A DNA stretch of 56,731 bases from an uncultured Granulosicoccaceae bacterium (GTDB lineage Bacteria; Pseudomonadota; Gammaproteobacteria; Granulosicoccales; Granulosicoccaceae): contig CALFCF010000107.1 of NCBI GenBank assembly GCA_937951345.1, positions 1 through 56,731 on the forward strand, given 5' to 3'. The position numbers and the translations under genes are program-made. A model generated the notes under the pieces. It ran no database searches, was not told where the DNA came from, and saw nothing but the letters and a program-made list of their open reading frames with translations. Below, in pieces: positions 1 through 56,731 of the stretch. How positions within the stretch are numbered: position 1 is the stretch's first letter; the number at the start of each line of letters is the position of its first letter.

Positions 1-28
1 CTGCCTCGCCTAATAAATCAGAGGTTCC
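1..28. repeat. Right end of 140-bp MITE-like element (copy D, cut by window edge)
   Basis: The first 28 bases match the last 28 bases of the 140-bp element found complete at 11906, 21319 and 38618, ending in the terminal repeat AATAAATCAGAGGTTCC. The rest lies outside the window. The base after the terminus begins CAAA rather than the TTAA or TTAG that follows the other three copies, so the target duplication is altered here or this copy has recombined. Confidence 0.85.
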
Positions 29-485
29 CAAACATAGCGTTATTTATTCGTGACACGTTATACACAAGAGCGCGGCTTTAACAAATCGACACGTCGCTGT
101 ATAGATTATCGAGCTACACTGCTATTTCTTGTTGCAAGGTGAAGCTGCTGCGAATTTGTTGCGAAGCATAGCATGTGCGTCAATAGTGTGACGCATCTGC
201 ACTGCTTGTGCGATCTGCAGGTAGGATGCAGGCGGGTAGAGTTATACGCACCAGGATGGGCTATTGTCGCAACCGTTTCCCGGTTGTAACTGTTTCCCTG
301 TTGTAACCGTTTCACTGTTGTAACCGCTTCACTCGATGTTCCTTTTTCTCCAACTATTGCCATCGTGTCAGCTACAACGGTTGCGTATGCCCGAAGCATA
401 CAGATATCCTGACTGCCACAATAACATCGGGCTTGGCGCCTGATGAAAAAACAAGAAAAGTAAAATTTCAGGAATAACCTTCTTT
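29..485. other. Non-coding stretch upstream of the GH16 gene
   Basis: No credible gene on either strand. It holds the tandem repeat at 266-333 and presumably the promoter of the GH16 gene; a plausible ribosome site AGGAATA lies about ten bases before the ATG at 486. A minus-strand open frame over 106-399 has low-complexity, non-protein-like composition and is discounted. Confidence 0.6.
266..333. repeat. Four-unit 17-bp tandem repeat
   Basis: Four consecutive 17-bp units (266-282, 283-299, 300-316, 317-333) of the form GTTGTAACCGTTTCACT, with a few differences between units. No spacers separate the units, so this is not a CRISPR array. It looks like a local slippage product in intergenic DNA. 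Confidence 0.8.
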
Positions 486-2219
486 ATGTCTCCATTTAAA
501 CAAGTACTCCTAGCTCAATTTCGAATTCGAAGTCTCGCTGATACGTCTGGCGAACAGACTCTCGCTCGAAATGATCAACACGGTATTGCGGCAGTTTCTG
601 CTCGATCGATATTGGTTGCTGTCGGTATTGTGCTAGGGCTGTTTTTTCACAGCTCCAACGTGCTTGCAGATACCTGTCTACCGTATGACGCCAGTGCGAA
701 TTATCAGCTGGTATTTGAAGAGAATTTTGACGGCGACAGTCTGGACAGAAATACCTGGAACGCAGAATTCCTGTGGGGTCCCGGTGTCATTATCAATAAT
801 GAACAGCAGTACTACGTCAACGATGGTCAATTTGACTACAACCCTTTTGAAGTAAGCGACGGCACGCTTAAAATTCGAGCGATCAAAACGCCTTTTCGAC
901 GTGACGTGTTGTATTTAACCCGTTCGATCTATTCCGCGAGCGCAGCTGAGCTGCTGTGGCGAGTACCTGCTGGCGCCGTCAGCTACGATGTCTTTCGTGA
1001 TGGCAGGCCGGTTGCCACAGTAACCGGCGGTAGTTATCTCGATACCACGCTTGATGATGGCGGTGATTTTCAGTTTGAAGTTGTGGCCCGTGATGCTGCT
1101 GGCAGAGAGATTTTGCGTGGGCAAACTACCGTGAACACGGGTGAACGTCCGGTTCAGACAACACCACGGCCGTTTGCTTTGTACCTGAGTGCACGAATTT
1201 ATGGTCCTGGTGACGGTGAAATCGTATGGGAAACACCTAACAGGGCAGGGCGCTACGAAATATTCCGTGATGGAAATTTGTACCGTGTCTTAAATGGCGC
1301 TGATTTTTCAAGTTTGTATGAATCCGGTTTGCAACGTGGCCGCGATTATCACTATGAAGTTGTTTCTTATGATCTTTGTGGCGAGGAAATTATTCGTGAT
1401 CAGGTGGTACTAAACACTGCTGATCCTGTTTTCAACCCGGGTGCCAATCAAACCAGCTTGCGACTATCTGACACCGTTTTCTCGCCGTCAACGGCTGAGA
1501 TTGCCTGGCAGCAGGTATCGGGTGCGACAACCTACCAGGTAGAGCGTAATGGTGTTGTTATCCAGAATTCGGATGCACGTTCGATCTTTATTGATGGCCT
1601 TGTACCCGGTATTGATCAGCGTTACGTAATTACGGCTCTGGACGCAGATGGCCGTGCAATAGATTCTCGGCGCCGGACACTAAATACAGCGGACAATAGC
1701 TTTGCCCTTAACCGCCAGCCTTTTCTTTCAGGCATCATCACAAGTTATGACGCATTCCGGTTCTTGTATGGGCGGGTCGAAGCACGTGCGAAAATGCCAG
1801 CTGGCAAAGGTTTGTGGAGTGCCTTCTGGTTGCTTAACGGTTATTACAATGAAGATCAGCCTGAAGATCCGGAAATTGACATCATCGAGGCTATCGGTGA
1901 TCAGGTGAATACCGCTAATCATGCGTATCACGTAAGACCGGGTGGCGGAAATACAGTCAGTCGGGAAGGTCGCGCATTTATGCCTGATTTTTCTGCAGAC
2001 TTTCATACCTATGGTGTTGAATGGACACCGGGTCGAATCATCTGGTCAGTTGACGGTCGCGAAACTTACCGTGTAGAAGGCGATGATGTGTCCAGCGAGC
2101 AGATGTACCTGCTGGCAAATCTCGCAGTTGGTGGTGATTTCCCCGGACCACCTGACGAAACCACACCGTTCCCATCTACCTATGAGATCGACTACATCAG
2201 GGTTTGGCAACGGCAGTGA
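486..2219 (+). CDS. Secreted GH16 family endo-glycanase with three inserted FN3-like modules
   Basis: Predicted exported beta-glucan or galactan hydrolase (laminarinase/agarase/carrageenase fold), 577 residues. A signal peptide with an unusually long N-region ends near residue 61 (hydrophobic LVAVGIVLGLFF, cut after SNVLA). The first part of the GH16 jelly roll spans about 65-140 (YQLVFEENFDGDSLD). Three FN3-like repeats follow at about 140-230, 233-320 and 322-410, each opening with a variant of LYLTRSIYSASAAELLW. The jelly roll resumes at about 410 (SGIITSYDAF, YGRVEARAKMPAGKG). The catalytic signature EIDIIE is intact at 463-468, nucleophile and acid/base Glu included. GH16 identity is firm; the exact polysaccharide cannot be told. 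The gene stands alone, with no polysaccharide-utilisation neighbours in view. Confidence 0.9.
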   Translation: MSPFKQVLLAQFRIRSLADTSGEQTLARNDQHGIAAVSARSILVAVGIVLGLFFHSSNVLADTCLPYDASANYQLVFEENFDGDSLDRNTWNAEFLWGPGVIINNEQQYYVNDGQFDYNPFEVSDGTLKIRAIKTPFRRDVLYLTRSIYSASAAELLWRVPAGAVSYDVFRDGRPVATVTGGSYLDTTLDDGGDFQFEVVARDAAGREILRGQTTVNTGERPVQTTPRPFALYLSARIYGPGDGEIVWETPNRAGRYEIFRDGNLYRVLNGADFSSLYESGLQRGRDYHYEVVSYDLCGEEIIRDQVVLNTADPVFNPGANQTSLRLSDTVFSPSTAEIAWQQVSGATTYQVERNGVVIQNSDARSIFIDGLVPGIDQRYVITALDADGRAIDSRRRTLNTADNSFALNRQPFLSGIITSYDAFRFLYGRVEARAKMPAGKGLWSAFWLLNGYYNEDQPEDPEIDIIEAIGDQVNTANHAYHVRPGGGNTVSREGRAFMPDFSADFHTYGVEWTPGRIIWSVDGRETYRVEGDDVSSEQMYLLANLAVGGDFPGPPDETTPFPSTYEIDYIRVWQRQ

Positions 2220-2230
2220 AGCGATACGGT

Positions 2231-2302
2231 AGCTGGAGCTATAGGTGCTGGAGCTATAGGCGTTGGAGTTAAACGGTGCTGGAGTTACACGGTGCTGGTT
2301 AG
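2231..2302. repeat. Degenerate 15-16 bp tandem repeat
   Basis: Units at 2231-2245, 2246-2260, 2261-2276, 2277-2292 and a partial one at 2293-2302, all variants of TGCTGGAGCTATAGG. It lies just after the GH16 stop codon in the gap before the convergent ACT-domain gene. No terminator-type hairpin with a T-run is evident. Confidence 0.75.
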
Positions 2303-2340
2303 TTCTGACTCGTGCTATTGTTCATTGAAATCGATTTATC

Positions 2341-2754
2341 TTACGCGCGATGCTGTTGGCTGAGTGCACTTAGTGCCGACAGCGCATCGTCTGCTTTTTC
2401 CGACGGCACAAAAACATGGTCGTGATAATAAGCGGCAATTATATTTGCGCTGATCCCTGCTGATGTCAGTTGCTGTGAAATGGCTGCGGTTAAGCCGACA
2501 GCATCAAGGCTGGAATGCACGGTTAACGTAATTTTTCTATACGTGCTCTGGAATTCAGTACCTGCGGCAACCGCAGACTCTTTTGATAGAACTAGCGTCA
2601 ATCCTTCCTGCTCGTTAAATGTAGCCAAAGGTTTGAGAGCGGCGTAATCCTCTAATTCCCCTTCGACGGTACAAAAAACGTACTCGCCTTCTGCCAACAC
2701 AGGTTTCATGTTGGTCAGCAAGGTATCGATGTCCAGTATGCCGTTGTTTGCCAT
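2341..2754 (-). CDS. ACT domain-containing protein (COG3602-like)
   Basis: A 137-residue cytoplasmic protein resembling the small stand-alone two-ACT proteins of bacteria. The N-terminal half (residues about 4-65, LDTLLTNMKPVLAEGEYVFCTV) and the C-terminal half (about 68-135, ITLTVHSSLDAVGLTAAISQQL) each look like a beta-alpha-beta ACT unit, a fold that usually binds amino acids. The ligand is unknown. I chose the ATG at 2754, one base after the upstream stop codon; a GTG six codons earlier would overlap that gene. It is last in a minus-strand group with the membrane protein and the acetyltransferase. Confidence 0.75.
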   Translation of the reverse strand: MANNGILDIDTLLTNMKPVLAEGEYVFCTVEGELEDYAALKPLATFNEQEGLTLVLSKESAVAAGTEFQSTYRKITLTVHSSLDAVGLTAAISQQLTSAGISANIIAAYYHDHVFVPSEKADDALSALSALSQQHRA

Positions 2755-2755
2755 G

Positions 2756-3238
2756 TTACCCAGTAATGACACCGTACAGTCCGTATAAAAGTATGAGTGT
2801 TGAAATCAAGCCAAATATAAGTGGTCGAAATCGTAGAAGCGAATCAACCGATTGCATATCAGGTGGAGAATCAACGACTTTTTCTGGTTTGTCCAGTCTG
2901 TTAATAAGATTTGTGTTCGTCGCTGATTCATTAAAAATTAGTTTCTTCCAGATACAGACATCATCCAGCTCATGTTCTACGAGTGCCAGCTGTTCTGTCC
3001 ACCACAACTTCCATTTTTCCTGCGCTTGAGCGGCCGTCCACCAGATAAAACAAATAACAATACTGGCTGCTCCACATACAAGACTTAGCCATGCATTTTC
3101 ATGTGAAAAACCACTAATGGTGATCAATGCAGTCACGCTTATCATATGCAGCTTATGAATATCGTACATTTCGTTAATTTCGTTTTGAACACGATCATTC
3201 ATTAGTTTGTAAATCTCGAGCGATGTGGATTTGTCCAT
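2756..3238 (-). CDS. Small membrane protein of unknown function
   Basis: 160 residues. An N-terminal amphipathic segment (DKSTSLEIYKLMNDRVQNEI) is followed by two adjacent hydrophobic helices at about 32-75 (SVTALITISGF, LVCGAASIVICFIWW). A charged, helical cytoplasmic stretch comes next, then a third hydrophobic helix at the C-terminus (LIFGLISTLILLYGLYGV). The layout vaguely resembles RipA-like membrane proteins, but I cannot assign it. The ATG at 3238 is preferred over the TTG at 3244. It sits between the GNAT gene (9-base gap) and the ACT gene (1-base gap), so the three are probably co-transcribed. Confidence 0.6.
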   Translation of the reverse strand: MDKSTSLEIYKLMNDRVQNEINEMYDIHKLHMISVTALITISGFSHENAWLSLVCGAASIVICFIWWTAAQAQEKWKLWWTEQLALVEHELDDVCIWKKLIFNESATNTNLINRLDKPEKVVDSPPDMQSVDSLLRFRPLIFGLISTLILLYGLYGVITG

Positions 3239-3247
3239 GATCAATGG

Positions 3248-3712
3248 CTAATTGAGTATGAGTTTGTAGAACAAACTGTAAGGGTCTGGCTTGTAGTCAC
3301 CGAACGGTGCACACTCTATAAAACCGTATTTTTCATAAAGCGCTGTGGCCGGCTTAAACGATTCATGGCTACCTGTTTCGAGATAGAGTTGCTTTAAGTT
3401 GCTCTTAACAGCTTGTGCAAGAATTTGATCGAGTATTCCGGAGGCCAGGCCGCGTTTCAAATACTCAGGCCTTGTTTTCATCGACTTTATTTCACCTGAA
3501 TCGGACCCGAATATCTTTAGTGCGCCACAGGCTGCAACTCGATTATTGTCGCGGGCACTCCAGAATGTTATCGCCGAGTTATGTAGCTCGCTAGCATCGA
3601 GGGCATGATTGCTCTCTGCAGGGGAATATTGGTTCATGCTGGTCTGGTGCTCAGCTAACAGTTCTGATACACCGTGATCTGACAAATCGTCTATAGCAAT
3701 TACGATGGTCAT
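3248..3712 (-). CDS. GNAT family N-acetyltransferase
   Basis: 154 residues. The C-terminal half has the GNAT acetyl-CoA binding pattern: beta strand 4 with EIKSMKTRPEYLKRGLASGIL (about residues 84-104, the pyrophosphate-loop region RPEYLKRGLA), then LYLETGSHESFKPATALYEKYGFIEC, the typical strand 5/helix 4 closing motif. It resembles YsnE/PaiA-type small-molecule or peptide acetyltransferases; the acceptor is unknown. First gene of a three-gene minus-strand group. No clear Shine-Dalgarno sequence precedes the ATG. Confidence 0.85.
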   Translation of the reverse strand: MTIVIAIDDLSDHGVSELLAEHQTSMNQYSPAESNHALDASELHNSAITFWSARDNNRVAACGALKIFGSDSGEIKSMKTRPEYLKRGLASGILDQILAQAVKSNLKQLYLETGSHESFKPATALYEKYGFIECAPFGDYKPDPYSLFYKLILN

Positions 3713-3795
3713 TCGTTTTTAAAATTCGATGCAAACGGAGGGTTATGCCGCTCTAATGCAGTGTTAGCTGTTTATTGGTTAGATCGCCAAGCTGC

Positions 3796-3834
3796 GGTGC
3801 TATAACTTGGCGCTATAACTTGGCGCTATAACTT
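3796..3834. repeat. Three-unit 13-bp tandem repeat
   Basis: Three 13-bp units (3796-3808, 3809-3821, 3822-3834) reading GGCGCTATAACTT with a single difference in the first. It lies between the GNAT gene and the small unknown gene at 3863. Confidence 0.85.
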
Positions 3835-3862
3835 GGTATTAAACTATTGATGTGTAAAAGAT

Positions 3863-4096
3863 TCAACGATTATCAAGCACGTAGAGTACATGCTCGATTG
3901 TCTCGCGCCGTGTTAATCCCGTTTCAGGCAATATGTCGTTAAGTGCTGAATCTTCATCGTAGCTGTACAACTGTTCGAGTGTGTATTTGAGTGACGCCTG
4001 CGGCATCTGCAGTAACAATGAATACAGCGGTTCCCGTGGTCTGAATGTGCGCGGACGAACTGCTGGCGATTCAAGTTTGAAATCGTGTACTGACAT
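3863..4096 (-). CDS. Small conserved-looking protein of unknown function
   Basis: 77 residues, soluble, no signal or membrane segment. The C-terminal half looks helical (SLKYTLEQLYSYDEDSALND, ETIEHVLYVLDNR) and the composition is protein-like. It starts 29 bases downstream of the CDGSH gene on the same strand, which suggests one transcript. No family recognised and no clear Shine-Dalgarno site, so it may be real but remains tentative. Confidence 0.5.
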   Translation of the reverse strand: MSVHDFKLESPAVRPRTFRPREPLYSLLLQMPQASLKYTLEQLYSYDEDSALNDILPETGLTRRETIEHVLYVLDNR

Positions 4097-4125
4097 ATCA
4101 AATACAAATAAGCCGCCAGGCGATC

Positions 4126-4365
4126 TTAAAGATCCTTGTGGCTGCCGTCACAGAGTGGTTGGTTTTTACTGACCTTACAACCACAGAAAAATACCTTGCC
4201 GTCTTTTTCGGCGGTGTATTTTACCGGTGTAAACTCCGTTTCTTTGTGCGAGCCATCGCAAAAGGGCTGTTTGCTACTCTTGCCACAGCTACACCAGAAA
4301 TAATTTTTGCCTTCTTCAACTTCGATAGCATAGGGTGCTTGTTGCGGGGAATCTGGTTCACTCAT
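4126..4365 (-). CDS. Dual CDGSH iron-sulfur domain protein
   Basis: 79 residues with two complete CDGSH [2Fe-2S] sites. Site one has Cys25, Cys27, Cys36 and His40 (FWCSCGKSSKQPFCDGSH); site two has Cys61, Cys63, Cys72 and His76 (FFCGCKVSKNQPLCDGSH). Each gives the 3-Cys/1-His ligand set of the mitoNEET superfamily. Bacterial two-domain forms are soluble and probably act in electron transfer or cluster transfer; the partner is unknown. TGGAG lies at a good distance before the ATG. A 16-bp perfect palindrome at 4438-4453 lies about 73 bases upstream and could be an operator. Confidence 0.92.
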   Translation of the reverse strand: MSEPDSPQQAPYAIEVEEGKNYFWCSCGKSSKQPFCDGSHKETEFTPVKYTAEKDGKVFFCGCKVSKNQPLCDGSHKDL

Positions 4366-4437
4366 TCTAGTACTCCAATATTCGGGTTGCTTTAGGTTGA
4401 GATTGAGATAATACTTTTGTTTTATTAGTGATTTATG

Positions 4438-4453
4438 ACTGGTTGCAACCAGT
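4438..4453. promoter_or_regulatory. 16-bp perfect palindrome upstream of the CDGSH gene
   Basis: ACTGGTTGCAACCAGT is a perfect palindrome. An AT-rich inverted repeat follows directly (TTAGAAAA at 4453-4460 and TTTTCTAA at 4477-4484). It could be an operator for the CDGSH gene at 4365, or part of the transcript end of the liu operon, which stops at 4595 on the same strand. Function is inferred from position only. Confidence 0.35.
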
Positions 4454-4520
4454 TAGAAAATTTTGGATTTTTAAAGTTTTCTAAAGATTTTTTGTTGCAG
4501 AGTTGTTTGTTTCAAAGCGC

Positions 4521-4590
4521 TTTACCAGAACCGCATTTACCAGAACCGCATTTACCAGAACAGCATTTACCAGAGCCGCATTTGCCGGAA
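4521..4590. repeat. 15-bp tandem repeat, nearly five units
   Basis: Units at 4521-4535, 4536-4550, 4551-4565 and 4566-4580 plus a partial fifth, all TTTACCAGAACCGCA variants. The block ends five bases from the stop codon of the biotin carboxylase gene, in its 3-prime untranslated region. Read on the plus strand it would encode LPEPH repeats, but that frame overlaps the carboxylase and is not believed. Confidence 0.85.
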
Positions 4591-4594
4591 CTAT

Positions 4595-6673
4595 TCAAAA
4601 GCCATCAGTCATGCGGATCAGTGTCGACCGTTCGTCAACACCGTCTCCGACAGAATAACACACCTCCGCGACTTCTCCTGCAACAGGTGCGGTAATCGCA
4701 TGCTCCATCTTCATAGCCTCGACAACCATCAGCGTTTGTCCTTTCTCAACCCTGTCCCCCGCTGCGATGTTTACGGCAACGACTTTGCCTGGCATCGGTG
4801 CTTGCAGATTACCACCATCATTGTCATCTGCGTGACCTGTAACCCTAAGCCCGATGTGTTGAAGGCGATAGCTATGTGGATACTTTGTACCCTTATTGTC
4901 CCGGTCATGCGGGTAGACGACAAAGTGGCTGTCAGACGCTACGATGAGGCAGGAAAAATTTTGATCATTGACACTGATGTCCATCTGCCAGGTTTTTGAT
5001 GATTCCCGTTGTGACTGTTTGCAGCTGCCGACTATGGCTTTTGCCGTAATATCATTGTCTGTCGATGTGTCGCCTGTGCGGTTACACACCAATTGATAGG
5101 TCGCCGAGGAGTTGTTGTTTGTCCCCACAAGCTGGACGTTTACCTGATAAGTGCTCCCGTCCAGCTCCCATACAGAAAACGCAGTGGGCGGGAGATTCAG
5201 CCGCCACCCTGTCATTCCGCTGTCAACCTGAAGTCTTTGGTGAAGTTGTGTTGTTGCAGTTATCAGTACTGCAGAGATTGCATTGCGCCAATCGATTAAT
5301 TGATCGTCGCTTTCGCGTTTGTCAGAATCTGAAATAGATTCAATAAAACGTGTTGTAACGCCGCCGGCAATAAAGCCGGGCTGAGTTAACAAATGACCCA
5401 GATACTGGAGGTTGCTCGCCGGTCCGACGAGATGAGTTTCCGCTAAGGTCTGCTCGAGTTTACGAATTGCCTGTTCCCGATCAGCACCATGCGCTATCAC
5501 TTTGGCAATCATCGGATCATAGTGAACAGACACTGCATCTTCCGCACGCACGCCGGTTTCAATCCGAATATCGGATCGATTCCGGGTTGATGGAAAATCC
5601 AGAGCGCGCAACTTGCCGCTTGCAGGCAGAAATTCATTGTCCGGATCTTCTGCATACAGTCTGGCTTCAATAGCATGCCCTTGAACCTTCAGATCAGTTT
5701 GAGACAAAGGCAATAATTCGTTATTTGCAACCCGCAACTGCCATTCAACCAGGTCCTGGCCGGTGATCATTTCGGTAACCGGATGTTCGACCTGCAGGCG
5801 TGTATTCATCTCCATGAAGTAGAAGCTGCCGTCTGTGTCAGCGATAAACTCTACGGTTCCGGCACCTACATATCCGACAGCACGTGCTGCATTGATAGCG
5901 GCTTGTCCCATTTTCTGCCGAGTTGCCTCATCCAGCCCTGGAGCAGGGGCTTCCTCTAGTACTTTTTGATGACGCCGTTGTACAGAGCAATCGCGTTCAA
6001 ACAAATGCAAATGGTTATTATGTTGATCACTGAATATTTGAATTTCTATGTGCCGCGGATGCTCCACATAGCGCTCGAGCAATACGTGGTCATCTCCAAA
6101 ACTTGCTGTTGCTTCGCGTTTGACGGCGTCTAACTGTGTATCAAATTCTGAAGCGTTGTAGACGATGCGCATACCTTTGCCACCACCACCGGCACTGGCT
6201 TTTAACATCAATGGGAACCCGGTATCGTGGGCCGCTTTTTCAAGGCTGGCTTTGTCCTGTGCATCGCCGTGATAGCCCGGCAGCACGGGAACATCGGATG
6301 CCTGCATCAGTTGTTTCGCGGCCGACTTGGAAGCCATTGCCCGCATTGCACTCGCTGGAGGGCCAATAAAAACGATTCCGTTTGCGCTGCAGTCTTCGGC
6401 AAACTGTGCATTCTCTGACAGAAAGCCATAGCCGGGGTGTATCGCCTGCGCACCGCGCGCGCGTGCTGCTTCGATAATTGCCGTGCCATTCAAATAGCTT
6501 TCACCGGCGCTCGCTCCGCCGATCAGAACCGCAGCGTCAGCCATTTCGACATGAAGCGCTTGTGCTTCGATGTTTGAATGCACAGCGACCGTACGTATAC
6601 CCAGTCGTCGTGCCGTGCGAATAATGCGGCAGGCAATTTCACCGCGATTAGCTATCAGGATGCAGTCGAACAT
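4595..6673 (-). CDS. liuD: Methylcrotonyl-CoA carboxylase, biotin-carrying subunit
   Basis: Carboxylates 3-methylcrotonyl-CoA in leucine and isovalerate breakdown, with the LiuB carboxyltransferase. 692 residues. N-terminal biotin carboxylase (about 1-450): ILIANRGEIACRIIRTARRL at the start, the ATP-grasp glycine loop GGGGKGMRIV near 163, and FMEMNTRLQVEHPVTE. A linker region of about 150 residues follows, then a biotinyl domain with EAMKMEH, biotin on Lys655. The subunit assignment rests on its place directly downstream of liuB and liuC (gap of 5 bases). It is the last gene of the operon; HMG-CoA lyase, the usual next gene, does not follow. Confidence 0.95.
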   Translation of the reverse strand: MFDCILIANRGEIACRIIRTARRLGIRTVAVHSNIEAQALHVEMADAAVLIGGASAGESYLNGTAIIEAARARGAQAIHPGYGFLSENAQFAEDCSANGIVFIGPPASAMRAMASKSAAKQLMQASDVPVLPGYHGDAQDKASLEKAAHDTGFPLMLKASAGGGGKGMRIVYNASEFDTQLDAVKREATASFGDDHVLLERYVEHPRHIEIQIFSDQHNNHLHLFERDCSVQRRHQKVLEEAPAPGLDEATRQKMGQAAINAARAVGYVGAGTVEFIADTDGSFYFMEMNTRLQVEHPVTEMITGQDLVEWQLRVANNELLPLSQTDLKVQGHAIEARLYAEDPDNEFLPASGKLRALDFPSTRNRSDIRIETGVRAEDAVSVHYDPMIAKVIAHGADREQAIRKLEQTLAETHLVGPASNLQYLGHLLTQPGFIAGGVTTRFIESISDSDKRESDDQLIDWRNAISAVLITATTQLHQRLQVDSGMTGWRLNLPPTAFSVWELDGSTYQVNVQLVGTNNNSSATYQLVCNRTGDTSTDNDITAKAIVGSCKQSQRESSKTWQMDISVNDQNFSCLIVASDSHFVVYPHDRDNKGTKYPHSYRLQHIGLRVTGHADDNDGGNLQAPMPGKVVAVNIAAGDRVEKGQTLMVVEAMKMEHAITAPVAGEVAEVCYSVGDGVDERSTLIRMTDGF

Positions 6674-6678
6674 GTTTA

Positions 6679-7479
6679 TCAGGAAACCAACCAGTCCGGT
6701 TTGCGTTTGTAGAGAAAAGCGCTGACCCCTTCACGACCCTCATCAGAGGCACGTGCATCTGCTATTGCTGCGGCCGTATCGTCAAGCAGACTCTGATCAA
6801 TACCGTTACCACCAGCTACACGAGGTGCAACCCATTTAACGAGATGTTTAGCACTACGCTGTGCGTCCGGACTCGACTGCAGCAGTTGATTAATAAGTTC
6901 GTCAACTCGATCAGCTAACGCATCCGGTTCGACAACCTCGTGAACGATGCCGAGTTGTTGTGCTTTTACTGCATCAAAGCGTTCTGCTGAGGTGAAGTAA
7001 CGGCGGGCTTGTCTTGCACCGATAGCCTGTATAACAAACGGACTGATCGTACCCGGTACCAGGCCCAGTCTGACTTCTGTCAGTGCAAACACCGCTGACG
7101 TGGAAGCGATGGCTATATCACAGCACGCTGCCAGACCAACCCCGCCACCCAGTGCTGCACCTTGTACAGCGGCTATTGTTGTCGCAGGAAAACTGTCCAG
7201 TGCATTCAGCATGGAAGACAGAGCCTGTGCATCTCGGTAGTTTTCTTCGCGGCTGTATGAAGCGCTTTTTTTCATCCAGTTAAGGTCCGCACCTCCAGAG
7301 AAACTTTTTCCCTGTGCCTGCAGCACAAGAATACGCGGACTGGTACTTTTCAATGATTCGAGCGTGTCATACAACTCGCGAATGACTGTGTCATCGAAAG
7401 CGTTATGCACGTCCGGTCTGGCAAGAGTGATGCGATGTACACCGTGGCTTTCAACTGTTGTCTCTATAGAACGTGCCAT
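6679..7479 (-). CDS. liuC: Methylglutaconyl-CoA hydratase (enoyl-CoA hydratase family)
   Basis: Hydrates 3-methylglutaconyl-CoA to HMG-CoA in the leucine pathway. 266 residues, crotonase fold. The first oxyanion-hole motif is GKSFSGGADLNWM (about 57-69). The second is GAALGGGVGLAACCDIAIAS (about 106-125), followed by the acid/base region FALTEVRLGLVPGTISPFV. Length and motifs fit LiuC, and position between liuB (2-base gap) and liuD confirms the role. No independent promoter is expected with such tight packing. Confidence 0.93.
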   Translation of the reverse strand: MARSIETTVESHGVHRITLARPDVHNAFDDTVIRELYDTLESLKSTSPRILVLQAQGKSFSGGADLNWMKKSASYSREENYRDAQALSSMLNALDSFPATTIAAVQGAALGGGVGLAACCDIAIASTSAVFALTEVRLGLVPGTISPFVIQAIGARQARRYFTSAERFDAVKAQQLGIVHEVVEPDALADRVDELINQLLQSSPDAQRSAKHLVKWVAPRVAGGNGIDQSLLDDTAAAIADARASDEGREGVSAFLYKRKPDWLVS

Positions 7480-7481
7480 AT

Positions 7482-9128
7482 TTACATCCTGAAAACGCCA
7501 AAGCGGGTTGACTCAGGTTCTGAGTCGAGCGCTGCTGCCAGCGCTAGCGCCAGAACCTGACGCGTGTCAGCAGGGGCAATAATGCCATCGTCCCACAGGC
7601 GTGCGCTGGCATAATAAGGATGACCTTGTGTTTCGTATTGTTCCAAAAGCGGTTTGCGGAATTCAGTTATCTCATCGTCAGTCATTGGAGTGCCGCTGGC
7701 TGCCATGGCATCCACACGAATCTGCGACAGTACACCTGCTGCCTGTTCACCGCCCATAACGGATATGCGCGCGTTCGGCCACATCCAGATAAATCGTGGA
7801 TCGAATGCTCGACCACACATACCGTAGTTACCGGCGCCAAAACTTCCGCCAACGATGACAGTAAACTTTGGTACCTGAGCACAGGCAACGGCAGTGACCA
7901 TTTTTGCACCGTCTTTGGCGATGCCGCCTGACTCGTACTTTTCGCCAACCATAAACCCGGTGATATTCTGTAAAAACAGTAACGGTATTTTTCGTTGTGC
8001 ACACAACTCGACAAAGTGCGCGCCTTTTAATGCTGATTCAGAAAACAGCACGCCATTGTTGGCCACTATGCCAACAGGTTGTCCGTGTATTTCAGCAAAT
8101 GCACAAACCAGTGTCGTGCCGTAACGGGCCTTAAACTCGTTAAAGCGGCTGCCGTCAACCAGTCTTGCGATGATTTCCCTGCTATCAACCGGTGTGCGGG
8201 AATCGACTGGTACGATGCCGTTAAGTTCTTCTGCCGGATAGAGCGGATCTTCAAACGCATTTAACTCACGCTGGTTTACTTCGGTTTGATTAAACCCGAG
8301 TGGGATGGTGTGTGCAGCAGCAGGTCTGTTTATTGTTGAAAAGATATCACGAGCTATAGCCAGCGCATCTGTTTCTGTCTCGGCAAAATGATCAGCAACA
8401 CCGGAGCGGCTGGTATGTACATCAGCGCCGCCTAAGTCTTCAGCTGTGACGACTTCACCGGTAGCGGCTTTGACCAATGGAGGTCCACCGAGAAAGATGG
8501 TGCCATTGCCTTTTACAATAACGCTTTCGTCTGACATGGCCGGCACATAGGCGCCACCGGCTGTACATGAGCCAAGCACCACTGCAATTTGCGGAATACC
8601 TTCGGCTGACATGTTGGCCTGATTGAAAAAAATTCGGCCGAAGTGTTCACGATCCGGAAATACATCATCCTGCAGTGGCAGATAGGCACCCCCCGAATCC
8701 ACCAGATAGAGGCAGGGTAGTTTGTTTTGTCTGGCAATCTCTTGCGCGCGAAGATGTTTTTTAACGGTAAGCGGGTAGTAAGTACCCCCTTTTACTGTTG
8801 CGTCGTTGGCAACTATAACCACCGGCCGGTTATGTATCCAGCCGATGCCGGCAACAATGCCAGCGCTCGGCACCTTGTCTGGGTAGACTTCGTGGGCCGC
8901 CAGTTGTGAAAATTCAAGAAAGGGTGCGCCATTGTCAACCAGCAGATCAATGCGCTCACGTGGCAGGAGTTTATTGCGTGAACGATGTTTGGTGACAGAC
9001 TTTTCACCACCACCGAGCGCAACCTCACCAACGCGGGACTGCAGATCGGAAACCAATGATTGCATCTGTTGCGCATTGTGGCGAAAGTCGTCACTGGCTG
9101 TATTGATTTTGCTGTCGAAGCCTGTCAT
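7482..9128 (-). CDS. liuB: Methylcrotonyl-CoA carboxylase, carboxyltransferase subunit
   Basis: Transfers the carboxyl group from biotin on LiuD to 3-methylcrotonyl-CoA. 548 residues with the two crotonase-like halves of acyl-CoA carboxyltransferases: the N-terminal half with [32 protein letters not shown] and [16 protein letters not shown]; the C-terminal half with [12 protein letters not shown] and [18 protein letters not shown]. The ending [18 protein letters not shown] is typical of the MCC beta subunit, and the NITGFMVG form favours methylcrotonyl over propionyl substrate. Starts 7 bases after the small membrane protein gene. Confidence 0.95.
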
Positions 9129-9135
9129 TGCTGTA

Positions 9136-9492
9136 TCACCACAAAGTGCCGATCGGGCGTCGCCGGGCTAATTGCCACCAACCCCTGCCAATGCGATATA
9201 GCGCTACGACAAGGGTGAGTAAGATAAGCCAATGATTGCCACTACTGTGCCAGTAGAAAAACGCGAGGATATAGGCAGCTCCCAATAACCAGAAAGAAAC
9301 TACCTGCCAGCGAATATGGGATTCTACGTAAGTACCTTTAACATCACTGCCACGCGTATGATTTATCAACATACCCATTACTGCCGTGACACCGAATAAC
9401 ACATGCAGTAACTGCAATAAATAACCGAGTACGCCCAGACGCGTGGCCTGCTGAATCAGCGCATCAGGTTCAGATGGTTGATCATGCTGCAT
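9136..9492 (-). CDS. Small integral membrane protein in the liu operon
   Basis: 118 residues from the ATG at 9492, which overlaps the end of the acyl-CoA dehydrogenase gene by 11 bases. It looks like a DUF4870-type small membrane protein: hydrophobic stretches [39 protein letters not shown] and [15 protein letters not shown], then a basic tail (ARRRPIG). About three membrane helices. Function unknown. Its place among tightly packed catabolic genes suggests co-expression, but no enzymatic residues are visible and membrane uptake or signalling is only a guess. Confidence 0.75.
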
Positions 9493-10624
9493 CTTTAACG
9501 AGTGCGCGGCTAATGACCAGGCGTTGTACTTCAGATGTACCTTCGTATATCTGACATACGCGGACATCACGTGCAATCCGTTCGACCGGGAAATCGCTCA
9601 GATAGCCATAGCCGCCGTGTATCTGAATCGCGTTCGAACAAACCTTTTCAGCCATTTCACTGGCAAACAGTTTAGCCATGGACGCCTCGGTCAGACATGG
9701 TTCGTTCTTGTCACGCAGGAGGGCGGCTCGATGGGTTAACAGTCGCGCAGCATCAATCTGCACCGCCATATCGGCGAGCAGAAAGGCAATGGATTGTTGC
9801 TCGACAATGGGCTTTCCGAAAGCAACTCTCTCTTTTGCAAAGGCAAGTGCAGCTTCGTATGCGGCACGTGCCATACCAACAGCCTGTGAGGCAATGCCAA
9901 TGCGTCCACCTTCAAGGTTGGAAAGCGCAATGCGGTAGCCCTCACCAGGTTCCCCGAGCAGATTGCCGGCCGGGATTCGACAGTTGTTGAAAACAATCTG
10001 ACAGGTGTCTGATGCGCGTTGTCCCATTTTGTTTTCAACACTGGCGACTTCATAGCCTTCTGTGGTGGTCGGTACGATGAATGCGGAAATACCGCGCTTA
10101 CCCGCATCGGGATCGGTTACCGCAAAGACAATCGCAACATCAGCAGTACTACCGGAGGTGATGAATTGCTTGGTACCGTTCAGCACCCATTCATTACCTG
10201 ACATTTCAGCACGTGTTGCTATGGCTGATGCATCCGAACCGGCCTGAGGTTCAGTCAGGCAGAATGCCCCCAGCATTTCGCCGCTTGCAAGTGTGGTTAG
10301 ATAGTCCTGCTTTTGCTCGTCAGTGCCGTAGCGCAAAATCGGTAAACACGCGACTGAGTTGTGAACACTCATGATGGTGGAACAGGCACCGTCGCCGGCA
10401 GCAATTTCTTCAAGTGCCATGGAATAGGCAATATTGTCGGTTGCAGCACCACCGAACTGTTCGGGTACCAACATGCCCAGCAGACCCAATTCACCCATTT
10501 CACGCAAGGCTTCGCGCGGAAACGTAGCGTTTTTATCCCACTCTGCGGCATTCGGTGCGAGTTCACGAGTTGCAAACTCTTTTGCCATGTCGCGAATCAT
10601 CAGGTTTTCTTCAGTGTATTGCAT
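9482..10624 (-). CDS. Short-chain acyl-CoA dehydrogenase
   Basis: FAD enzyme that oxidises a short acyl-CoA to the 2-enoyl-CoA and passes electrons to ETF. 380 residues, the usual length. Motifs: [14 protein letters not shown] (FAD/substrate loop), [11 protein letters not shown], and [13 protein letters not shown] with the catalytic base Glu361 in the position used by butyryl-CoA and medium-chain dehydrogenases. It therefore differs from LiuA in this operon, whose base is elsewhere. Butyryl-, isobutyryl- or 2-methylbutyryl-CoA are all possible substrates. Gap to the thiolase gene upstream is 36 bases. Confidence 0.9.
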
Positions 10625-10660
10625 AGCAAACGTTACCTGTGTAGGCGATTCCTGAACTGA

Positions 10661-11851
10661 TCAGCTGGCAAGTTCAATAGCTACCGCCGTGGCCTCGCCA
10701 CCGCCGATACATAGCGCTGCAATGCCGGTTTTTAAATCATGTTGACGCAATGCGTTCACCAGTGTGACGAGGATACGTGCTCCCGATGCACCTATCGGAT
10801 GTCCTAGTGCGCAAGCACCGCCATTAACATTAACGCGTTCTTCATCGAGACCAAGCTCTTGAGTCGCTGACATCGTCACGACTGCAAACGCTTCGTTAAT
10901 TTCGTAAAGATCAATATCCGATGCTGTCTTGCCAAGCTTTTCAAGAAGCCTCTCGACAGCGCCAATCGGTGCAGTGGTGAACCAGGCTGGCTCATGCGCA
11001 TGGCTGGCGTGTGCAGTGATAGTCGCTTCCCAGGACAAGCCGTGTTTTTCAGCCACCGAACGTTTCATCAGCACCAGTGCTGCAGCACCATCCGAGATTG
11101 ACGAGGAATTCGCAGCGGTAACCGTGCCGTCCTTTGCAAACGCCGGTCGCAGGGTGGGTATTTTGTCAAAGTTGGCTTTTGGAGGCTGTTCATCTGTATC
11201 AACAACCGTATCGCCTTTACGGCCTTTCACGGTGAAAGGGACTATTTCCTTGCTGAAGACACCGTCGTCAATGGCCTTTTGCGCACGCTTCAGAGAACGA
11301 ATAGCAAAATCATCCTGTTGTTGACGTGTGAATTGATAGCGCGTTGCAGTTTCTTCTGCAAATGTGCCCATTAACCGGCCTTTGTCGTATGCGTCTTCCA
11401 GGCCATCGAGAAACATGTGATCCTGCAAAGCAGCATGCCCCATGCGCAAACCGGATCTGACACGTGGTGCAAGGTAGGGTGCGTTGGTCATGCTTTCCAT
11501 GCCACCTGCAACCATAACCTCGTTGTCCCCACCGAGGAGCAGATCGTGCGCCAGCATGACGGCTTTCATACCGGAGCCGCACATTTTGTTGATAGTGGTA
11601 CAGCCGACACCTAATGGCATACCGGCACCGAGAGCTGCCTGACGCGCTGGTGCCTGGCCTTGACCGGCAGGTAATACGCAACCCATGATAACTTCCTGTA
11701 CTTGTTCGGCTTTTACGTCAGCGCGTTGTAAAGCATCGCTGATAGCGGCAGCACCTAGCTCGGAAGCGGTAGCATCGCTTAGCGAACCTTGAAAGCCACC
11801 CATAGGAGTACGCGACAGGTTTGCAATAACGATAGGATCACTTTTACTCAT
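10661..11851 (-). CDS. Acetyl-CoA acetyltransferase (thiolase II type)
   Basis: Condenses or cleaves acetoacetyl-CoA. 396 residues, standard length. Nucleophile Cys91 in [13 protein letters not shown]; His in [17 protein letters not shown] near 350; second Cys in [15 protein letters not shown] near 382. Acetoacetate is an end product of leucine catabolism, so a thiolase here fits, as does a role in finishing butyryl-CoA oxidation together with the adjacent dehydrogenase. A 224-base gap, largely filled by the MITE-like element, separates it from liuA upstream. Confidence 0.93.
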
Positions 11852-11905
11852 GTTTCAGTCCGGTTGGTGTGTCTAACGACAATAGCGTGTCAACAAATTA
11901 GTTAG

Positions 11906-12045
11906 GGAACCTCTGATTTATTGCCTGCGTTGCCAGGGCTGCGTTGAAATTCGGCTCAAAATACTCATGTATTCGCATATACACTGCGCTTTTTCGCCAA
12001 ATTTCGCCTTGCCCTGCCTGCCTCGCCTAATAAATCAGAGGTTCC
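11906..12045. mobile_element. 140-bp MITE-like element, copy A (inside the liu operon)
   Basis: Ends in perfect 17-bp inverted repeats GGAACCTCTGATTTATT / AATAAATCAGAGGTTCC. It is flanked by the direct repeat TTAG on both sides (11902-11905 and 12046-12049). The arms are imperfectly complementary over their whole length. The inner hairpin TGTAT-TCGCAT-ATACA (11968-11983) is centred on 11975.5, exactly the midpoint. No coding capacity. It lies between liuA and the thiolase gene. Confidence 0.9.
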
Positions 12046-12075
12046 TTAGTGTGTAGGTTAAAGATTTACCAGTGA

Positions 12076-13245
12076 TCAGACCGTGTCGCTGAACAGTTCC
12101 CGACCTATCAGCATGCGTCTGATCTCTGATGTGCCCGCTCCAATTTCATAGAGTTTGGCATCTCTTAACAATCTTCCGGTGGGATAGTCATTGATGTAAC
12201 CATTCCCGCCGAGTGACTGGATTGCCTCGAGTGCCATCCAGGTTGCTTTTTCTGCCGAGTATAAAATTACACCCGCTGCATCCTTGCGTGTCGTTTCACC
12301 ACGATCACAGGCTGCAGCGACAGCATAGACGTACGCTTTACAGGCATTCATCGTGGTATACATATCAGCGAGCTTGCCCTGCATCAATTCAAATTCGCCA
12401 ATGGATTGCCCGAACTGTTTACGCTCGTGCACATAAGGCAATACAACATCCATACAGGCATCCATGATACCTAGTGGGCCACCGGATAAAACCACGCGTT
12501 CGTAGTCGAGCCCGCTCATAAGAACCTTAACGCCACCGCCCACGGCTCCCAGTACATTCTCCGGAGGTACCTGACAGTTTTCGAAAACAAGTTCGCAGGT
12601 GTTGGAACCGCGCATGCCGAGCTTGTCGAGTTTTTGCGCAGTTGAAAATCCGTCAAAATCTTTTTCAATAAGAAAAGCTGTAATGCCCTTGGGGCCCGCT
12701 TCCATATCGGTTTTAGCATAAACGACCAGCACATCTGCATCCGGTCCGTTTGTGATCCACATTTTGTTGCCGTTCAGTACATATCCATTGCCTTGTTTTT
12801 CTGCACGCAGTTTCATACTAACGACATCAGAACCGGAGCCGGGTTCGCTCATGGCAAGTGCACCAATGTGTTCGCCACTAATCAGTTTGGGCAGGTATGT
12901 TTCCTTCTGGCGGTCGTCGCCATTGCGGGAAATTTGATTCACACACAAATTCGAATGTGCACCGTAGGACAGACCAACTGACGCCGATGCTCGACTGATT
13001 TCCTGCATCGCCAGTGTGTGAGCCAGATACCCCATGTTGCTGCCGCCGTACTCTTCGGCCACCGTTATTCCCAGTACACCGAGATCGCCCATTTTTTTCC
13101 AGGCATCCATCGGGAACTGGTTGCTGGCATCTATTTCAGCGGCGAGCGGCGCGATCTCCTTTTGGGCGAACTCAGCTACCGACTCTTGCAACATATGCAG
13201 AGAATCATCGAAATCGAATTTCAGAGTTGGATAGTGGGTGATCAT
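12076..13245 (-). CDS. liuA: Isovaleryl-CoA dehydrogenase
   Basis: Oxidises isovaleryl-CoA to 3-methylcrotonyl-CoA, the first committed step after leucine transamination and decarboxylation. 389 residues. The catalytic base is Glu249 in [19 protein letters not shown], the relocated position diagnostic of isovaleryl-CoA dehydrogenases. The usual C-terminal Glu site reads [15 protein letters not shown], with Gly in that position, as expected. FAD motifs [15 protein letters not shown] and [11 protein letters not shown] are intact. First structural gene after liuR (137-base gap). Confidence 0.95.
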
Positions 13246-13382
13246 GTCATGTGACTCTGATGGCGAGATTGTTTGCGTAGATCAAACAAGCAGAAATTTG
13301 CAGGTAGTCGAAGTGACAATATTGTACGAGATACCTTACCTGCATCACGGTTGATGCCAATGGATGCTAATAGGCATGCAGA

Positions 13383-13823
13383 CTAGATCACCACTGCATG
13401 ATCTTTCTCAATTGAGGGATGTTCGAGTCCCTCATCCTGATCATTGAATCGTTGTAATTGCTTCATGCAATTGTTTTCCAGTTCTTCGATTTCATGAAGT
13501 GACTCCTCCAGATCCTGCAATTGTGCCAGCAGCTGGCGACGGGTGGACTGCAGGGCGCCGATCATTTGTCGCAATTGCTGACGCTCGCCTTCGCCGGAAG
13601 GGGCGTCGTACAGATCAATGAGTCGCTTGATCTCATCCAGCGGCCAGCCCAGCCGTTTACCCCGCAGGATAAGTTTCAGGCGGGTACGATCTGCCCGGCT
13701 ATAGATACGTGTCTGGCCTTCGCGTTCTGGCGACAGCAGGTGCTTGTCTTCATAGAAACGGATGGTTCGGGTGGTAATCGCAAACTCGCGCGATAATTCC
13801 GTTATTGTGTAAGTCTGGGACAT
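13383..13823 (-). CDS. liuR: MerR family regulator of branched-chain acid catabolism, LiuR type
   Basis: 146 residues. The winged helix-turn-helix is at 4-75 (YTITELSREFAITTRTIRFY, EGQTRIYSRADRTRLKLILR). A long dimerisation coiled coil follows at about 80-130 (rich in Q, L, E), then a short acidic tail. LiuR proteins control leucine/isovalerate genes in proteobacteria. First gene of the operon and so probably autoregulated: a 22-bp perfect palindrome overlaps its own promoter. There is no Shine-Dalgarno site, and the -10 box ends only six bases before the ATG, so translation is probably leaderless. Confidence 0.92.
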   Translation of the reverse strand: MSQTYTITELSREFAITTRTIRFYEDKHLLSPEREGQTRIYSRADRTRLKLILRGKRLGWPLDEIKRLIDLYDAPSGEGERQQLRQMIGALQSTRRQLLAQLQDLEESLHEIEELENNCMKQLQRFNDQDEGLEHPSIEKDHAVVI

Positions 13824-13829
13824 TGGTTA

Positions 13830-13859
13830 ATAATAAGTTGACGTTTACGTAAACGTCAA
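13830..13859 (-). promoter_or_regulatory. liuR promoter (leaderless arrangement)
   Basis: On the minus strand, TTGACG (13859-13854) and TATTAT (13835-13830) are separated by 18 bases, a good sigma-70 match. The ATG of liuR begins at 13823, six bases after the -10 box, which places the expected transcription start at or next to the A of the ATG. The operator palindrome covers the -35 box and most of the spacer, as usual for MerR-family targets. Confidence 0.7.
13838..13859. promoter_or_regulatory. LiuR operator, 22-bp perfect palindrome
   Basis: The half site TTGACGTTTAC is followed directly by its exact reverse complement. The core TTTACGTAAACG agrees with the motif known for LiuR regulators. 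It sits in the 295-bp divergent region between liuR and icmF, so it could control both transcription units. No second copy was noticed upstream of liuA or elsewhere in the operon. Confidence 0.85.
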
Positions 13860-14005
13860 TCTGGAATGCCGATCAAAGCCTGTGCAGGCCCATGCCTTTT
13901 TCTATCCGGACTACTGCCGGGTGTCGGTGTTTTTGATCGGGATGTATTCCGGACTCGCTAAAGTGCTCGAATATAAGAATTACCGGCACTCGGAATAGGC
14001 GCCTG

Positions 14006-14033
14006 TTGCGGCTATTAAATATAAATATATTAC
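14006..14033 (+). promoter_or_regulatory. Candidate icmF promoter
   Basis: TTGCGG (14006-14011) and TATTAC (14028-14033) are 16 bases apart within an AT-rich stretch. This is a visual match only. It lies about 150 bases from the LiuR palindrome, further than expected for direct LiuR action on this promoter. Confidence 0.3.
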
Positions 14034-14118
14034 ATGTACGGTCACTGAAAACTGCTGAGTGCAGTGCGGTGGCCGATAAGTTCTACAGTGACTTGCCTCC
14101 AGCTAACGAGGATTGCAG

Positions 14119-17100
14119 ATGGCGACAAATGCGAAATTGTCCAGTGAATCAGTGGTCGATGAGTTGCGCCCGGTACGGTTTGTAACTGCGGCCAGCTTGT
14201 TTGACGGACACGATGCGTCCATCAACATTATGCGACGCATGCTACAGGCATCCGGTGTCGAGGTGATTCACCTCGGACACAATCGATCAGTTGAGGAGAT
14301 TGTGACTGCTGCTGTGGCTGAAGATGCACAGGGCATAGCGATTAGTTCCTATCAAGGTGGACATGTTGAATTTTTTAAATACCTGATTGATTGTCTCTCG
14401 GAACTGAAATGCGAGCATATTCGCGTGTTCGGTGGTGGTGGTGGTGTCATCGTCCCGCAGGAGATTGACGAACTGCACGCATACGGTGTTGCGCGGATTT
14501 TTTCTCCGCAGGATGGTCTGGATATGGGGCTCCAGGGCATGATCGATCATATGGTCAGTACCGCAAAAGAAGTGGTCGGACACAGTGTCGATGTCGATAA
14601 CTTCCATGATAGTGACTCCGTTGCTTTGTCGCGCAGACTAAGCGCGATAGAGAACGATGAGCTCAGTGATGCGGTGTTGCGCAAAATGCGTGAACAGGCT
14701 GAATCTTTGACGGGTTGCCCGGTGCTGGGAATCACCGGCACAGGCGGATCAGGTAAATCATCGTTGACCGACGAGCTGGTCAGGCGCTTTAGACTGGATC
14801 AACAGGACAAACTTCGCATTGCGCTCCTTGCAGTTGATCCGACGCGTCGAAAGACCGGTGGCGCACTGCTCGGTGATCGCATACGCATGAATGCCATCAA
14901 TCATCCGGGTATTTACATGCGCTCTCTGGCTACGCGTTCAGCCGGCTCGGAAGTGCCGTCATACCTGGGCGATGTAATCAGTGCAACGCGTCTGGCTGGA
15001 TTTGATCTTGTCATTGTTGAAACCCCGGGAATTGGGCAAGGAGATGCCGGTATTGTGCCGTTGTGTGATTTGTCTTTATATGTAATGACACCTGAATTCG
15101 GTGCTGCGAGTCAGCTCGAGAAGATTGACATGCTCGACTACGCCGACGTTGTTGCTATCAACAAGCTCGAACGCAAGGGTGGTCAGGATGCGTTACGGGA
15201 TGTTGCGAAACAGGTGCAGCGAAATCGCGAAGCCTTCAGTCAGCCACCTGCAGAAATGCCCGTCTACGGGACGATAGCCGCTCGTTTCAACGACGACGGT
15301 GTTACGGCGCTGTATCAGGAATTGATCGAGCAACTTGTCGGCAAGGGTTTGTCCTGTGAGGTTGGTAAACTTGAAAAAGTGAGTGGTAAGGCAAGTACTC
15401 GACAAACGTCAATCATCCCGGCCAGTAGTGAGCGATATCTGGCAGAGATAGCTGACTCAGTCCGTGGTTACAAGCAAATGGCGCAACAACAGGCACTCGT
15501 TGCAAGACAGCGTCAACAGTTGCAATCCAGCCTGACGATTCTGCGCTCAGAGAATGCCACGGATTCTATCGACGCCGAAGACTTGTTTAACGCTGCGATA
15601 GAAAAACGCGAACAGCAACTCGATGCAAAAATTCAAGCACTGTTAGCTGCATGGCCTGAAATCGCTGAGCGTTATCGGCAAGATGAGTTTGTCGCAAAGG
15701 TTCGTGATAAAGAGATCAGAACGCAGCTTGTGTTCGACAGCCTCAGTGGTACGCGCATTAGAAAAGTATCATTGCCTCAGTTTGAAGATCACGGCGAACT
15801 GCTCAAGTTTTTGATGCTCGAGAACTTGCCTGGCTATTTCCCTTTCACCGCTGGTGTCTTTGCGTTCAAACGTGAAAATGAAGATCCCACCCGGATGTTT
15901 GCCGGTGAGGGGGATGCGTTCAGAACCAACGCGCGTTTCAAGGCATTGTCTGAACACTCTGATGCCAAGCGACTTTCCACCGCTTTTGATTCAGTTACGT
16001 TGTATGGCAATGATCCCGCAGTGCGCCCCGATATCTATGGCAAAGTCGGTAATTCAGGTGTTTCTATCGCTACGGTAGAAGACATGCAGGTACTGTATGA
16101 CGGATTTGATCTGTGTGATCCAACTACATCTGTTTCGATGACAATAAACGGCCCGGCGCCAACAATACTGGCGTTTTTCTTTATCACCGCGTTTCGTCAA
16201 CAGCAGCAAAGATTCATTGATAAAAACGGTCGTAATCCTAATGATGATGAGTTGGCAGAATTACGTGCCTGGACACTCGCGAATCTACGCGGCACGGTAC
16301 AGGCAGACATACTTAAGGAAGATCAAGGCCAGAACACCTGTATTTTTTCAACTGAGTTCAGTCTCAAAGTTATGGGTGATATTCAGCAGTACTTTATCGA
16401 TAACAATGTCAGAAACTTCTACTCGGTATCGATATCCGGTTATCACATTGCCGAAGCTGGTGCGAATCCGATAACGCAACTCGCATTAACCCTGGCTAAC
16501 GGCTTTACCTATATAGAGTCATATCTTGCGCGTGGTATGCACGTGGATGATTTTGCCCCGAACCTGTCTTTTTTCTTCAGCAACGGCATGGACCCAGAAT
16601 ATTCAGTCATGGGGCGTGTTGCACGGCGAATCTGGGCTGTTACATTGCGTGAGCGCTACGGTGCTAACGAGCGCAGTCAACGGCTCAAGTACCATATCCA
16701 GACGTCCGGGCGTTCACTGCATGCACAAGAAATGTCATTCAACGACATTCGAACGACTTTGCAGGCACTTATCGCCGTCTACGATAATTGTAATTCGTTG
16801 CATACCAATGCTTACGATGAGGCGATTACAACACCTACCGAAGAATCTGTGCGACGTGCGCTTGCTATACAACTTATTATTAATCGTGAATGGGGTCTTG
16901 CGCAGACACAGAATCCCAATCAGGGCAGTTACGTTATTGACGAACTAACGGAACTGGTTGAGGAGGCAGTGTTATCAGAGTTTGAAAGACTGTCTGAACG
17001 GGGTGGCGTACTGGGTGCAATGGAAACAGGGTATCAGCGGGGCAAGATTCAGGATGAGTCAATGTACTACGAACACCGTAAGCACGATGGCAGCCTGCCT

Positions 17101-17385
17101 ATTGTCGGTGTTAACACCTTTCTTAATCCTGAGGGCGAAGAGCTACCGGAAATCCAACTGGCACGTTCTACCGACGACGAGAAACAGAGCCAGCTAAAAC
17201 GACTCGACGCATTCCAGCAGACACACGCTGAAAAAGCCGATGCGGCACTGGAAGCCGTTAAGCGCGTGGCGATTGCAGACGGCAACATATTCGCAGCACT
17301 GATTGATGCGGCAGAGCATTGCTCGCTGGGGCAGCTGACGCAAGCGTTGTTTGATGTTGGTGGTCAGTATCGCCGCTCTATGTAG
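14119..17385 (+). CDS. icmF: Fused B12-dependent isobutyryl-CoA mutase (IcmF)
   Basis: Isomerises isobutyryl-CoA and n-butyryl-CoA with adenosylcobalamin, carrying its own G-protein chaperone. 1088 residues. The N-terminal cobalamin-binding domain has DGHDAS near residue 30 and [13 protein letters not shown] MeaI-type GTPase follows, with Walker [10 protein letters not shown] near 207 and NKLERKG. The C-terminal mutase barrel starts near 550. Specificity residues are IcmF-like: [15 protein letters not shown] has Phe where methylmalonyl-CoA mutase has Tyr, and [15 protein letters not shown] has Gln where that enzyme has Arg. The start is the ATG at 14119, six bases after AACGAGGA. Some IcmFs also convert isovaleryl-CoA and pivalyl-CoA. 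Confidence 0.95.
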
Positions 17386-17457
17386 GGTTGTTTCCTGCAT
17401 TAATTGAATATTTTCGCTACACTGAAACCTGTTTTAGCGTAACAGGAGTAGGTTCGC

Positions 17458-17745
17458 GTGTTTGTGGTTCTGTTGAAGTTCTCTGACAATCGTTCTGCTG
17501 CCTCTGAACATATGGCTGGTCACAATAGCTGGCTCAAACAGGGGTTTGATGACGATGTATTTCTGCTCGCAGGCAGTTTGGAAACCGGGCAGGGTGGCTC
17601 CGTCTTTGCGCACAATGTTTCGCGTGAGGCACTACAAGAACGGATCGACACTGACCCGTTTGTTATGCAACGCGTAGTTTCCGCAGAGGTAATCGAGATC
17701 TCGCCCAAAATGACAGACACCCGACTGGAATTTCTCGCAAGTTAA
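17458..17745 (+). CDS. YciI family protein
   Basis: 95 residues, a YciI-like ferredoxin-fold protein (MFVVLLKFSDNRSAASEHMAGHNSWLKQ). It keeps the typical pattern of an internal His near residue 22 (AGHNSWL) and Asp in the DTDPFVMQ segment that line the family's putative active site. Function is not established for the family. The start is GTG with AGGAGTAGG a few bases upstream. It follows icmF by 72 bases and precedes the MOSC gene by 2, so the last two are clearly one transcript. Confidence 0.85.
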   Translation: MFVVLLKFSDNRSAASEHMAGHNSWLKQGFDDDVFLLAGSLETGQGGSVFAHNVSREALQERIDTDPFVMQRVVSAEVIEISPKMTDTRLEFLAS

Positions 17746-17747
17746 CG

Positions 17748-18365
17748 ATGGATCCATTGCAACCTACATCACTTGGCGGTACGGCAACACGGTTGCTGGT
17801 AAATAAACCTGTTGTGGTCAGTGGTGAAAATGTTGGTGACGGAGAGCAAAACGAAAGTACACCGAGCGTCGACGTCGCGGAAGTCGATGTCACCTTTGAA
17901 GGCTTTGTCGGTGAGTCCCACTCCGGATTAACACGTTCGTCGTGTGTGCGGGTAAAAAAACAATACCCGCTTGGTACGCCAATTCGCAATACACGCCAGA
18001 TCAGTATTGTGTCTGTGGAGGAATTACAGACCATTGCCTCTCATCTGAATATACCGTCTATCGAACCGGGTTGGTTGTTTGCCAATCTGCTAGTTGAGGG
18101 GTTACCTGACTTTTCTCTTGTGCCTCCGTCATCGCGTCTGGTATTTGAAAACGGTGTTTCGCTGGTAGTGGATATGGAAAATGCGCCGTGCCGCTATCCA
18201 GGCGACATGATCGAGCGCCACCATCCCGGCGTTGGTCGGTTTTTTGCCAAACGGGCTCGCGGTCTTCGCGGAGTGACTGCCTGGGTTGAGCGAGAAGGGC
18301 GTATAACCGCCGGTGAAGCATTTCAGTTGCACGCACCCGTGCAACGCAAGTATCCGCACGTCTGA
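17748..18365 (+). CDS. MOSC domain protein
   Basis: 205 residues. Matches the YiiM-like MOSC pattern (molybdenum-cofactor sulfurase C-terminal fold): FEGFVGESHSG, then TPIRNTRQISIVSVEEL, then GWLFANLLVEGLPDF, and the conserved Cys in MENAPCRYPGDMI. Such proteins are thought to carry or deliver sulfur, or to detoxify N-hydroxylated compounds with a molybdenum cofactor; the substrate here is unknown. It starts two bases after the YciI gene. A weak hairpin (CCCGA / TCGGG) follows the stop. Confidence 0.8.
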   Translation: MDPLQPTSLGGTATRLLVNKPVVVSGENVGDGEQNESTPSVDVAEVDVTFEGFVGESHSGLTRSSCVRVKKQYPLGTPIRNTRQISIVSVEELQTIASHLNIPSIEPGWLFANLLVEGLPDFSLVPPSSRLVFENGVSLVVDMENAPCRYPGDMIERHHPGVGRFFAKRARGLRGVTAWVEREGRITAGEAFQLHAPVQRKYPHV

Positions 18366-18630
18366 CTTCGTTATTGAATAGCCCGAGTCTGCGCGGGGTC
18401 GGGCCCATGATGGTGGTGCTGCATTTTTTTGCAAACAACATCACATAACGCCCAGCCTCATTGATTGGCGTTAACCAAACCCTTCGATCAACCACGCGGA
18501 AATGCCGTGAATTACCGTAACTGCCCGGGCAGGTGCTCTATACTCTGACAATGATTTGGCGCCAATTGCCTGAAAATATGATTATTAGACCAGTCACGCA
18601 GCGAGCCGGGGTGCATAACCCGTATTTTGT

Positions 18631-21219
18631 GTGGCTGCCCGTATTGGAAATCCAGTGATGATCGGTCGCGGTAGCCCGGAATCCGGCCAGGCCGAGCGCG
18701 TGGCAGTCAAAGATGAATGGCTCGTCTATCGAGGGTGTTCGATTGCTTTTGCCCGGGCATATGGGTTGGCCTCACCGGATATGCTGATCGGGTGTACCGA
18801 CTTTGATCTTCTGCCAACAGAACTTGCACGCAGGCAACTCGAAGTTGAAAGCAGCGTCATCAACTTTGCCCGTTCGGATGTCAGCCAGATTATTCTGGCA
18901 GCAGCCCAGTATCCGCAAACCGTACTGCGCACCCCCATATTGTCCGACACGCGGGAAGTGCGTGGTATCGATATTCGTTTGCTTGACTCACCCGGACAGA
19001 GTGCGACACCTCCTCTTGATTATCATGCGCTGATCCATAGTGGTTTGCAGGCCACTGTCGTCATGCATGACGGGAAACCATTGTTTGTAAACAATCAGGC
19101 AGTCGAGCTGTTTGGCTTAACTGACGCGAGTGATATTTTACAGATGGCCTCCGTCGCATCGTTCTTCTCGCATGAAGACTGGTACAGATTGAAGCGTCAT
19201 TGCGATTCGCTTGAGGTAAATCTGTCTGATCTTACAGGGCATCGCCTGGTTCTGAATGCAAAAAGTGCATTCGGGCAGCCGCTGGTTCTACTTGTCAATG
19301 CACAACCTATGGACTGGCATGGACAAGCTGCGGTTGTTTTGTCGCTGGTTGATGTCGGGCATCAATCGCTTGAAATTTCGTCAGCAATTTCGTCGGTAAA
19401 TCCGTCTGCAAATTCTTCAGTACAGACACCCCGTTCGTTGCCTCATCTATCCACTGGAATCGATAACGCAGGTAGAGGTGATGCGGAACGCTATCAACAC
19501 TACGCGCTGGCATCGGCTGATTTTTTCTGGGAAACCGATGAATCTTTGTACTTCTCAATGTTTAAAAGTGAGCAGGAAACAACGTTAGGCGTACCGATAG
19601 ATAATCTCCTTGGCAAGCCAATGGAGCAACTGGGTGAAATTGCGTCTTACCCGGATGACAGTGATCAATGGAGCGCGCACCTGCGCGTATTGAAAAACCA
19701 TCAACCTTTTCGTGATTTTGAATTTAAATGGCAGATAGCTGATGACAATGTAAAGGTGATCCGCTACAGCGGAATTCCGGTTTACGACAATAATGCAACT
19801 TTCATCGGATATAGAGGTACCGGTAGAGATGTAACCGCCAGGACGCGACAGGCTGAATCGATTGCCTATCATGCTAATCATGATGCGTTAACCGGGTTGG
19901 TTAATCGGCGGCATTTCGAATCGCTTGTTGAGACGGCGTTGGCTAAGGCGAAATCAGAACGACTGTCACATGCGTTGTTTTTTATGGATCTTGATAACTT
20001 CAAGATCGTCAATGACACATGTGGGCATCTGGCGGGAGACGAATTGCTTCGCCAGCTTTCGTCAATGATTGATGGTTTTGTACGTAAGAGCGATGTGCTG
20101 GGCAGGCTCGGTGGCGACGAGTTTGGCGTGTTTCTTTACAACTGCAGTGTGGATGCTGCTCTTAAGCTGGCAAATCAAATACGCAGTGAAGTAGAGAACT
20201 TTCAGTTTTTGTGGAAAGAGAATCGTTTCCGTATTGGCGTGAGCATAGGCATGGTTGTAGCTGACGATCGCTGGGAAAGTTTGAACGCACTGTTTAGTGC
20301 TGCGGACTCTGCCTGCTATTTAGCCAAGAACGAAGGGCGCAACCAGGTGGTTGTGTACCGTGAGGCGGACGGTAACAGCAGTAATCGCCAAATCGGTACG
20401 CACTGGGTAGATGAAATCAGCTCTGCGCTAGAGCAAAAACGTATAGTCATAGCCACTCAGAAGATGCTGCCATTCAGGCAGATTTCCCAGCAGGATCTGC
20501 TCGAACCTCTTGATGATGGCAGTGCTGGTTCATTGCCGCCCGGGGAAATTCAGGGTGGGTGGCAGCAGCGAAGTGCATACTTTGAAGTGTTTATGCGTTT
20601 GATGTTGCCTTCGGGTGAATTGGTTCAACCTAAAGCTTTTTTACCTTCGGCTGTGCGCTACGGCCTTGCAGCACAGCTTGATTCAACGGTTATAGATGTC
20701 ACGATCGACTGGCTTAAACGGAATCCGGATTTTCTTAGAAAAGTCCAACACTGTTCGATTAATCTTTCGAGTAGTTCTTTTTCACAGGAAGGCTTTGCTG
20801 GAGCACTGGTAGATCACATCCGCGACAGTGGAGTGCCACCCCAGAAACTGTGTTTTGAATTGACTGAAACAGAGACAATAGCGAATTTGTCAGCAGCATC
20901 CGAGTTTATGAACGAAATGTCTGAAATCGGTTGCCGTTTTGTTCTGGATAACTTCGGGGCAGGATTATCGTCCTTCGCTTACCTGAAAGATCTGCCTGTC
21001 GATTTTCTGAAAATCGATGGACGTCTGGTCAGGGATATGCTGGACGACCAGATAGACTACACCATGGTTAAAGCGATTAACGAAGTAGGGCAGTCGCTTG
21101 GTAAGCAGACGATCGCTGAGTTTGTTGAAAACGATATTCTGCTTGAAGCCGTGCGCGAAATCGGCGTTGATTTCGCACAGGGTTTTGCTGTGGAAGAGCC
21201 GTTGTTAACCAGTCGCTAA
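18631..21219 (+). CDS. PAS-GGDEF diguanylate cyclase with degenerate EAL domain
   Basis: 862 residues, no membrane segments. Three PAS-like regions: about 25-110, 128-220 and 290-410. The GGDEF domain is at about 410-580 with an intact LGGDEFGVF motif near 494, so cyclic-di-GMP synthesis is expected. The EAL domain (about 600-855) is eroded: the signature reads FEVFMRL instead of EALLR, and the metal-binding DDFG reads LDNFGAG near 771. Phosphodiesterase activity is therefore doubtful and the domain may only bind ligand. A serine-rich linker at about 250-265 carries a short internal duplication. The start is uncertain: GTG at 18631 or ATG at 18658, neither with a strong ribosome site. Confidence 0.88.
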   Translation: MAARIGNPVMIGRGSPESGQAERVAVKDEWLVYRGCSIAFARAYGLASPDMLIGCTDFDLLPTELARRQLEVESSVINFARSDVSQIILAAAQYPQTVLRTPILSDTREVRGIDIRLLDSPGQSATPPLDYHALIHSGLQATVVMHDGKPLFVNNQAVELFGLTDASDILQMASVASFFSHEDWYRLKRHCDSLEVNLSDLTGHRLVLNAKSAFGQPLVLLVNAQPMDWHGQAAVVLSLVDVGHQSLEISSAISSVNPSANSSVQTPRSLPHLSTGIDNAGRGDAERYQHYALASADFFWETDESLYFSMFKSEQETTLGVPIDNLLGKPMEQLGEIASYPDDSDQWSAHLRVLKNHQPFRDFEFKWQIADDNVKVIRYSGIPVYDNNATFIGYRGTGRDVTARTRQAESIAYHANHDALTGLVNRRHFESLVETALAKAKSERLSHALFFMDLDNFKIVNDTCGHLAGDELLRQLSSMIDGFVRKSDVLGRLGGDEFGVFLYNCSVDAALKLANQIRSEVENFQFLWKENRFRIGVSIGMVVADDRWESLNALFSAADSACYLAKNEGRNQVVVYREADGNSSNRQIGTHWVDEISSALEQKRIVIATQKMLPFRQISQQDLLEPLDDGSAGSLPPGEIQGGWQQRSAYFEVFMRLMLPSGELVQPKAFLPSAVRYGLAAQLDSTVIDVTIDWLKRNPDFLRKVQHCSINLSSSSFSQEGFAGALVDHIRDSGVPPQKLCFELTETETIANLSAASEFMNEMSEIGCRFVLDNFGAGLSSFAYLKDLPVDFLKIDGRLVRDMLDDQIDYTMVKAINEVGQSLGKQTIAEFVENDILLEAVREIGVDFAQGFAVEEPLLTSR

Positions 21220-21318
21220 CGGTCTTTCAAAGTTTTAAAAGTTGTTAGTAGTGGCACTTGTCACTGACTGATCGAGCATCCCCAGCTGCTGAATTCCAAA
21301 CTTTATTCATTTATTTAA

Positions 21319-21458
21319 GGAATCTCTCATTTATTGCCTGCGTTGCCAGGGCTGCGTTGAAATTCGGCTCAAAATGCTCATGTATTCGCATATACACTCC
21401 GCTTTATCGCCAAATTTCGCCTTGCCCTGCCTGCCTCGCCTAATAAATCAGAGGTTCC
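21319..21458. mobile_element. 140-bp MITE-like element, copy B (between convergent genes)
   Basis: Same length, orientation and internal palindrome as copy A. Flanked by TTAA on both sides (21315-21318 and 21459-21462). The left terminal repeat has two changes (GGAATCTCTCATTTATT); the right is unchanged. It lies between the ends of the GGDEF gene and the minus-strand VTT-reductase gene, eight bases from the latter's stop, so its hairpin could end transcripts from both sides. Confidence 0.9.
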
Positions 21459-21466
21459 TTAACTGT

Positions 21467-23680
21467 TTACTTCAGTATCTCGGTACCAGCGTTTTCAGAT
21501 TTGTCGTGAGACTGTATTGATGAAGCGGGTGCATTTCTCTCGCTGCCGCCACGTCGCCAGCGATGGAATCGCTCAAGCCATGCCAGTATACGTTCAGGTT
21601 GATTGGCACGCTTCCATTCACCGGCAACATACTTGTTGGATTCAGCGAGTGTCGGGTAGATGTGAATCGTGCCCAACACTTTGTTAAGTCCAATATTGTA
21701 TTTCATTGCGGTAACGTACTCGGCGATCAAATCCCCGGCGTGCTCACCCACGAGTGTGACCCCAAGTATTTTATCTTTACCCGGAACGGTCAAAACCTTT
21801 ATGAACCCGCTATTGCTGCTATCGGCAATAGCTCTGTCGAGATCTTCGAGCCCGTAGGTAGATACTTCGTACTTGATACCCTGTTCGTTCGCTTCTTTCT
21901 CGTTCAAGCCAACACGTGCAATTTCAGGATCGGTGAACGTAGCCCATGGAATGACCCGATAATCAGCTTTGAATTTTTTCAGGAAACCGAATAACGAATT
22001 GACAGCGGCATACCAGGCCTGATGCGATGCTGTGTGTGTGAACTGGTAGGGGCCAGCTACATCACCAACAGCAAATATGTTCGGATATTTGGTTTGGAGA
22101 TAGTCGTTTACCTCGACAGTTCTATTTGTCTCAATACCGAGTTCTTCCAAACCAAAACCGGTCAGACGGGCAGAACGCCCTACAGCCACCAGTAGCTCAT
22201 CAAACTCGATACGTTGAGTTTTAGATGCATCATTTGCATCTTCACAGACCAGAAACTTACCCGAGTCGCTTGATTCGACTGCAACTGCTTTAGTGTTGGT
22301 CAAGACGTGTACGCCTTCGTCTATAAACTTTTGCGTTATGAATTCCGATACATCCGCATCTTCGCGATTCATGATGGCGGGCATCATTTCAACCTGCCAG
22401 ACTTCGGAGCCGAGGCGATTGAAGGCCTGTACCAGTTCCGAGCCTATCGGGCCGCCACCAAGGACGACCAATTTACGTGGTAACTCTTTTAATTCCCAGA
22501 GATTATCCGAGGTGAGATAATCAACGCTATCAAGTCCAGGGATGGGGGGTACGAACGGTTGGGCGCCTGTGGCAATAATTATGTTGCGCGTTGACAGAGT
22601 CTGGCCATTGACCTCAACACTCCAGGGAGACGTGATTTTGCCTTCACCCTCGATACAGTCGACGCCCAGCCCCGTGTAGCGTTCCACTGAGTCATGAGGT
22701 TCTATCGTTTTTACAACCTCGTGCACACGATTCATGGCATCGCTGAAGTTGAATTCTGCACTCGCTTTGGCAATACCGTATTTTTGCGACTCCTCGATTT
22801 GATGTTTGAGTTTTGCGGTTTTGATCAGAGCCTTCGAGGGTACGCAACCTGTGTTAAGGCAGTCACCGCCCATCTTGTCACGTTCTATCAAAGAAACACT
22901 GGCTTTCACTGCAGCCGCGATATAGGCGGACACCAGGCCACCTGCTCCTGCGCCTAATACAACAATATCGCGATCGAAGGTTTCAGGTTTTTCATAACCT
23001 TCGTACACTTTGCGGGCTTTGAAAAAATCGATCACTTTTTTGGCAATCAGGGGAAATATTCCTAATAGTGCGAATGACAGGATGATTTTCGGTGACAAAA
23101 TGCCCGAGAGCGAGTCAATTTTCGCCAGCTGCGTTCCTGCATTAACAAATACGATTGTGCCAGCAAGCATGCCTAACTGGCTAACCCAGTAAAAAACACC
23201 AATTTTTATTTTGGTTAAACCCATGACCAGGTTTACCAGAAAAAATGGAAATATCGGTACCAGACGAATGGTAAACAGGTAAAAAGCTCCGTCTTTTTCG
23301 ATGTTGTTGTTGAATGTCTGTATTTGCCGACCGAATTTACTTTCTATCCAGTCGCGGAGGAAAAAACGTGATGCCAGGAATGCGAATGTTGCGCCAATGG
23401 TGGATGCAAATGACGTTACGATTGTGCCCACAACCAGGCCAAACAGAGCGCCCCCTGCAAGCGTCATGATCGAAGCGCCAGGCAAAGAAAATGCTGCAAC
23501 GACTACGTAGGCGATAAAGAACAATCCGATAGTAAGTAACGGATTTGCCTGATAGTAGGCGTTCAACGATTGTTGTTGGGCTTTAAGTGTCTCAAGGTTC
23601 AGGAAACGGCCTAAATCAAAGTAGAAGAAGACGGCAACCAGCACCAGCAACAGAATAAGTAGAATTTTTTTATCTTTCAC
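21467..23680 (-). CDS. VTT (TVP38/DedA-like) membrane domain fused to a flavin disulfide reductase
   Basis: 737 residues. The N-terminal third (about 1-225) is a TVP38/SNARE-associated membrane domain: VVAAFSLPGASIMTLAGGALFG, FLASRFFLRDWIESKFG, and VPIFPFFLVNLVMGLTKI. The rest is a pyridine-nucleotide disulfide oxidoreductase: FAD motif VVLGAGAGGLVSAYIAA near 240, redox-active pair GGDCLNTGCVPSKA near 272-277, NAD(P) motif LGGGPIGSEL, FAD motif VFAVGDVAG in the form IFAVGDV, and the His-containing IHIYPTLAES. It is closest to mercuric reductase or lipoamide dehydrogenase but lacks the MerA C-terminal Cys pair and has no mer neighbours. Electron acceptor unknown; probably membrane-bound. Confidence 0.9.
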   Translation of the reverse strand: MKDKKILLILLLVLVAVFFYFDLGRFLNLETLKAQQQSLNAYYQANPLLTIGLFFIAYVVVAAFSLPGASIMTLAGGALFGLVVGTIVTSFASTIGATFAFLASRFFLRDWIESKFGRQIQTFNNNIEKDGAFYLFTIRLVPIFPFFLVNLVMGLTKIKIGVFYWVSQLGMLAGTIVFVNAGTQLAKIDSLSGILSPKIILSFALLGIFPLIAKKVIDFFKARKVYEGYEKPETFDRDIVVLGAGAGGLVSAYIAAAVKASVSLIERDKMGGDCLNTGCVPSKALIKTAKLKHQIEESQKYGIAKASAEFNFSDAMNRVHEVVKTIEPHDSVERYTGLGVDCIEGEGKITSPWSVEVNGQTLSTRNIIIATGAQPFVPPIPGLDSVDYLTSDNLWELKELPRKLVVLGGGPIGSELVQAFNRLGSEVWQVEMMPAIMNREDADVSEFITQKFIDEGVHVLTNTKAVAVESSDSGKFLVCEDANDASKTQRIEFDELLVAVGRSARLTGFGLEELGIETNRTVEVNDYLQTKYPNIFAVGDVAGPYQFTHTASHQAWYAAVNSLFGFLKKFKADYRVIPWATFTDPEIARVGLNEKEANEQGIKYEVSTYGLEDLDRAIADSSNSGFIKVLTVPGKDKILGVTLVGEHAGDLIAEYVTAMKYNIGLNKVLGTIHIYPTLAESNKYVAGEWKRANQPERILAWLERFHRWRRGGSERNAPASSIQSHDKSENAGTEILK

Positions 23681-24465
23681 AAAAACAATAGCCAGGGTAA
23701 GAAAATCAGCACCTTTTAGTCAGTACAACCTTTTAGTCAGTACATTTTTTAGTTAGTACATTAACAGGCAATCCAATTCAATTGCCGCTGTACATGCTGC
23801 GAACAAAAAATACGGATAACGCAACAGTTTTAAAAACTCACGCGACCGAAAAACCCACGATCAGTTTAATAGTTGCACACGTACGGCATACTGGCCGAAC
23901 GCGCTATGCGAATCCCGAATCCTTCGCGATGCTGAATTCGCGGTTATGATCCGAGGTCCTGTATCGCTATCCTACTGCTATTTTGTCCTTATCCGCGCTG
24001 ACTGGTTCCTGCCAATTGCCGGGATTTTTCTCGTTGTCAGCGATATATTCACTTTATTTACCGAGATAGAGCGTTTACATGCTTTGCGGGGTGCAAAAAT
24101 GCGACCTATCGCCGTTATTTATTGCATATTCGACGGAATTTGTTGTCTGGTCGCAGCCAACCACTTGAACGAAAGGGCTAGGGAGAATAAAAGCATAGTT
24201 CCCTGATGACTATTTTCATCCTTCTCTGCGTCGGGGCAGCTTGGCGGCGATGACATTTTTTGCCGTATCCGCCACTCGTTGCTGGCACTTCCTGGCGCAG
24301 TCCCGTTACAATCCATGTAGCTTATATCTTCGGCCGGTGCTGGAAATCTCTAAAGTCATTTCTGTACCAATCAGGTACCGGGCGACGTGTCCGTGCTTGT
24401 CGGTATTTTCCCCATTAAAGCAATAAAACGATACATCGTGAGAGCAGCATTCGCTGATTTTTATA
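23681..24465. other. 785-bp gap with no confident gene
   Basis: Holds the tandem repeat at 23712-23761. A plus-strand frame at 23946-24206 could encode an 86-residue hydrophobic peptide, but it has no ribosome site, odd composition, and a competing antisense frame. I cannot support a gene. Promoters for both flanking genes should lie here. Confidence 0.5.
23712..23761. repeat. Three-unit 16-17 bp tandem repeat
   Basis: Units at 23712-23728, 23729-23745 and 23746-23761 reading CCTTTTAGTCAGTACAT with minor changes. It sits immediately upstream of the VTT-reductase gene, where its promoter is expected. Confidence 0.85.
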
Positions 24466-25566
24466 TTGTTTAAATCCAAACCCCACGAATTAACACTTAT
24501 TGTTCCGGCTCTGCAAGAACCGGATTACAGTCGTTTTTTAATCGACTGTCCGGCGATTCTGAAATATATGAACCGTGGCAAGCGGTTGCGCAATAGTATC
24601 GTTACCCCGGAGCAGGCGCTTCTGGAAGCTTTGGGGCATCCGCAGACCGCTGCCACTGATGTGCCGTCTGCTCAATGCACCTTTATCGATGATACCGGCG
24701 AGGAGGTCTACCCGGTGACACGAGTAGATCCGGTGCATGTGCGGGCAGAGCCTGATCATGCGCGCCTGCATGCCGCTGATGCAATAGCATTGAAACCTGC
24801 CGAGTCGGATTTACTGATATCGACCCTCAATGATCAGTTTCGCGATCGCGGTTTGGTATTTACTGCAGGCGACCAGAATCGATGGTACCTGACAGGCATG
24901 AGCGGTGCGGATTTACGAACCGAGCCGCTGGCGCGTGTGGCTGATCGCAATCTGGTTGGTTTTATAAACGCCAACGAGCATCCACAGCATTGGCGCCAGT
25001 TGCTGACGGAAATCCAGATGCTGTTGCACGAACATCCGGTCAATACCAAGCGCATGGAACAGGGCTTGTTGCCGGTTAATTCATTGTGGTGCTGGGGTGG
25101 TCATGCGTTGCAGGCGGTACCTCTTCCAACAGCAGCCAGAGTGTATGCTGATGATGCGTTCAGTCGTGGACTGGCACGCTTGTCGGCCTTTAAAACCTTT
25201 CCTGTCGTCGAAGCCAAAGCGAGGCTCGGATCATGCTCCCAGATCGTTTGCGTTCGCTCGCTCGAGAGCGGGTTGCTGAGACAGGTAGGTGAAAACGATT
25301 TTCCCGACAGCCTCGACAGTACTTCATTGGTGGCGAATGCCGGGACGACTGATAAGCATTCACTCTCTGAAGAAGGACGCCAAATCGAACAGCTTGATAA
25401 CTTGCTTCGGCTTGCGCAGTCAGCACTTTTAAAAGGATGGTTGACTGCTGTCACTCTGATTCCCTGTAACGGCACAGCTTATCGACTGACACGCCGTGAT
25501 CTGATTCGTTTCTGGTCGACACCCTGGTCCAGGCGTGAGTCCGCAGCACCGGTCACCATGCAGTGA
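24466..25566 (+). CDS. RpfE-type protein (phosphoglycerate-mutase-related, function unknown)
   Basis: 366 residues. Resembles the RpfE-type conserved proteins found next to recJ in many gammaproteobacteria, annotated as regulatory or as distant relatives of archaeal-type phosphoglycerate mutase (opening HELTLIVPALQEPDYS; LPVNSLWCWGGHALQ near 205; VYADDAFSRGLARLS). No proven activity. No Shine-Dalgarno site is seen. The TTG at 24466 is chosen because the protein needs the LTLIVPAL strand at its N-terminus and the first ATG is about 30 codons later. It overlaps the sequence before recJ and is probably co-transcribed with it. Confidence 0.75.
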   Translation: MFKSKPHELTLIVPALQEPDYSRFLIDCPAILKYMNRGKRLRNSIVTPEQALLEALGHPQTAATDVPSAQCTFIDDTGEEVYPVTRVDPVHVRAEPDHARLHAADAIALKPAESDLLISTLNDQFRDRGLVFTAGDQNRWYLTGMSGADLRTEPLARVADRNLVGFINANEHPQHWRQLLTEIQMLLHEHPVNTKRMEQGLLPVNSLWCWGGHALQAVPLPTAARVYADDAFSRGLARLSAFKTFPVVEAKARLGSCSQIVCVRSLESGLLRQVGENDFPDSLDSTSLVANAGTTDKHSLSEEGRQIEQLDNLLRLAQSALLKGWLTAVTLIPCNGTAYRLTRRDLIRFWSTPWSRRESAAPVTMQ

Positions 25567-25588
25567 CAAAACAGCCAGCATCACGTGG

Positions 25589-27484
25589 ATGAACGCAGTA
25601 ACGATCAAGCGTCGTGTCAGGGCGGAAACCGTCCCGGGCTCGGATACTAATCAGCTCAACGACATGCTTCACGAGCAGTCGTGGATTAGTCAGTTGCTGT
25701 ACAACCGGGGCGTTAGCTCTGACGATGAGCTGGCATTTTCGCTGGCAGGTTTACCGCGACCGGATTCTTTGCACGACATCGAGTCGGCGACATTGCGGCT
25801 GGCTCAGGCAGTGCAGCAGCAGCAAAGTATCGTCGTTATCGGGGATTATGATTGTGATGGCGCGACCAGCACCGCCCTGGCTGTGTTGGCACTGCGCGCG
25901 ATGGGTGCACAATCGGTCCATTATTGTCTGCCCAATCGTTTTATTCACGGCTATGGTCTGTCACCGGCTGTGGTTGATGAAGCGTTTGCCTTCTCACCTG
26001 ATCTGATTATCACAGTCGACAACGGCATCACATCGCTCGACGGCGTAGCTTATGCCGGCGCGCAGGGTGTAGACGTTGTTGTCACTGATCATCATCTTCC
26101 GGGTAGTGATCTGCCGGCAGCTGTTGCACTGGTCAATCCGCGCCTTGGTAATCACGCTGGCGGTCCATCAAAAGATGGTGGGGGTTTCCCAAGCATGAAC
26201 CTGGCGGGCGTCGGTGTGATTTTTTTCGTTGTGGCCGCACTTCGGCGCCACCTCGAACAACAAGGTTGGTTTGAAACGCAAGATCTGGCAGTACCCAACA
26301 TGGCAGGCTTTCTGGACCTGGTGGCGGTGGGTACAGTCGCAGATGTCGTTCCGCTTGACCGGGTCAATCGTATCCTTGTGATGCAGGGGATGCGCAGAAT
26401 ACGGGCCGGGCATTGTCGTCCTGGTCTGCTTGCCTTACTGGAGCTCTCAGCGTCCTCACTCGAGTCAGTCTTCACCGATACCATCGGATTTCGCATAGCA
26501 CCTCGCTTGAATGCAGCAGGCCGGCTTGACGATATGCGGCACGGTGTCGAATGCCTGCTGGCCGAAGATTCGCATCGAGCGAGTGAGCTGGCAATGCTGC
26601 TCGATAACCATAATCAACAGCGCAGAAGTATCAGCGAGACAATGCAAGACTCGGCCATCGCAGCGTTGCATAAAGCTGGATTCGAGCGCAAGCCGATTCA
26701 CCAACAGCAATTGTCAATCTGCCTTTACGACCCTGAATGGCATGAAGGCACAATAGGTATTCTGGCTGGTCGTCTCAAAGAGCTACATGGCAGGCCCACG
26801 ATTGCCTTCACTGCGGAACAAAGCAACGAATCCCCAAAACTCATAAAAGGGTCTGCCCGCTCTATCGACGGCTACCATATCGTTGATGCCTTTCAACGCA
26901 TCAGTCTTATCGAGCCTGCGCTGTTGCAACGATTCGGTGGGCACGCCAAGGCTGCCGGTCTGACTATTGCCGAGACTGAATTTGAGAAATTCAGCGAACT
27001 CCTCGAAGCGGATGTGCGTGATCATTTCGATGGCAGTCTGCCGGGTTACGAAATCATTTCTGATGGCTTTCTGCCGCTCGATGCCTTCTCGATCGATAAT
27101 GCAGAATTGCTGGAATCACTGGCCCCCTGGGGACAGGAATTTCCGGTACCCGTGTTTGATAACCTGTTTGAGGTTATCGATTATCGCTTGTTACGGGAGA
27201 AGCATCTAAAGCTTGTTCTGCATCCGCAAAGTGAAGAGGGTGAATCCAGTCAAGCGCAAACCGTGGAGGCTATCTGCTTTAACTTTGTGGGTAACGCGCG
27301 AGCAGGGGATATCCGGCGGGCATCCGATATCCGCTCACGAGAACCTTCTTCGCGGTCCGGAGCGAATGACAAGCTGTTCGCCGTTGGCGACAGGCTCAGA
27401 ATCCTGTTTGAGCTAAAAACCAATACGTTCCGTAATCAGACTTCGTTGCAACTAAACTGTCGTTATCTTGAAAAAGTTGGCTAA
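25589..27484 (+). CDS. recJ: Single-stranded-DNA-specific exonuclease RecJ
   Basis: 5-prime to 3-prime single-strand exonuclease for recombination, mismatch and base-excision repair. 631 residues from the ATG at 25589; an in-frame upstream start would overlap rpfE. DHH-family metal motifs are present: VIGDYDCDGATST, ITVDNGI, VVTDHHLPG, VALVNPRL, and the DHHA1 motif FGGHAKAAGLTI. An OB-like C-terminal domain follows. The segment near the end (about 570-590, ARAGDIRRASDIRSREPSS) is a loosely repeated charged insertion, possibly a local duplication in an exposed loop. Confidence 0.95.
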   Translation: MNAVTIKRRVRAETVPGSDTNQLNDMLHEQSWISQLLYNRGVSSDDELAFSLAGLPRPDSLHDIESATLRLAQAVQQQQSIVVIGDYDCDGATSTALAVLALRAMGAQSVHYCLPNRFIHGYGLSPAVVDEAFAFSPDLIITVDNGITSLDGVAYAGAQGVDVVVTDHHLPGSDLPAAVALVNPRLGNHAGGPSKDGGGFPSMNLAGVGVIFFVVAALRRHLEQQGWFETQDLAVPNMAGFLDLVAVGTVADVVPLDRVNRILVMQGMRRIRAGHCRPGLLALLELSASSLESVFTDTIGFRIAPRLNAAGRLDDMRHGVECLLAEDSHRASELAMLLDNHNQQRRSISETMQDSAIAALHKAGFERKPIHQQQLSICLYDPEWHEGTIGILAGRLKELHGRPTIAFTAEQSNESPKLIKGSARSIDGYHIVDAFQRISLIEPALLQRFGGHAKAAGLTIAETEFEKFSELLEADVRDHFDGSLPGYEIISDGFLPLDAFSIDNAELLESLAPWGQEFPVPVFDNLFEVIDYRLLREKHLKLVLHPQSEEGESSQAQTVEAICFNFVGNARAGDIRRASDIRSREPSSRSGANDKLFAVGDRLRILFELKTNTFRNQTSLQLNCRYLEKVG

Positions 27485-27570
27485 TTCGTTACTTCACACC
27501 GGGCTAAATGCTCAAATTGCGTTAAACTTTTGCTTTTAATCTGTGTTCATCGCAGACGTTCTATATACCC

Positions 27571-28669
27571 ATGCTTGAAATCAATCCGTTCCTGCAGCAC
27601 ATCGAAGACCTCAAGGGCCGTAAAGACGCGCTCAGGGGGTATCTTTGACTACGAAACAAAAAAAGAACAACTAGAAGAGGTGCTCGCCGAACTCGAGACA
27701 CCTGATGTGTGGAATGACCCGGAACGTGCGCAGAAGCTCGGCCGTGAACGTGCGACGCTACAGACGATAGTCGATGTCATAGATAAGCTCGATGCTGGCC
27801 TGGGTGACGCTGCTGATCTGCTCGAGATGGCCCGTGAAGAAGACGACCAGACCACCGTCGATGCAGTAGCAGACGATTTGCAGGATTTTGAAAAAAGCGT
27901 CAGTGAGCTTGAATTCCGGCGCATGTTCAGCGGTGAACAGGATGGCGCCGATGCATTTATCGATATACAGTCGGGAAGTGGTGGCACAGAAGCGCAGGAC
28001 TGGGCTGATATGCTGCTGCGTATGTACCTGAGATGGGGGGAACGTCGCGGTTTCAAGACAGAGCTGATCGAGGTCTCACCCGGCGATGTAGCTGGCATTA
28101 AATCAGCCACTATCCGTTTTGAGGGCGACTATGCTTATGGTTGGCTGCGTACTGAAACAGGCGTTCACCGGCTTGTGCGCAAAAGTCCTTTTGATTCAGG
28201 GAACCGACGGCATACGTCTTTTGCTGCAGTATTCGTCGCTCCCGAGGTGGATGATGACATCGAGATCGATATAAACCCGGCAGATCTCAGAATAGATGTC
28301 TATCGAGCAAGCGGTGCCGGTGGTCAGCATGTAAACCGGACGGAGTCCGCTGTTCGTATCACACACGAACCCTCCGGAATTGTTGTTCAATGTCAGAATG
28401 ACCGCTCGCAGCACAAAAACAAGGCGACTGCGATGAAACAGTTGAAATCCAAACTGTATGAATTGGAATTGCAACGCCGCCAGGGCGATCAACAACAAAT
28501 TGAAGAAGGCAAATCTGACATAGGCTGGGGCAGTCAGATTCGTTCCTATGTATTGGATCAATCGCGCATCAAGGATTTACGCACCAGTGTAGAGACAGGT
28601 AATACGCAGGCTGTATTGGATGGAGATCTTGACCCGTTTATAGAAGCCAGTCTTAAATCCGGTCTCTGA
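27571..28669 (+). CDS. prfB: Peptide chain release factor 2, with programmed +1 frameshift
   Basis: Recognises UGA and UAA stop codons and triggers peptide release. Translation starts at the ATG at 27571 and meets an in-frame TGA at 27646-27648. Ribosomes must shift +1 at CTT TGA C, so the protein is encoded by 27571-27645 joined to 27647-28669, giving 365 residues, exactly the Escherichia coli length. Anticodon-like SPF motif in [12 protein letters not shown]; catalytic GGQ in [12 protein letters not shown]. An open frame starting upstream at 27530 in the second frame is not the true start. Followed by a hairpin and by lysS, the usual order. Confidence 0.97.
27634..27649 (+). promoter_or_regulatory. 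prfB programmed frameshift site
   Basis: AGGGGGTATCTTTGAC is the canonical RF2 recoding signal: an internal Shine-Dalgarno-like AGGGGG three bases upstream of CTT, then the slow UGA followed by C. Low RF2 favours the shift, giving autoregulation of release factor 2. Confidence 0.97.
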
Positions 28670-28680
28670 AAACCGGATTT
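28655..28680 (+). terminator. Hairpin at the end of prfB
   Basis: AAATCCGGT (28655-28663) pairs with ACCGGATTT (28672-28680) around an 8-base loop that contains the prfB stop codon; four T residues end the structure. It may partly terminate transcription or protect the 3-prime end before lysS at 28739. Confidence 0.5.
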
Positions 28681-28738
28681 TACGTTCGCAGTCGTAATGT
28701 GAAAGAAGAATTCTCGCACTCTATCAGACACTAACCGC

Positions 28739-30286
28739 ATGACAGAAGATACGGTGACAAAAGAAAAAACTGACAAACAGGCATCACACGCGGAAGAAGT
28801 TGATGAAAACGCGCTAATTGCACAACGTCGTCAGAAACTGAGTGACTGGCGACTGGATGGTGCGCCCTATCCGAATGATTTTCGGCCGACTCATCGGGCG
28901 ATGGATTTGCATGAACGCTATGGTGATCGTACTGCTGATGACTTCGCGAGCGACGAGATATCGGTAGCCGTCGCCGGTCGTATGATGAGTCGGCGTATGA
29001 TGGGAAAAGCAAGTTTTGCCAACCTGCGTGATGTGTCAGGCGCAATACAAGTGTTTGCACAAAAGGATCGACTGGGTGTCGATGTTTATGATGAGTTCAA
29101 AAAATTTGATATTGGCGATATTGTTGCAGTCGAAGGAATCTTGTTTGTCACCAAGACAGGTGAATTGTCGATCAAGGCGGATCGTATTCGTTTGCTGTCG
29201 AAGTCTCTGCGTCCACTGCCGGAAAAGTATCACGGTCTAACTGACCAGGAAACACGCTATCGCCAGCGTTATGTTGATCTCATCATGAGTGAGGAATCGC
29301 GCGAGCGTTTTCGTCTGCGAACAGCGATTATCGCGCACATAAGGCAGTTCCTGATCAATCGTGAATATCTTGAAGTCGAAACACCGATGATGCAGGTCAT
29401 ACCCGGCGGCGCAGCAGCTCGCCCTTTTACGACGCATCATAACGCGCTGGATATGGAACTCTTCCTCAGGATTGCGCCGGAGCTTTATTTGAAACGTCTC
29501 GTTGTTGGAGGGTTTGAGCGCGTGTTCGAAATCAACCGGAATTTCAGGAACGAAGGATTGTCAACACGACATAATCCTGAATTCACGATGCTGGAATTTT
29601 ATCAGGCTTATGCAACCTATGAAGATTTGATGGACTTGACTGAAGATATGCTGAAAAGTCTGACAACCGATGTTATCGGCAGCACAACGATAGCGTCGGA
29701 AGACGGCAGTACTCACTATGATTTTGGAAAGCCCTTCACCCGGTTGAGCTTGCTGGATTCAATAACGGCGCAGGTACCTGAATACACTAAAGAGCGTTTG
29801 CAGGATCTCAATGAGGCATGTGCGATAGCGAAGCAGTCAGGTATTGACGTAAAGGAAAGTTGGGGACTCGGCAAGATTCAAACCGAGATTTTCGAAGCAA
29901 AGGTTGAATCCAAGCTGATGGATCCGACATTTATCACTCACTATCCAACCGAAGTATCTCCACTGTCGCGGCGTAATGATGATGATCCGACAGTAACAGA
30001 TCGATTTGAATTGTTTGTTGGTGGTCGGGAAATAGCCAATGGATTCTCCGAGCTTAATGATCCGGAGGATCAGGCTGAACGCTTTCTCGCTCAAGTGGCT
30101 GAGAAAGATGCCGGTGATGACGAAGCGATGCACTACGATGCGGACTATGTGCGAGCACTGGAGTATGGTATGCCGCCAACTGCAGGTGAGGGGATTGGTA
30201 TCGATCGTTTGGTTATGCTATTGACCGCTTCTGCGTCAATTCGCGATGTATTGCTTTTCCCTCATATGCGCCCGGAGAAGACCTAA
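28739..30286 (+). CDS. lysS: Lysyl-tRNA synthetase, class II
   Basis: Charges tRNA-Lys. 515 residues, close to the class II family length of about 505. N-terminal OB-fold anticodon domain (about 60-165, [20 protein letters not shown]). The catalytic core has motif 2 ([20 protein letters not shown]) and motif 3 ([14 protein letters not shown]). The N-terminal 20 residues are acidic and lysine-rich. Downstream of prfB with 69 bases between, as in many gammaproteobacteria. Confidence 0.97.
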
Positions 30287-30374
30287 TCCATTTGTGCTGT
30301 TGCCTGCATTGATACCACACTTGATACCGTTGTTGGTGCCGCTGTTGTAAGCGTGGTGTAACCATTTTGGGTAT

Positions 30375-31466
30375 CTAACGACTGGCAATATCGTTATTGG
30401 CAAGTGACTTCACGGTACGGAAACCAATATGGTTGGTACCCAGCGTCAGATCCTGCTGCAGAGATGCTGACGGGTGGTAGTTCATACAAAAGTTAGGTGC
30501 GCACAAAAATGAACCGCCGCGAATTTCGCCTGTTGATGCCTGCGAATGTGTTAATCCGGTCGTCTGACCCTGTTCAACAGTGCTTATCTTTTTGGCCGGA
30601 GCCGTAAGATTGCTTGTAATAATCGGGTCTACGCTTACCCACTCCCACACATTACCGATCATGTCGTGCAGACCACTGGCAAGCGCTGTGTAGCAACCTA
30701 CAGGAGCTGTCATCAAGTGCCCGTCATCAGCGTCGTTTCGGATCGGAAACGTACCTTGCCAGGTGTTTGCGACAAAAGGTGATTTTTTGCTGATCGAATC
30801 AGATTCGTTTGCAGCATGCGCTGCGTTTACATGATCGCGGTGCCAGTGTCGGCGTTCGTTACTCTCGAGATAACGTGTTGCCAATTCCCATTCTTTTGCT
30901 GTCGGCAAACGTCGACCGGCCCATGCTGCATAGGCTTCAACGTCTTCGTAGGCTAAATGTACAACCGGGTGACTGTCCAAACCGTCAATTGTTGAGCCGG
31001 GACCGTTCGGATGTTTCCAGTTGGCACCGGGAACAAAAGCCCACCATTGACCAGTTGCCGCCTCTGCGATGGAATCTGGTTGTACGAAAACTGCTGAGCC
31101 CGGCTCCCACTGTTGCGCTGTTGTGAGTTCTGTACTTTTAATGGAGACACCCCGTTCAGCCAGTGTCGTATAACCCGTTGCTGTGGTGAATTGTCTGAAC
31201 TGCAGGTTGGTGACTTCATGTTGATCGAAACTCAAATGCTGTCCCTGCTCAGACGGTATAACAACCTGGTTAACGCTGTGCGCGTTAACCAGAGAGGGGT
31301 GCTTGAATGCGCATTCAGTGTCTGTGCGCGTCAGTGCTGAGGCGGTTGTGATTTTATTTTCGTTTGCAGAATTCGCCGGCGGCTGTTTGACAACAAAAGC
31401 CGCCGCCAGCAAGGTTGGAATTGCCGTACAGCAAACAGCCGTTGCCAGCCGGGGGGTTATGTTCAT
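30375..31466 (-). CDS. Exported formylglycine-generating enzyme-like protein
   Basis: 363 residues from the ATG at 31466 (a GTG four codons earlier is possible). An N-terminal hydrophobic segment (LATAVCCTAIPTLLAAAFVV) suggests export. SUMF1/FGE fold: LSFDQHEVTNLQFRQFTTAT, PVVHLAYEDVEAYAAWAGRRLPTAKEWELATR split across about 165-195, MIGNVWEWVSV, and RGGSFLCAPNFCMNYHPSAS near the end. The two active-site cysteines of FGE are both present with the right spacing (Cys322 and Cys327). True FGEs oxidise a Cys in sulfatases to formylglycine, but no sulfatase or other obvious client lies in the window. Other members of this fold make different oxidations. Confidence 0.85.
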   Translation of the reverse strand: MNITPRLATAVCCTAIPTLLAAAFVVKQPPANSANENKITTASALTRTDTECAFKHPSLVNAHSVNQVVIPSEQGQHLSFDQHEVTNLQFRQFTTATGYTTLAERGVSIKSTELTTAQQWEPGSAVFVQPDSIAEAATGQWWAFVPGANWKHPNGPGSTIDGLDSHPVVHLAYEDVEAYAAWAGRRLPTAKEWELATRYLESNERRHWHRDHVNAAHAANESDSISKKSPFVANTWQGTFPIRNDADDGHLMTAPVGCYTALASGLHDMIGNVWEWVSVDPIITSNLTAPAKKISTVEQGQTTGLTHSQASTGEIRGGSFLCAPNFCMNYHPSASLQQDLTLGTNHIGFRTVKSLANNDIASR

Positions 31467-31655
31467 GTCTTCGCGCACTCGGGAGTCGTGCTATAGAAAA
31501 TTCAAGTTTTACGCCACAGTCGCTGTACAGTGTGTAACGGTCTCGCCACGTCGTTACGTTGCGCGTAGATAATCAACTAAACTTAACATTGGGATACCGC
31601 ACATCGAGGCCTTTTTCGCTAAAGTGAGGTCGCCTGAGTTGAACATCGCCAACGG

Positions 31656-32477
31656 TTGGAAATATTGATAAATACTCTTCACATAGCCCGCTATGAACTG
31701 ATGCGGCTTTTTGCCTCCAGACGCGGCTGGGTCTCGGTTGTCGCTTTTGCACTCGTCTGGGGAATGCTGCTGTACTACGTGATTTTTCAGGCCTCACGTT
31801 TATTAGCTGTGCAGGGGGGCGGGGGCAGCTCTATGGTCGGCGCTGTGCTTGATTTCCTTGGCATGGATCAACTGACTCACTGGCGTGTGCCGGAACTTGC
31901 GGTTTATTGGCTTTTGGGATTGATGTTGCTGCCGTTTTTTGCAATTTCGCTTACCGCAGACCAGACTGCATCTGACCGAAGTCGCGGCACTTTACGTTTC
32001 CTGTCGTTGCGCTCGACAAGGGCACAAATATTTTTTGGCCGTTACCTGGGACAGTTGCTGTTACTGCTGTTGTTTGTCGGCGGCAGTTTACTATCGACTT
32101 TACCGGTTGCACTCTATCGCGACGGTGGTGCAATTCCTGATTGGTTAGTGCTCGCTCCGGCGGTATTGATCAATCTTCTTGTCGTACTTGCACCCTATGT
32201 TGCTTTGATGGCGTTGGTATCGGCATTGGCTCGCTCTGCGCGTCAGGCCATGCTGTTTGCAATAATTCTCTGGATTGTTACCTGGTTAGTCGTGCGTTAT
32301 CTGTTCGCTTATTTTCCACAAGCCGGTTTTCTTGATTGGACTATGCCCGGATCGCAGATACCTTATCTTTTGCGGGTTGTCGGTTGGGATGCCGTGCAGT
32401 TTGCGTGGATACCCATAGTGCAGACGGTTATCTTACTGGCGGCAGGTATTTTCGTCATGTATCGCAAGGACTTATGA
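31656..32477 (+). CDS. ABC-2 type transporter permease
   Basis: 273 residues, about six membrane helices: VVAFALVWGMLLYYVIF, WLLGLMLLPFFAISLTADQ, LLLLLLFVGGSLLSTLPVAL, LVLAPAVLINLLVVLAPYVALM, and a final VQTVILLAAGIFVMY. The segment ADQTASDRSRGTLRFLSLRS, where the coupling helix contacts the ATPase, is typical of this family. The substrate is unknown. No ATG is available near the start; TTG at 31656 or 31665 are the candidates. Its stop overlaps the start of the ATPase gene (ATGA), showing translational coupling. Confidence 0.85.
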   Translation: MEILINTLHIARYELMRLFASRRGWVSVVAFALVWGMLLYYVIFQASRLLAVQGGGGSSMVGAVLDFLGMDQLTHWRVPELAVYWLLGLMLLPFFAISLTADQTASDRSRGTLRFLSLRSTRAQIFFGRYLGQLLLLLLFVGGSLLSTLPVALYRDGGAIPDWLVLAPAVLINLLVVLAPYVALMALVSALARSARQAMLFAIILWIVTWLVVRYLFAYFPQAGFLDWTMPGSQIPYLLRVVGWDAVQFAWIPIVQTVILLAAGIFVMYRKDL

Positions 32478-33382
32478 TCATGCTTGAGTGCCGCGGCCTG
32501 ACCAAACAGTTTGGTTCCACACTGGCAGTTAATTCGCTTGATTTGTCGCTGCAATCCGGTGGCCCGATTGCGCTTGTCGGCCCCAATGGGGCAGGCAAAA
32601 CTACTTTGCTTAGTCTGTGTTGTGGCTTTATACGGCCAAGTCGTGGCGATGTAACTTTATTCGGCGAAAAGCCCGGACGGGCTGCTTTGCACGGAAAAAT
32701 CGCAGCATTGCCGCAGGATGCTCAGTTCGATCCGGGCCTTCCTGTCGCCAGGCAACTCAATCATTTTGCGCGACTGCAAGGATTGTCGCGTGGACAAGCC
32801 GTGACAGCGGTAGCCAAAGCTCTGGATACTGTGCAAATGAGCGGTAGCCTGCATGCACAGGCTGACGAACTCAGTCACGGTATGCGCAAACGGGTTGCCA
32901 TTGCACAAGTGTTGCTGGGTACACCTGAACTTGCCCTGCTGGATGAGCCAACAGCTGGTCTTGATCCTCCAAATGCCAAAATCATTCGCGATGTTGTTAC
33001 GCAACACAAGGATCAAACAACCTTCATCATCAGTTCGCATAACCTTGATGAACTCGAACGTCTGTGCACAGAAGTGGTTTTTCTTCAAAAAGGCGCATTG
33101 CAGGCACATAAGCCAATAGATGCGTATGAAGATGACAGTAACTATCTGACCGTAAGACTGTCTGATGTGTCAGTCGCAGAGTTTACCGATGCCTGTTACG
33201 CCGTTGACGGGGTCGAACAGGTATCTCAACAACAGGGTGGTTTTGTGATTCGATATGATAGACAGTCACATCCTGCACTGGATATACGACTGATGGAAAT
33301 GATGAACACCAAAGGATGGCAATACAAAAATTTGAGCCGCGGTCGTTCACTTGAGGATCAGTTGTTCGGTTCCGACTCCTGA
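32474..33382 (+). CDS. ABC transporter ATP-binding protein
   Basis: 302 residues. Walker A GPNGAGKTTL near 41, signature LSHGMRKRVAIAQ (an LSxGM variant of the usual LSGGQ), Walker B LALLDEPTAGLDPPN, and switch His in ISSHNLDELERL. The C-terminal 80 residues form the accessory domain common in ABC-2 exporters. The start is the ATG at 32474, which overlaps the permease stop by four bases. Together they form an exporter of unknown cargo, comparable to drug, lipid or NosFY-type systems. Confidence 0.9.
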   Translation: MIMLECRGLTKQFGSTLAVNSLDLSLQSGGPIALVGPNGAGKTTLLSLCCGFIRPSRGDVTLFGEKPGRAALHGKIAALPQDAQFDPGLPVARQLNHFARLQGLSRGQAVTAVAKALDTVQMSGSLHAQADELSHGMRKRVAIAQVLLGTPELALLDEPTAGLDPPNAKIIRDVVTQHKDQTTFIISSHNLDELERLCTEVVFLQKGALQAHKPIDAYEDDSNYLTVRLSDVSVAEFTDACYAVDGVEQVSQQQGGFVIRYDRQSHPALDIRLMEMMNTKGWQYKNLSRGRSLEDQLFGSDS

Positions 33383-33669
33383 ATTATCCATCATATAGGC
33401 ACTACCGGCTGGTAGTGCAGTCCAAAAACACACGGCCTATTGGTATTCTGTTATCCACACGGAGTGGCAAGATATTTAGTGCACAGGTTTTGTGTTCATC
33501 CGCTTTTTTCTGCTGAATATTTCCAGTAAAACATCAATTTTTAACGCCCGGCCAGGCTATTTTGTGGATCTACAGGTGTTGGTATTTTATTTGCGATGTG
33601 GTGCAAGATTCGGTAGCGGAAATGCACCGGAGAAATATAGGGGCTAAGAAAAATATAAAGGAGAGATTT

Positions 33670-34326
33670 ATGCATGACGCAGCAACACTGTACCTGACTC
33701 AGGGCTCCGGCAACAATGTTAAACCCATGATGGTATGTCAACATCTCGGCATTGAATGTAATAGAAAATACATCAATGTGTTGGCTGGCGAAACCAAACA
33801 GCCTGAGTTTCTTTCCATTAACCCACTTGGGGTTGTTCCTTTTCTGGTGCTTGCAGACGGTCAGAGACTCGGTGAGTCAAATGCCATTGCCTGGTATCTG
33901 GCCGAAAATTCACCCCTGATACCAAAAACTGCAATCGGTAGAGCGCAGGCGATTCGCTGGATGAATTTCGAGCAAACATCTCTTGAACCAAATATTTCTC
34001 CGGTGCGTTTCGTAACTTTCATTGCCCCGGAGCTTGCCACTGACAACCATGACATGATTCCGGTTTGGCAGGATCGTGGCACTAAAGGTCTCCAGATACT
34101 CAATGATCATCTGCAAGCACATAACTTTATGGTTGAAGAAACCTATAGTGTTGCTGACATTGCCGTATACGGCTACACCCATCTTGCGCGGGAAGGTGGT
34201 TTTGATCTGGATTCGTTTAACGCTATTACCGATTGGATCGACCGGGTGGAAAGTCAGCCCGGTTATGCGCCGATCAGTGAACTTTTGAATGGTGCAGATT
34301 ATACAATCGACAATCTGGCTGCCTGA
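33670..34326 (+). CDS. Glutathione S-transferase family protein
   Basis: 218 residues. N-terminal thioredoxin-like domain (LYLTQGSGNNVKPMMVCQHL, then the cis-proline region LGVVPFLVLADG and GESNAIAWYLAE), followed by a helical C-terminal domain (about 90-205, DIAVYGYTHLAREGGFDLDS). Cytoplasmic conjugation or thiol-dependent chemistry; substrate unknown. The start is fixed by AAGGAGA six bases before the ATG at 33670. A second gene, the GGDEF-EAL protein, follows by 32 bases on the same strand. Confidence 0.9.
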   Translation: MHDAATLYLTQGSGNNVKPMMVCQHLGIECNRKYINVLAGETKQPEFLSINPLGVVPFLVLADGQRLGESNAIAWYLAENSPLIPKTAIGRAQAIRWMNFEQTSLEPNISPVRFVTFIAPELATDNHDMIPVWQDRGTKGLQILNDHLQAHNFMVEETYSVADIAVYGYTHLAREGGFDLDSFNAITDWIDRVESQPGYAPISELLNGADYTIDNLAA

Positions 34327-34358
34327 ACCCGCCGATTCGATAACTTATAAGGAAAAGA

Positions 34359-36368
34359 GTGGTGGTAGAAAAAATTGTACTTGAGCTTGAGCAGCGGTTG
34401 CGCCCAATACGCCATTTGCAGCAATCGATCTGGATATTCGATATTGACAACAGCCGGGTGCTTTGGGCGAGCGATCGGGCTCTTGACGTCTGGAACGCAG
34501 GTTCAAGCGAAGAGTTGGTAGCTCGAGATATGGCTGCAGACATGTCCGCAACTGTGGCTAATCGTCTCAAACAGTACCAGGCGGATTTCAACCGCGATAG
34601 CTCAAAGAATTTTCAGGAGATCTGGACTCTCTATCCTGATGACGCACCTGCCACCATAGACGTTGTTTTTTCCGCGTTCACTTTACCTGACGGTCGCATG
34701 GCTATGATATGCGAAGCAATCGGGCAGCAATCTGAGGATGCTCAGGCACTGCGTAGCGCTGAGGCCTTGTTACATACTTCTGTGATGATCACGTTGTTCG
34801 CATCAACCGGCGAACCCCTTTATCGCAATCCGGCGGCCAGAGCTAGTGCTAACAGGTCATCGCAAACGCTTCAGCAGCGGTTCCCCGACCTTACAGTTTT
34901 ACAGTCACAAGACGTTTCTGCCAGCGAAGAGATCAAGGTTGTAGCCCCCGTCGTAACATCAGCTGGAAAGTGCTGGCATGACATCACGGCGCGTCGTTGT
35001 CTTGATGCCGCTTCAGGAGAACCCGCCTGGTTGATAAGTGAAGTCGATGTTTCGAGGCTGAAATCAACCGAAGAGCGCGCACAGTTTCTTGCGGAGCACG
35101 ACATTCTGACCAAATTACCCAACAGAAATCATGTCTCCATTGAGTTTCAACGGCTTATTGATAATCACTTAAGCAGCGGCAAGAGTGGCGCGCTGATATT
35201 TCTGGATCTTGATCGTTTCAAGAATGTCAATGACTCGCAAGGACATGCTTCGGGTGATCGACTGCTAGTGGAAGTCTCGAAGCGTTTAACTGCAATTGCG
35301 GACGGCAAGCATTCCGTCGCTCGTCTGGGAGGCGACGAATTTCTATTCTTGTTTTTTTCTGCAGATCGCAAGGAAGTCGCAACACTTGCAGCGCAAATAC
35401 AGGATTGCATCAGCGAACCGATCGATCTGTTTGGACGCAAGGTTGTTGTTACACCATCAATCGGTATCAGTCTTTTTCCGGAACATGGTCGCAGCATCGA
35501 TGATTTGATGCGTTTTGCTGATCTGGCAATGTATGCGGCCAAGGATGCCGGCCGTAACAGTGCGGTAATATTTAACCAGGCGATAGGCAAGGCGCTTACA
35601 TCTAAAATTAGGCTCGAGCAGGAGCTTGATACAGCGATAAGCGAGGGACAGTTCGTTGCCTACTTTCAGCCAAGAGTGTCTGCTGAGTCCAATGAAGTTG
35701 TCGGAGCCGAAACGTTGGTGCGATGGATTCATCCAGAGAATGGCTTGATCCCGCCTGATGAATTTATACCCGCTGCAGAGACATCCGGTGCGATCGCTCA
35801 AATAGGAAAATGTGTTTTTGAGCAGGCGGTTAAGGCACAGCGGGCATGGTTGTCTCAGGGTTTTAATCTACGCATATCAGTCAATCTGTCTCCGTTGCAG
35901 TTCGCTGAAGAATCGTTACTTGACGATCTGTTTGAGATATTGCGACAGCACGATGCGAGCGCACAGGATTTTGAGCTCGAAATTACTGAATCCGTGCTGC
36001 TTGGCCACGATCAGCAAACGATAACCAAGCTGCATACACTGGTGGAGAAAGGGTTCAGAATCGCCATTGATGACTTCGGCACTGGCTATTCGAATCTGGC
36101 ATACCTGCATCGATATCCGATTCGGTGTCTGAAAATTGATCGCTCGTTTATACAATCGGAAAGTGCGCAACCCATTGTTGAACTAATTGTCCAAATGGCG
36201 CGACTGTTCAAGCTTGATGTGGTAGCCGAGGGAGTCGAAACCGATGAGCAGTTGGCGGTATTGCAACGTTTAGGATGCGAGGAGTATCAAGGTTTCCTAT
36301 TTCTGCCACCTGTTGATCAACAGACCTTCAGTGACATGCTGCACAAGGGTAAGCAACTGGCTGCCTAG
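34359..36368 (+). CDS. GGDEF-EAL protein with intact motifs
   Basis: 669 residues, cytoplasmic. The N-terminal 240 residues hold two PAS-like segments (IWIFDIDNSRVLWASDRALD near 25 and MITLFASTGEPLYRNPAA near 145). GGDEF domain at about 245-410 with LGGDEFLFLF; EAL domain at about 425-665 with GAETLVRW, LEITESVLL, IAIDDFGTGYSN and VAEGVET. Both active sites look complete, so the protein may make or break cyclic-di-GMP. This contrasts with the eroded EAL of the protein at 18631. Start GTG after AAGGAAAAG. It may be co-transcribed with the GST gene upstream. Confidence 0.92.
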   Translation: MVVEKIVLELEQRLRPIRHLQQSIWIFDIDNSRVLWASDRALDVWNAGSSEELVARDMAADMSATVANRLKQYQADFNRDSSKNFQEIWTLYPDDAPATIDVVFSAFTLPDGRMAMICEAIGQQSEDAQALRSAEALLHTSVMITLFASTGEPLYRNPAARASANRSSQTLQQRFPDLTVLQSQDVSASEEIKVVAPVVTSAGKCWHDITARRCLDAASGEPAWLISEVDVSRLKSTEERAQFLAEHDILTKLPNRNHVSIEFQRLIDNHLSSGKSGALIFLDLDRFKNVNDSQGHASGDRLLVEVSKRLTAIADGKHSVARLGGDEFLFLFFSADRKEVATLAAQIQDCISEPIDLFGRKVVVTPSIGISLFPEHGRSIDDLMRFADLAMYAAKDAGRNSAVIFNQAIGKALTSKIRLEQELDTAISEGQFVAYFQPRVSAESNEVVGAETLVRWIHPENGLIPPDEFIPAAETSGAIAQIGKCVFEQAVKAQRAWLSQGFNLRISVNLSPLQFAEESLLDDLFEILRQHDASAQDFELEITESVLLGHDQQTITKLHTLVEKGFRIAIDDFGTGYSNLAYLHRYPIRCLKIDRSFIQSESAQPIVELIVQMARLFKLDVVAEGVETDEQLAVLQRLGCEEYQGFLFLPPVDQQTFSDMLHKGKQLAA

Positions 36369-36409
36369 CCTGCTCTATTCACGAACCCTTCATGAATAGA
36401 GCAGGCTAG
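36365..36409. terminator. 17-bp perfect hairpin overlapping the GGDEF-EAL stop codon
   Basis: CTAGCCTGCTCTATTCA (36365-36381) pairs perfectly with 36393-36409 around an 11-base loop. The stop codon of the plus-strand gene is inside the left arm. No T-run follows on the plus strand. Located between convergent genes, so it probably stops or stabilises both transcripts. Confidence 0.6.
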
Positions 36410-36436
36410 CTGATACTGTTTGCTCGCTGTATCAGC
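36409..36436. terminator. Second hairpin between convergent genes
   Basis: GCTGATAC (36409-36416) pairs with GTATCAGC (36429-36436), loop of 12. It directly follows the first hairpin and lies about 45 bases from the stop of the minus-strand DMT transporter. Confidence 0.45.
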
Positions 36437-36479
36437 GCATCACAATAAGAACCGTATTACGATAAAAAGAACGACGGTA

Positions 36480-37325
36480 TTAGCTTGACAGCCTGATTAA
36501 TACGGCGCCTATAACTACCATACATGCTGCAAAGATTCGGCGCCGTCCAAATTGCTCGTTGAGAAATAGCGTACCGATTAAAGCAGCAAAGAGTACACTG
36601 GTTTCCCTTAACGATGATACTAACGCTATCGTGCCCAGGCTCATCGCAAAAATAACCAATCCGTATGCGACTGCCGATGCCAACCCACCCGCTATACACA
36701 TCATTAAGTTGTCACGCATATAGGTAGTGAATCCTTGTCTTTTGCGCAGCACCAGGTATAAGCAAATAGGTACCGATTCAAGTGCGAACAACCAGACAAT
36801 GTAACTCAGAGGCTCTCCGGCAAGCCGAACACCAACGCCATCGACAACGGTATAGCAGGCGATAAGTAAAGACGTTGTCAATCCCCATGCAAGTGCCTGT
36901 GGTGTCACCCTCCCTGCGAGATTCCGATGCCAGGCAAGGCTCAACAGTGCCAGCGAAATAAGTATCACAGCAAACCACTGTAACGGCTTCAGCCATTCAC
37001 CGGTAAAATACGCAGCCAGTAAAGCGATTAACAGTGGCGACATGCCGCGATAGATCGGGTAGATCTGGCTTAGATCCGCGGCCTTCAACGAGGCTGCAGC
37101 GGTAAAGTAGTAGACTGAGTGGATTAACACGGAAAGTACTAAAAGGCCCCAGCTCTCATTCGCGGGCAAGCCGACAAAAGGTATGAAACACGCCGACGCT
37201 AACGCACAAAATAGCCGAAAGCTGCCAATACCAAATAAGGGATCGGTACTCTTTTTTGCCAACGCGTTCCATGTTGCATGCAGCAGCGCAGCAAGAAGTA
37301 CGAGTAGAATCAGTCCAAAAGTCAT
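36480..37325 (-). CDS. DMT superfamily (EamA) transporter
   Basis: 281 residues, about ten membrane helices in two EamA repeats. First repeat: LILLVLLAALLHATWNALAKKS and YRGMSPLLIALLAAYFTGEWL. Second repeat: VDGVGVRLAGEPLSYIVWLFAL and SLRETSVLFAALIGTLFLNEQF, with the typical E before the last helices. Likely an inner-membrane exporter of small metabolites or amino acids; cargo unknown. Divergent from the alanine racemase gene with about 200 bases between, so a shared regulatory region is possible. Confidence 0.88.
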   Translation of the reverse strand: MTFGLILLVLLAALLHATWNALAKKSTDPLFGIGSFRLFCALASACFIPFVGLPANESWGLLVLSVLIHSVYYFTAAASLKAADLSQIYPIYRGMSPLLIALLAAYFTGEWLKPLQWFAVILISLALLSLAWHRNLAGRVTPQALAWGLTTSLLIACYTVVDGVGVRLAGEPLSYIVWLFALESVPICLYLVLRKRQGFTTYMRDNLMMCIAGGLASAVAYGLVIFAMSLGTIALVSSLRETSVLFAALIGTLFLNEQFGRRRIFAACMVVIGAVLIRLSS

Positions 37326-37524
37326 TTTCTAAGTTCGATACGACTCTATTGAGCGAGGGTGGTCATTGCATTGCCGGTTGTTGAGCCGTCGGTGACTGTA
37401 CCTGAACTCAAGGACTAATGTTGACACATATTTCGCTATCCGGATGAAATAGGTCAGCTTGATCTAATCGACTGGCATTGTTCAACGATACACTATTGTA
37501 CTTTCTAACTGAGTAGGTAGCTAT

Positions 37525-38610
37525 TTGGGAACTGCAACACTCCAGGTTAATCTCACTGCACTGGGAAATAATCATGCGGCGCTTGATGCCAGGTCTTCCG
37601 CAGATACCGAAACAGCCGCGGTTGTTAAGGCGGACGGTTACGGTTTGGGTGCACCTCAGATAGCATCAGAACTTTACACCAGAGGTGTAAAGACATTTTT
37701 TGTAGCAGCAGCTGAAGAAGGTGAAGCTGTTAAAAAGGTTTGTACTGATTCCACCGTCTACGTTTTCTCCGGTTATATGCGCGAGGATGCTGCCTGTTAT
37801 CAGAGTTCAGAATTACAGCCACTACTGAATTCCCCTGAGCAACTGCTGCAGTGGAAAGCTGATATGGGAAGCAGATCGTTTGGCATGCAGCTCGATACGG
37901 GGATGAATCGTCTCGGATTTGAAGCAGACGAGTTTGCTGCTGTGGCGCCTGACGCAGTCAATTCGACATTGTTGACTAGTCATCTCGCTTGTTCGGATGA
38001 ACCTGATAACCCGATGAACGGCGGGCAGTTGAAAAACTTTCGACAGATGACAGATTCACTGGTGCACGACACACACATTGCTCGTTCTCTAGCTGCGACA
38101 GGCGGTACTCTGCTCGGACCGGATTATCATTTTGATATGGTGCGCCCCGGGATCGGGATGTATGGCGGACTGCCGTATAAGGATGCGCAAGCGGTTGTCA
38201 CACTAAAGCTGCCAGTCATTCAATCGCGATGGGTGAAACAGGGTGAGTCGGTAGGCTACGGAGCAGCATGGCGCGCGGATAAAGATACCCGTGTTGCAAC
38301 GCTCGCCGCAGGGTATGCGGACGGCATCATTCGATCGCTAAGCGCTATTGCCTGTAATGCTGAAGTTAAAAATTCCGATGACAACCAGTCACTCTATTTG
38401 TACGCCGATGGAAAACCCTGTCCAATGATCGGACGGGTGTCGATGGATATGATTACTGTTGATATCACCGCGCTCGAGGTTGATCCGGATGCAATGGAGT
38501 TACTCAATGCTGAACAGACGATAGATTACGTTGCTGCGAGAGCAGCAACGATTGGTTATGAAATTCTGACAGCGTGTGGTGCGCGCTATAGGCGCAGTTA
38601 CACCCGTTAA
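37525..38610 (+). CDS. alr: Alanine racemase
   Basis: Makes D-alanine for peptidoglycan, PLP-dependent. 361 residues, the usual length. PLP lysine is Lys35 in AAVVKADGYGLG; the second catalytic base is the Tyr in VGYGAAWRADKD; PGIGMYGG and GRVSMDMITVD are typical. The start is TTG at 37525 with TAGGTAG upstream, since the first strand (TATLQVNLTALGNNHAAL) begins there and no ATG precedes it in frame. It ends eight bases before a copy of the MITE-like element. Confidence 0.92.
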   Translation: MGTATLQVNLTALGNNHAALDARSSADTETAAVVKADGYGLGAPQIASELYTRGVKTFFVAAAEEGEAVKKVCTDSTVYVFSGYMREDAACYQSSELQPLLNSPEQLLQWKADMGSRSFGMQLDTGMNRLGFEADEFAAVAPDAVNSTLLTSHLACSDEPDNPMNGGQLKNFRQMTDSLVHDTHIARSLAATGGTLLGPDYHFDMVRPGIGMYGGLPYKDAQAVVTLKLPVIQSRWVKQGESVGYGAAWRADKDTRVATLAAGYADGIIRSLSAIACNAEVKNSDDNQSLYLYADGKPCPMIGRVSMDMITVDITALEVDPDAMELLNAEQTIDYVAARAATIGYEILTACGARYRRSYTR

Positions 38611-38617
38611 CAGTTAA

Positions 38618-38757
38618 GGAACCTCTGATTTATTGCCTGCGTTGCCAGGGCTGCGTTGAAATTCGGCTCAAAATGCTCATGTATTCGCCTATACACTCCG
38701 CTTTTTCGCCAAATTTCGCCTTGCCCTGCCTGCCTCGCCTAATAAATCAAAGGTTCC
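38618..38757. mobile_element. 140-bp MITE-like element, copy C (between convergent genes)
   Basis: 140 bp with the same arms and orientation as copies A and B. Flanked by TTAA on both sides (38614-38617 and 38758-38761). The right terminal repeat has one change (AATAAATCAAAGGTTCC). It sits eight bases after the alr stop codon and 160 bases from the end of the convergent permease gene. Confidence 0.9.
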
Positions 38758-38872
38758 TTAAATAGACGGCGGAGAATATTAAAAAACAGCCCGGTTAATG
38801 GGTTGGGTAAGAAACGATTGATTCGGTAGTACTTGAGGTATCAACGTTTTTTTGCTGATACGAGTGAAGGCA

Positions 38873-38919
38873 TCACTGATTAAGTTGTCACTGATTAGGA
38901 AATTACTGATTCAGATATT
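38873..38919. repeat. Degenerate 15-16 bp tandem repeat
   Basis: Three diverged units (38873-38887, 38888-38903, 38904-38919) sharing the core ACTGATT. It ends on the stop codon of the FbpB-type permease gene. Confidence 0.55.
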
Positions 38920-40603
38920 AGTTATTTGCACCTGATCGCGACCTGTCGATACTGCGGCTAAGTAATATAACGGGGATCAGTCCAACCAGGACGATTAAAA
39001 GCGCCGCCAGTGCGCTTTCCGCCAGTAACTCATCTGAAGCAAACTGATAAACCTGTGTTGCCAGCGTATCAAAACCAAAGGGTCGCATAACCAGCGTTGC
39101 CGGCAATTCTTTCATGCAATCAACAAATACCACCAATGCAGCAGTCAACAGACCGCTACGCATCAGCGGTAAATGAACTCGCGTCAGTATCTGTAACCGT
39201 GACTTGCCGAGAACACGCCCTGCGTCATCCATGCTGGGGCTGATTTTTTTCATGCTCGCATCTATTGAGCCGAATGCAACTGCCAGAAAGCGCACCGTGT
39301 ATGCAAACACAAGTGCTACCAGTGTGCCGCTGAGCAATAGACCGGTGGATATGCCGAACCATTGGCGCATGAGTTGATCGAGGCCATTGTCAAAGGCTGC
39401 AAATGGAATCATCACACCGATCGCGAGAACCGGCCCTGGTACGGCATATCCCAGACTCGACAAATTTATCCATGCATGAAGCCGTTTGCTTTGATAAATT
39501 CGTTTGCTGTAGCTCAATAATATACCCACCAGTACAGTGACTGCTGCTGCAACTGCTGACAGCGTAATACTGCTCCACGCAATCCGGCGAAACTCGGGTG
39601 TCCACGATGAAGTGAAGTTTGCGATGGCATAATTCACCAGAATCACTGAAGGAATAATGAAACCAGCCAACACGGGAAGTGCGCATAATGCCAGCAATAG
39701 ATATTGCGTTTTTCGACTGGGCTGTGTGCGTTGTAGTCGTTTGACTTGACTTCCGCCTGGTTGAAAATGAGCCTGCTTTTTGCGGCTACTCTTCTCAATT
39801 GCAATAAGCACCACAACGAAAATCAGTAGCAGACTTGCAATCTGGGCGCCGCCGCCAAGGTTTCCCATGCCAAGCCAGACATCGTAAATTCCTGCAGTCA
39901 GTGTACGCACTGCAAAATAGTCAACCGTACCGAAGTCGTTAAGCGTCTCCATAAGTGCCATCGCCACGCCAACGACTATTGCCGGTCGCGCCATCGGTAG
40001 CGCTACGTAAAAAAATCGTGACCAGGGTTTACTGCCAAGAAGCCGTGCAGCATCCAGCACTGATGAGGATTGTTCGAGAAAGGCTGCTCTGGCCAACAGA
40101 TAGACATAAGGATACAACACCAGAATCATCATCAGTGTTGCACCGCCCAACGATCGTATAGCCGGAAAATAATAATCGCGTGCGCTTTGCCATCCGGACA
40201 AGGCCCGCAGGCCTGATTGTATAGGGCCAGCGAATTCGAGCAGATCGGTATATAGATAGGCAATTACATAAGAAGGGTACGCAAACGGTAATAACAATGC
40301 CCATGTAAGAACAGCCCGCCCCGGGAATTCGTAATGGGTTACAAACCAGGCGGTTGATACACCGATAAGGAGTGTACCGACTGCAACTCCAGTCATTAGC
40401 AACACTGTGTTGAGCACATAATCGGGCAGAACAGTTGACAGCAGATGGGGCCAAATATTTTCAGCAGGTGAAAACGCCAGAGCGACGACTACGACAGGTG
40501 GTAAACAGATTAACGCTGCTAGTGCATACGACAGGAGTTTGCCTGTCTCAGGCAAGCGCCTCATGCGGGTATTTGCGGAATTAACACGAGTGACTGCGGG
40601 CAT
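38918..40603 (-). CDS. Iron(III) ABC transporter permease, FbpB/ThiP type (double permease)
   Basis: 561 residues with two fused permease units. The first (about 20-275) includes YALAALICLPPVVVVALAF and LMETLNDFGTVDYFAVRTLT. The second (about 295-555) includes LNKSS-type spacing and ends with VDCMKELPATLVMRPFGFDT. The EAA-type loops LLGSKPWSRFFYVALPMARP and VLGKSRLQILTRVHLPLMRS contact the ATPase. This layout fits FbpB. The partner binding protein (FbpA) and ATPase (FbpC) are not in the window, and I find no Fur-box-like sequence upstream, so the substrate (iron versus thiamine or other) rests on family resemblance. Confidence 0.88.
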   Translation of the reverse strand: MPAVTRVNSANTRMRRLPETGKLLSYALAALICLPPVVVVALAFSPAENIWPHLLSTVLPDYVLNTVLLMTGVAVGTLLIGVSTAWFVTHYEFPGRAVLTWALLLPFAYPSYVIAYLYTDLLEFAGPIQSGLRALSGWQSARDYYFPAIRSLGGATLMMILVLYPYVYLLARAAFLEQSSSVLDAARLLGSKPWSRFFYVALPMARPAIVVGVAMALMETLNDFGTVDYFAVRTLTAGIYDVWLGMGNLGGGAQIASLLLIFVVVLIAIEKSSRKKQAHFQPGGSQVKRLQRTQPSRKTQYLLLALCALPVLAGFIIPSVILVNYAIANFTSSWTPEFRRIAWSSITLSAVAAAVTVLVGILLSYSKRIYQSKRLHAWINLSSLGYAVPGPVLAIGVMIPFAAFDNGLDQLMRQWFGISTGLLLSGTLVALVFAYTVRFLAVAFGSIDASMKKISPSMDDAGRVLGKSRLQILTRVHLPLMRSGLLTAALVVFVDCMKELPATLVMRPFGFDTLATQVYQFASDELLAESALAALLIVLVGLIPVILLSRSIDRSRSGANN

Positions 40604-40825
40604 ATAAACCGTTCGCCGACTGATCAGATAACTACCAAAGCTGTTTGCCGTGCAGCGAGGTCTTTAAACGTGATGCGCATGCGTTGGGATAAAACGGCAC
40701 AATAGAAATTGTGGCGCAGTGCGCTTTTATGGGTACGGTTTGCGATTGTAGGCGTTTGTGGATGCATTACGGCTAGATGGTAGAGGGATACAATTCACCC
40801 TGCAATTAACCGTGAGCGCGTGGGG

Positions 40826-41308
40826 TTATTTTTTGTGTGATGGTACTGTGTCTGACAGGTGAGTCTTCGCTTCACCGGACGGTGCATCAAGATCGTTGTA
40901 GTTCTCAGGTTTGAATCGCGGGGTGCAGATAGCCAGAAAAACCAGATCATTGTCGCCGGTGTTTTCTATCGATTGTGGATTATCAGCCGGGATGTAAACG
41001 GTTTGACCAATAGTCAGATCGACACAAGTGTCTGACGATGTGAATCTACCCTGGCCTTTCAATACCAGATAGCGTTCTGCTGTCCCGGTTAAACTGTGTA
41101 CGCAGGTCGATTGACCGGGCAATACGCGTGCACGAGCTATGGAGAGATTCGGATCACGCGGATCATTCCAGAGTTCCAGGATGTAACAGCCTTCACGAAA
41201 AAAATACTCGTCAGCCTCGCTGGTGTTGCTGACGGCAATAGCAGTGGAAAGAGGGTCGCACGATTGATCAATTCCCGTCTGATCAATCGTGCGTTTATCA
41301 CTGCTCAT
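40826..41308 (-). CDS. Cupin domain protein
   Basis: 160 residues, single cupin barrel: LSIARARVLPGQSTCVHSLTG (first cupin motif, only one His), ERYLVLKGQGRF, IGQTVYIPADNPQSIENTGDNDL (second motif), LVFLAICTPRFKPENY. The start region (IDQSCDPLSTAIAVSNTSEADEY) is polar. Sugar-isomerase-like or regulatory cupins share this form; no specific function can be assigned. Stands alone between the permease gene and ribH, on the same strand as both, with gaps of 222 and 107 bases. Confidence 0.8.
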   Translation of the reverse strand: MSSDKRTIDQTGIDQSCDPLSTAIAVSNTSEADEYFFREGCYILELWNDPRDPNLSIARARVLPGQSTCVHSLTGTAERYLVLKGQGRFTSSDTCVDLTIGQTVYIPADNPQSIENTGDNDLVFLAICTPRFKPENYNDLDAPSGEAKTHLSDTVPSHKK

Positions 41309-41385
41309 TCAAATGAACGCTCATACCAACCAAAATGAGCATGAACAAAAACGAACAAGAACAAAATGCTCAAACAAACGCAATT

Positions 41386-41411
41386 CGAAATGCCTCGATT
41401 CAGGCATTTCG
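41386..41411 (-). terminator. Hairpin downstream of ribH
   Basis: CGAAATGCCT (41386-41395) pairs with AGGCATTTCG (41402-41411), a 10-bp perfect stem with a six-base loop, starting five bases after the ribH stop on the minus strand. No strict T-run follows. Confidence 0.5.
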
Positions 41412-41415
41412 CCGC

Positions 41416-41967
41416 TTAAGCACTTGCCTGTTGCTTGAGATTTTGCATGTTGCCTAGCGTTGCAAGGCACGCGTTGCCTGCTTCTTCGCCTTTCTTTACG
41501 AAGTGATCGTAGAAGAAATCGTGATGCTCAGAAGATTCATGAAAATTGTGCGGCGTGAGCACCACTGACAGAACAGGTACTTTGGTATCCAGTTGCACAC
41601 GCATCATTGCATCTATAACCGTACGTGCAACGAAGTCATGGCGGTAAATACCACCATCTACAATCAATCCACAGGCAACGATAATGTCATAGTCGCCGGA
41701 TTCAGCTAGCAACTGCGCTTGCAAGGGTATCTCGAGACTGCCTGGAACCTGGTACAGGTTTATCTGAGATTCGAGTATGCCCGCTGAAGAAAGCTTGTCG
41801 ACAAATGCAGGTCGCGCACGTTCGACAATATCGTAGTGCCAACTGGCTTCAATATAGGCAATGCGCAAAGCCGTGGGGTTGCGCAGTGGTGTTGGGTGTT
41901 GGCCTTCGCGCCGTTCGTGCAGCGGTGTGGCCGTTTGTACATCTTGCATGGCTTGAGTCTGATTCAT
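41416..41967 (-). CDS. ribH: 6,7-dimethyl-8-ribityllumazine synthase
   Basis: Penultimate step of riboflavin synthesis. 183 residues from the ATG at 41967 (TAGGAGA eight bases upstream; the longer frame is rejected). Core motifs: IAYIEASWHYDIVERA, YQVPGSLEIPLQAQLL, VACGLIVDGGIYRHDFVA and SVVLTPHNFHESSEHHDFF. The N-terminal 30 residues are extra. Features such as GGIYRHDFVA and HNFHESSEHHDF resemble the decameric RibH2 type known from Brucella rather than the icosahedral type. The gene stands alone under an FMN riboswitch, so it is expected to be repressed when FMN is abundant. Confidence 0.93.
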   Translation of the reverse strand: MNQTQAMQDVQTATPLHERREGQHPTPLRNPTALRIAYIEASWHYDIVERARPAFVDKLSSAGILESQINLYQVPGSLEIPLQAQLLAESGDYDIIVACGLIVDGGIYRHDFVARTVIDAMMRVQLDTKVPVLSVVLTPHNFHESSEHHDFFYDHFVKKGEEAGNACLATLGNMQNLKQQASA

Positions 41968-42211
41968 GGCAGTGTCTCCTAAATACACCAGAATCAGGGC
42001 GTGAGGGGAGTGAAGCCCGTCTGCATCATTCGCCGGTCGGTTTACCTGTCGACTGTTAATCGATTATCCGGTAAGCCTGTTTTGAATCCGGACTGCCCAA
42101 ACATCAAATTCGGCAGCGTATTCAAGGTTACAAGAAAAAATCTACAAGAAAGGCTCTCAACAAACAGATCCGATTTTGTAATTCCCTGTAACCGTCGTGC
42201 GAACGATTGAT

Positions 42212-42420
42212 ACGTTTCACCCGCTCTCTCTCTTCCGGACTATGACCGTCGGCTCCGGATTTGAACCGGATCTGCTGACCACCGGCATTTCGCCGGTGCG
42301 CTCGCGGGCTTCCTGACAGTGCAATTGTTTGTCGGGATGAGCACCAGTGAAGGTACACACCCGTTGGATGCATTGTGTCGGTTACCGCCGGTGGGGAATT
42401 ACACCCCGCCCCGAGAACGT
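42212..42420 (-). promoter_or_regulatory. FMN riboswitch (RFN element) controlling ribH
   Basis: Read on the minus strand, the conserved RFN core is present in order: GGGGCGGGGTGTAATTCC, ACCGGCGGTA, GCCCGCGAGCG, ACCGGCGAAATGCCGGT (variable hairpin), GGTCAGCAGATCCGGT and GCCGACGGTCATAGTCC. Closing stem ACGTT (42420-42416) pairs with AACGT (42216-42212). About 245 bases of leader separate it from the ribH ATG; I could not identify the expression platform, although GGGC and GCCC segments near the ribosome site could sequester it. Confidence 0.96.
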
Positions 42421-42854
42421 TTGATCACTTATGGATAGCGAACTTCTTTTAAACTTCTGTTCTAAAGTCAGTTTGCAAGCCGCAGTGATCGGTTAACTTG
42501 TTACATATACGAGTATAAGGGCCCGCTGGGACCGTCGCAATGCCTGTTGGCCGCTTTGTCGTTATGGCTTTGGGTCAGCAGATGTCAATTTAGCGACACA
42601 GCGCACATTGACAGCAGGAAGCTATCCGGCGGGGTGGGCTTTGGCTGAGCCCGCGATCAGTTTCAAAGTGACTGCATAGACTGTTGCAGTTACTTTACTA
42701 ATCCACTGATTTGCCTGAAAAAGGCGAGTTTCCCCTCAGGCAGCCGCCCAAGTTGGGCAAATTTCCGGTAAATTTCGGGTAGGGGAAGGCATTCCGTTAA
42801 AGGATTCCATCGCCATCGCAAACAAGGTGCAACAGTCTATGCACCCACTTTGGG
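42421..42854. other. Gap between the riboswitch and tesA
   Basis: No gene visible. It should hold the promoter of the riboswitch transcript (minus strand, just upstream of 42420) and the tesA terminator at 42826-42845. A purine-rich block at about 42720-42790 has no recognised role. Confidence 0.5.
42826..42845 (-). terminator. Rho-independent terminator of tesA
   Basis: On the minus strand GGTGCA (42845-42840) pairs with TGCACC (42831-42826) around an eight-base loop and is followed by TTGTTT. It lies ten bases after the tesA stop codon. Confidence 0.6.
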
Positions 42855-43550
42855 TCAGTTGCCGGCGACTATCTCCACCAGCTGCCTGATTTCTGCCTGC
42901 ACGTGCTCAGCAAGAAGCGGTTGAGCATTTGCCCCGGGATGGACACCGTCGGGCAGGAAATACTCACGTTTGAGCGCAATCGGTGCAAGCAGAAAGGGTA
43001 CAACTGCGGCACCGGTGGCTTCTGCGACATCTGTGTAGGTGCGAGCAAATCTTTCTGTATACACAGGGCCGTAATTGGACGGAATGCGCATACCGAGTAA
43101 CAACGCCATAGCACCATGATCCTGAATCAGATTGACCATATCTGTCAGGTTGGCAGCAAGCTGCTTGAGTGATTGTCCCCGCAGGCCGTCGTTACCACCG
43201 AGTTCAATCAACACAACATCCGGATCGTATCTATTCAGGAGCCCCGGCAGTCGTTGTAAACCTCCGGTAGATGTTTCACCACTGAGGCTGGCATTGTGGG
43301 TTTCAACCGACCCAAATTGCCGGTCCAGTGCCTGATCCATCAGGTGGACCCAACCGTCCGCCTCCGCAATACCGTATGCTGCACCTATACTGTCACCCAG
43401 AACCAATACCCGGGCAGTAGCAGAGTCACTGCTCTGCGCAGCCAAAGCCGTGTTGCTTATGACCAGCGATGTCAGAGCACTGAACAGAACAACTAGAGTC
43501 AGAGACACTCTTTTCACGGTGAGTCGAACGGATTGTTGTGATCTGGTCAA
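42855..43550 (-). CDS. tesA: Periplasmic SGNH esterase/thioesterase, TesA type
   Basis: 231 residues with a signal peptide (LTLVVLFSALTSLVISNTALAAQ, cleaved near 38). SGNH hydrolase motifs: block I VLGDSIGAAYG with nucleophile Ser54, block III ELGGNDG with Gly and Asn of the oxyanion hole, and block V PDGVHP with Asp201 and His204. It acts on acyl thioesters and esters, also known as lysophospholipase L1. Divergent from ybbA-ybbP, the same arrangement as in Escherichia coli, which supports orthology. Confidence 0.93.
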   Translation of the reverse strand: MTRSQQSVRLTVKRVSLTLVVLFSALTSLVISNTALAAQSSDSATARVLVLGDSIGAAYGIAEADGWVHLMDQALDRQFGSVETHNASLSGETSTGGLQRLPGLLNRYDPDVVLIELGGNDGLRGQSLKQLAANLTDMVNLIQDHGAMALLLGMRIPSNYGPVYTERFARTYTDVAEATGAAVVPFLLAPIALKREYFLPDGVHPGANAQPLLAEHVQAEIRQLVEIVAGN

Positions 43551-43949
43551 TCGAACCTCTGTGCGGTTATTTCGTCAAACGAGCAGTAGTCACCGGCAAT
43601 GCCGCTGCTCCTGATGATATGGATACGCCGATGGAATGCAAGTTTCGGCCGCAGTATGTCAATACGGTTATTTAGCAACAGTTTGAGTAACAGCGCTAGC
43701 AATCGGTTGTCTGCACTTATAGTGTGCAAGTGCCACAGAAAAGTGCGCATCAGCTACCTCGGCAGCGATTGTAATTTACCGGATACGCTGGTCCGTCATT
43801 GCAGTTGCTATCGTAACAAGTGAAATGAACAAACAGTCAGTCGAAAAATTTCCGCATGTTCCGGCCGTAGTGATTTTGCTACCAACTATCGTAAGGCAGA
43901 GTCAGCGGCGAGTACAGGCGGCAACAGTTGATAAAGTGAAACAGGCGAA
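43551..43949. other. Divergent region between tesA and ybbA
   Basis: 399 bp with no convincing gene; two short open frames on opposite strands (43547-43750 and 43599-43823) overlap and lack protein-like features. Expected to contain the promoters for both directions. Confidence 0.5.
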
Positions 43950-44705
43950 ATGAACGTATCGCAAAGCGCAGCGGGACAACAGCTCCCAGATAATTCTGCC
44001 GAAAACCCGGCACAGAGTACGACTGCGGGTTCTCCTTTGGTGGCAGAGGGTATCGGAAAACGTATTTCCGGCCCGAATAGTGAGCTGGTTATTCTCGACT
44101 CACTGAATGTCAATGTTGCCCCGGCAGAGGTTGTGGCGATTGTGGGCCCGTCCGGCAGTGGTAAATCGACATTGCTCGGCATTCTTGCCGGGCTTGATCA
44201 ACCGACGTCCGGACAAGTCAGATTGCTAGGCCAAGCACTGACAGAACTCGATGAAGATGAACGTGCTCGCCTGCGCGCCGGCCGGGTTGGATTTGTATTC
44301 CAGTCTTTTCAGTTGTTGCCCGGGTTGACGGCACTTGAAAATGTCATGCTGCCGCTGGAATTATCGGGTGATACACAGGCAGCTGCGCGCGCAGCAGAGA
44401 TGCTTGATCAGGTTGGTTTGTCCGATCGCAGTAAACACTATCCGTTACAGCTGTCAGGGGGTGAACAACAGCGGGTTGCCATTGCGCGGGCTTTTGTGTC
44501 TGACCCGGAACTACTGTTTGCGGATGAACCGACTGGAAACCTCGACCACGAAACCGGTGAAACAATTATTGAACTGATGTTTAGTTTGCGCTCACAAAAG
44601 CGTTCCGCTTTAGTTCTGGTAACTCATGACAACGATCTTGCACGGCGTTGTGATCGAACCCTGATGATGCAATCTGGCCAGCTTGACGAGATTAGTTCTG
44701 AGTAA
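43950..44705 (+). CDS. ybbA: ABC transporter ATPase, YbbA type
   Basis: 251 residues. Walker [11 protein letters not shown] near 69; the D-loop-type motif [21 protein letters not shown] is characteristic of MacB/LolD-like ATPases; signature [15 protein letters not shown]; Walker [13 protein letters not shown]; switch His in [12 protein letters not shown]. The first 25 residues (rich in Ser, Ala, Asn) are an extension not found in the family core. Partner of the large permease at 44795. Members of this family act in moving lipoproteins or hydrophobic molecules rather than taking up solutes; the substrate of YbbAP is unsettled. Confidence 0.92.
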
Positions 44706-44794
44706 CGACCACAGGCTTTGAGACATGCTCTATTGGTTCGAATCCAATTCCGCGACAACTGATTGAATAGCATCAAACAATACGCAATCCGTTT

Positions 44795-47287
44795 ATGAGA
44801 CAGTTCAAACTGGCTATCCGTGCATTCTTGCGTGACATGCGTTCAGGTGAACTGCGTGTGCTGGCACTCGCTTTGTGCGTGGCCGTAGCGTCGGTTACTG
44901 CAGTCGGTTTTTTCACTGACAGAGTGGGGCGGGCAATGGAGCGTCAGGCAGCCGATGTTCTGGCTGCGGATATGCGCATAACTGCCGGTTTACCAATCGA
45001 TTCGGCGATTCGCGAGAAAGCCGACAACCTCGGGCTCGGCAGTGCGATGACGACACTGTTCCCAAGCGTTGTTATAAACGAGCTGGATGAAACACATCTG
45101 GTTGCAGTTAAAGCTGTGACCGATGCGTACCCGCTACGCGGACAGCTCGAACTACAAACCCTGGCCGGTGAATCGATCAAGCGTTTGCCCTCGGGTGTTG
45201 GTAATGCACCTGCACCCGGTGAGGTGTGGGTTGATATTCGTCTTAAGAATGCGCTGGCCCTGGTTGAAGGTTCGGACCTTGAACTGGGCACCGGCAAGTT
45301 CAAGGTGTCACGGGTGATCTCCTACGAGCCGGATGCTGGTCAAAACGTTTTCGAGTTGGCACCTCGTGTCATGATGCACGACTCCGATGTCGGACGGTCT
45401 GAACTGCTGGGTCCGGGTAGTCGTGCGCGTTATCGTTTACTGGTTGCCGGTGAAGCCGGTCAGTTAGATGAGTTATCCGAGTGGGTAGAAGGTGAGCATG
45501 CCACGACGGTCAGAGTCGAAGGTGTACGTGATGGTAATCGTTCCATGCGTCGCGCGTTGACACGGGCTGAATCCTTTTTGGGATTGGCTGCGGTTGTTAC
45601 GGTGCTGCTTGCGGGTGCCGCAATCGCATTGGCGGTTCGCCAGTTTGCATTACGTCAGGCAGATGCCAGTGCTGTAATGCGTACATTAGGTGCAACTCGT
45701 CGGGAAGTGATCGAGTGGCTGTCATGGCGCTTGATACTGGTAGCTACACTTGCATCTATTGCCGGCGTTATTATCGGTTGGCTTGCGCAACTCGTGCTGG
45801 TTAACCTGATGCACGACTGGTTTACGATTTCTTTGCCCACACCTGGTATTCAAGCACCGGTGGTGGGTGTGTTAAGTGCCTTCGTTGCGCTTGCCGGTTT
45901 TGGTTTGCTACCGGTGCTGCGTGCAGGGCGTGTTGCTGTTATGCGCGTATTGCAGCGCGATTACAGCGGCATGGACGTACATATCGGGCTGGCGTTGATC
46001 GCTGCTGTTCTGGCGGCTTTCGGTGTCATTCTTCTGCAGTCCGGTAATTTCAAACTCAGTGCGATCGTGGTCGGTGGCGTTCTTCTTATGCTGTGTGTGT
46101 TTGCCGTTTTCGGCCGCGGGATTATTCGTCTGGTGCGAATGCTCGCAGGCCAGCGTTTTCGGCTCAGTGTCGCCGGTCTTGAACGACGTGCTGGCAGCAG
46201 TGTGGTTCAGCTGGCAGCGTTTGCTTTGGGCATCATGGCATTGTTGCTGATAACAATCGTGCGTACCGATGTTCTGGCCGCATGGGAGCGTGATGTGCCT
46301 GCCAATGCCCCAAACGTGTTTGTTGTGAATATTCAACCCTCGCAGGTTGACGCTTTTACACAAGGTCTTGAAGAGCAATCCATCGCGTCGCGTGGTGTAT
46401 TTCCGATGGTCAGAGCCCGTCTGGTTGCGCATGAGGGTGAATCCCTGATTGAACTTGGTAAAAACAACGAGCATATGCGCCGCCACAGCCGCTTTGAATA
46501 CAATCTGACTTATGCTGATCAATTACCTGATGACAATGAGCTGGTTGAAGGCGAGTGGTGGGACCCGCAAGACGATAAAGGCTTTTTATCGCTTGAACAT
46601 GAGTGGGCTGAGCACATGGGCTACGAAATTGGCGATCAACTCACTTTTAGTGTGGCGGGAGAGGAAGTTACCGGTACGATTAAAAATTTTCGCAAGGTGG
46701 ATTGGGAAAGTTTCGAAGTCAATTTCTTTGCCATGGGCAGCAAAGCGTTGCTTGAGGGTATGCCGTCAACCTATGTCACGAGTTTACGCATAGACGAGAA
46801 TTTTCAGCAACTGACGGCCAGTTGGGCCAGGGAGTTTCCCGGTGTCTCGACATTTGATGTCGGTGCCATCATTACACGTGTGAAACGACTGATGGATCGG
46901 GCCTCTTTAGCTGTTGAGTATGTGTTCAGCTTTACGCTCGTTGCGGGTCTTGTGGTGTTGTTGGCAGCTGTGCAGAGCAGTCAGGCGGAACGCATTCGCG
47001 AGTCGGCTATTCTGCGTGCGTTAGGTGCATCACATGCCATTGTTCGACAATCCGTGATAACCGAATATGCCATCCTTGGTGCTATCGCAGGATTGCTTGC
47101 GGCATTTTTTGCAACGGTTGTTGCCTGGGCGATCAGTCGGTTTGTGCTGGAACTCCCGTTCACGCCGAACCCTATGCTGTGGGTGGTAGGTGTTGTGTCC
47201 GGGACGATAGGTATTAGTATCGCAGGTTATCTGGCAACCCGGCGCGTTCTGCGGACACCGCCGCTGGTGGCACTGCGCCAGAATTAG
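44795..47287 (+). CDS. ybbP: FtsX-like ABC transporter permease, YbbP type
   Basis: 830 residues, about ten membrane helices in two FtsX-type sets. N-terminal helix ALALCVAVASVTAVGFF; central set FLGLAAVVTVLLAGAAIALAV, LILVATLASIAGVIIGWLAQL, IAAVLAAFGVILL; C-terminal set VFSFTLVAGLVVLLAAVQSS, AILGAIAGLLAAFFATVVAWAI and MLWVVGVVSGTIGISIAGYLA. A large periplasmic domain lies between about 510 and 690. The RESAILRALGASHAIVRQS motif (coupling helix) is typical. Companion of ybbA, 89 bases downstream. Size and layout match YbbP. Confidence 0.92.
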   Translation: MRQFKLAIRAFLRDMRSGELRVLALALCVAVASVTAVGFFTDRVGRAMERQAADVLAADMRITAGLPIDSAIREKADNLGLGSAMTTLFPSVVINELDETHLVAVKAVTDAYPLRGQLELQTLAGESIKRLPSGVGNAPAPGEVWVDIRLKNALALVEGSDLELGTGKFKVSRVISYEPDAGQNVFELAPRVMMHDSDVGRSELLGPGSRARYRLLVAGEAGQLDELSEWVEGEHATTVRVEGVRDGNRSMRRALTRAESFLGLAAVVTVLLAGAAIALAVRQFALRQADASAVMRTLGATRREVIEWLSWRLILVATLASIAGVIIGWLAQLVLVNLMHDWFTISLPTPGIQAPVVGVLSAFVALAGFGLLPVLRAGRVAVMRVLQRDYSGMDVHIGLALIAAVLAAFGVILLQSGNFKLSAIVVGGVLLMLCVFAVFGRGIIRLVRMLAGQRFRLSVAGLERRAGSSVVQLAAFALGIMALLLITIVRTDVLAAWERDVPANAPNVFVVNIQPSQVDAFTQGLEEQSIASRGVFPMVRARLVAHEGESLIELGKNNEHMRRHSRFEYNLTYADQLPDDNELVEGEWWDPQDDKGFLSLEHEWAEHMGYEIGDQLTFSVAGEEVTGTIKNFRKVDWESFEVNFFAMGSKALLEGMPSTYVTSLRIDENFQQLTASWAREFPGVSTFDVGAIITRVKRLMDRASLAVEYVFSFTLVAGLVVLLAAVQSSQAERIRESAILRALGASHAIVRQSVITEYAILGAIAGLLAAFFATVVAWAISRFVLELPFTPNPMLWVVGVVSGTIGISIAGYLATRRVLRTPPLVALRQN

Positions 47288-47438
47288 AGAAACCTGTCAC
47301 AAACAATGCGGGATGTGACCGTCAGGTGTAAAATGGTCGGCTTACAGCCAGCCGGGGTTCAAGTTTTTTATCTCCCCCGGCATAGAGTGACGCTTAAAGG
47401 AGCTGTAAAAAAGAAACAACCCGGACGTTAGTTGCACC

Positions 47439-49625
47439 GTGAGACACACTTACTCCCCAGAAGAAAACGAGTTGCAGTCGGCCACACGTGTGGTTGAGAT
47501 GCTGTCGTCCGGATTTAACAGCGCCGAGGCTGACGGTCTCGCTGATGTTGTTAACTGGTATTGGTCTGTCCGTTCGCAAAAGTCTGAATACCCTGACGCG
47601 ATAATGGTTGCGAGTCAGCTGAAAAATCTCAACACGGATGCAGATACGCTGATTGCCGCGATATTGGGATCAGACCTCGCTCTGACCGCATTTCCAATTG
47701 ACAAGATACGTAAACGCTTTGGCGCGCAGGTTGCCGAGCTGACCGACAATGTGCGCCGCCTCAATACGATGTCGGTGTCCAGTTACTCCGACAATTCCAG
47801 TGAGCACGCCAGCCGGCAAACAGAACTGCTCCGTCGTATGTTGCTGGCAATGGTCACGGACGTCCGCTCGGTAATCGTTAAACTGGCTTACAGAACACAA
47901 CGCCTGCACAAACTGATCAAAGAAGACGGGGCTCATAGAAGCGATGTAGCTCGAGATACGCTCGATATTTACTCACCGCTTGCCAACCGTCTAGGTGTTG
48001 GTCAATTGAAATGGGAAATGGAAGATCTAGCTTTTCGTATCCTTGATCCTGAGTCGTATAAACGCATCGCAGGCACGTTGGAGGAAAACCGTGCGGCTCG
48101 TGAAGATTACATTCGATGTTTTGTCTCTGACTGCGAAGCATTACTGTCGCAGACCGGAGTTAAGGATGCGCAGATCTTCGGTCGTCCAAAACACATCTAC
48201 AGCATCTGGCGCAAAATGCGGCTGAAGCGGATCGAGTTCAAGGATCTCTTCGATGTGCGTGCCGTGCGTGTTCTTGTGGATGACCAGCACACTTGCTACC
48301 AGGTATTAGGAGCGGTGCACAATCGATGGCAGCCAGTAGCAGGGGAGTTTGATGACTACATCGCCAACCCGAAGAAGAATGGCTATCAGTCACTGCATAC
48401 TGCGGTTATGGGTCCCAACGGCAAGCCGGTTGAGATTCAGATCAGAACACGAGCCATGGATCGCGATGCAGAACTTGGTGTTGCTTCGCATTGGCAGTAC
48501 AAGGAAAGTGGTAGCGATAAACGGTCCTCTTCGAAAGCGGGTGAGGATCGAATGCAGGCGAGCATCGTACACTTGCGACAATTACTCCAGCAAACAGACG
48601 ACACGCTGGTTGAAGGATTCTCGCAACAATTTGATCCGGATCGCGTGTATGTCTTCACACCGAAAGGCGACGTGGTAGATCTCGTTGCTGGTGCAACGCC
48701 ACTGGATTTCGCCTATCAAGTGCACTCAGAGATAGGTCATCGCTGCCGTGGTGCGAAGATCAATGGCAGTATCGTACCGCTCACCAGCAAACTGCATAAT
48801 GGTGATAGAGTCGAAGTATTGACGACGCGTGAGCCAGCACCGAGCCGTGATTGGTTGAATCAATCACTCGGTTACCTGCATACCAGTCGTGCGCGCTCGA
48901 AAGTCAGAGTCTGGTTCAACGCGCGCGACCATGACCAGCATGTTACTGACGGCAGAGCAATCCTGGATCGGGAAATGCGCAGAGCATATGCGCCTGATGT
49001 AACGCGTGAGGCAGTTGCGCGCGAATTGAAGCACGACAAGCTGGAAGACCTCTATGTTGCTTTGGGTCGTGCGGATATAACAGCGGCTCAAGTCGCCACC
49101 GCGCTGTCCGGATTAGGTAATACGGCACTGAAGCCGGCTCGGCGCCGTCGCACGACCCGATCGCACGATAGCGGTTCCGGTGCAGTAAGCGTTCGTGGTG
49201 TCGGAAATTTGCTCACGCAAATGGCTAATTGTTGCAAGCCTGTGCCCTACGACAGCATTGTTGGATTTATCACGCGTGGTAAAGGTGTAACCATTCATCG
49301 CGCTGACTGTTCCAATATGCTTAATTTACGCGAACCGGAACAAGAGCGGTTGATCGAAGTCGAGTGGGGCGATGAAACGGATGCCACCTATCAGGTTGTT
49401 GTTCAAATAACTGCCTTTGACCGACAGGGGCTGTTGCGCGATGTGTCAACCGTTATGGCTGATCAAAAAATTGATGTGCTGGAAGTCAATACTATCTCCA
49501 GGCCTGAGGATCAGACGGCTGAGATGAATATCCGGCTTGCTATCAATCACCTCGGAGAGCTGAGTGTGCTGACGGAGAAATTACGGCTGTTACGCAATAT
49601 TATTTCAGTGAATCGCGCGGCTTGA
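47439..49625 (+). CDS. relA: (p)ppGpp synthetase RelA, hydrolase site dead
   Basis: Makes (p)ppGpp on ribosomes stalled with uncharged tRNA. 728 residues. The N-terminal pseudo-hydrolase (about 20-180) has lost the catalytic HD motif: IAAILGSDLALTAFP stands where SpoT has LLHDVIEDT. The synthetase (about 230-360) keeps the substrate motifs RPKHIYSIWRKM, GEFDDYIANPKKNGYQSLHT and VEIQIRTRAMDRDAELGVASHW. The TGS domain follows (RVYVFTPKGDVVDLVAGATP), then a Cys-containing zinc-finger-like region (MANCCKPVPYDSIVGFI) and a C-terminal ACT domain (about 655-725). Start GTG at 47439, no strong ribosome site. Confidence 0.95.
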   Translation: MRHTYSPEENELQSATRVVEMLSSGFNSAEADGLADVVNWYWSVRSQKSEYPDAIMVASQLKNLNTDADTLIAAILGSDLALTAFPIDKIRKRFGAQVAELTDNVRRLNTMSVSSYSDNSSEHASRQTELLRRMLLAMVTDVRSVIVKLAYRTQRLHKLIKEDGAHRSDVARDTLDIYSPLANRLGVGQLKWEMEDLAFRILDPESYKRIAGTLEENRAAREDYIRCFVSDCEALLSQTGVKDAQIFGRPKHIYSIWRKMRLKRIEFKDLFDVRAVRVLVDDQHTCYQVLGAVHNRWQPVAGEFDDYIANPKKNGYQSLHTAVMGPNGKPVEIQIRTRAMDRDAELGVASHWQYKESGSDKRSSSKAGEDRMQASIVHLRQLLQQTDDTLVEGFSQQFDPDRVYVFTPKGDVVDLVAGATPLDFAYQVHSEIGHRCRGAKINGSIVPLTSKLHNGDRVEVLTTREPAPSRDWLNQSLGYLHTSRARSKVRVWFNARDHDQHVTDGRAILDREMRRAYAPDVTREAVARELKHDKLEDLYVALGRADITAAQVATALSGLGNTALKPARRRRTTRSHDSGSGAVSVRGVGNLLTQMANCCKPVPYDSIVGFITRGKGVTIHRADCSNMLNLREPEQERLIEVEWGDETDATYQVVVQITAFDRQGLLRDVSTVMADQKIDVLEVNTISRPEDQTAEMNIRLAINHLGELSVLTEKLRLLRNIISVNRAA

Positions 49626-49719
49626 CCCTGGACATGTGAACGAGTACTGCCCTTAAGCAAAGACTGCTCGTCACGCATGGCCTACACTATCAAACTGTAA
49701 CAACAACCAGTGCCACTCA

Positions 49720-50844
49720 ATGTCAGGAAACTCGATAGGTAAGCTGTTTACTGTCACCAGCTTCGGTGAAAGTCACGGTCCTGCGCTTGGCTGTATCGTG
49801 GACGGATGCCCTCCGGGTCTGTCCTTGTCCGTTGAAGATATGCAGCGTGAGCTTGATCGACGTAAACCCGGTCAATCCCGGTTTACGACTCAGCGACGTG
49901 AATCTGATGAAGTAAAAATACTTTCCGGTGTCTTTGAAGGTAAGACGACCGGCACGCCCATCGGTTTACTTATCGAAAACACTGATCAACGCTCGCGCGA
50001 TTACGAAAAAATCAAAGACCGTTTTCGTCCTGCCCATGCGGATTACACCTATCAACAAAAATACGGTATCCGTGATTATCGTGGTGGCGGGCGCTCTTCT
50101 GCTCGTGAGACTGCCATGCGAGTCGCAGCAGGTGCTATTGCACGTAAATATCTGACTGAACATGCCGGGATATCGATTAGCGGGTACTTGTCACAGTTGG
50201 GTGATATAAAACTCGATCCATCCGGGTTCGATGCAGCACAGATCGATGCCAATGCGTTCTTTTGGCCGAACGCAGCGCAGGTTGCGGAGCTGGAGGATTA
50301 CATGAAGGCTTTGTCCAAGGAAGGAAATTCCATCGGTGCGTGTGTGACAGTCGTAGCCAGTGGTGTGCCTGTTGGTTTGGGTGAACCGGTATTTGACCGG
50401 CTCGACGCGGACATAGCTCATGCGCTGATGAGTATTAACGCCGTCAAAGGCGTAGAGATCGGTGCCGGATTCAAATCCGTGAGTCAAAAAGGCACGGAGC
50501 ACCGGGACGAGATGACGCCGGATGGTTTTCTTTCAAATCAGGCTGGTGGTGTACTCGGTGGTATTTCATCAGGCCAGGACATTGTTGCGTCGATTGCACT
50601 TAAACCGACATCGAGCATTCGCTTACCGGGACAAAGCGTCAATGTACGTGGTGAACCAATAGAGGTCATTACCACCGGTCGCCACGACCCCTGTGTCGGT
50701 ATCCGTGCAACACCGATAGCAGAGGCTATGTTGGCCATAGTGTTGATGGATCATCTGTTACGTCATCGTGGACAAAATGCAGGCGTGCGTAGCGATACAC
50801 CTGTCATACCAGCAGATGCAAGCGCTAAGAAGTCGGACGGATAA
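49720..50844 (+). CDS. aroC: Chorismate synthase
   Basis: Final step of the shikimate pathway, EPSP to chorismate, FMN-dependent. 374 residues, slightly longer than Escherichia coli's 361. Conserved [19 protein letters not shown] at the start, [42 protein letters not shown] (split at about 100-128), and [17 protein letters not shown] near the end, all typical. Starts 94 bases after relA. The tail ([16 protein letters not shown]) is extra and probably disordered. Confidence 0.97.
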
Positions 50845-50908
50845 CCGGTGGTGTTGACGCATTCAAGTCAGTGCAACTCTAACCAATACCAATTCTGGCA
50901 ATAGATAA

Positions 50909-51706
50909 ATGGTTTCTGATTCTACTCTGGCCGGCAAAGTGGCTTTGATAACCGGTGGCAGTCGGGGAATCGGCAAGGCAATCGCGTTAAGGCTCGCAGC
51001 CGACGGAATGACAGTCGCTATCTGCGCACGTAGTGCTGATTCTCTCGAACAGACTGCAACTGACATAGAAGCGTCGGGTGTACGTTGCCTGCGTTACCAG
51101 GCGGATGTCAGTGAGCCCGACGATATCGAACGATTGTTCAAACAGTTATCCGTTGATGTGGGTAGCTTGCATGTGCTTGTTAATAATGCAGTAACGTCAA
51201 CCAGCGCACCCTTCGATCAGCTGACTGACGAGCAGTTTCAATACCATATCGATGTTAAGTTGATGGCTTATATTCGCATCGCCCGTATGGGGCTTGCGAT
51301 GATGCAACAGCAGGGTGAAGGTCGCATCGTCAATATCGGTGGTATGACGGCTCGCGTAGTTGCGCCGTTGAGAATGACCAATGGTGTGGTTAATGCCGGT
51401 GTGGCTAATTTCACCAAGCAGTTCTCAGGCTATGCTGCGAGTTCAGGTGTAACCGTTAACTGCGTGCACCCGGGCTACACGGCCACCGAACGCGTACAAC
51501 AGATCTTTGAACGTGAAGCTGCTGAGAGCGGTGAGAGTGTCGAAGCTGTAGTTCAACGGCGCACGGCGGACATACCGCTGGGTCGTTTGATAAAGCCCGG
51601 TGATATTGCTGATGCCGTGATGTTTTTTTGCTCACCTACTGCAGGCATGATAACCGGACAATGTATAGCGGTTGATGGGGGCTCAGGTACTGCGGTTACC
51701 TATTAA
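50909..51706 (+). CDS. SDR family protein lacking the usual catalytic residues
   Basis: 265 residues. Rossmann fold with an intact cofactor loop TGGSRGIG (15-22) and NNA at 92-94. The catalytic Ser-Tyr-Lys set is absent: Gly145 in VNIGGMTAR sits where Ser is expected, and in MTNGVVNAGVANFTKQ Asn158 and Asn162 occupy the Tyr and Lys positions. Classical dehydrogenase chemistry is therefore unlikely, although similar Tyr-less forms exist among SDRs. It could bind cofactor in a structural or regulatory role. About 64 bases follow aroC on the same strand. Confidence 0.85.
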   Translation: MVSDSTLAGKVALITGGSRGIGKAIALRLAADGMTVAICARSADSLEQTATDIEASGVRCLRYQADVSEPDDIERLFKQLSVDVGSLHVLVNNAVTSTSAPFDQLTDEQFQYHIDVKLMAYIRIARMGLAMMQQQGEGRIVNIGGMTARVVAPLRMTNGVVNAGVANFTKQFSGYAASSGVTVNCVHPGYTATERVQQIFEREAAESGESVEAVVQRRTADIPLGRLIKPGDIADAVMFFCSPTAGMITGQCIAVDGGSGTAVTY

Positions 51707-51741
51707 AATAGTTACATAGATTCACTATTTCTAAATACGAT

Positions 51742-52149
51742 TTGCTAAAGGGCATTGCGGCTGTTGTGCTTATAGTCGCCGTTGTGCACATGGCAAACTC
51801 AGTCAATTTCCGGCGTAATGAGTCAATAAAAGAAGCCGATCATTGCTTTATGTCTATTCCGCGATGGCCAGATTATATTTTGGGTTATCGAAACTCTTGT
51901 ACCTACCCGATTACTGTGTATTTTTGTTTGACACCCGAGAAAGACGGAATGCCATCTTGTTACACCCACTACACAGAGCCGGGTAGATGGGTCATCCCGG
52001 CAAAAGTAAGGCTCGAGATAAGTCATAACCGCCGTGTACTTATACCGTTCAGAAACAAAATAATTGATCTATTTGCGTGTAAAGAAAAGTTGATAGCGAA
52101 AAAGATTTCCAATGAAAAATACATATGCAAACCTCCCCCGACAGAATAA
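51742..52149 (+). CDS. Small exported six-cysteine protein of unknown function
   Basis: 135 residues. N-terminal hydrophobic segment (LKGIAAVVLIVAVVHMANS) that is a signal peptide or anchor; the mature part has six Cys at 35, 53, 62, 73, 113 and 129, suggesting up to three disulfides in the periplasm, and ends in a basic, proline-rich tail (CKPPPTE). No family recognised. Start TTG at 51742 (next in-frame ATG is inside the hydrophobic segment). The gene lies in the most AT-rich part of the window, 51707-52280, whose composition differs from its neighbours and suggests acquired DNA. Confidence 0.6.
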   Translation: MLKGIAAVVLIVAVVHMANSVNFRRNESIKEADHCFMSIPRWPDYILGYRNSCTYPITVYFCLTPEKDGMPSCYTHYTEPGRWVIPAKVRLEISHNRRVLIPFRNKIIDLFACKEKLIAKKISNEKYICKPPPTE

Positions 52150-52280
52150 CGGTGTAACCGTTCGAAACAGGAAAATAGAAAACCAGCAGCAATTAATCTA
52201 TAAGAAATTTCGTATTTGCCGACTTAATTTACACTGGCGTGAAGTATTCGATGGGATAGGAATTCGACTCCACAGATTTA

Positions 52281-53525
52281 CTAACTGTTCTGTCGATATT
52301 CCAACGTAGCTAGTTGAATGCAGCACGCCAGTAACGCCATTGCCTGTTTTACTTCATCAAGTGTCGGTCGCGTTGGCGCGATACGAATCGTACGGTTTTC
52401 AGGGTCTTTGCCATCCGGGAATGTTGCGCCCAGTTTAGTAAGGGTTAGTCCCGCATCTGCTGCTAGTTCAATAACTCTTGACGCCACCGGCTCATGTGTA
52501 CGCAGGTGAACAAAATAACCGCCTTTCGGGTTAGTCCAGGTCGCAAAGTCACGATTACCGAGTTCGCGGTTAAGGACTTCCTGCACCACGTCAAATTTTG
52601 GTTTAAGAATTTTTGCATGATCTTTCATTAGTCCGGGTAAACCCCCCGGATACTCGCGCAGAAAACGTACATGACGCCATTGCTCAATTTTATTCGGTCC
52701 GATACTTTGCGTGAAAAGTACTTTTGACCAGAACGCGATATTATCCGCACTCATACCCGCGAAGCCGATACCGGCGCTCGCGAAGGTAACTTTAGATGTC
52801 GAGCCGAAAATGATTACGCGATTGGCATTGCCGTGACGTTTGGCGAGTTCAAGTAGTCGCGGTACAGGAGGAGGTGTGTCCTGCAGATGATGCACTGCAT
52901 AAGCGTCGTCAGCGAACACGGTAAAGTCAGATGCTGCAGGTGAAAAGGTCACCATGTGTTCAGCGCAAGCATCTGATATGACATCGCCTGTTGGATTGCT
53001 GTAGGTTGGCACAAAGAACAAACCTTTGACTGATGCATCGTTGCCGGCGAGTGCTTCGACAGCCTGCATATCCGGTCCGCTCTCTGTCATAGGCACGCTG
53101 ATCAGCTCGAACCCCAGTGACTTCACCAGAGTAAAGTGACGATCATATCCGGGGACGGTTACCAGCATTTTTGGTTTGTCACCTGCCCAGCCCTTTGAAC
53201 CACCGTTAACACCGTTCAATAATGCCCAGCTGAAAATGCGACTCATGAGTTCGAGGCTGGAGTTATTGCCCAGGATTATTTCGTCCGGTCCAACACCAAT
53301 CTGTTGGCAGAATAGCTCTCGTGCTTCGGTAATACCCAGTACGCCGCCGGGGTAGTTGCGTACATCAATGCCATGGTCGGTCAAAATGCTGGTTTCATCG
53401 ACCGCCGTTAGCATCGGCAGACTGAGATCGAAGTTGTCGTTCGAAGGTTGTCCACGTTCGATATTCAATGACAGATTTTTATCGGCGAATTGCTGATAAC
53501 TGGTTTTTAGCTCGTCAAGATTCAT
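52281..53525 (-). CDS. MocR-type aspartate aminotransferase-like protein (PF12897-type)
   Basis: 414 residues, fold-type I PLP aminotransferase of the Aminotran_MocR class, known as a distinct aspartate aminotransferase. ERGQPSNDNFDLSLPML, RNYPGGVLGITEARELF, NNSSLELMSRIF, VPTYSNPTGDVISDA, FADDAYAVHHL, then the PLP lysine in FGSTSKVTFASAGIGFAGM (near 247). It has no DNA-binding domain, unlike MocR regulators. Substrate not proven. It starts 44 bases downstream of the LysR gene on the same strand, so the two are probably one transcript. Confidence 0.88.
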   Translation of the reverse strand: MNLDELKTSYQQFADKNLSLNIERGQPSNDNFDLSLPMLTAVDETSILTDHGIDVRNYPGGVLGITEARELFCQQIGVGPDEIILGNNSSLELMSRIFSWALLNGVNGGSKGWAGDKPKMLVTVPGYDRHFTLVKSLGFELISVPMTESGPDMQAVEALAGNDASVKGLFFVPTYSNPTGDVISDACAEHMVTFSPAASDFTVFADDAYAVHHLQDTPPPVPRLLELAKRHGNANRVIIFGSTSKVTFASAGIGFAGMSADNIAFWSKVLFTQSIGPNKIEQWRHVRFLREYPGGLPGLMKDHAKILKPKFDVVQEVLNRELGNRDFATWTNPKGGYFVHLRTHEPVASRVIELAADAGLTLTKLGATFPDGKDPENRTIRIAPTRPTLDEVKQAMALLACCIQLATLEYRQNS

Positions 53526-53569
53526 GTAAGTGAGAGTTGGTATTTTTGATTAATTCGTAAAAGCCGGCT

Positions 53570-54457
53570 TCAGAATTCCGCTATTGACTGAAGCATACGG
53601 ATAAATTCTTTTGCTGCAACACTGGGTGTGCGTGCCTCGGAGCGAATGATACCGAGAGTACGGGTTAATCGGGTGTTCTGGTTTTTGTCAGTTTCAATCG
53701 CTACCGCTTTAATTTCACCATCCAGCATACTCGATGGCAGTACACTCCAACCCAGCCCCACGCTGACCATCACTCGAATGGTCTCAAGATAATTGGTTTC
53801 CAGCGCAATTCGCAATGCATCGGTGCCTTCAAGCAAACTGTCGATCAGTTCGCGGGTAATGGTGCCACGTGACGGCAACACAGCTGCATGCTGCTGTAGA
53901 TCCTCGATATTCAATTTATCTTGGCGACAAAGCGGATGGTCTTTACCGGCGACAACATTCAGCTCGTCGTGCCAAATCGGAAATGTCTCGAGTCCGTCAG
54001 GCGTTGCAACCGGTAAGGTTGCAACCGCCAGCTCCACTGTTCCTTTGCGCACATCCAGGGCGGCAAGCTCCGAATCGGTAAACTTGAGATCCAACTCCAC
54101 AGCGGGGTGGTTGCGGGTGAATTCGCGTAATGGTTGCGGCAAACGATGGATGCCGACATGGTGACTCGTCGCGATCCGCAATCGCCCGCCTATCTCTGCA
54201 CCCAGTGAACGGATTCTATTTTCAGCATCCTCGCTGGTTTGTTGGATATCGAGTGCTGCCCGTAACAGAATCTCGCCGGCCTCGGTCAGGCATATGGGCT
54301 TCAGGCGTCTGTCGAACAGTCGCTGCTGAAGCCGTTCTTCGAGGGCCGCAATGCGCTTGCTGATAGCCGGTTGAGTCAGGTGCAAGCGGGATGCAGCGGC
54401 GGAAAATGAACCGGTTTCTGCTACCGCAATAAATGCCTGTAATGTTGATGCATCCAT
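53570..54457 (-). CDS. LysR family transcriptional regulator
   Basis: 295 residues. N-terminal winged helix-turn-helix (1-60): TLQAFIAVAETGSFSAAASR, HLTQPAISKRIAALEERL. Effector domain at about 90-290 (LRIATSHHVGIHRLPQPLREF, SVGLGWSVLPSSML). Divergent from leuC, 154 bases apart, which makes it a candidate activator or repressor of leucine synthesis or of its own aminotransferase neighbour. Resembles LysR proteins found beside leuCD in other gammaproteobacteria. Effector unknown. Confidence 0.92.
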   Translation of the reverse strand: MDASTLQAFIAVAETGSFSAAASRLHLTQPAISKRIAALEERLQQRLFDRRLKPICLTEAGEILLRAALDIQQTSEDAENRIRSLGAEIGGRLRIATSHHVGIHRLPQPLREFTRNHPAVELDLKFTDSELAALDVRKGTVELAVATLPVATPDGLETFPIWHDELNVVAGKDHPLCRQDKLNIEDLQQHAAVLPSRGTITRELIDSLLEGTDALRIALETNYLETIRVMVSVGLGWSVLPSSMLDGEIKAVAIETDKNQNTRLTRTLGIIRSEARTPSVAAKEFIRMLQSIAEF

Positions 54458-54504
54458 CGAATTGATCGCACGCCCGGTTGGTTCTGTTGTATTTCTATTC
54501 TATA

Positions 54505-54532
54505 TTGTCATAAATAAAATAAAAGATATGAA
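54505..54532 (+). promoter_or_regulatory. Candidate leuC promoter with overlapping dyad
   Basis: TTGTCA (54505-54510) and TATGAA (54527-54532) are 16 bases apart in an AT-rich region. The inverted repeat TCATA (54508-54512) / TATGA (54527-54531) overlaps both boxes and has the general look of a LysR-type site. Pattern recognition only. Confidence 0.45.
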
Positions 54533-54611
54533 TTTGAGTTATTTATAGTCTCGTCCTAGAATGCATGCTGAATTTAGCGTGACTGCAAACGTGCTTTACC
54601 GGGAGTTCGAT

Positions 54612-56039
54612 ATGGCAGATACACAGGCAAAAACGTTGTATGACAAGCTTTGGGACAGCCACATTGTCCGTCAACAGGACGATGGCACTGCCTTGCTGTA
54701 CATCGATCGACATCTGGTCCACGAGGTGACATCGCCGCAGGCGTTTGAAGGTTTGGCGTTGGCCGGACGCAAGCCCTGGCGAACAGCTTCGATGCTGGCG
54801 GTTGCCGATCACAACGTCCCGACCACATCAAGAGAGGCTGGCATTGTCGATCCAATCTCACGCCAACAGGTCGATACGCTGGACCAAAATTGCGAGCAGC
54901 ACGGGATTACAGAATTTCGTATGAATGATGCACGCCAGGGCATCGTGCATGTTATCGGTCCGGAGCAGGGTGCGACGCTACCGGGTATGACTGTGGTTTG
55001 TGGTGATTCTCACACTTCAACGCATGGTGCGTTTGGCGCATTGGCTTTCGGCATCGGCACATCCGAGGTCGAGCACGTCATGGCAACGCAATGCCTGCTG
55101 CAAAAGAAGTCAAAAAACCTTTTGATTCGTGTTGATGGTGTTGCATCAGAAGGCACGACAGCAAAGGATCTCGTGTTGGCCATTATCGGGCGCATTGGCA
55201 CTGCCGGTGGTAATGGTTGCACGATCGAATTCGGTGGTGACGCGATTCGTGCTTTGTCGATGGAAGGTCGCATGTCAGTTTGCAACATGTCGATTGAAGC
55301 CGGTGCGCGGGCTGGATTGGTTGCCGTTGATCAGACCACTATCGATTACGTCAAGGGGCGGCCTTTTGCACCGAATGCATCTCAGTGGGACAAAGCAGTA
55401 GAGTATTGGCAAACACTGCATAGCGATGAAGGTGCGCGTTTTGATCAGGTTATTGAGATGGATGCTGCGAGCATTGCACCGCAGGTCACCTGGGGTACAT
55501 CACCGGAAATGGTCGTATCTGTTGACGGAAAAATCCCTGACCCGTCGTCAGCTGACACGGCGAGTCGCCAGGAAGGTATGCAGCGGGCGCTGGAATATAT
55601 GGATCTTGAACCGGCGACACCGGTTACGGACATCAAGCTTGATAGAGTGTTCATTGGATCTTGCACTAACTCACGCATTGAAGACTTGCGCGCGGCTGCA
55701 GCTTTGGTCAGCAACCGACGAGTGGCGGAAACCGTCAAGCAGGCGATGGTTGTTCCAGGCTCCGGACTGGTAAAACGTCAGGCTGAAGATGAAGGGCTTG
55801 ACCAGGTTTTCAAGAATGCAGGTTTTGAATGGCGCGAACCCGGTTGTTCGATGTGTCTGGCAATGAATGCTGATCGACTTGAACCGGGAGAGCGATGTGC
55901 GTCTACATCGAATCGTAACTTTGAAGGCCGGCAGGGACAGGGTGGTCGCACGCATCTGGTCAGTCCGGCAATGGCCGCCGCCGCCGCCATTGCGGGACAC
56001 TTTGTTGATATACGTGAGCTTGAGGCCCGATTGTCATGA
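54612..56039 (+). CDS. leuC: 3-isopropylmalate dehydratase large subunit
   Basis: Isomerises 2- to 3-isopropylmalate with LeuD, using a [4Fe-4S] cluster. 475 residues from the ATG at 54612 (GGGAG just upstream; 17 further upstream codons rejected). Typical start [47 protein letters not shown], and cluster Cys in [17 protein letters not shown] (one) and [15 protein letters not shown] (two). The stop overlaps the start of leuD (ATGA). Confidence 0.97.
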
Positions 56040-56674
56040 AAAGTTTTACTGTACTGGATGGTCTGGTTGCACCGATGGATCGTTCCAATGTTGATACAGA
56101 TGCGATCATTCCGAAGCAGTTTCTGAAATCAATCAAGCGCTCCGGTTTTGGCGCAAATTTGTTTGACTCATGGCGATTCACAGATCCGGGTGAACCCGGG
56201 ATACCGGTTTCAGATCGGCAACCGAATCCGGAATTTGTCCTCAATCAACCACGTTATCAAGGTGCTGAAATTCTGATAGCGCGTGAAAATTTTGGTTGTG
56301 GGTCATCGCGTGAACATGCTGTCTGGGCGCTGGATGACTATGGGTTCAGGAGTGTTATAGCGTCAAGTTTCGCTGATATCTTTTTTAATAATTCGTTTAA
56401 AAGTGGGTTGCTACCCATTGTGTTGCCGGTGGAAACTATCAATAGACTGTTTGAAGAATGCCTGGCTGCAGACGGTTACAGGCTGACGATCAATTTGTCT
56501 GATCAACAGGTAGTTTTACCGAACGGTGATAGTGTTGCTTTTGAAGTAGACAGTTTTCGCAAGCATTGTTTACTTGAAGGGTTGGACGATATTGGTTTGA
56601 CACTCGGGCACGCTGACGCAATCCGACAATATGAAAAACAGCGTATGCAACAGCAACCCTGGTTGTTCAACTAG
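56036..56674 (+). CDS. leuD: 3-isopropylmalate dehydratase small subunit
   Basis: 212 residues, swivelling domain of the LeuCD dehydratase. [21 protein letters not shown] at the start, [20 protein letters not shown], and [19 protein letters not shown] are family signatures. Overlaps leuC by four bases, so translation is coupled. leuB would be expected next but lies outside the window. Confidence 0.97.
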
Positions 56675-56696
56675 CGGGAGTGATCATTCCCCCGCT
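56673..56696 (+). terminator. Hairpin after leuD
   Basis: AGCGGG (56673-56678) pairs with CCCGCT (56691-56696) around a 12-base loop, overlapping the leuD stop codon. No T-run follows; it may be an attenuating or stabilising structure ahead of leuB rather than a full terminator. Confidence 0.4.
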
Positions 56697-56731
56697 TGTG
56701 TCGCTTACAGGTTTTGATGTGATTTTTACGC

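Follow-up and report, generated by a model that had tools for sequence, protein, structure and literature searches.

The 140-bp elements of the window, i.e. of the whole 56,731-nucleotide stretch of DNA that was analysed, are a real MITE family, because YTAR duplications flank 31 of 41 readable copies and the source genome also has empty sites with a single TTAG, and this family is recently expanded and mobile. Comparison with copies from other genomes has shown, at the level of sequence, that the elements belong to a superfamily constructed from three nested modules, namely exchangeable tips, intermediate arms and one imperfect-hairpin core. An earlier note on this DNA had interpreted the elements as MITEs, and this interpretation is supported; that their interior is a widespread conserved module was not visible from the window.

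The features of the window are given below. The core is the region matched by R1, a covariance model built from 49 non-redundant copies, and the core coordinates of copy 1 were transferred from the R1 match in another copy (C55:13275-13372 within C55:13254-13393).

11906..12045, plus strand: MITE copy 1, 140 bp, with perfect 17-bp TIRs
11902..11905, no strand: left target duplication of copy 1, TTAG, flank sequence
12046..12049, no strand: right target duplication of copy 1, TTAG, flank sequence
11927..12024, minus strand: conserved hairpin core of copy 1, R1 model region, element positions ~22-119, with the apical stem-loop central
21319..21458, plus strand: MITE copy 2, 140 bp, with TTAA at 21315-21318 and 21459-21462
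21340..21437, minus strand: conserved hairpin core of copy 2, R1 model region
38618..38757, plus strand: MITE copy 3, 140 bp, with TTAA at 38614-38617 and 38758-38761
38639..38736, minus strand: conserved hairpin core of copy 3, R1 model region
1..28, plus strand: right end of copy 4, truncated at the contig start; the same physical copy as G000:C54:114-253, without duplication

The three complete copies described in the earlier note were recovered at these positions, each of 140 bp and with 95% or greater similarity across a repeat of 151 bp. Its description of their 4-bp duplications (TTAG/TTAG, TTAA/TTAA and TTAA/TTAA), of the 17-bp TIRs, which have two mismatches in copy 2 and one in copy 3, and of the absence of coding in the 140-bp elements was likewise borne out, and the inner hairpin is indeed centred on the midpoint, the apical loop occupying element positions 68-73. 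The arms, which had been described as imperfect complements end to end, are complementary only with internal loops, a straight register pairing 38-41 of 70 positions; it is these internal loops that proved to be conserved. The fourth hit, at 1-28, is a genuine MITE right end but is cut by the start of the contig: the window is the whole of contig C107, which starts with 141 bases that recur without change at the end of contig C54 (113/113 outside the element), where the copy is complete and is flanked by TAAA/CAAA, i.e. by no target duplication. The common orientation of the four hits proved to be chance, as the genome has both orientations and contig orientation is arbitrary. Each strand of the window elements folds far better than shuffled sequence, with z of -5.3 to -7.1 as DNA and of -8.1 and -9.0 as RNA.

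The source genome (G000) is a 115-contig draft of 4.49 Mb that is 95.5%-complete. When the whole draft was searched with the 17-bp termini at no more than two mismatches, 66 forward and 66 reverse matches were obtained, with none for the reversed control; the number of copies is about 65-100, so that the previous estimate of hundreds per genome was too high. An element search of the genome was also conducted, in which 40 of 99 first-look candidates were scored. Among the 41 copies that are readable on both sides, 34 are of 140 bp, three of 135 bp, one of 139 bp and three are internal deletions of 47-61 bp; both tips and the duplication are retained in the internally deleted L057, L235 and L247 (47 and 61 bp). 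The flanks are duplicated in other copies too, as the MITE reading of the earlier note requires: a perfect 4-bp repeat is present in 32 of the 41, and in 31 it is YTAR, whereas shuffling of flank partners gave 8.9 perfect duplications on average and never more than 18. Empty sites were found within the same genome, where a larger repeat bears the MITE at the junction of GGAAATTGCTTAG and TTAGTTTTCATTG in L013 and L014, and its unoccupied copies, L042 (GGAAATGGCTTAGTTTTCATTG) and L242 (GGAAATTGCTTAGTTTTCAGTG), have one TTAG each. The 140-bp elements are missing from two genomes of the same genus and from the remaining members of the family that were searched. In genome G001 the orthologous spacer of copy 1 is without the element and about 133 bp shorter; this spacer is too diverged for the exact empty site to be read, and the within-genome empty sites were used instead.

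Some further observations on the source genome are recorded here. Another dispersed repeat, about 260-350 bp long and with ends like CCTGCTCTATTCAYGAAG, occurs at L013, L014, L042, L043, L234, L238, L242 and L247, and has repeatedly been occupied by the 140-bp MITE at one YTAR site. L054 (G000:C48:64913) has only one half of a MITE, which ends in a break at the apical loop; its left flank (TAGTCGATTACAAACTCTAG) is then repeated behind it, as if a hairpin-driven rearrangement had copied the flank. Contig ends lie inside MITE copies in C1, C39, C43, C56, C65, C76, C107 and C112, and since so many contigs start or stop there, the family itself breaks the assembly.

The earlier note held that the elements, having no coding capacity, must be moved by a transposase elsewhere, and that their duplications fit the YTAR target of IS5-family transposases. 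The form of the tips and the YTAR target agree with this family, a 4-bp YTAR target duplication being the rule for the IS5 group, and from these two features and general knowledge of IS families we infer a trans-acting transposase of IS5 type, although no partner has been found. The 95.5%-complete draft was searched for an autonomous IS with matching ends, as that note had proposed, with Pfam DDE models, for tip pairs at IS-sized spacing and for tips in the vicinity of IS loci, and none was found. Profile searches with PF01609/PF05598 gave two loci only, with other or unresolved ends, and both were rejected as partners: L060 (G000:C93) is a frameshifted IS5-type gene with different ends (GTCGGCCCTGAGTAAT) and TA at each flank, and the second is intact, lies at the end of a contig and has no element-type tip nearby. 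PF13586 had no match in the source genome, nor did this genome contain IS-sized pairs of the 17-bp termini. The complete Pseudomonas-like genome that has 82 core-box matches likewise yielded no autonomous element with such tips, and none was found among the PF01609 loci of four other genomes. The 1104-bp L343, although its tips match and it has CTAG duplications, was rejected as an autonomous partner as it contains a large palindromic insert and no transposase. The partner may have been lost, may be missing from the assembly or may reside in another host. One tip class, t6 (GAGGGTGTTTACAAA), resembles the ends of ISPsy19, GAGGGTGTAGACAAAAT (PMC3189936).

When relatives were searched with the whole element, matches in other families of the class were limited to positions 33-118, with 76-86% identical bases, and these copies have different ends. 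An exact pattern of the central hairpin was found in 18 of 369 class genomes, from 13 genera (reversed control, 0), and R1 at E<=1e-5 matched 90 of 299 phylum genomes. Among the matches listed from a scan of named genomes are Pseudomonas, Halomonas and relatives (Halomonadaceae), Marinomonas, Pokkaliibacter, Nitrosomonadales, Gallionella, Magnetococcales and, from the Bacteroidota, many Alistipes/Rikenellaceae gut genomes. The core lies almost always within fold-back elements of 90-165 bp. Viral contigs gave two matches to it, and E. coli genomes and phage records gave none. Rfam 15 has no match for the core; the sole match in the window is an FMN riboswitch elsewhere (42219-42422, minus strand, 98.2 bits). 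A description of the core was not found in the papers searched, and a literal search of paper texts for its letters returned unrelated papers only, but sequence letters are seldom present in the text of papers, so that priority is not established.

Terminal repeats are detectable in 137 of 160 distinct core copies, whose lengths are mostly near 140 bp, and 35 of these 137 have exact 4-bp duplications, compared with 2.5 by chance. The core is found between at least 12 unrelated tip classes. In the best-resolved of these the type of duplication tracks the tip class, being 4-bp YTAR for t1 and t2 and 3-bp TNA for t3; that is, YTAR accompanies GGAACCTCTGATT-like and CAGGCTGTTGAAAAA-like tips, and TTA, TAA or TGA accompanies GARCCTGTTCACGATC tips. 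Tips and arms occur in the following combinations.

Tip t1: arms A (L001), B (L092) and C (L094)
Tip t2: arms A (L142), B (L205) and D (L089)
Tip t3: arms B (L221) and C (L071)
Tip t5: arms A (L111) and C (L065)

Arm type B is combined with at least eight tips; the count for arm class C is inflated by t2 and Bacteroidota tips containing GCTGAA, and for this class we rely on L094, L065 and L071 only. A 16-nt sub-insert in the left arm (GTGCGCGAGTCCGATC) is common to two copies with different tips, one on a P. aeruginosa plasmid and one from Halomonas, and this is best explained by module exchange. Palindromic sub-inserts at internal-loop positions were also observed in core elements of up to 305 bp and 1104 bp (L332-L339, L343 from G575, L253 and L254), and these are common to different genera.

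On its minus strand the core consists, from the outside in, of a variable stem, a CAAGGC//AACGC loop, a second variable stem, a CGA//GAG tandem G.A loop, a stem, a GCGGAG//TGAG loop and an apical stem, and the purine-rich internal loops stay constant on this strand. In the 49 sequences 94.0% of cells are paired, as opposed to 75.8% when shuffled and 32-44% when partners are slid; double changes number 253, against 70 shuffled and 34-61 slid, and one-sided changes number 17. The search pattern fixed two 13-base boxes, and the invariance of these boxes in alignment A1 is by construction. The loops outside the pattern (AAGGC and AACGC) are at least 90% conserved beside freely varying stems. Furthermore, 41 distinct copies found by R1 that do not have both boxes together keep the loop letters while their stems vary, with swaps between kept loops such as AAAA/TTTT to GCAGC/GCAGC or GGCC/GGCC, which places the sequence constraint in the loops and not in the stems. 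We conclude that the core probably serves the element's own mobility at the DNA level, its exact role being unproven.

The main rival explanation is that these are ordinary IS5-type MITEs, the interior being the inherited filler of one old, widely transferred MITE whose tips have drifted or been replaced, with no present function. Indeed, MITE features account fully for the window, the tips form a partly graded series (GGAACCTCTGATT, GGAAACCTCTGATT; GGGCGCCTCTATAAA, GGGCACCTCTAAAAA), and hairpin-templated repair alone can create covariation without selection, a point that also tells against a role in mobility. However, the loops of a filler should drift as its stems do, and templated repair should erase mismatched loops, yet the AAGGC and AACGC loops are conserved to the extent described and are retained in the R1-found copies. 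The conserved mismatched loops speak against this explanation without disposing of it, and we think it less likely than not.

Placed copies are mostly intergenic: 13 of ~139 are inside genes, as compared with ~74% of the YTAR sites of the same loci. A second rival is that the core acts as RNA, such that the hairpin in a read-through transcript changes the stability of the mRNA or is bound by a host protein, and insertions are retained for this effect; other MITEs act through RNA in such ways (review PMC10969869). In keeping with this, the RNA fold is stable (z -8.1 and -9.0), the tandem G.A motifs are on one strand, G-U pairs are commoner when the minus strand is read, and in the named-genome set copies are depleted between divergent genes (6 of 82 versus 23% expected) with some enrichment between convergent genes. 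On the other hand, the core strand shows no bias with respect to flanking genes, agreeing with co-directional gene pairs in 39 cases and opposing them in 40, and there is no match in Rfam. Wobble is also rare, with 17 one-sided as against 253 double changes, and in typical RNA families wobble changes are not so rare. The lack of gene-strand bias together with strict Watson-Crick compensation and little wobble argues for, although it does not prove, action at the DNA level, and we judge a function as RNA to be improbable. A third possibility, that the core serves as a substrate for single-strand DNA recombination in the manner of attC or REP/IS200-type hairpins and is mobilised by its own strand-specific enzyme, is very hard to credit. 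Strict Watson-Crick covariation and constant unpaired letters resemble attC and REP logic, but target duplications together with varied TIR tips are the mark of DDE enzymes, the element nearly always includes its TIR tips, and 45 of 82 matches in one complete genome are fork-codirectional (p=0.44), i.e. there is no strand bias tying the core to replication as a single-strand substrate. A replication-strand bias seen in a subset of tip matches was gone when all 82 matches were included.

The reading that we prefer, and consider to have an even chance of being correct, combines IS5-type trans-mobilised MITEs, a tip-exchanging superfamily and a core fold that aids movement or survival. According to this model, the window elements, which are non-autonomous fold-back transposons, would be moved in trans by an IS5-type DDE transposase, which would recognise the outer ~17 bp, insert the element at YTAR and duplicate that sequence. 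The exchangeable tips would fit different transposases, and the core would persist through tip exchange because its folded form, either a cruciform or single-stranded hairpin DNA, would help very short elements to move or survive with any transposase. A new tip captured at one end may then be copied to the other by hairpin-templated repair. We put forward more tentatively, as possible rather than probable, that the common chassis of fold-back transposons is one folded DNA module, which has spread across at least two phyla and exchanged its tips so as to use many unrelated transposases, with the fold itself a working part, e.g. as a host-factor site or a synaptic-complex device for ~100-bp elements. 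Bacterial MITEs are usually seen as internal-deletion relics, each of one insertion sequence; a conserved covarying core with many tips suggests a separate lineage that survives by transposase switching. Why some very short elements succeed thereby becomes testable, and the R1 model is a way to annotate repeats that now carry no label in many genomes of proteobacteria.

Among elements shown by experiment to be active, the closest in kind is MITEPsy1 of Pseudomonas syringae pv. phaseolicola, a non-coding element of ~100 nt with 18-bp TIRs, a 4-bp CTAG or YTAA duplication and IS5-like ends, which transposes in vivo (PMC3189936). It resembles the present elements in being short and non-coding and in its TIRs and YTAR target, but it is tied to a single IS, ISPsy2 (PMC3189936), and its interior is without the conserved core, R1 giving 13.3 bits (E=0.21) with the copy on plasmid pRSB105, which was used for this comparison and not the P. 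syringae virulence plasmid. As MITEPsy1 is active without it, the core is not necessary for the movement of a YTAR MITE. The R0/R2 repeats of Pseudomonas fluorescens SBW25 are 89-110-bp intergenic inverted repeats, present in hundreds of copies, which are thought to be MITEs since their ends match IS ends and which have a core of variable size (PMC2718517); set side by side by description only, they and the present core could be related. TIMEs (PMC4133298) are also non-autonomous and mosaic, with short conserved interior stretches, and are wide in Pseudomonas, but they have Tn3-family ends, are larger (about 256 bp and up) and depend on one transposase family. Finally, REP/REPIN sequences and GTAG/CGTC palindromes (PMC3733652) share with the core conserved unpaired letters, variable stems and an occurrence in many phyla, but differ from it in their size of 20-40 bp, in having no TIR tips and in their association with RAYT tyrosine transposases.
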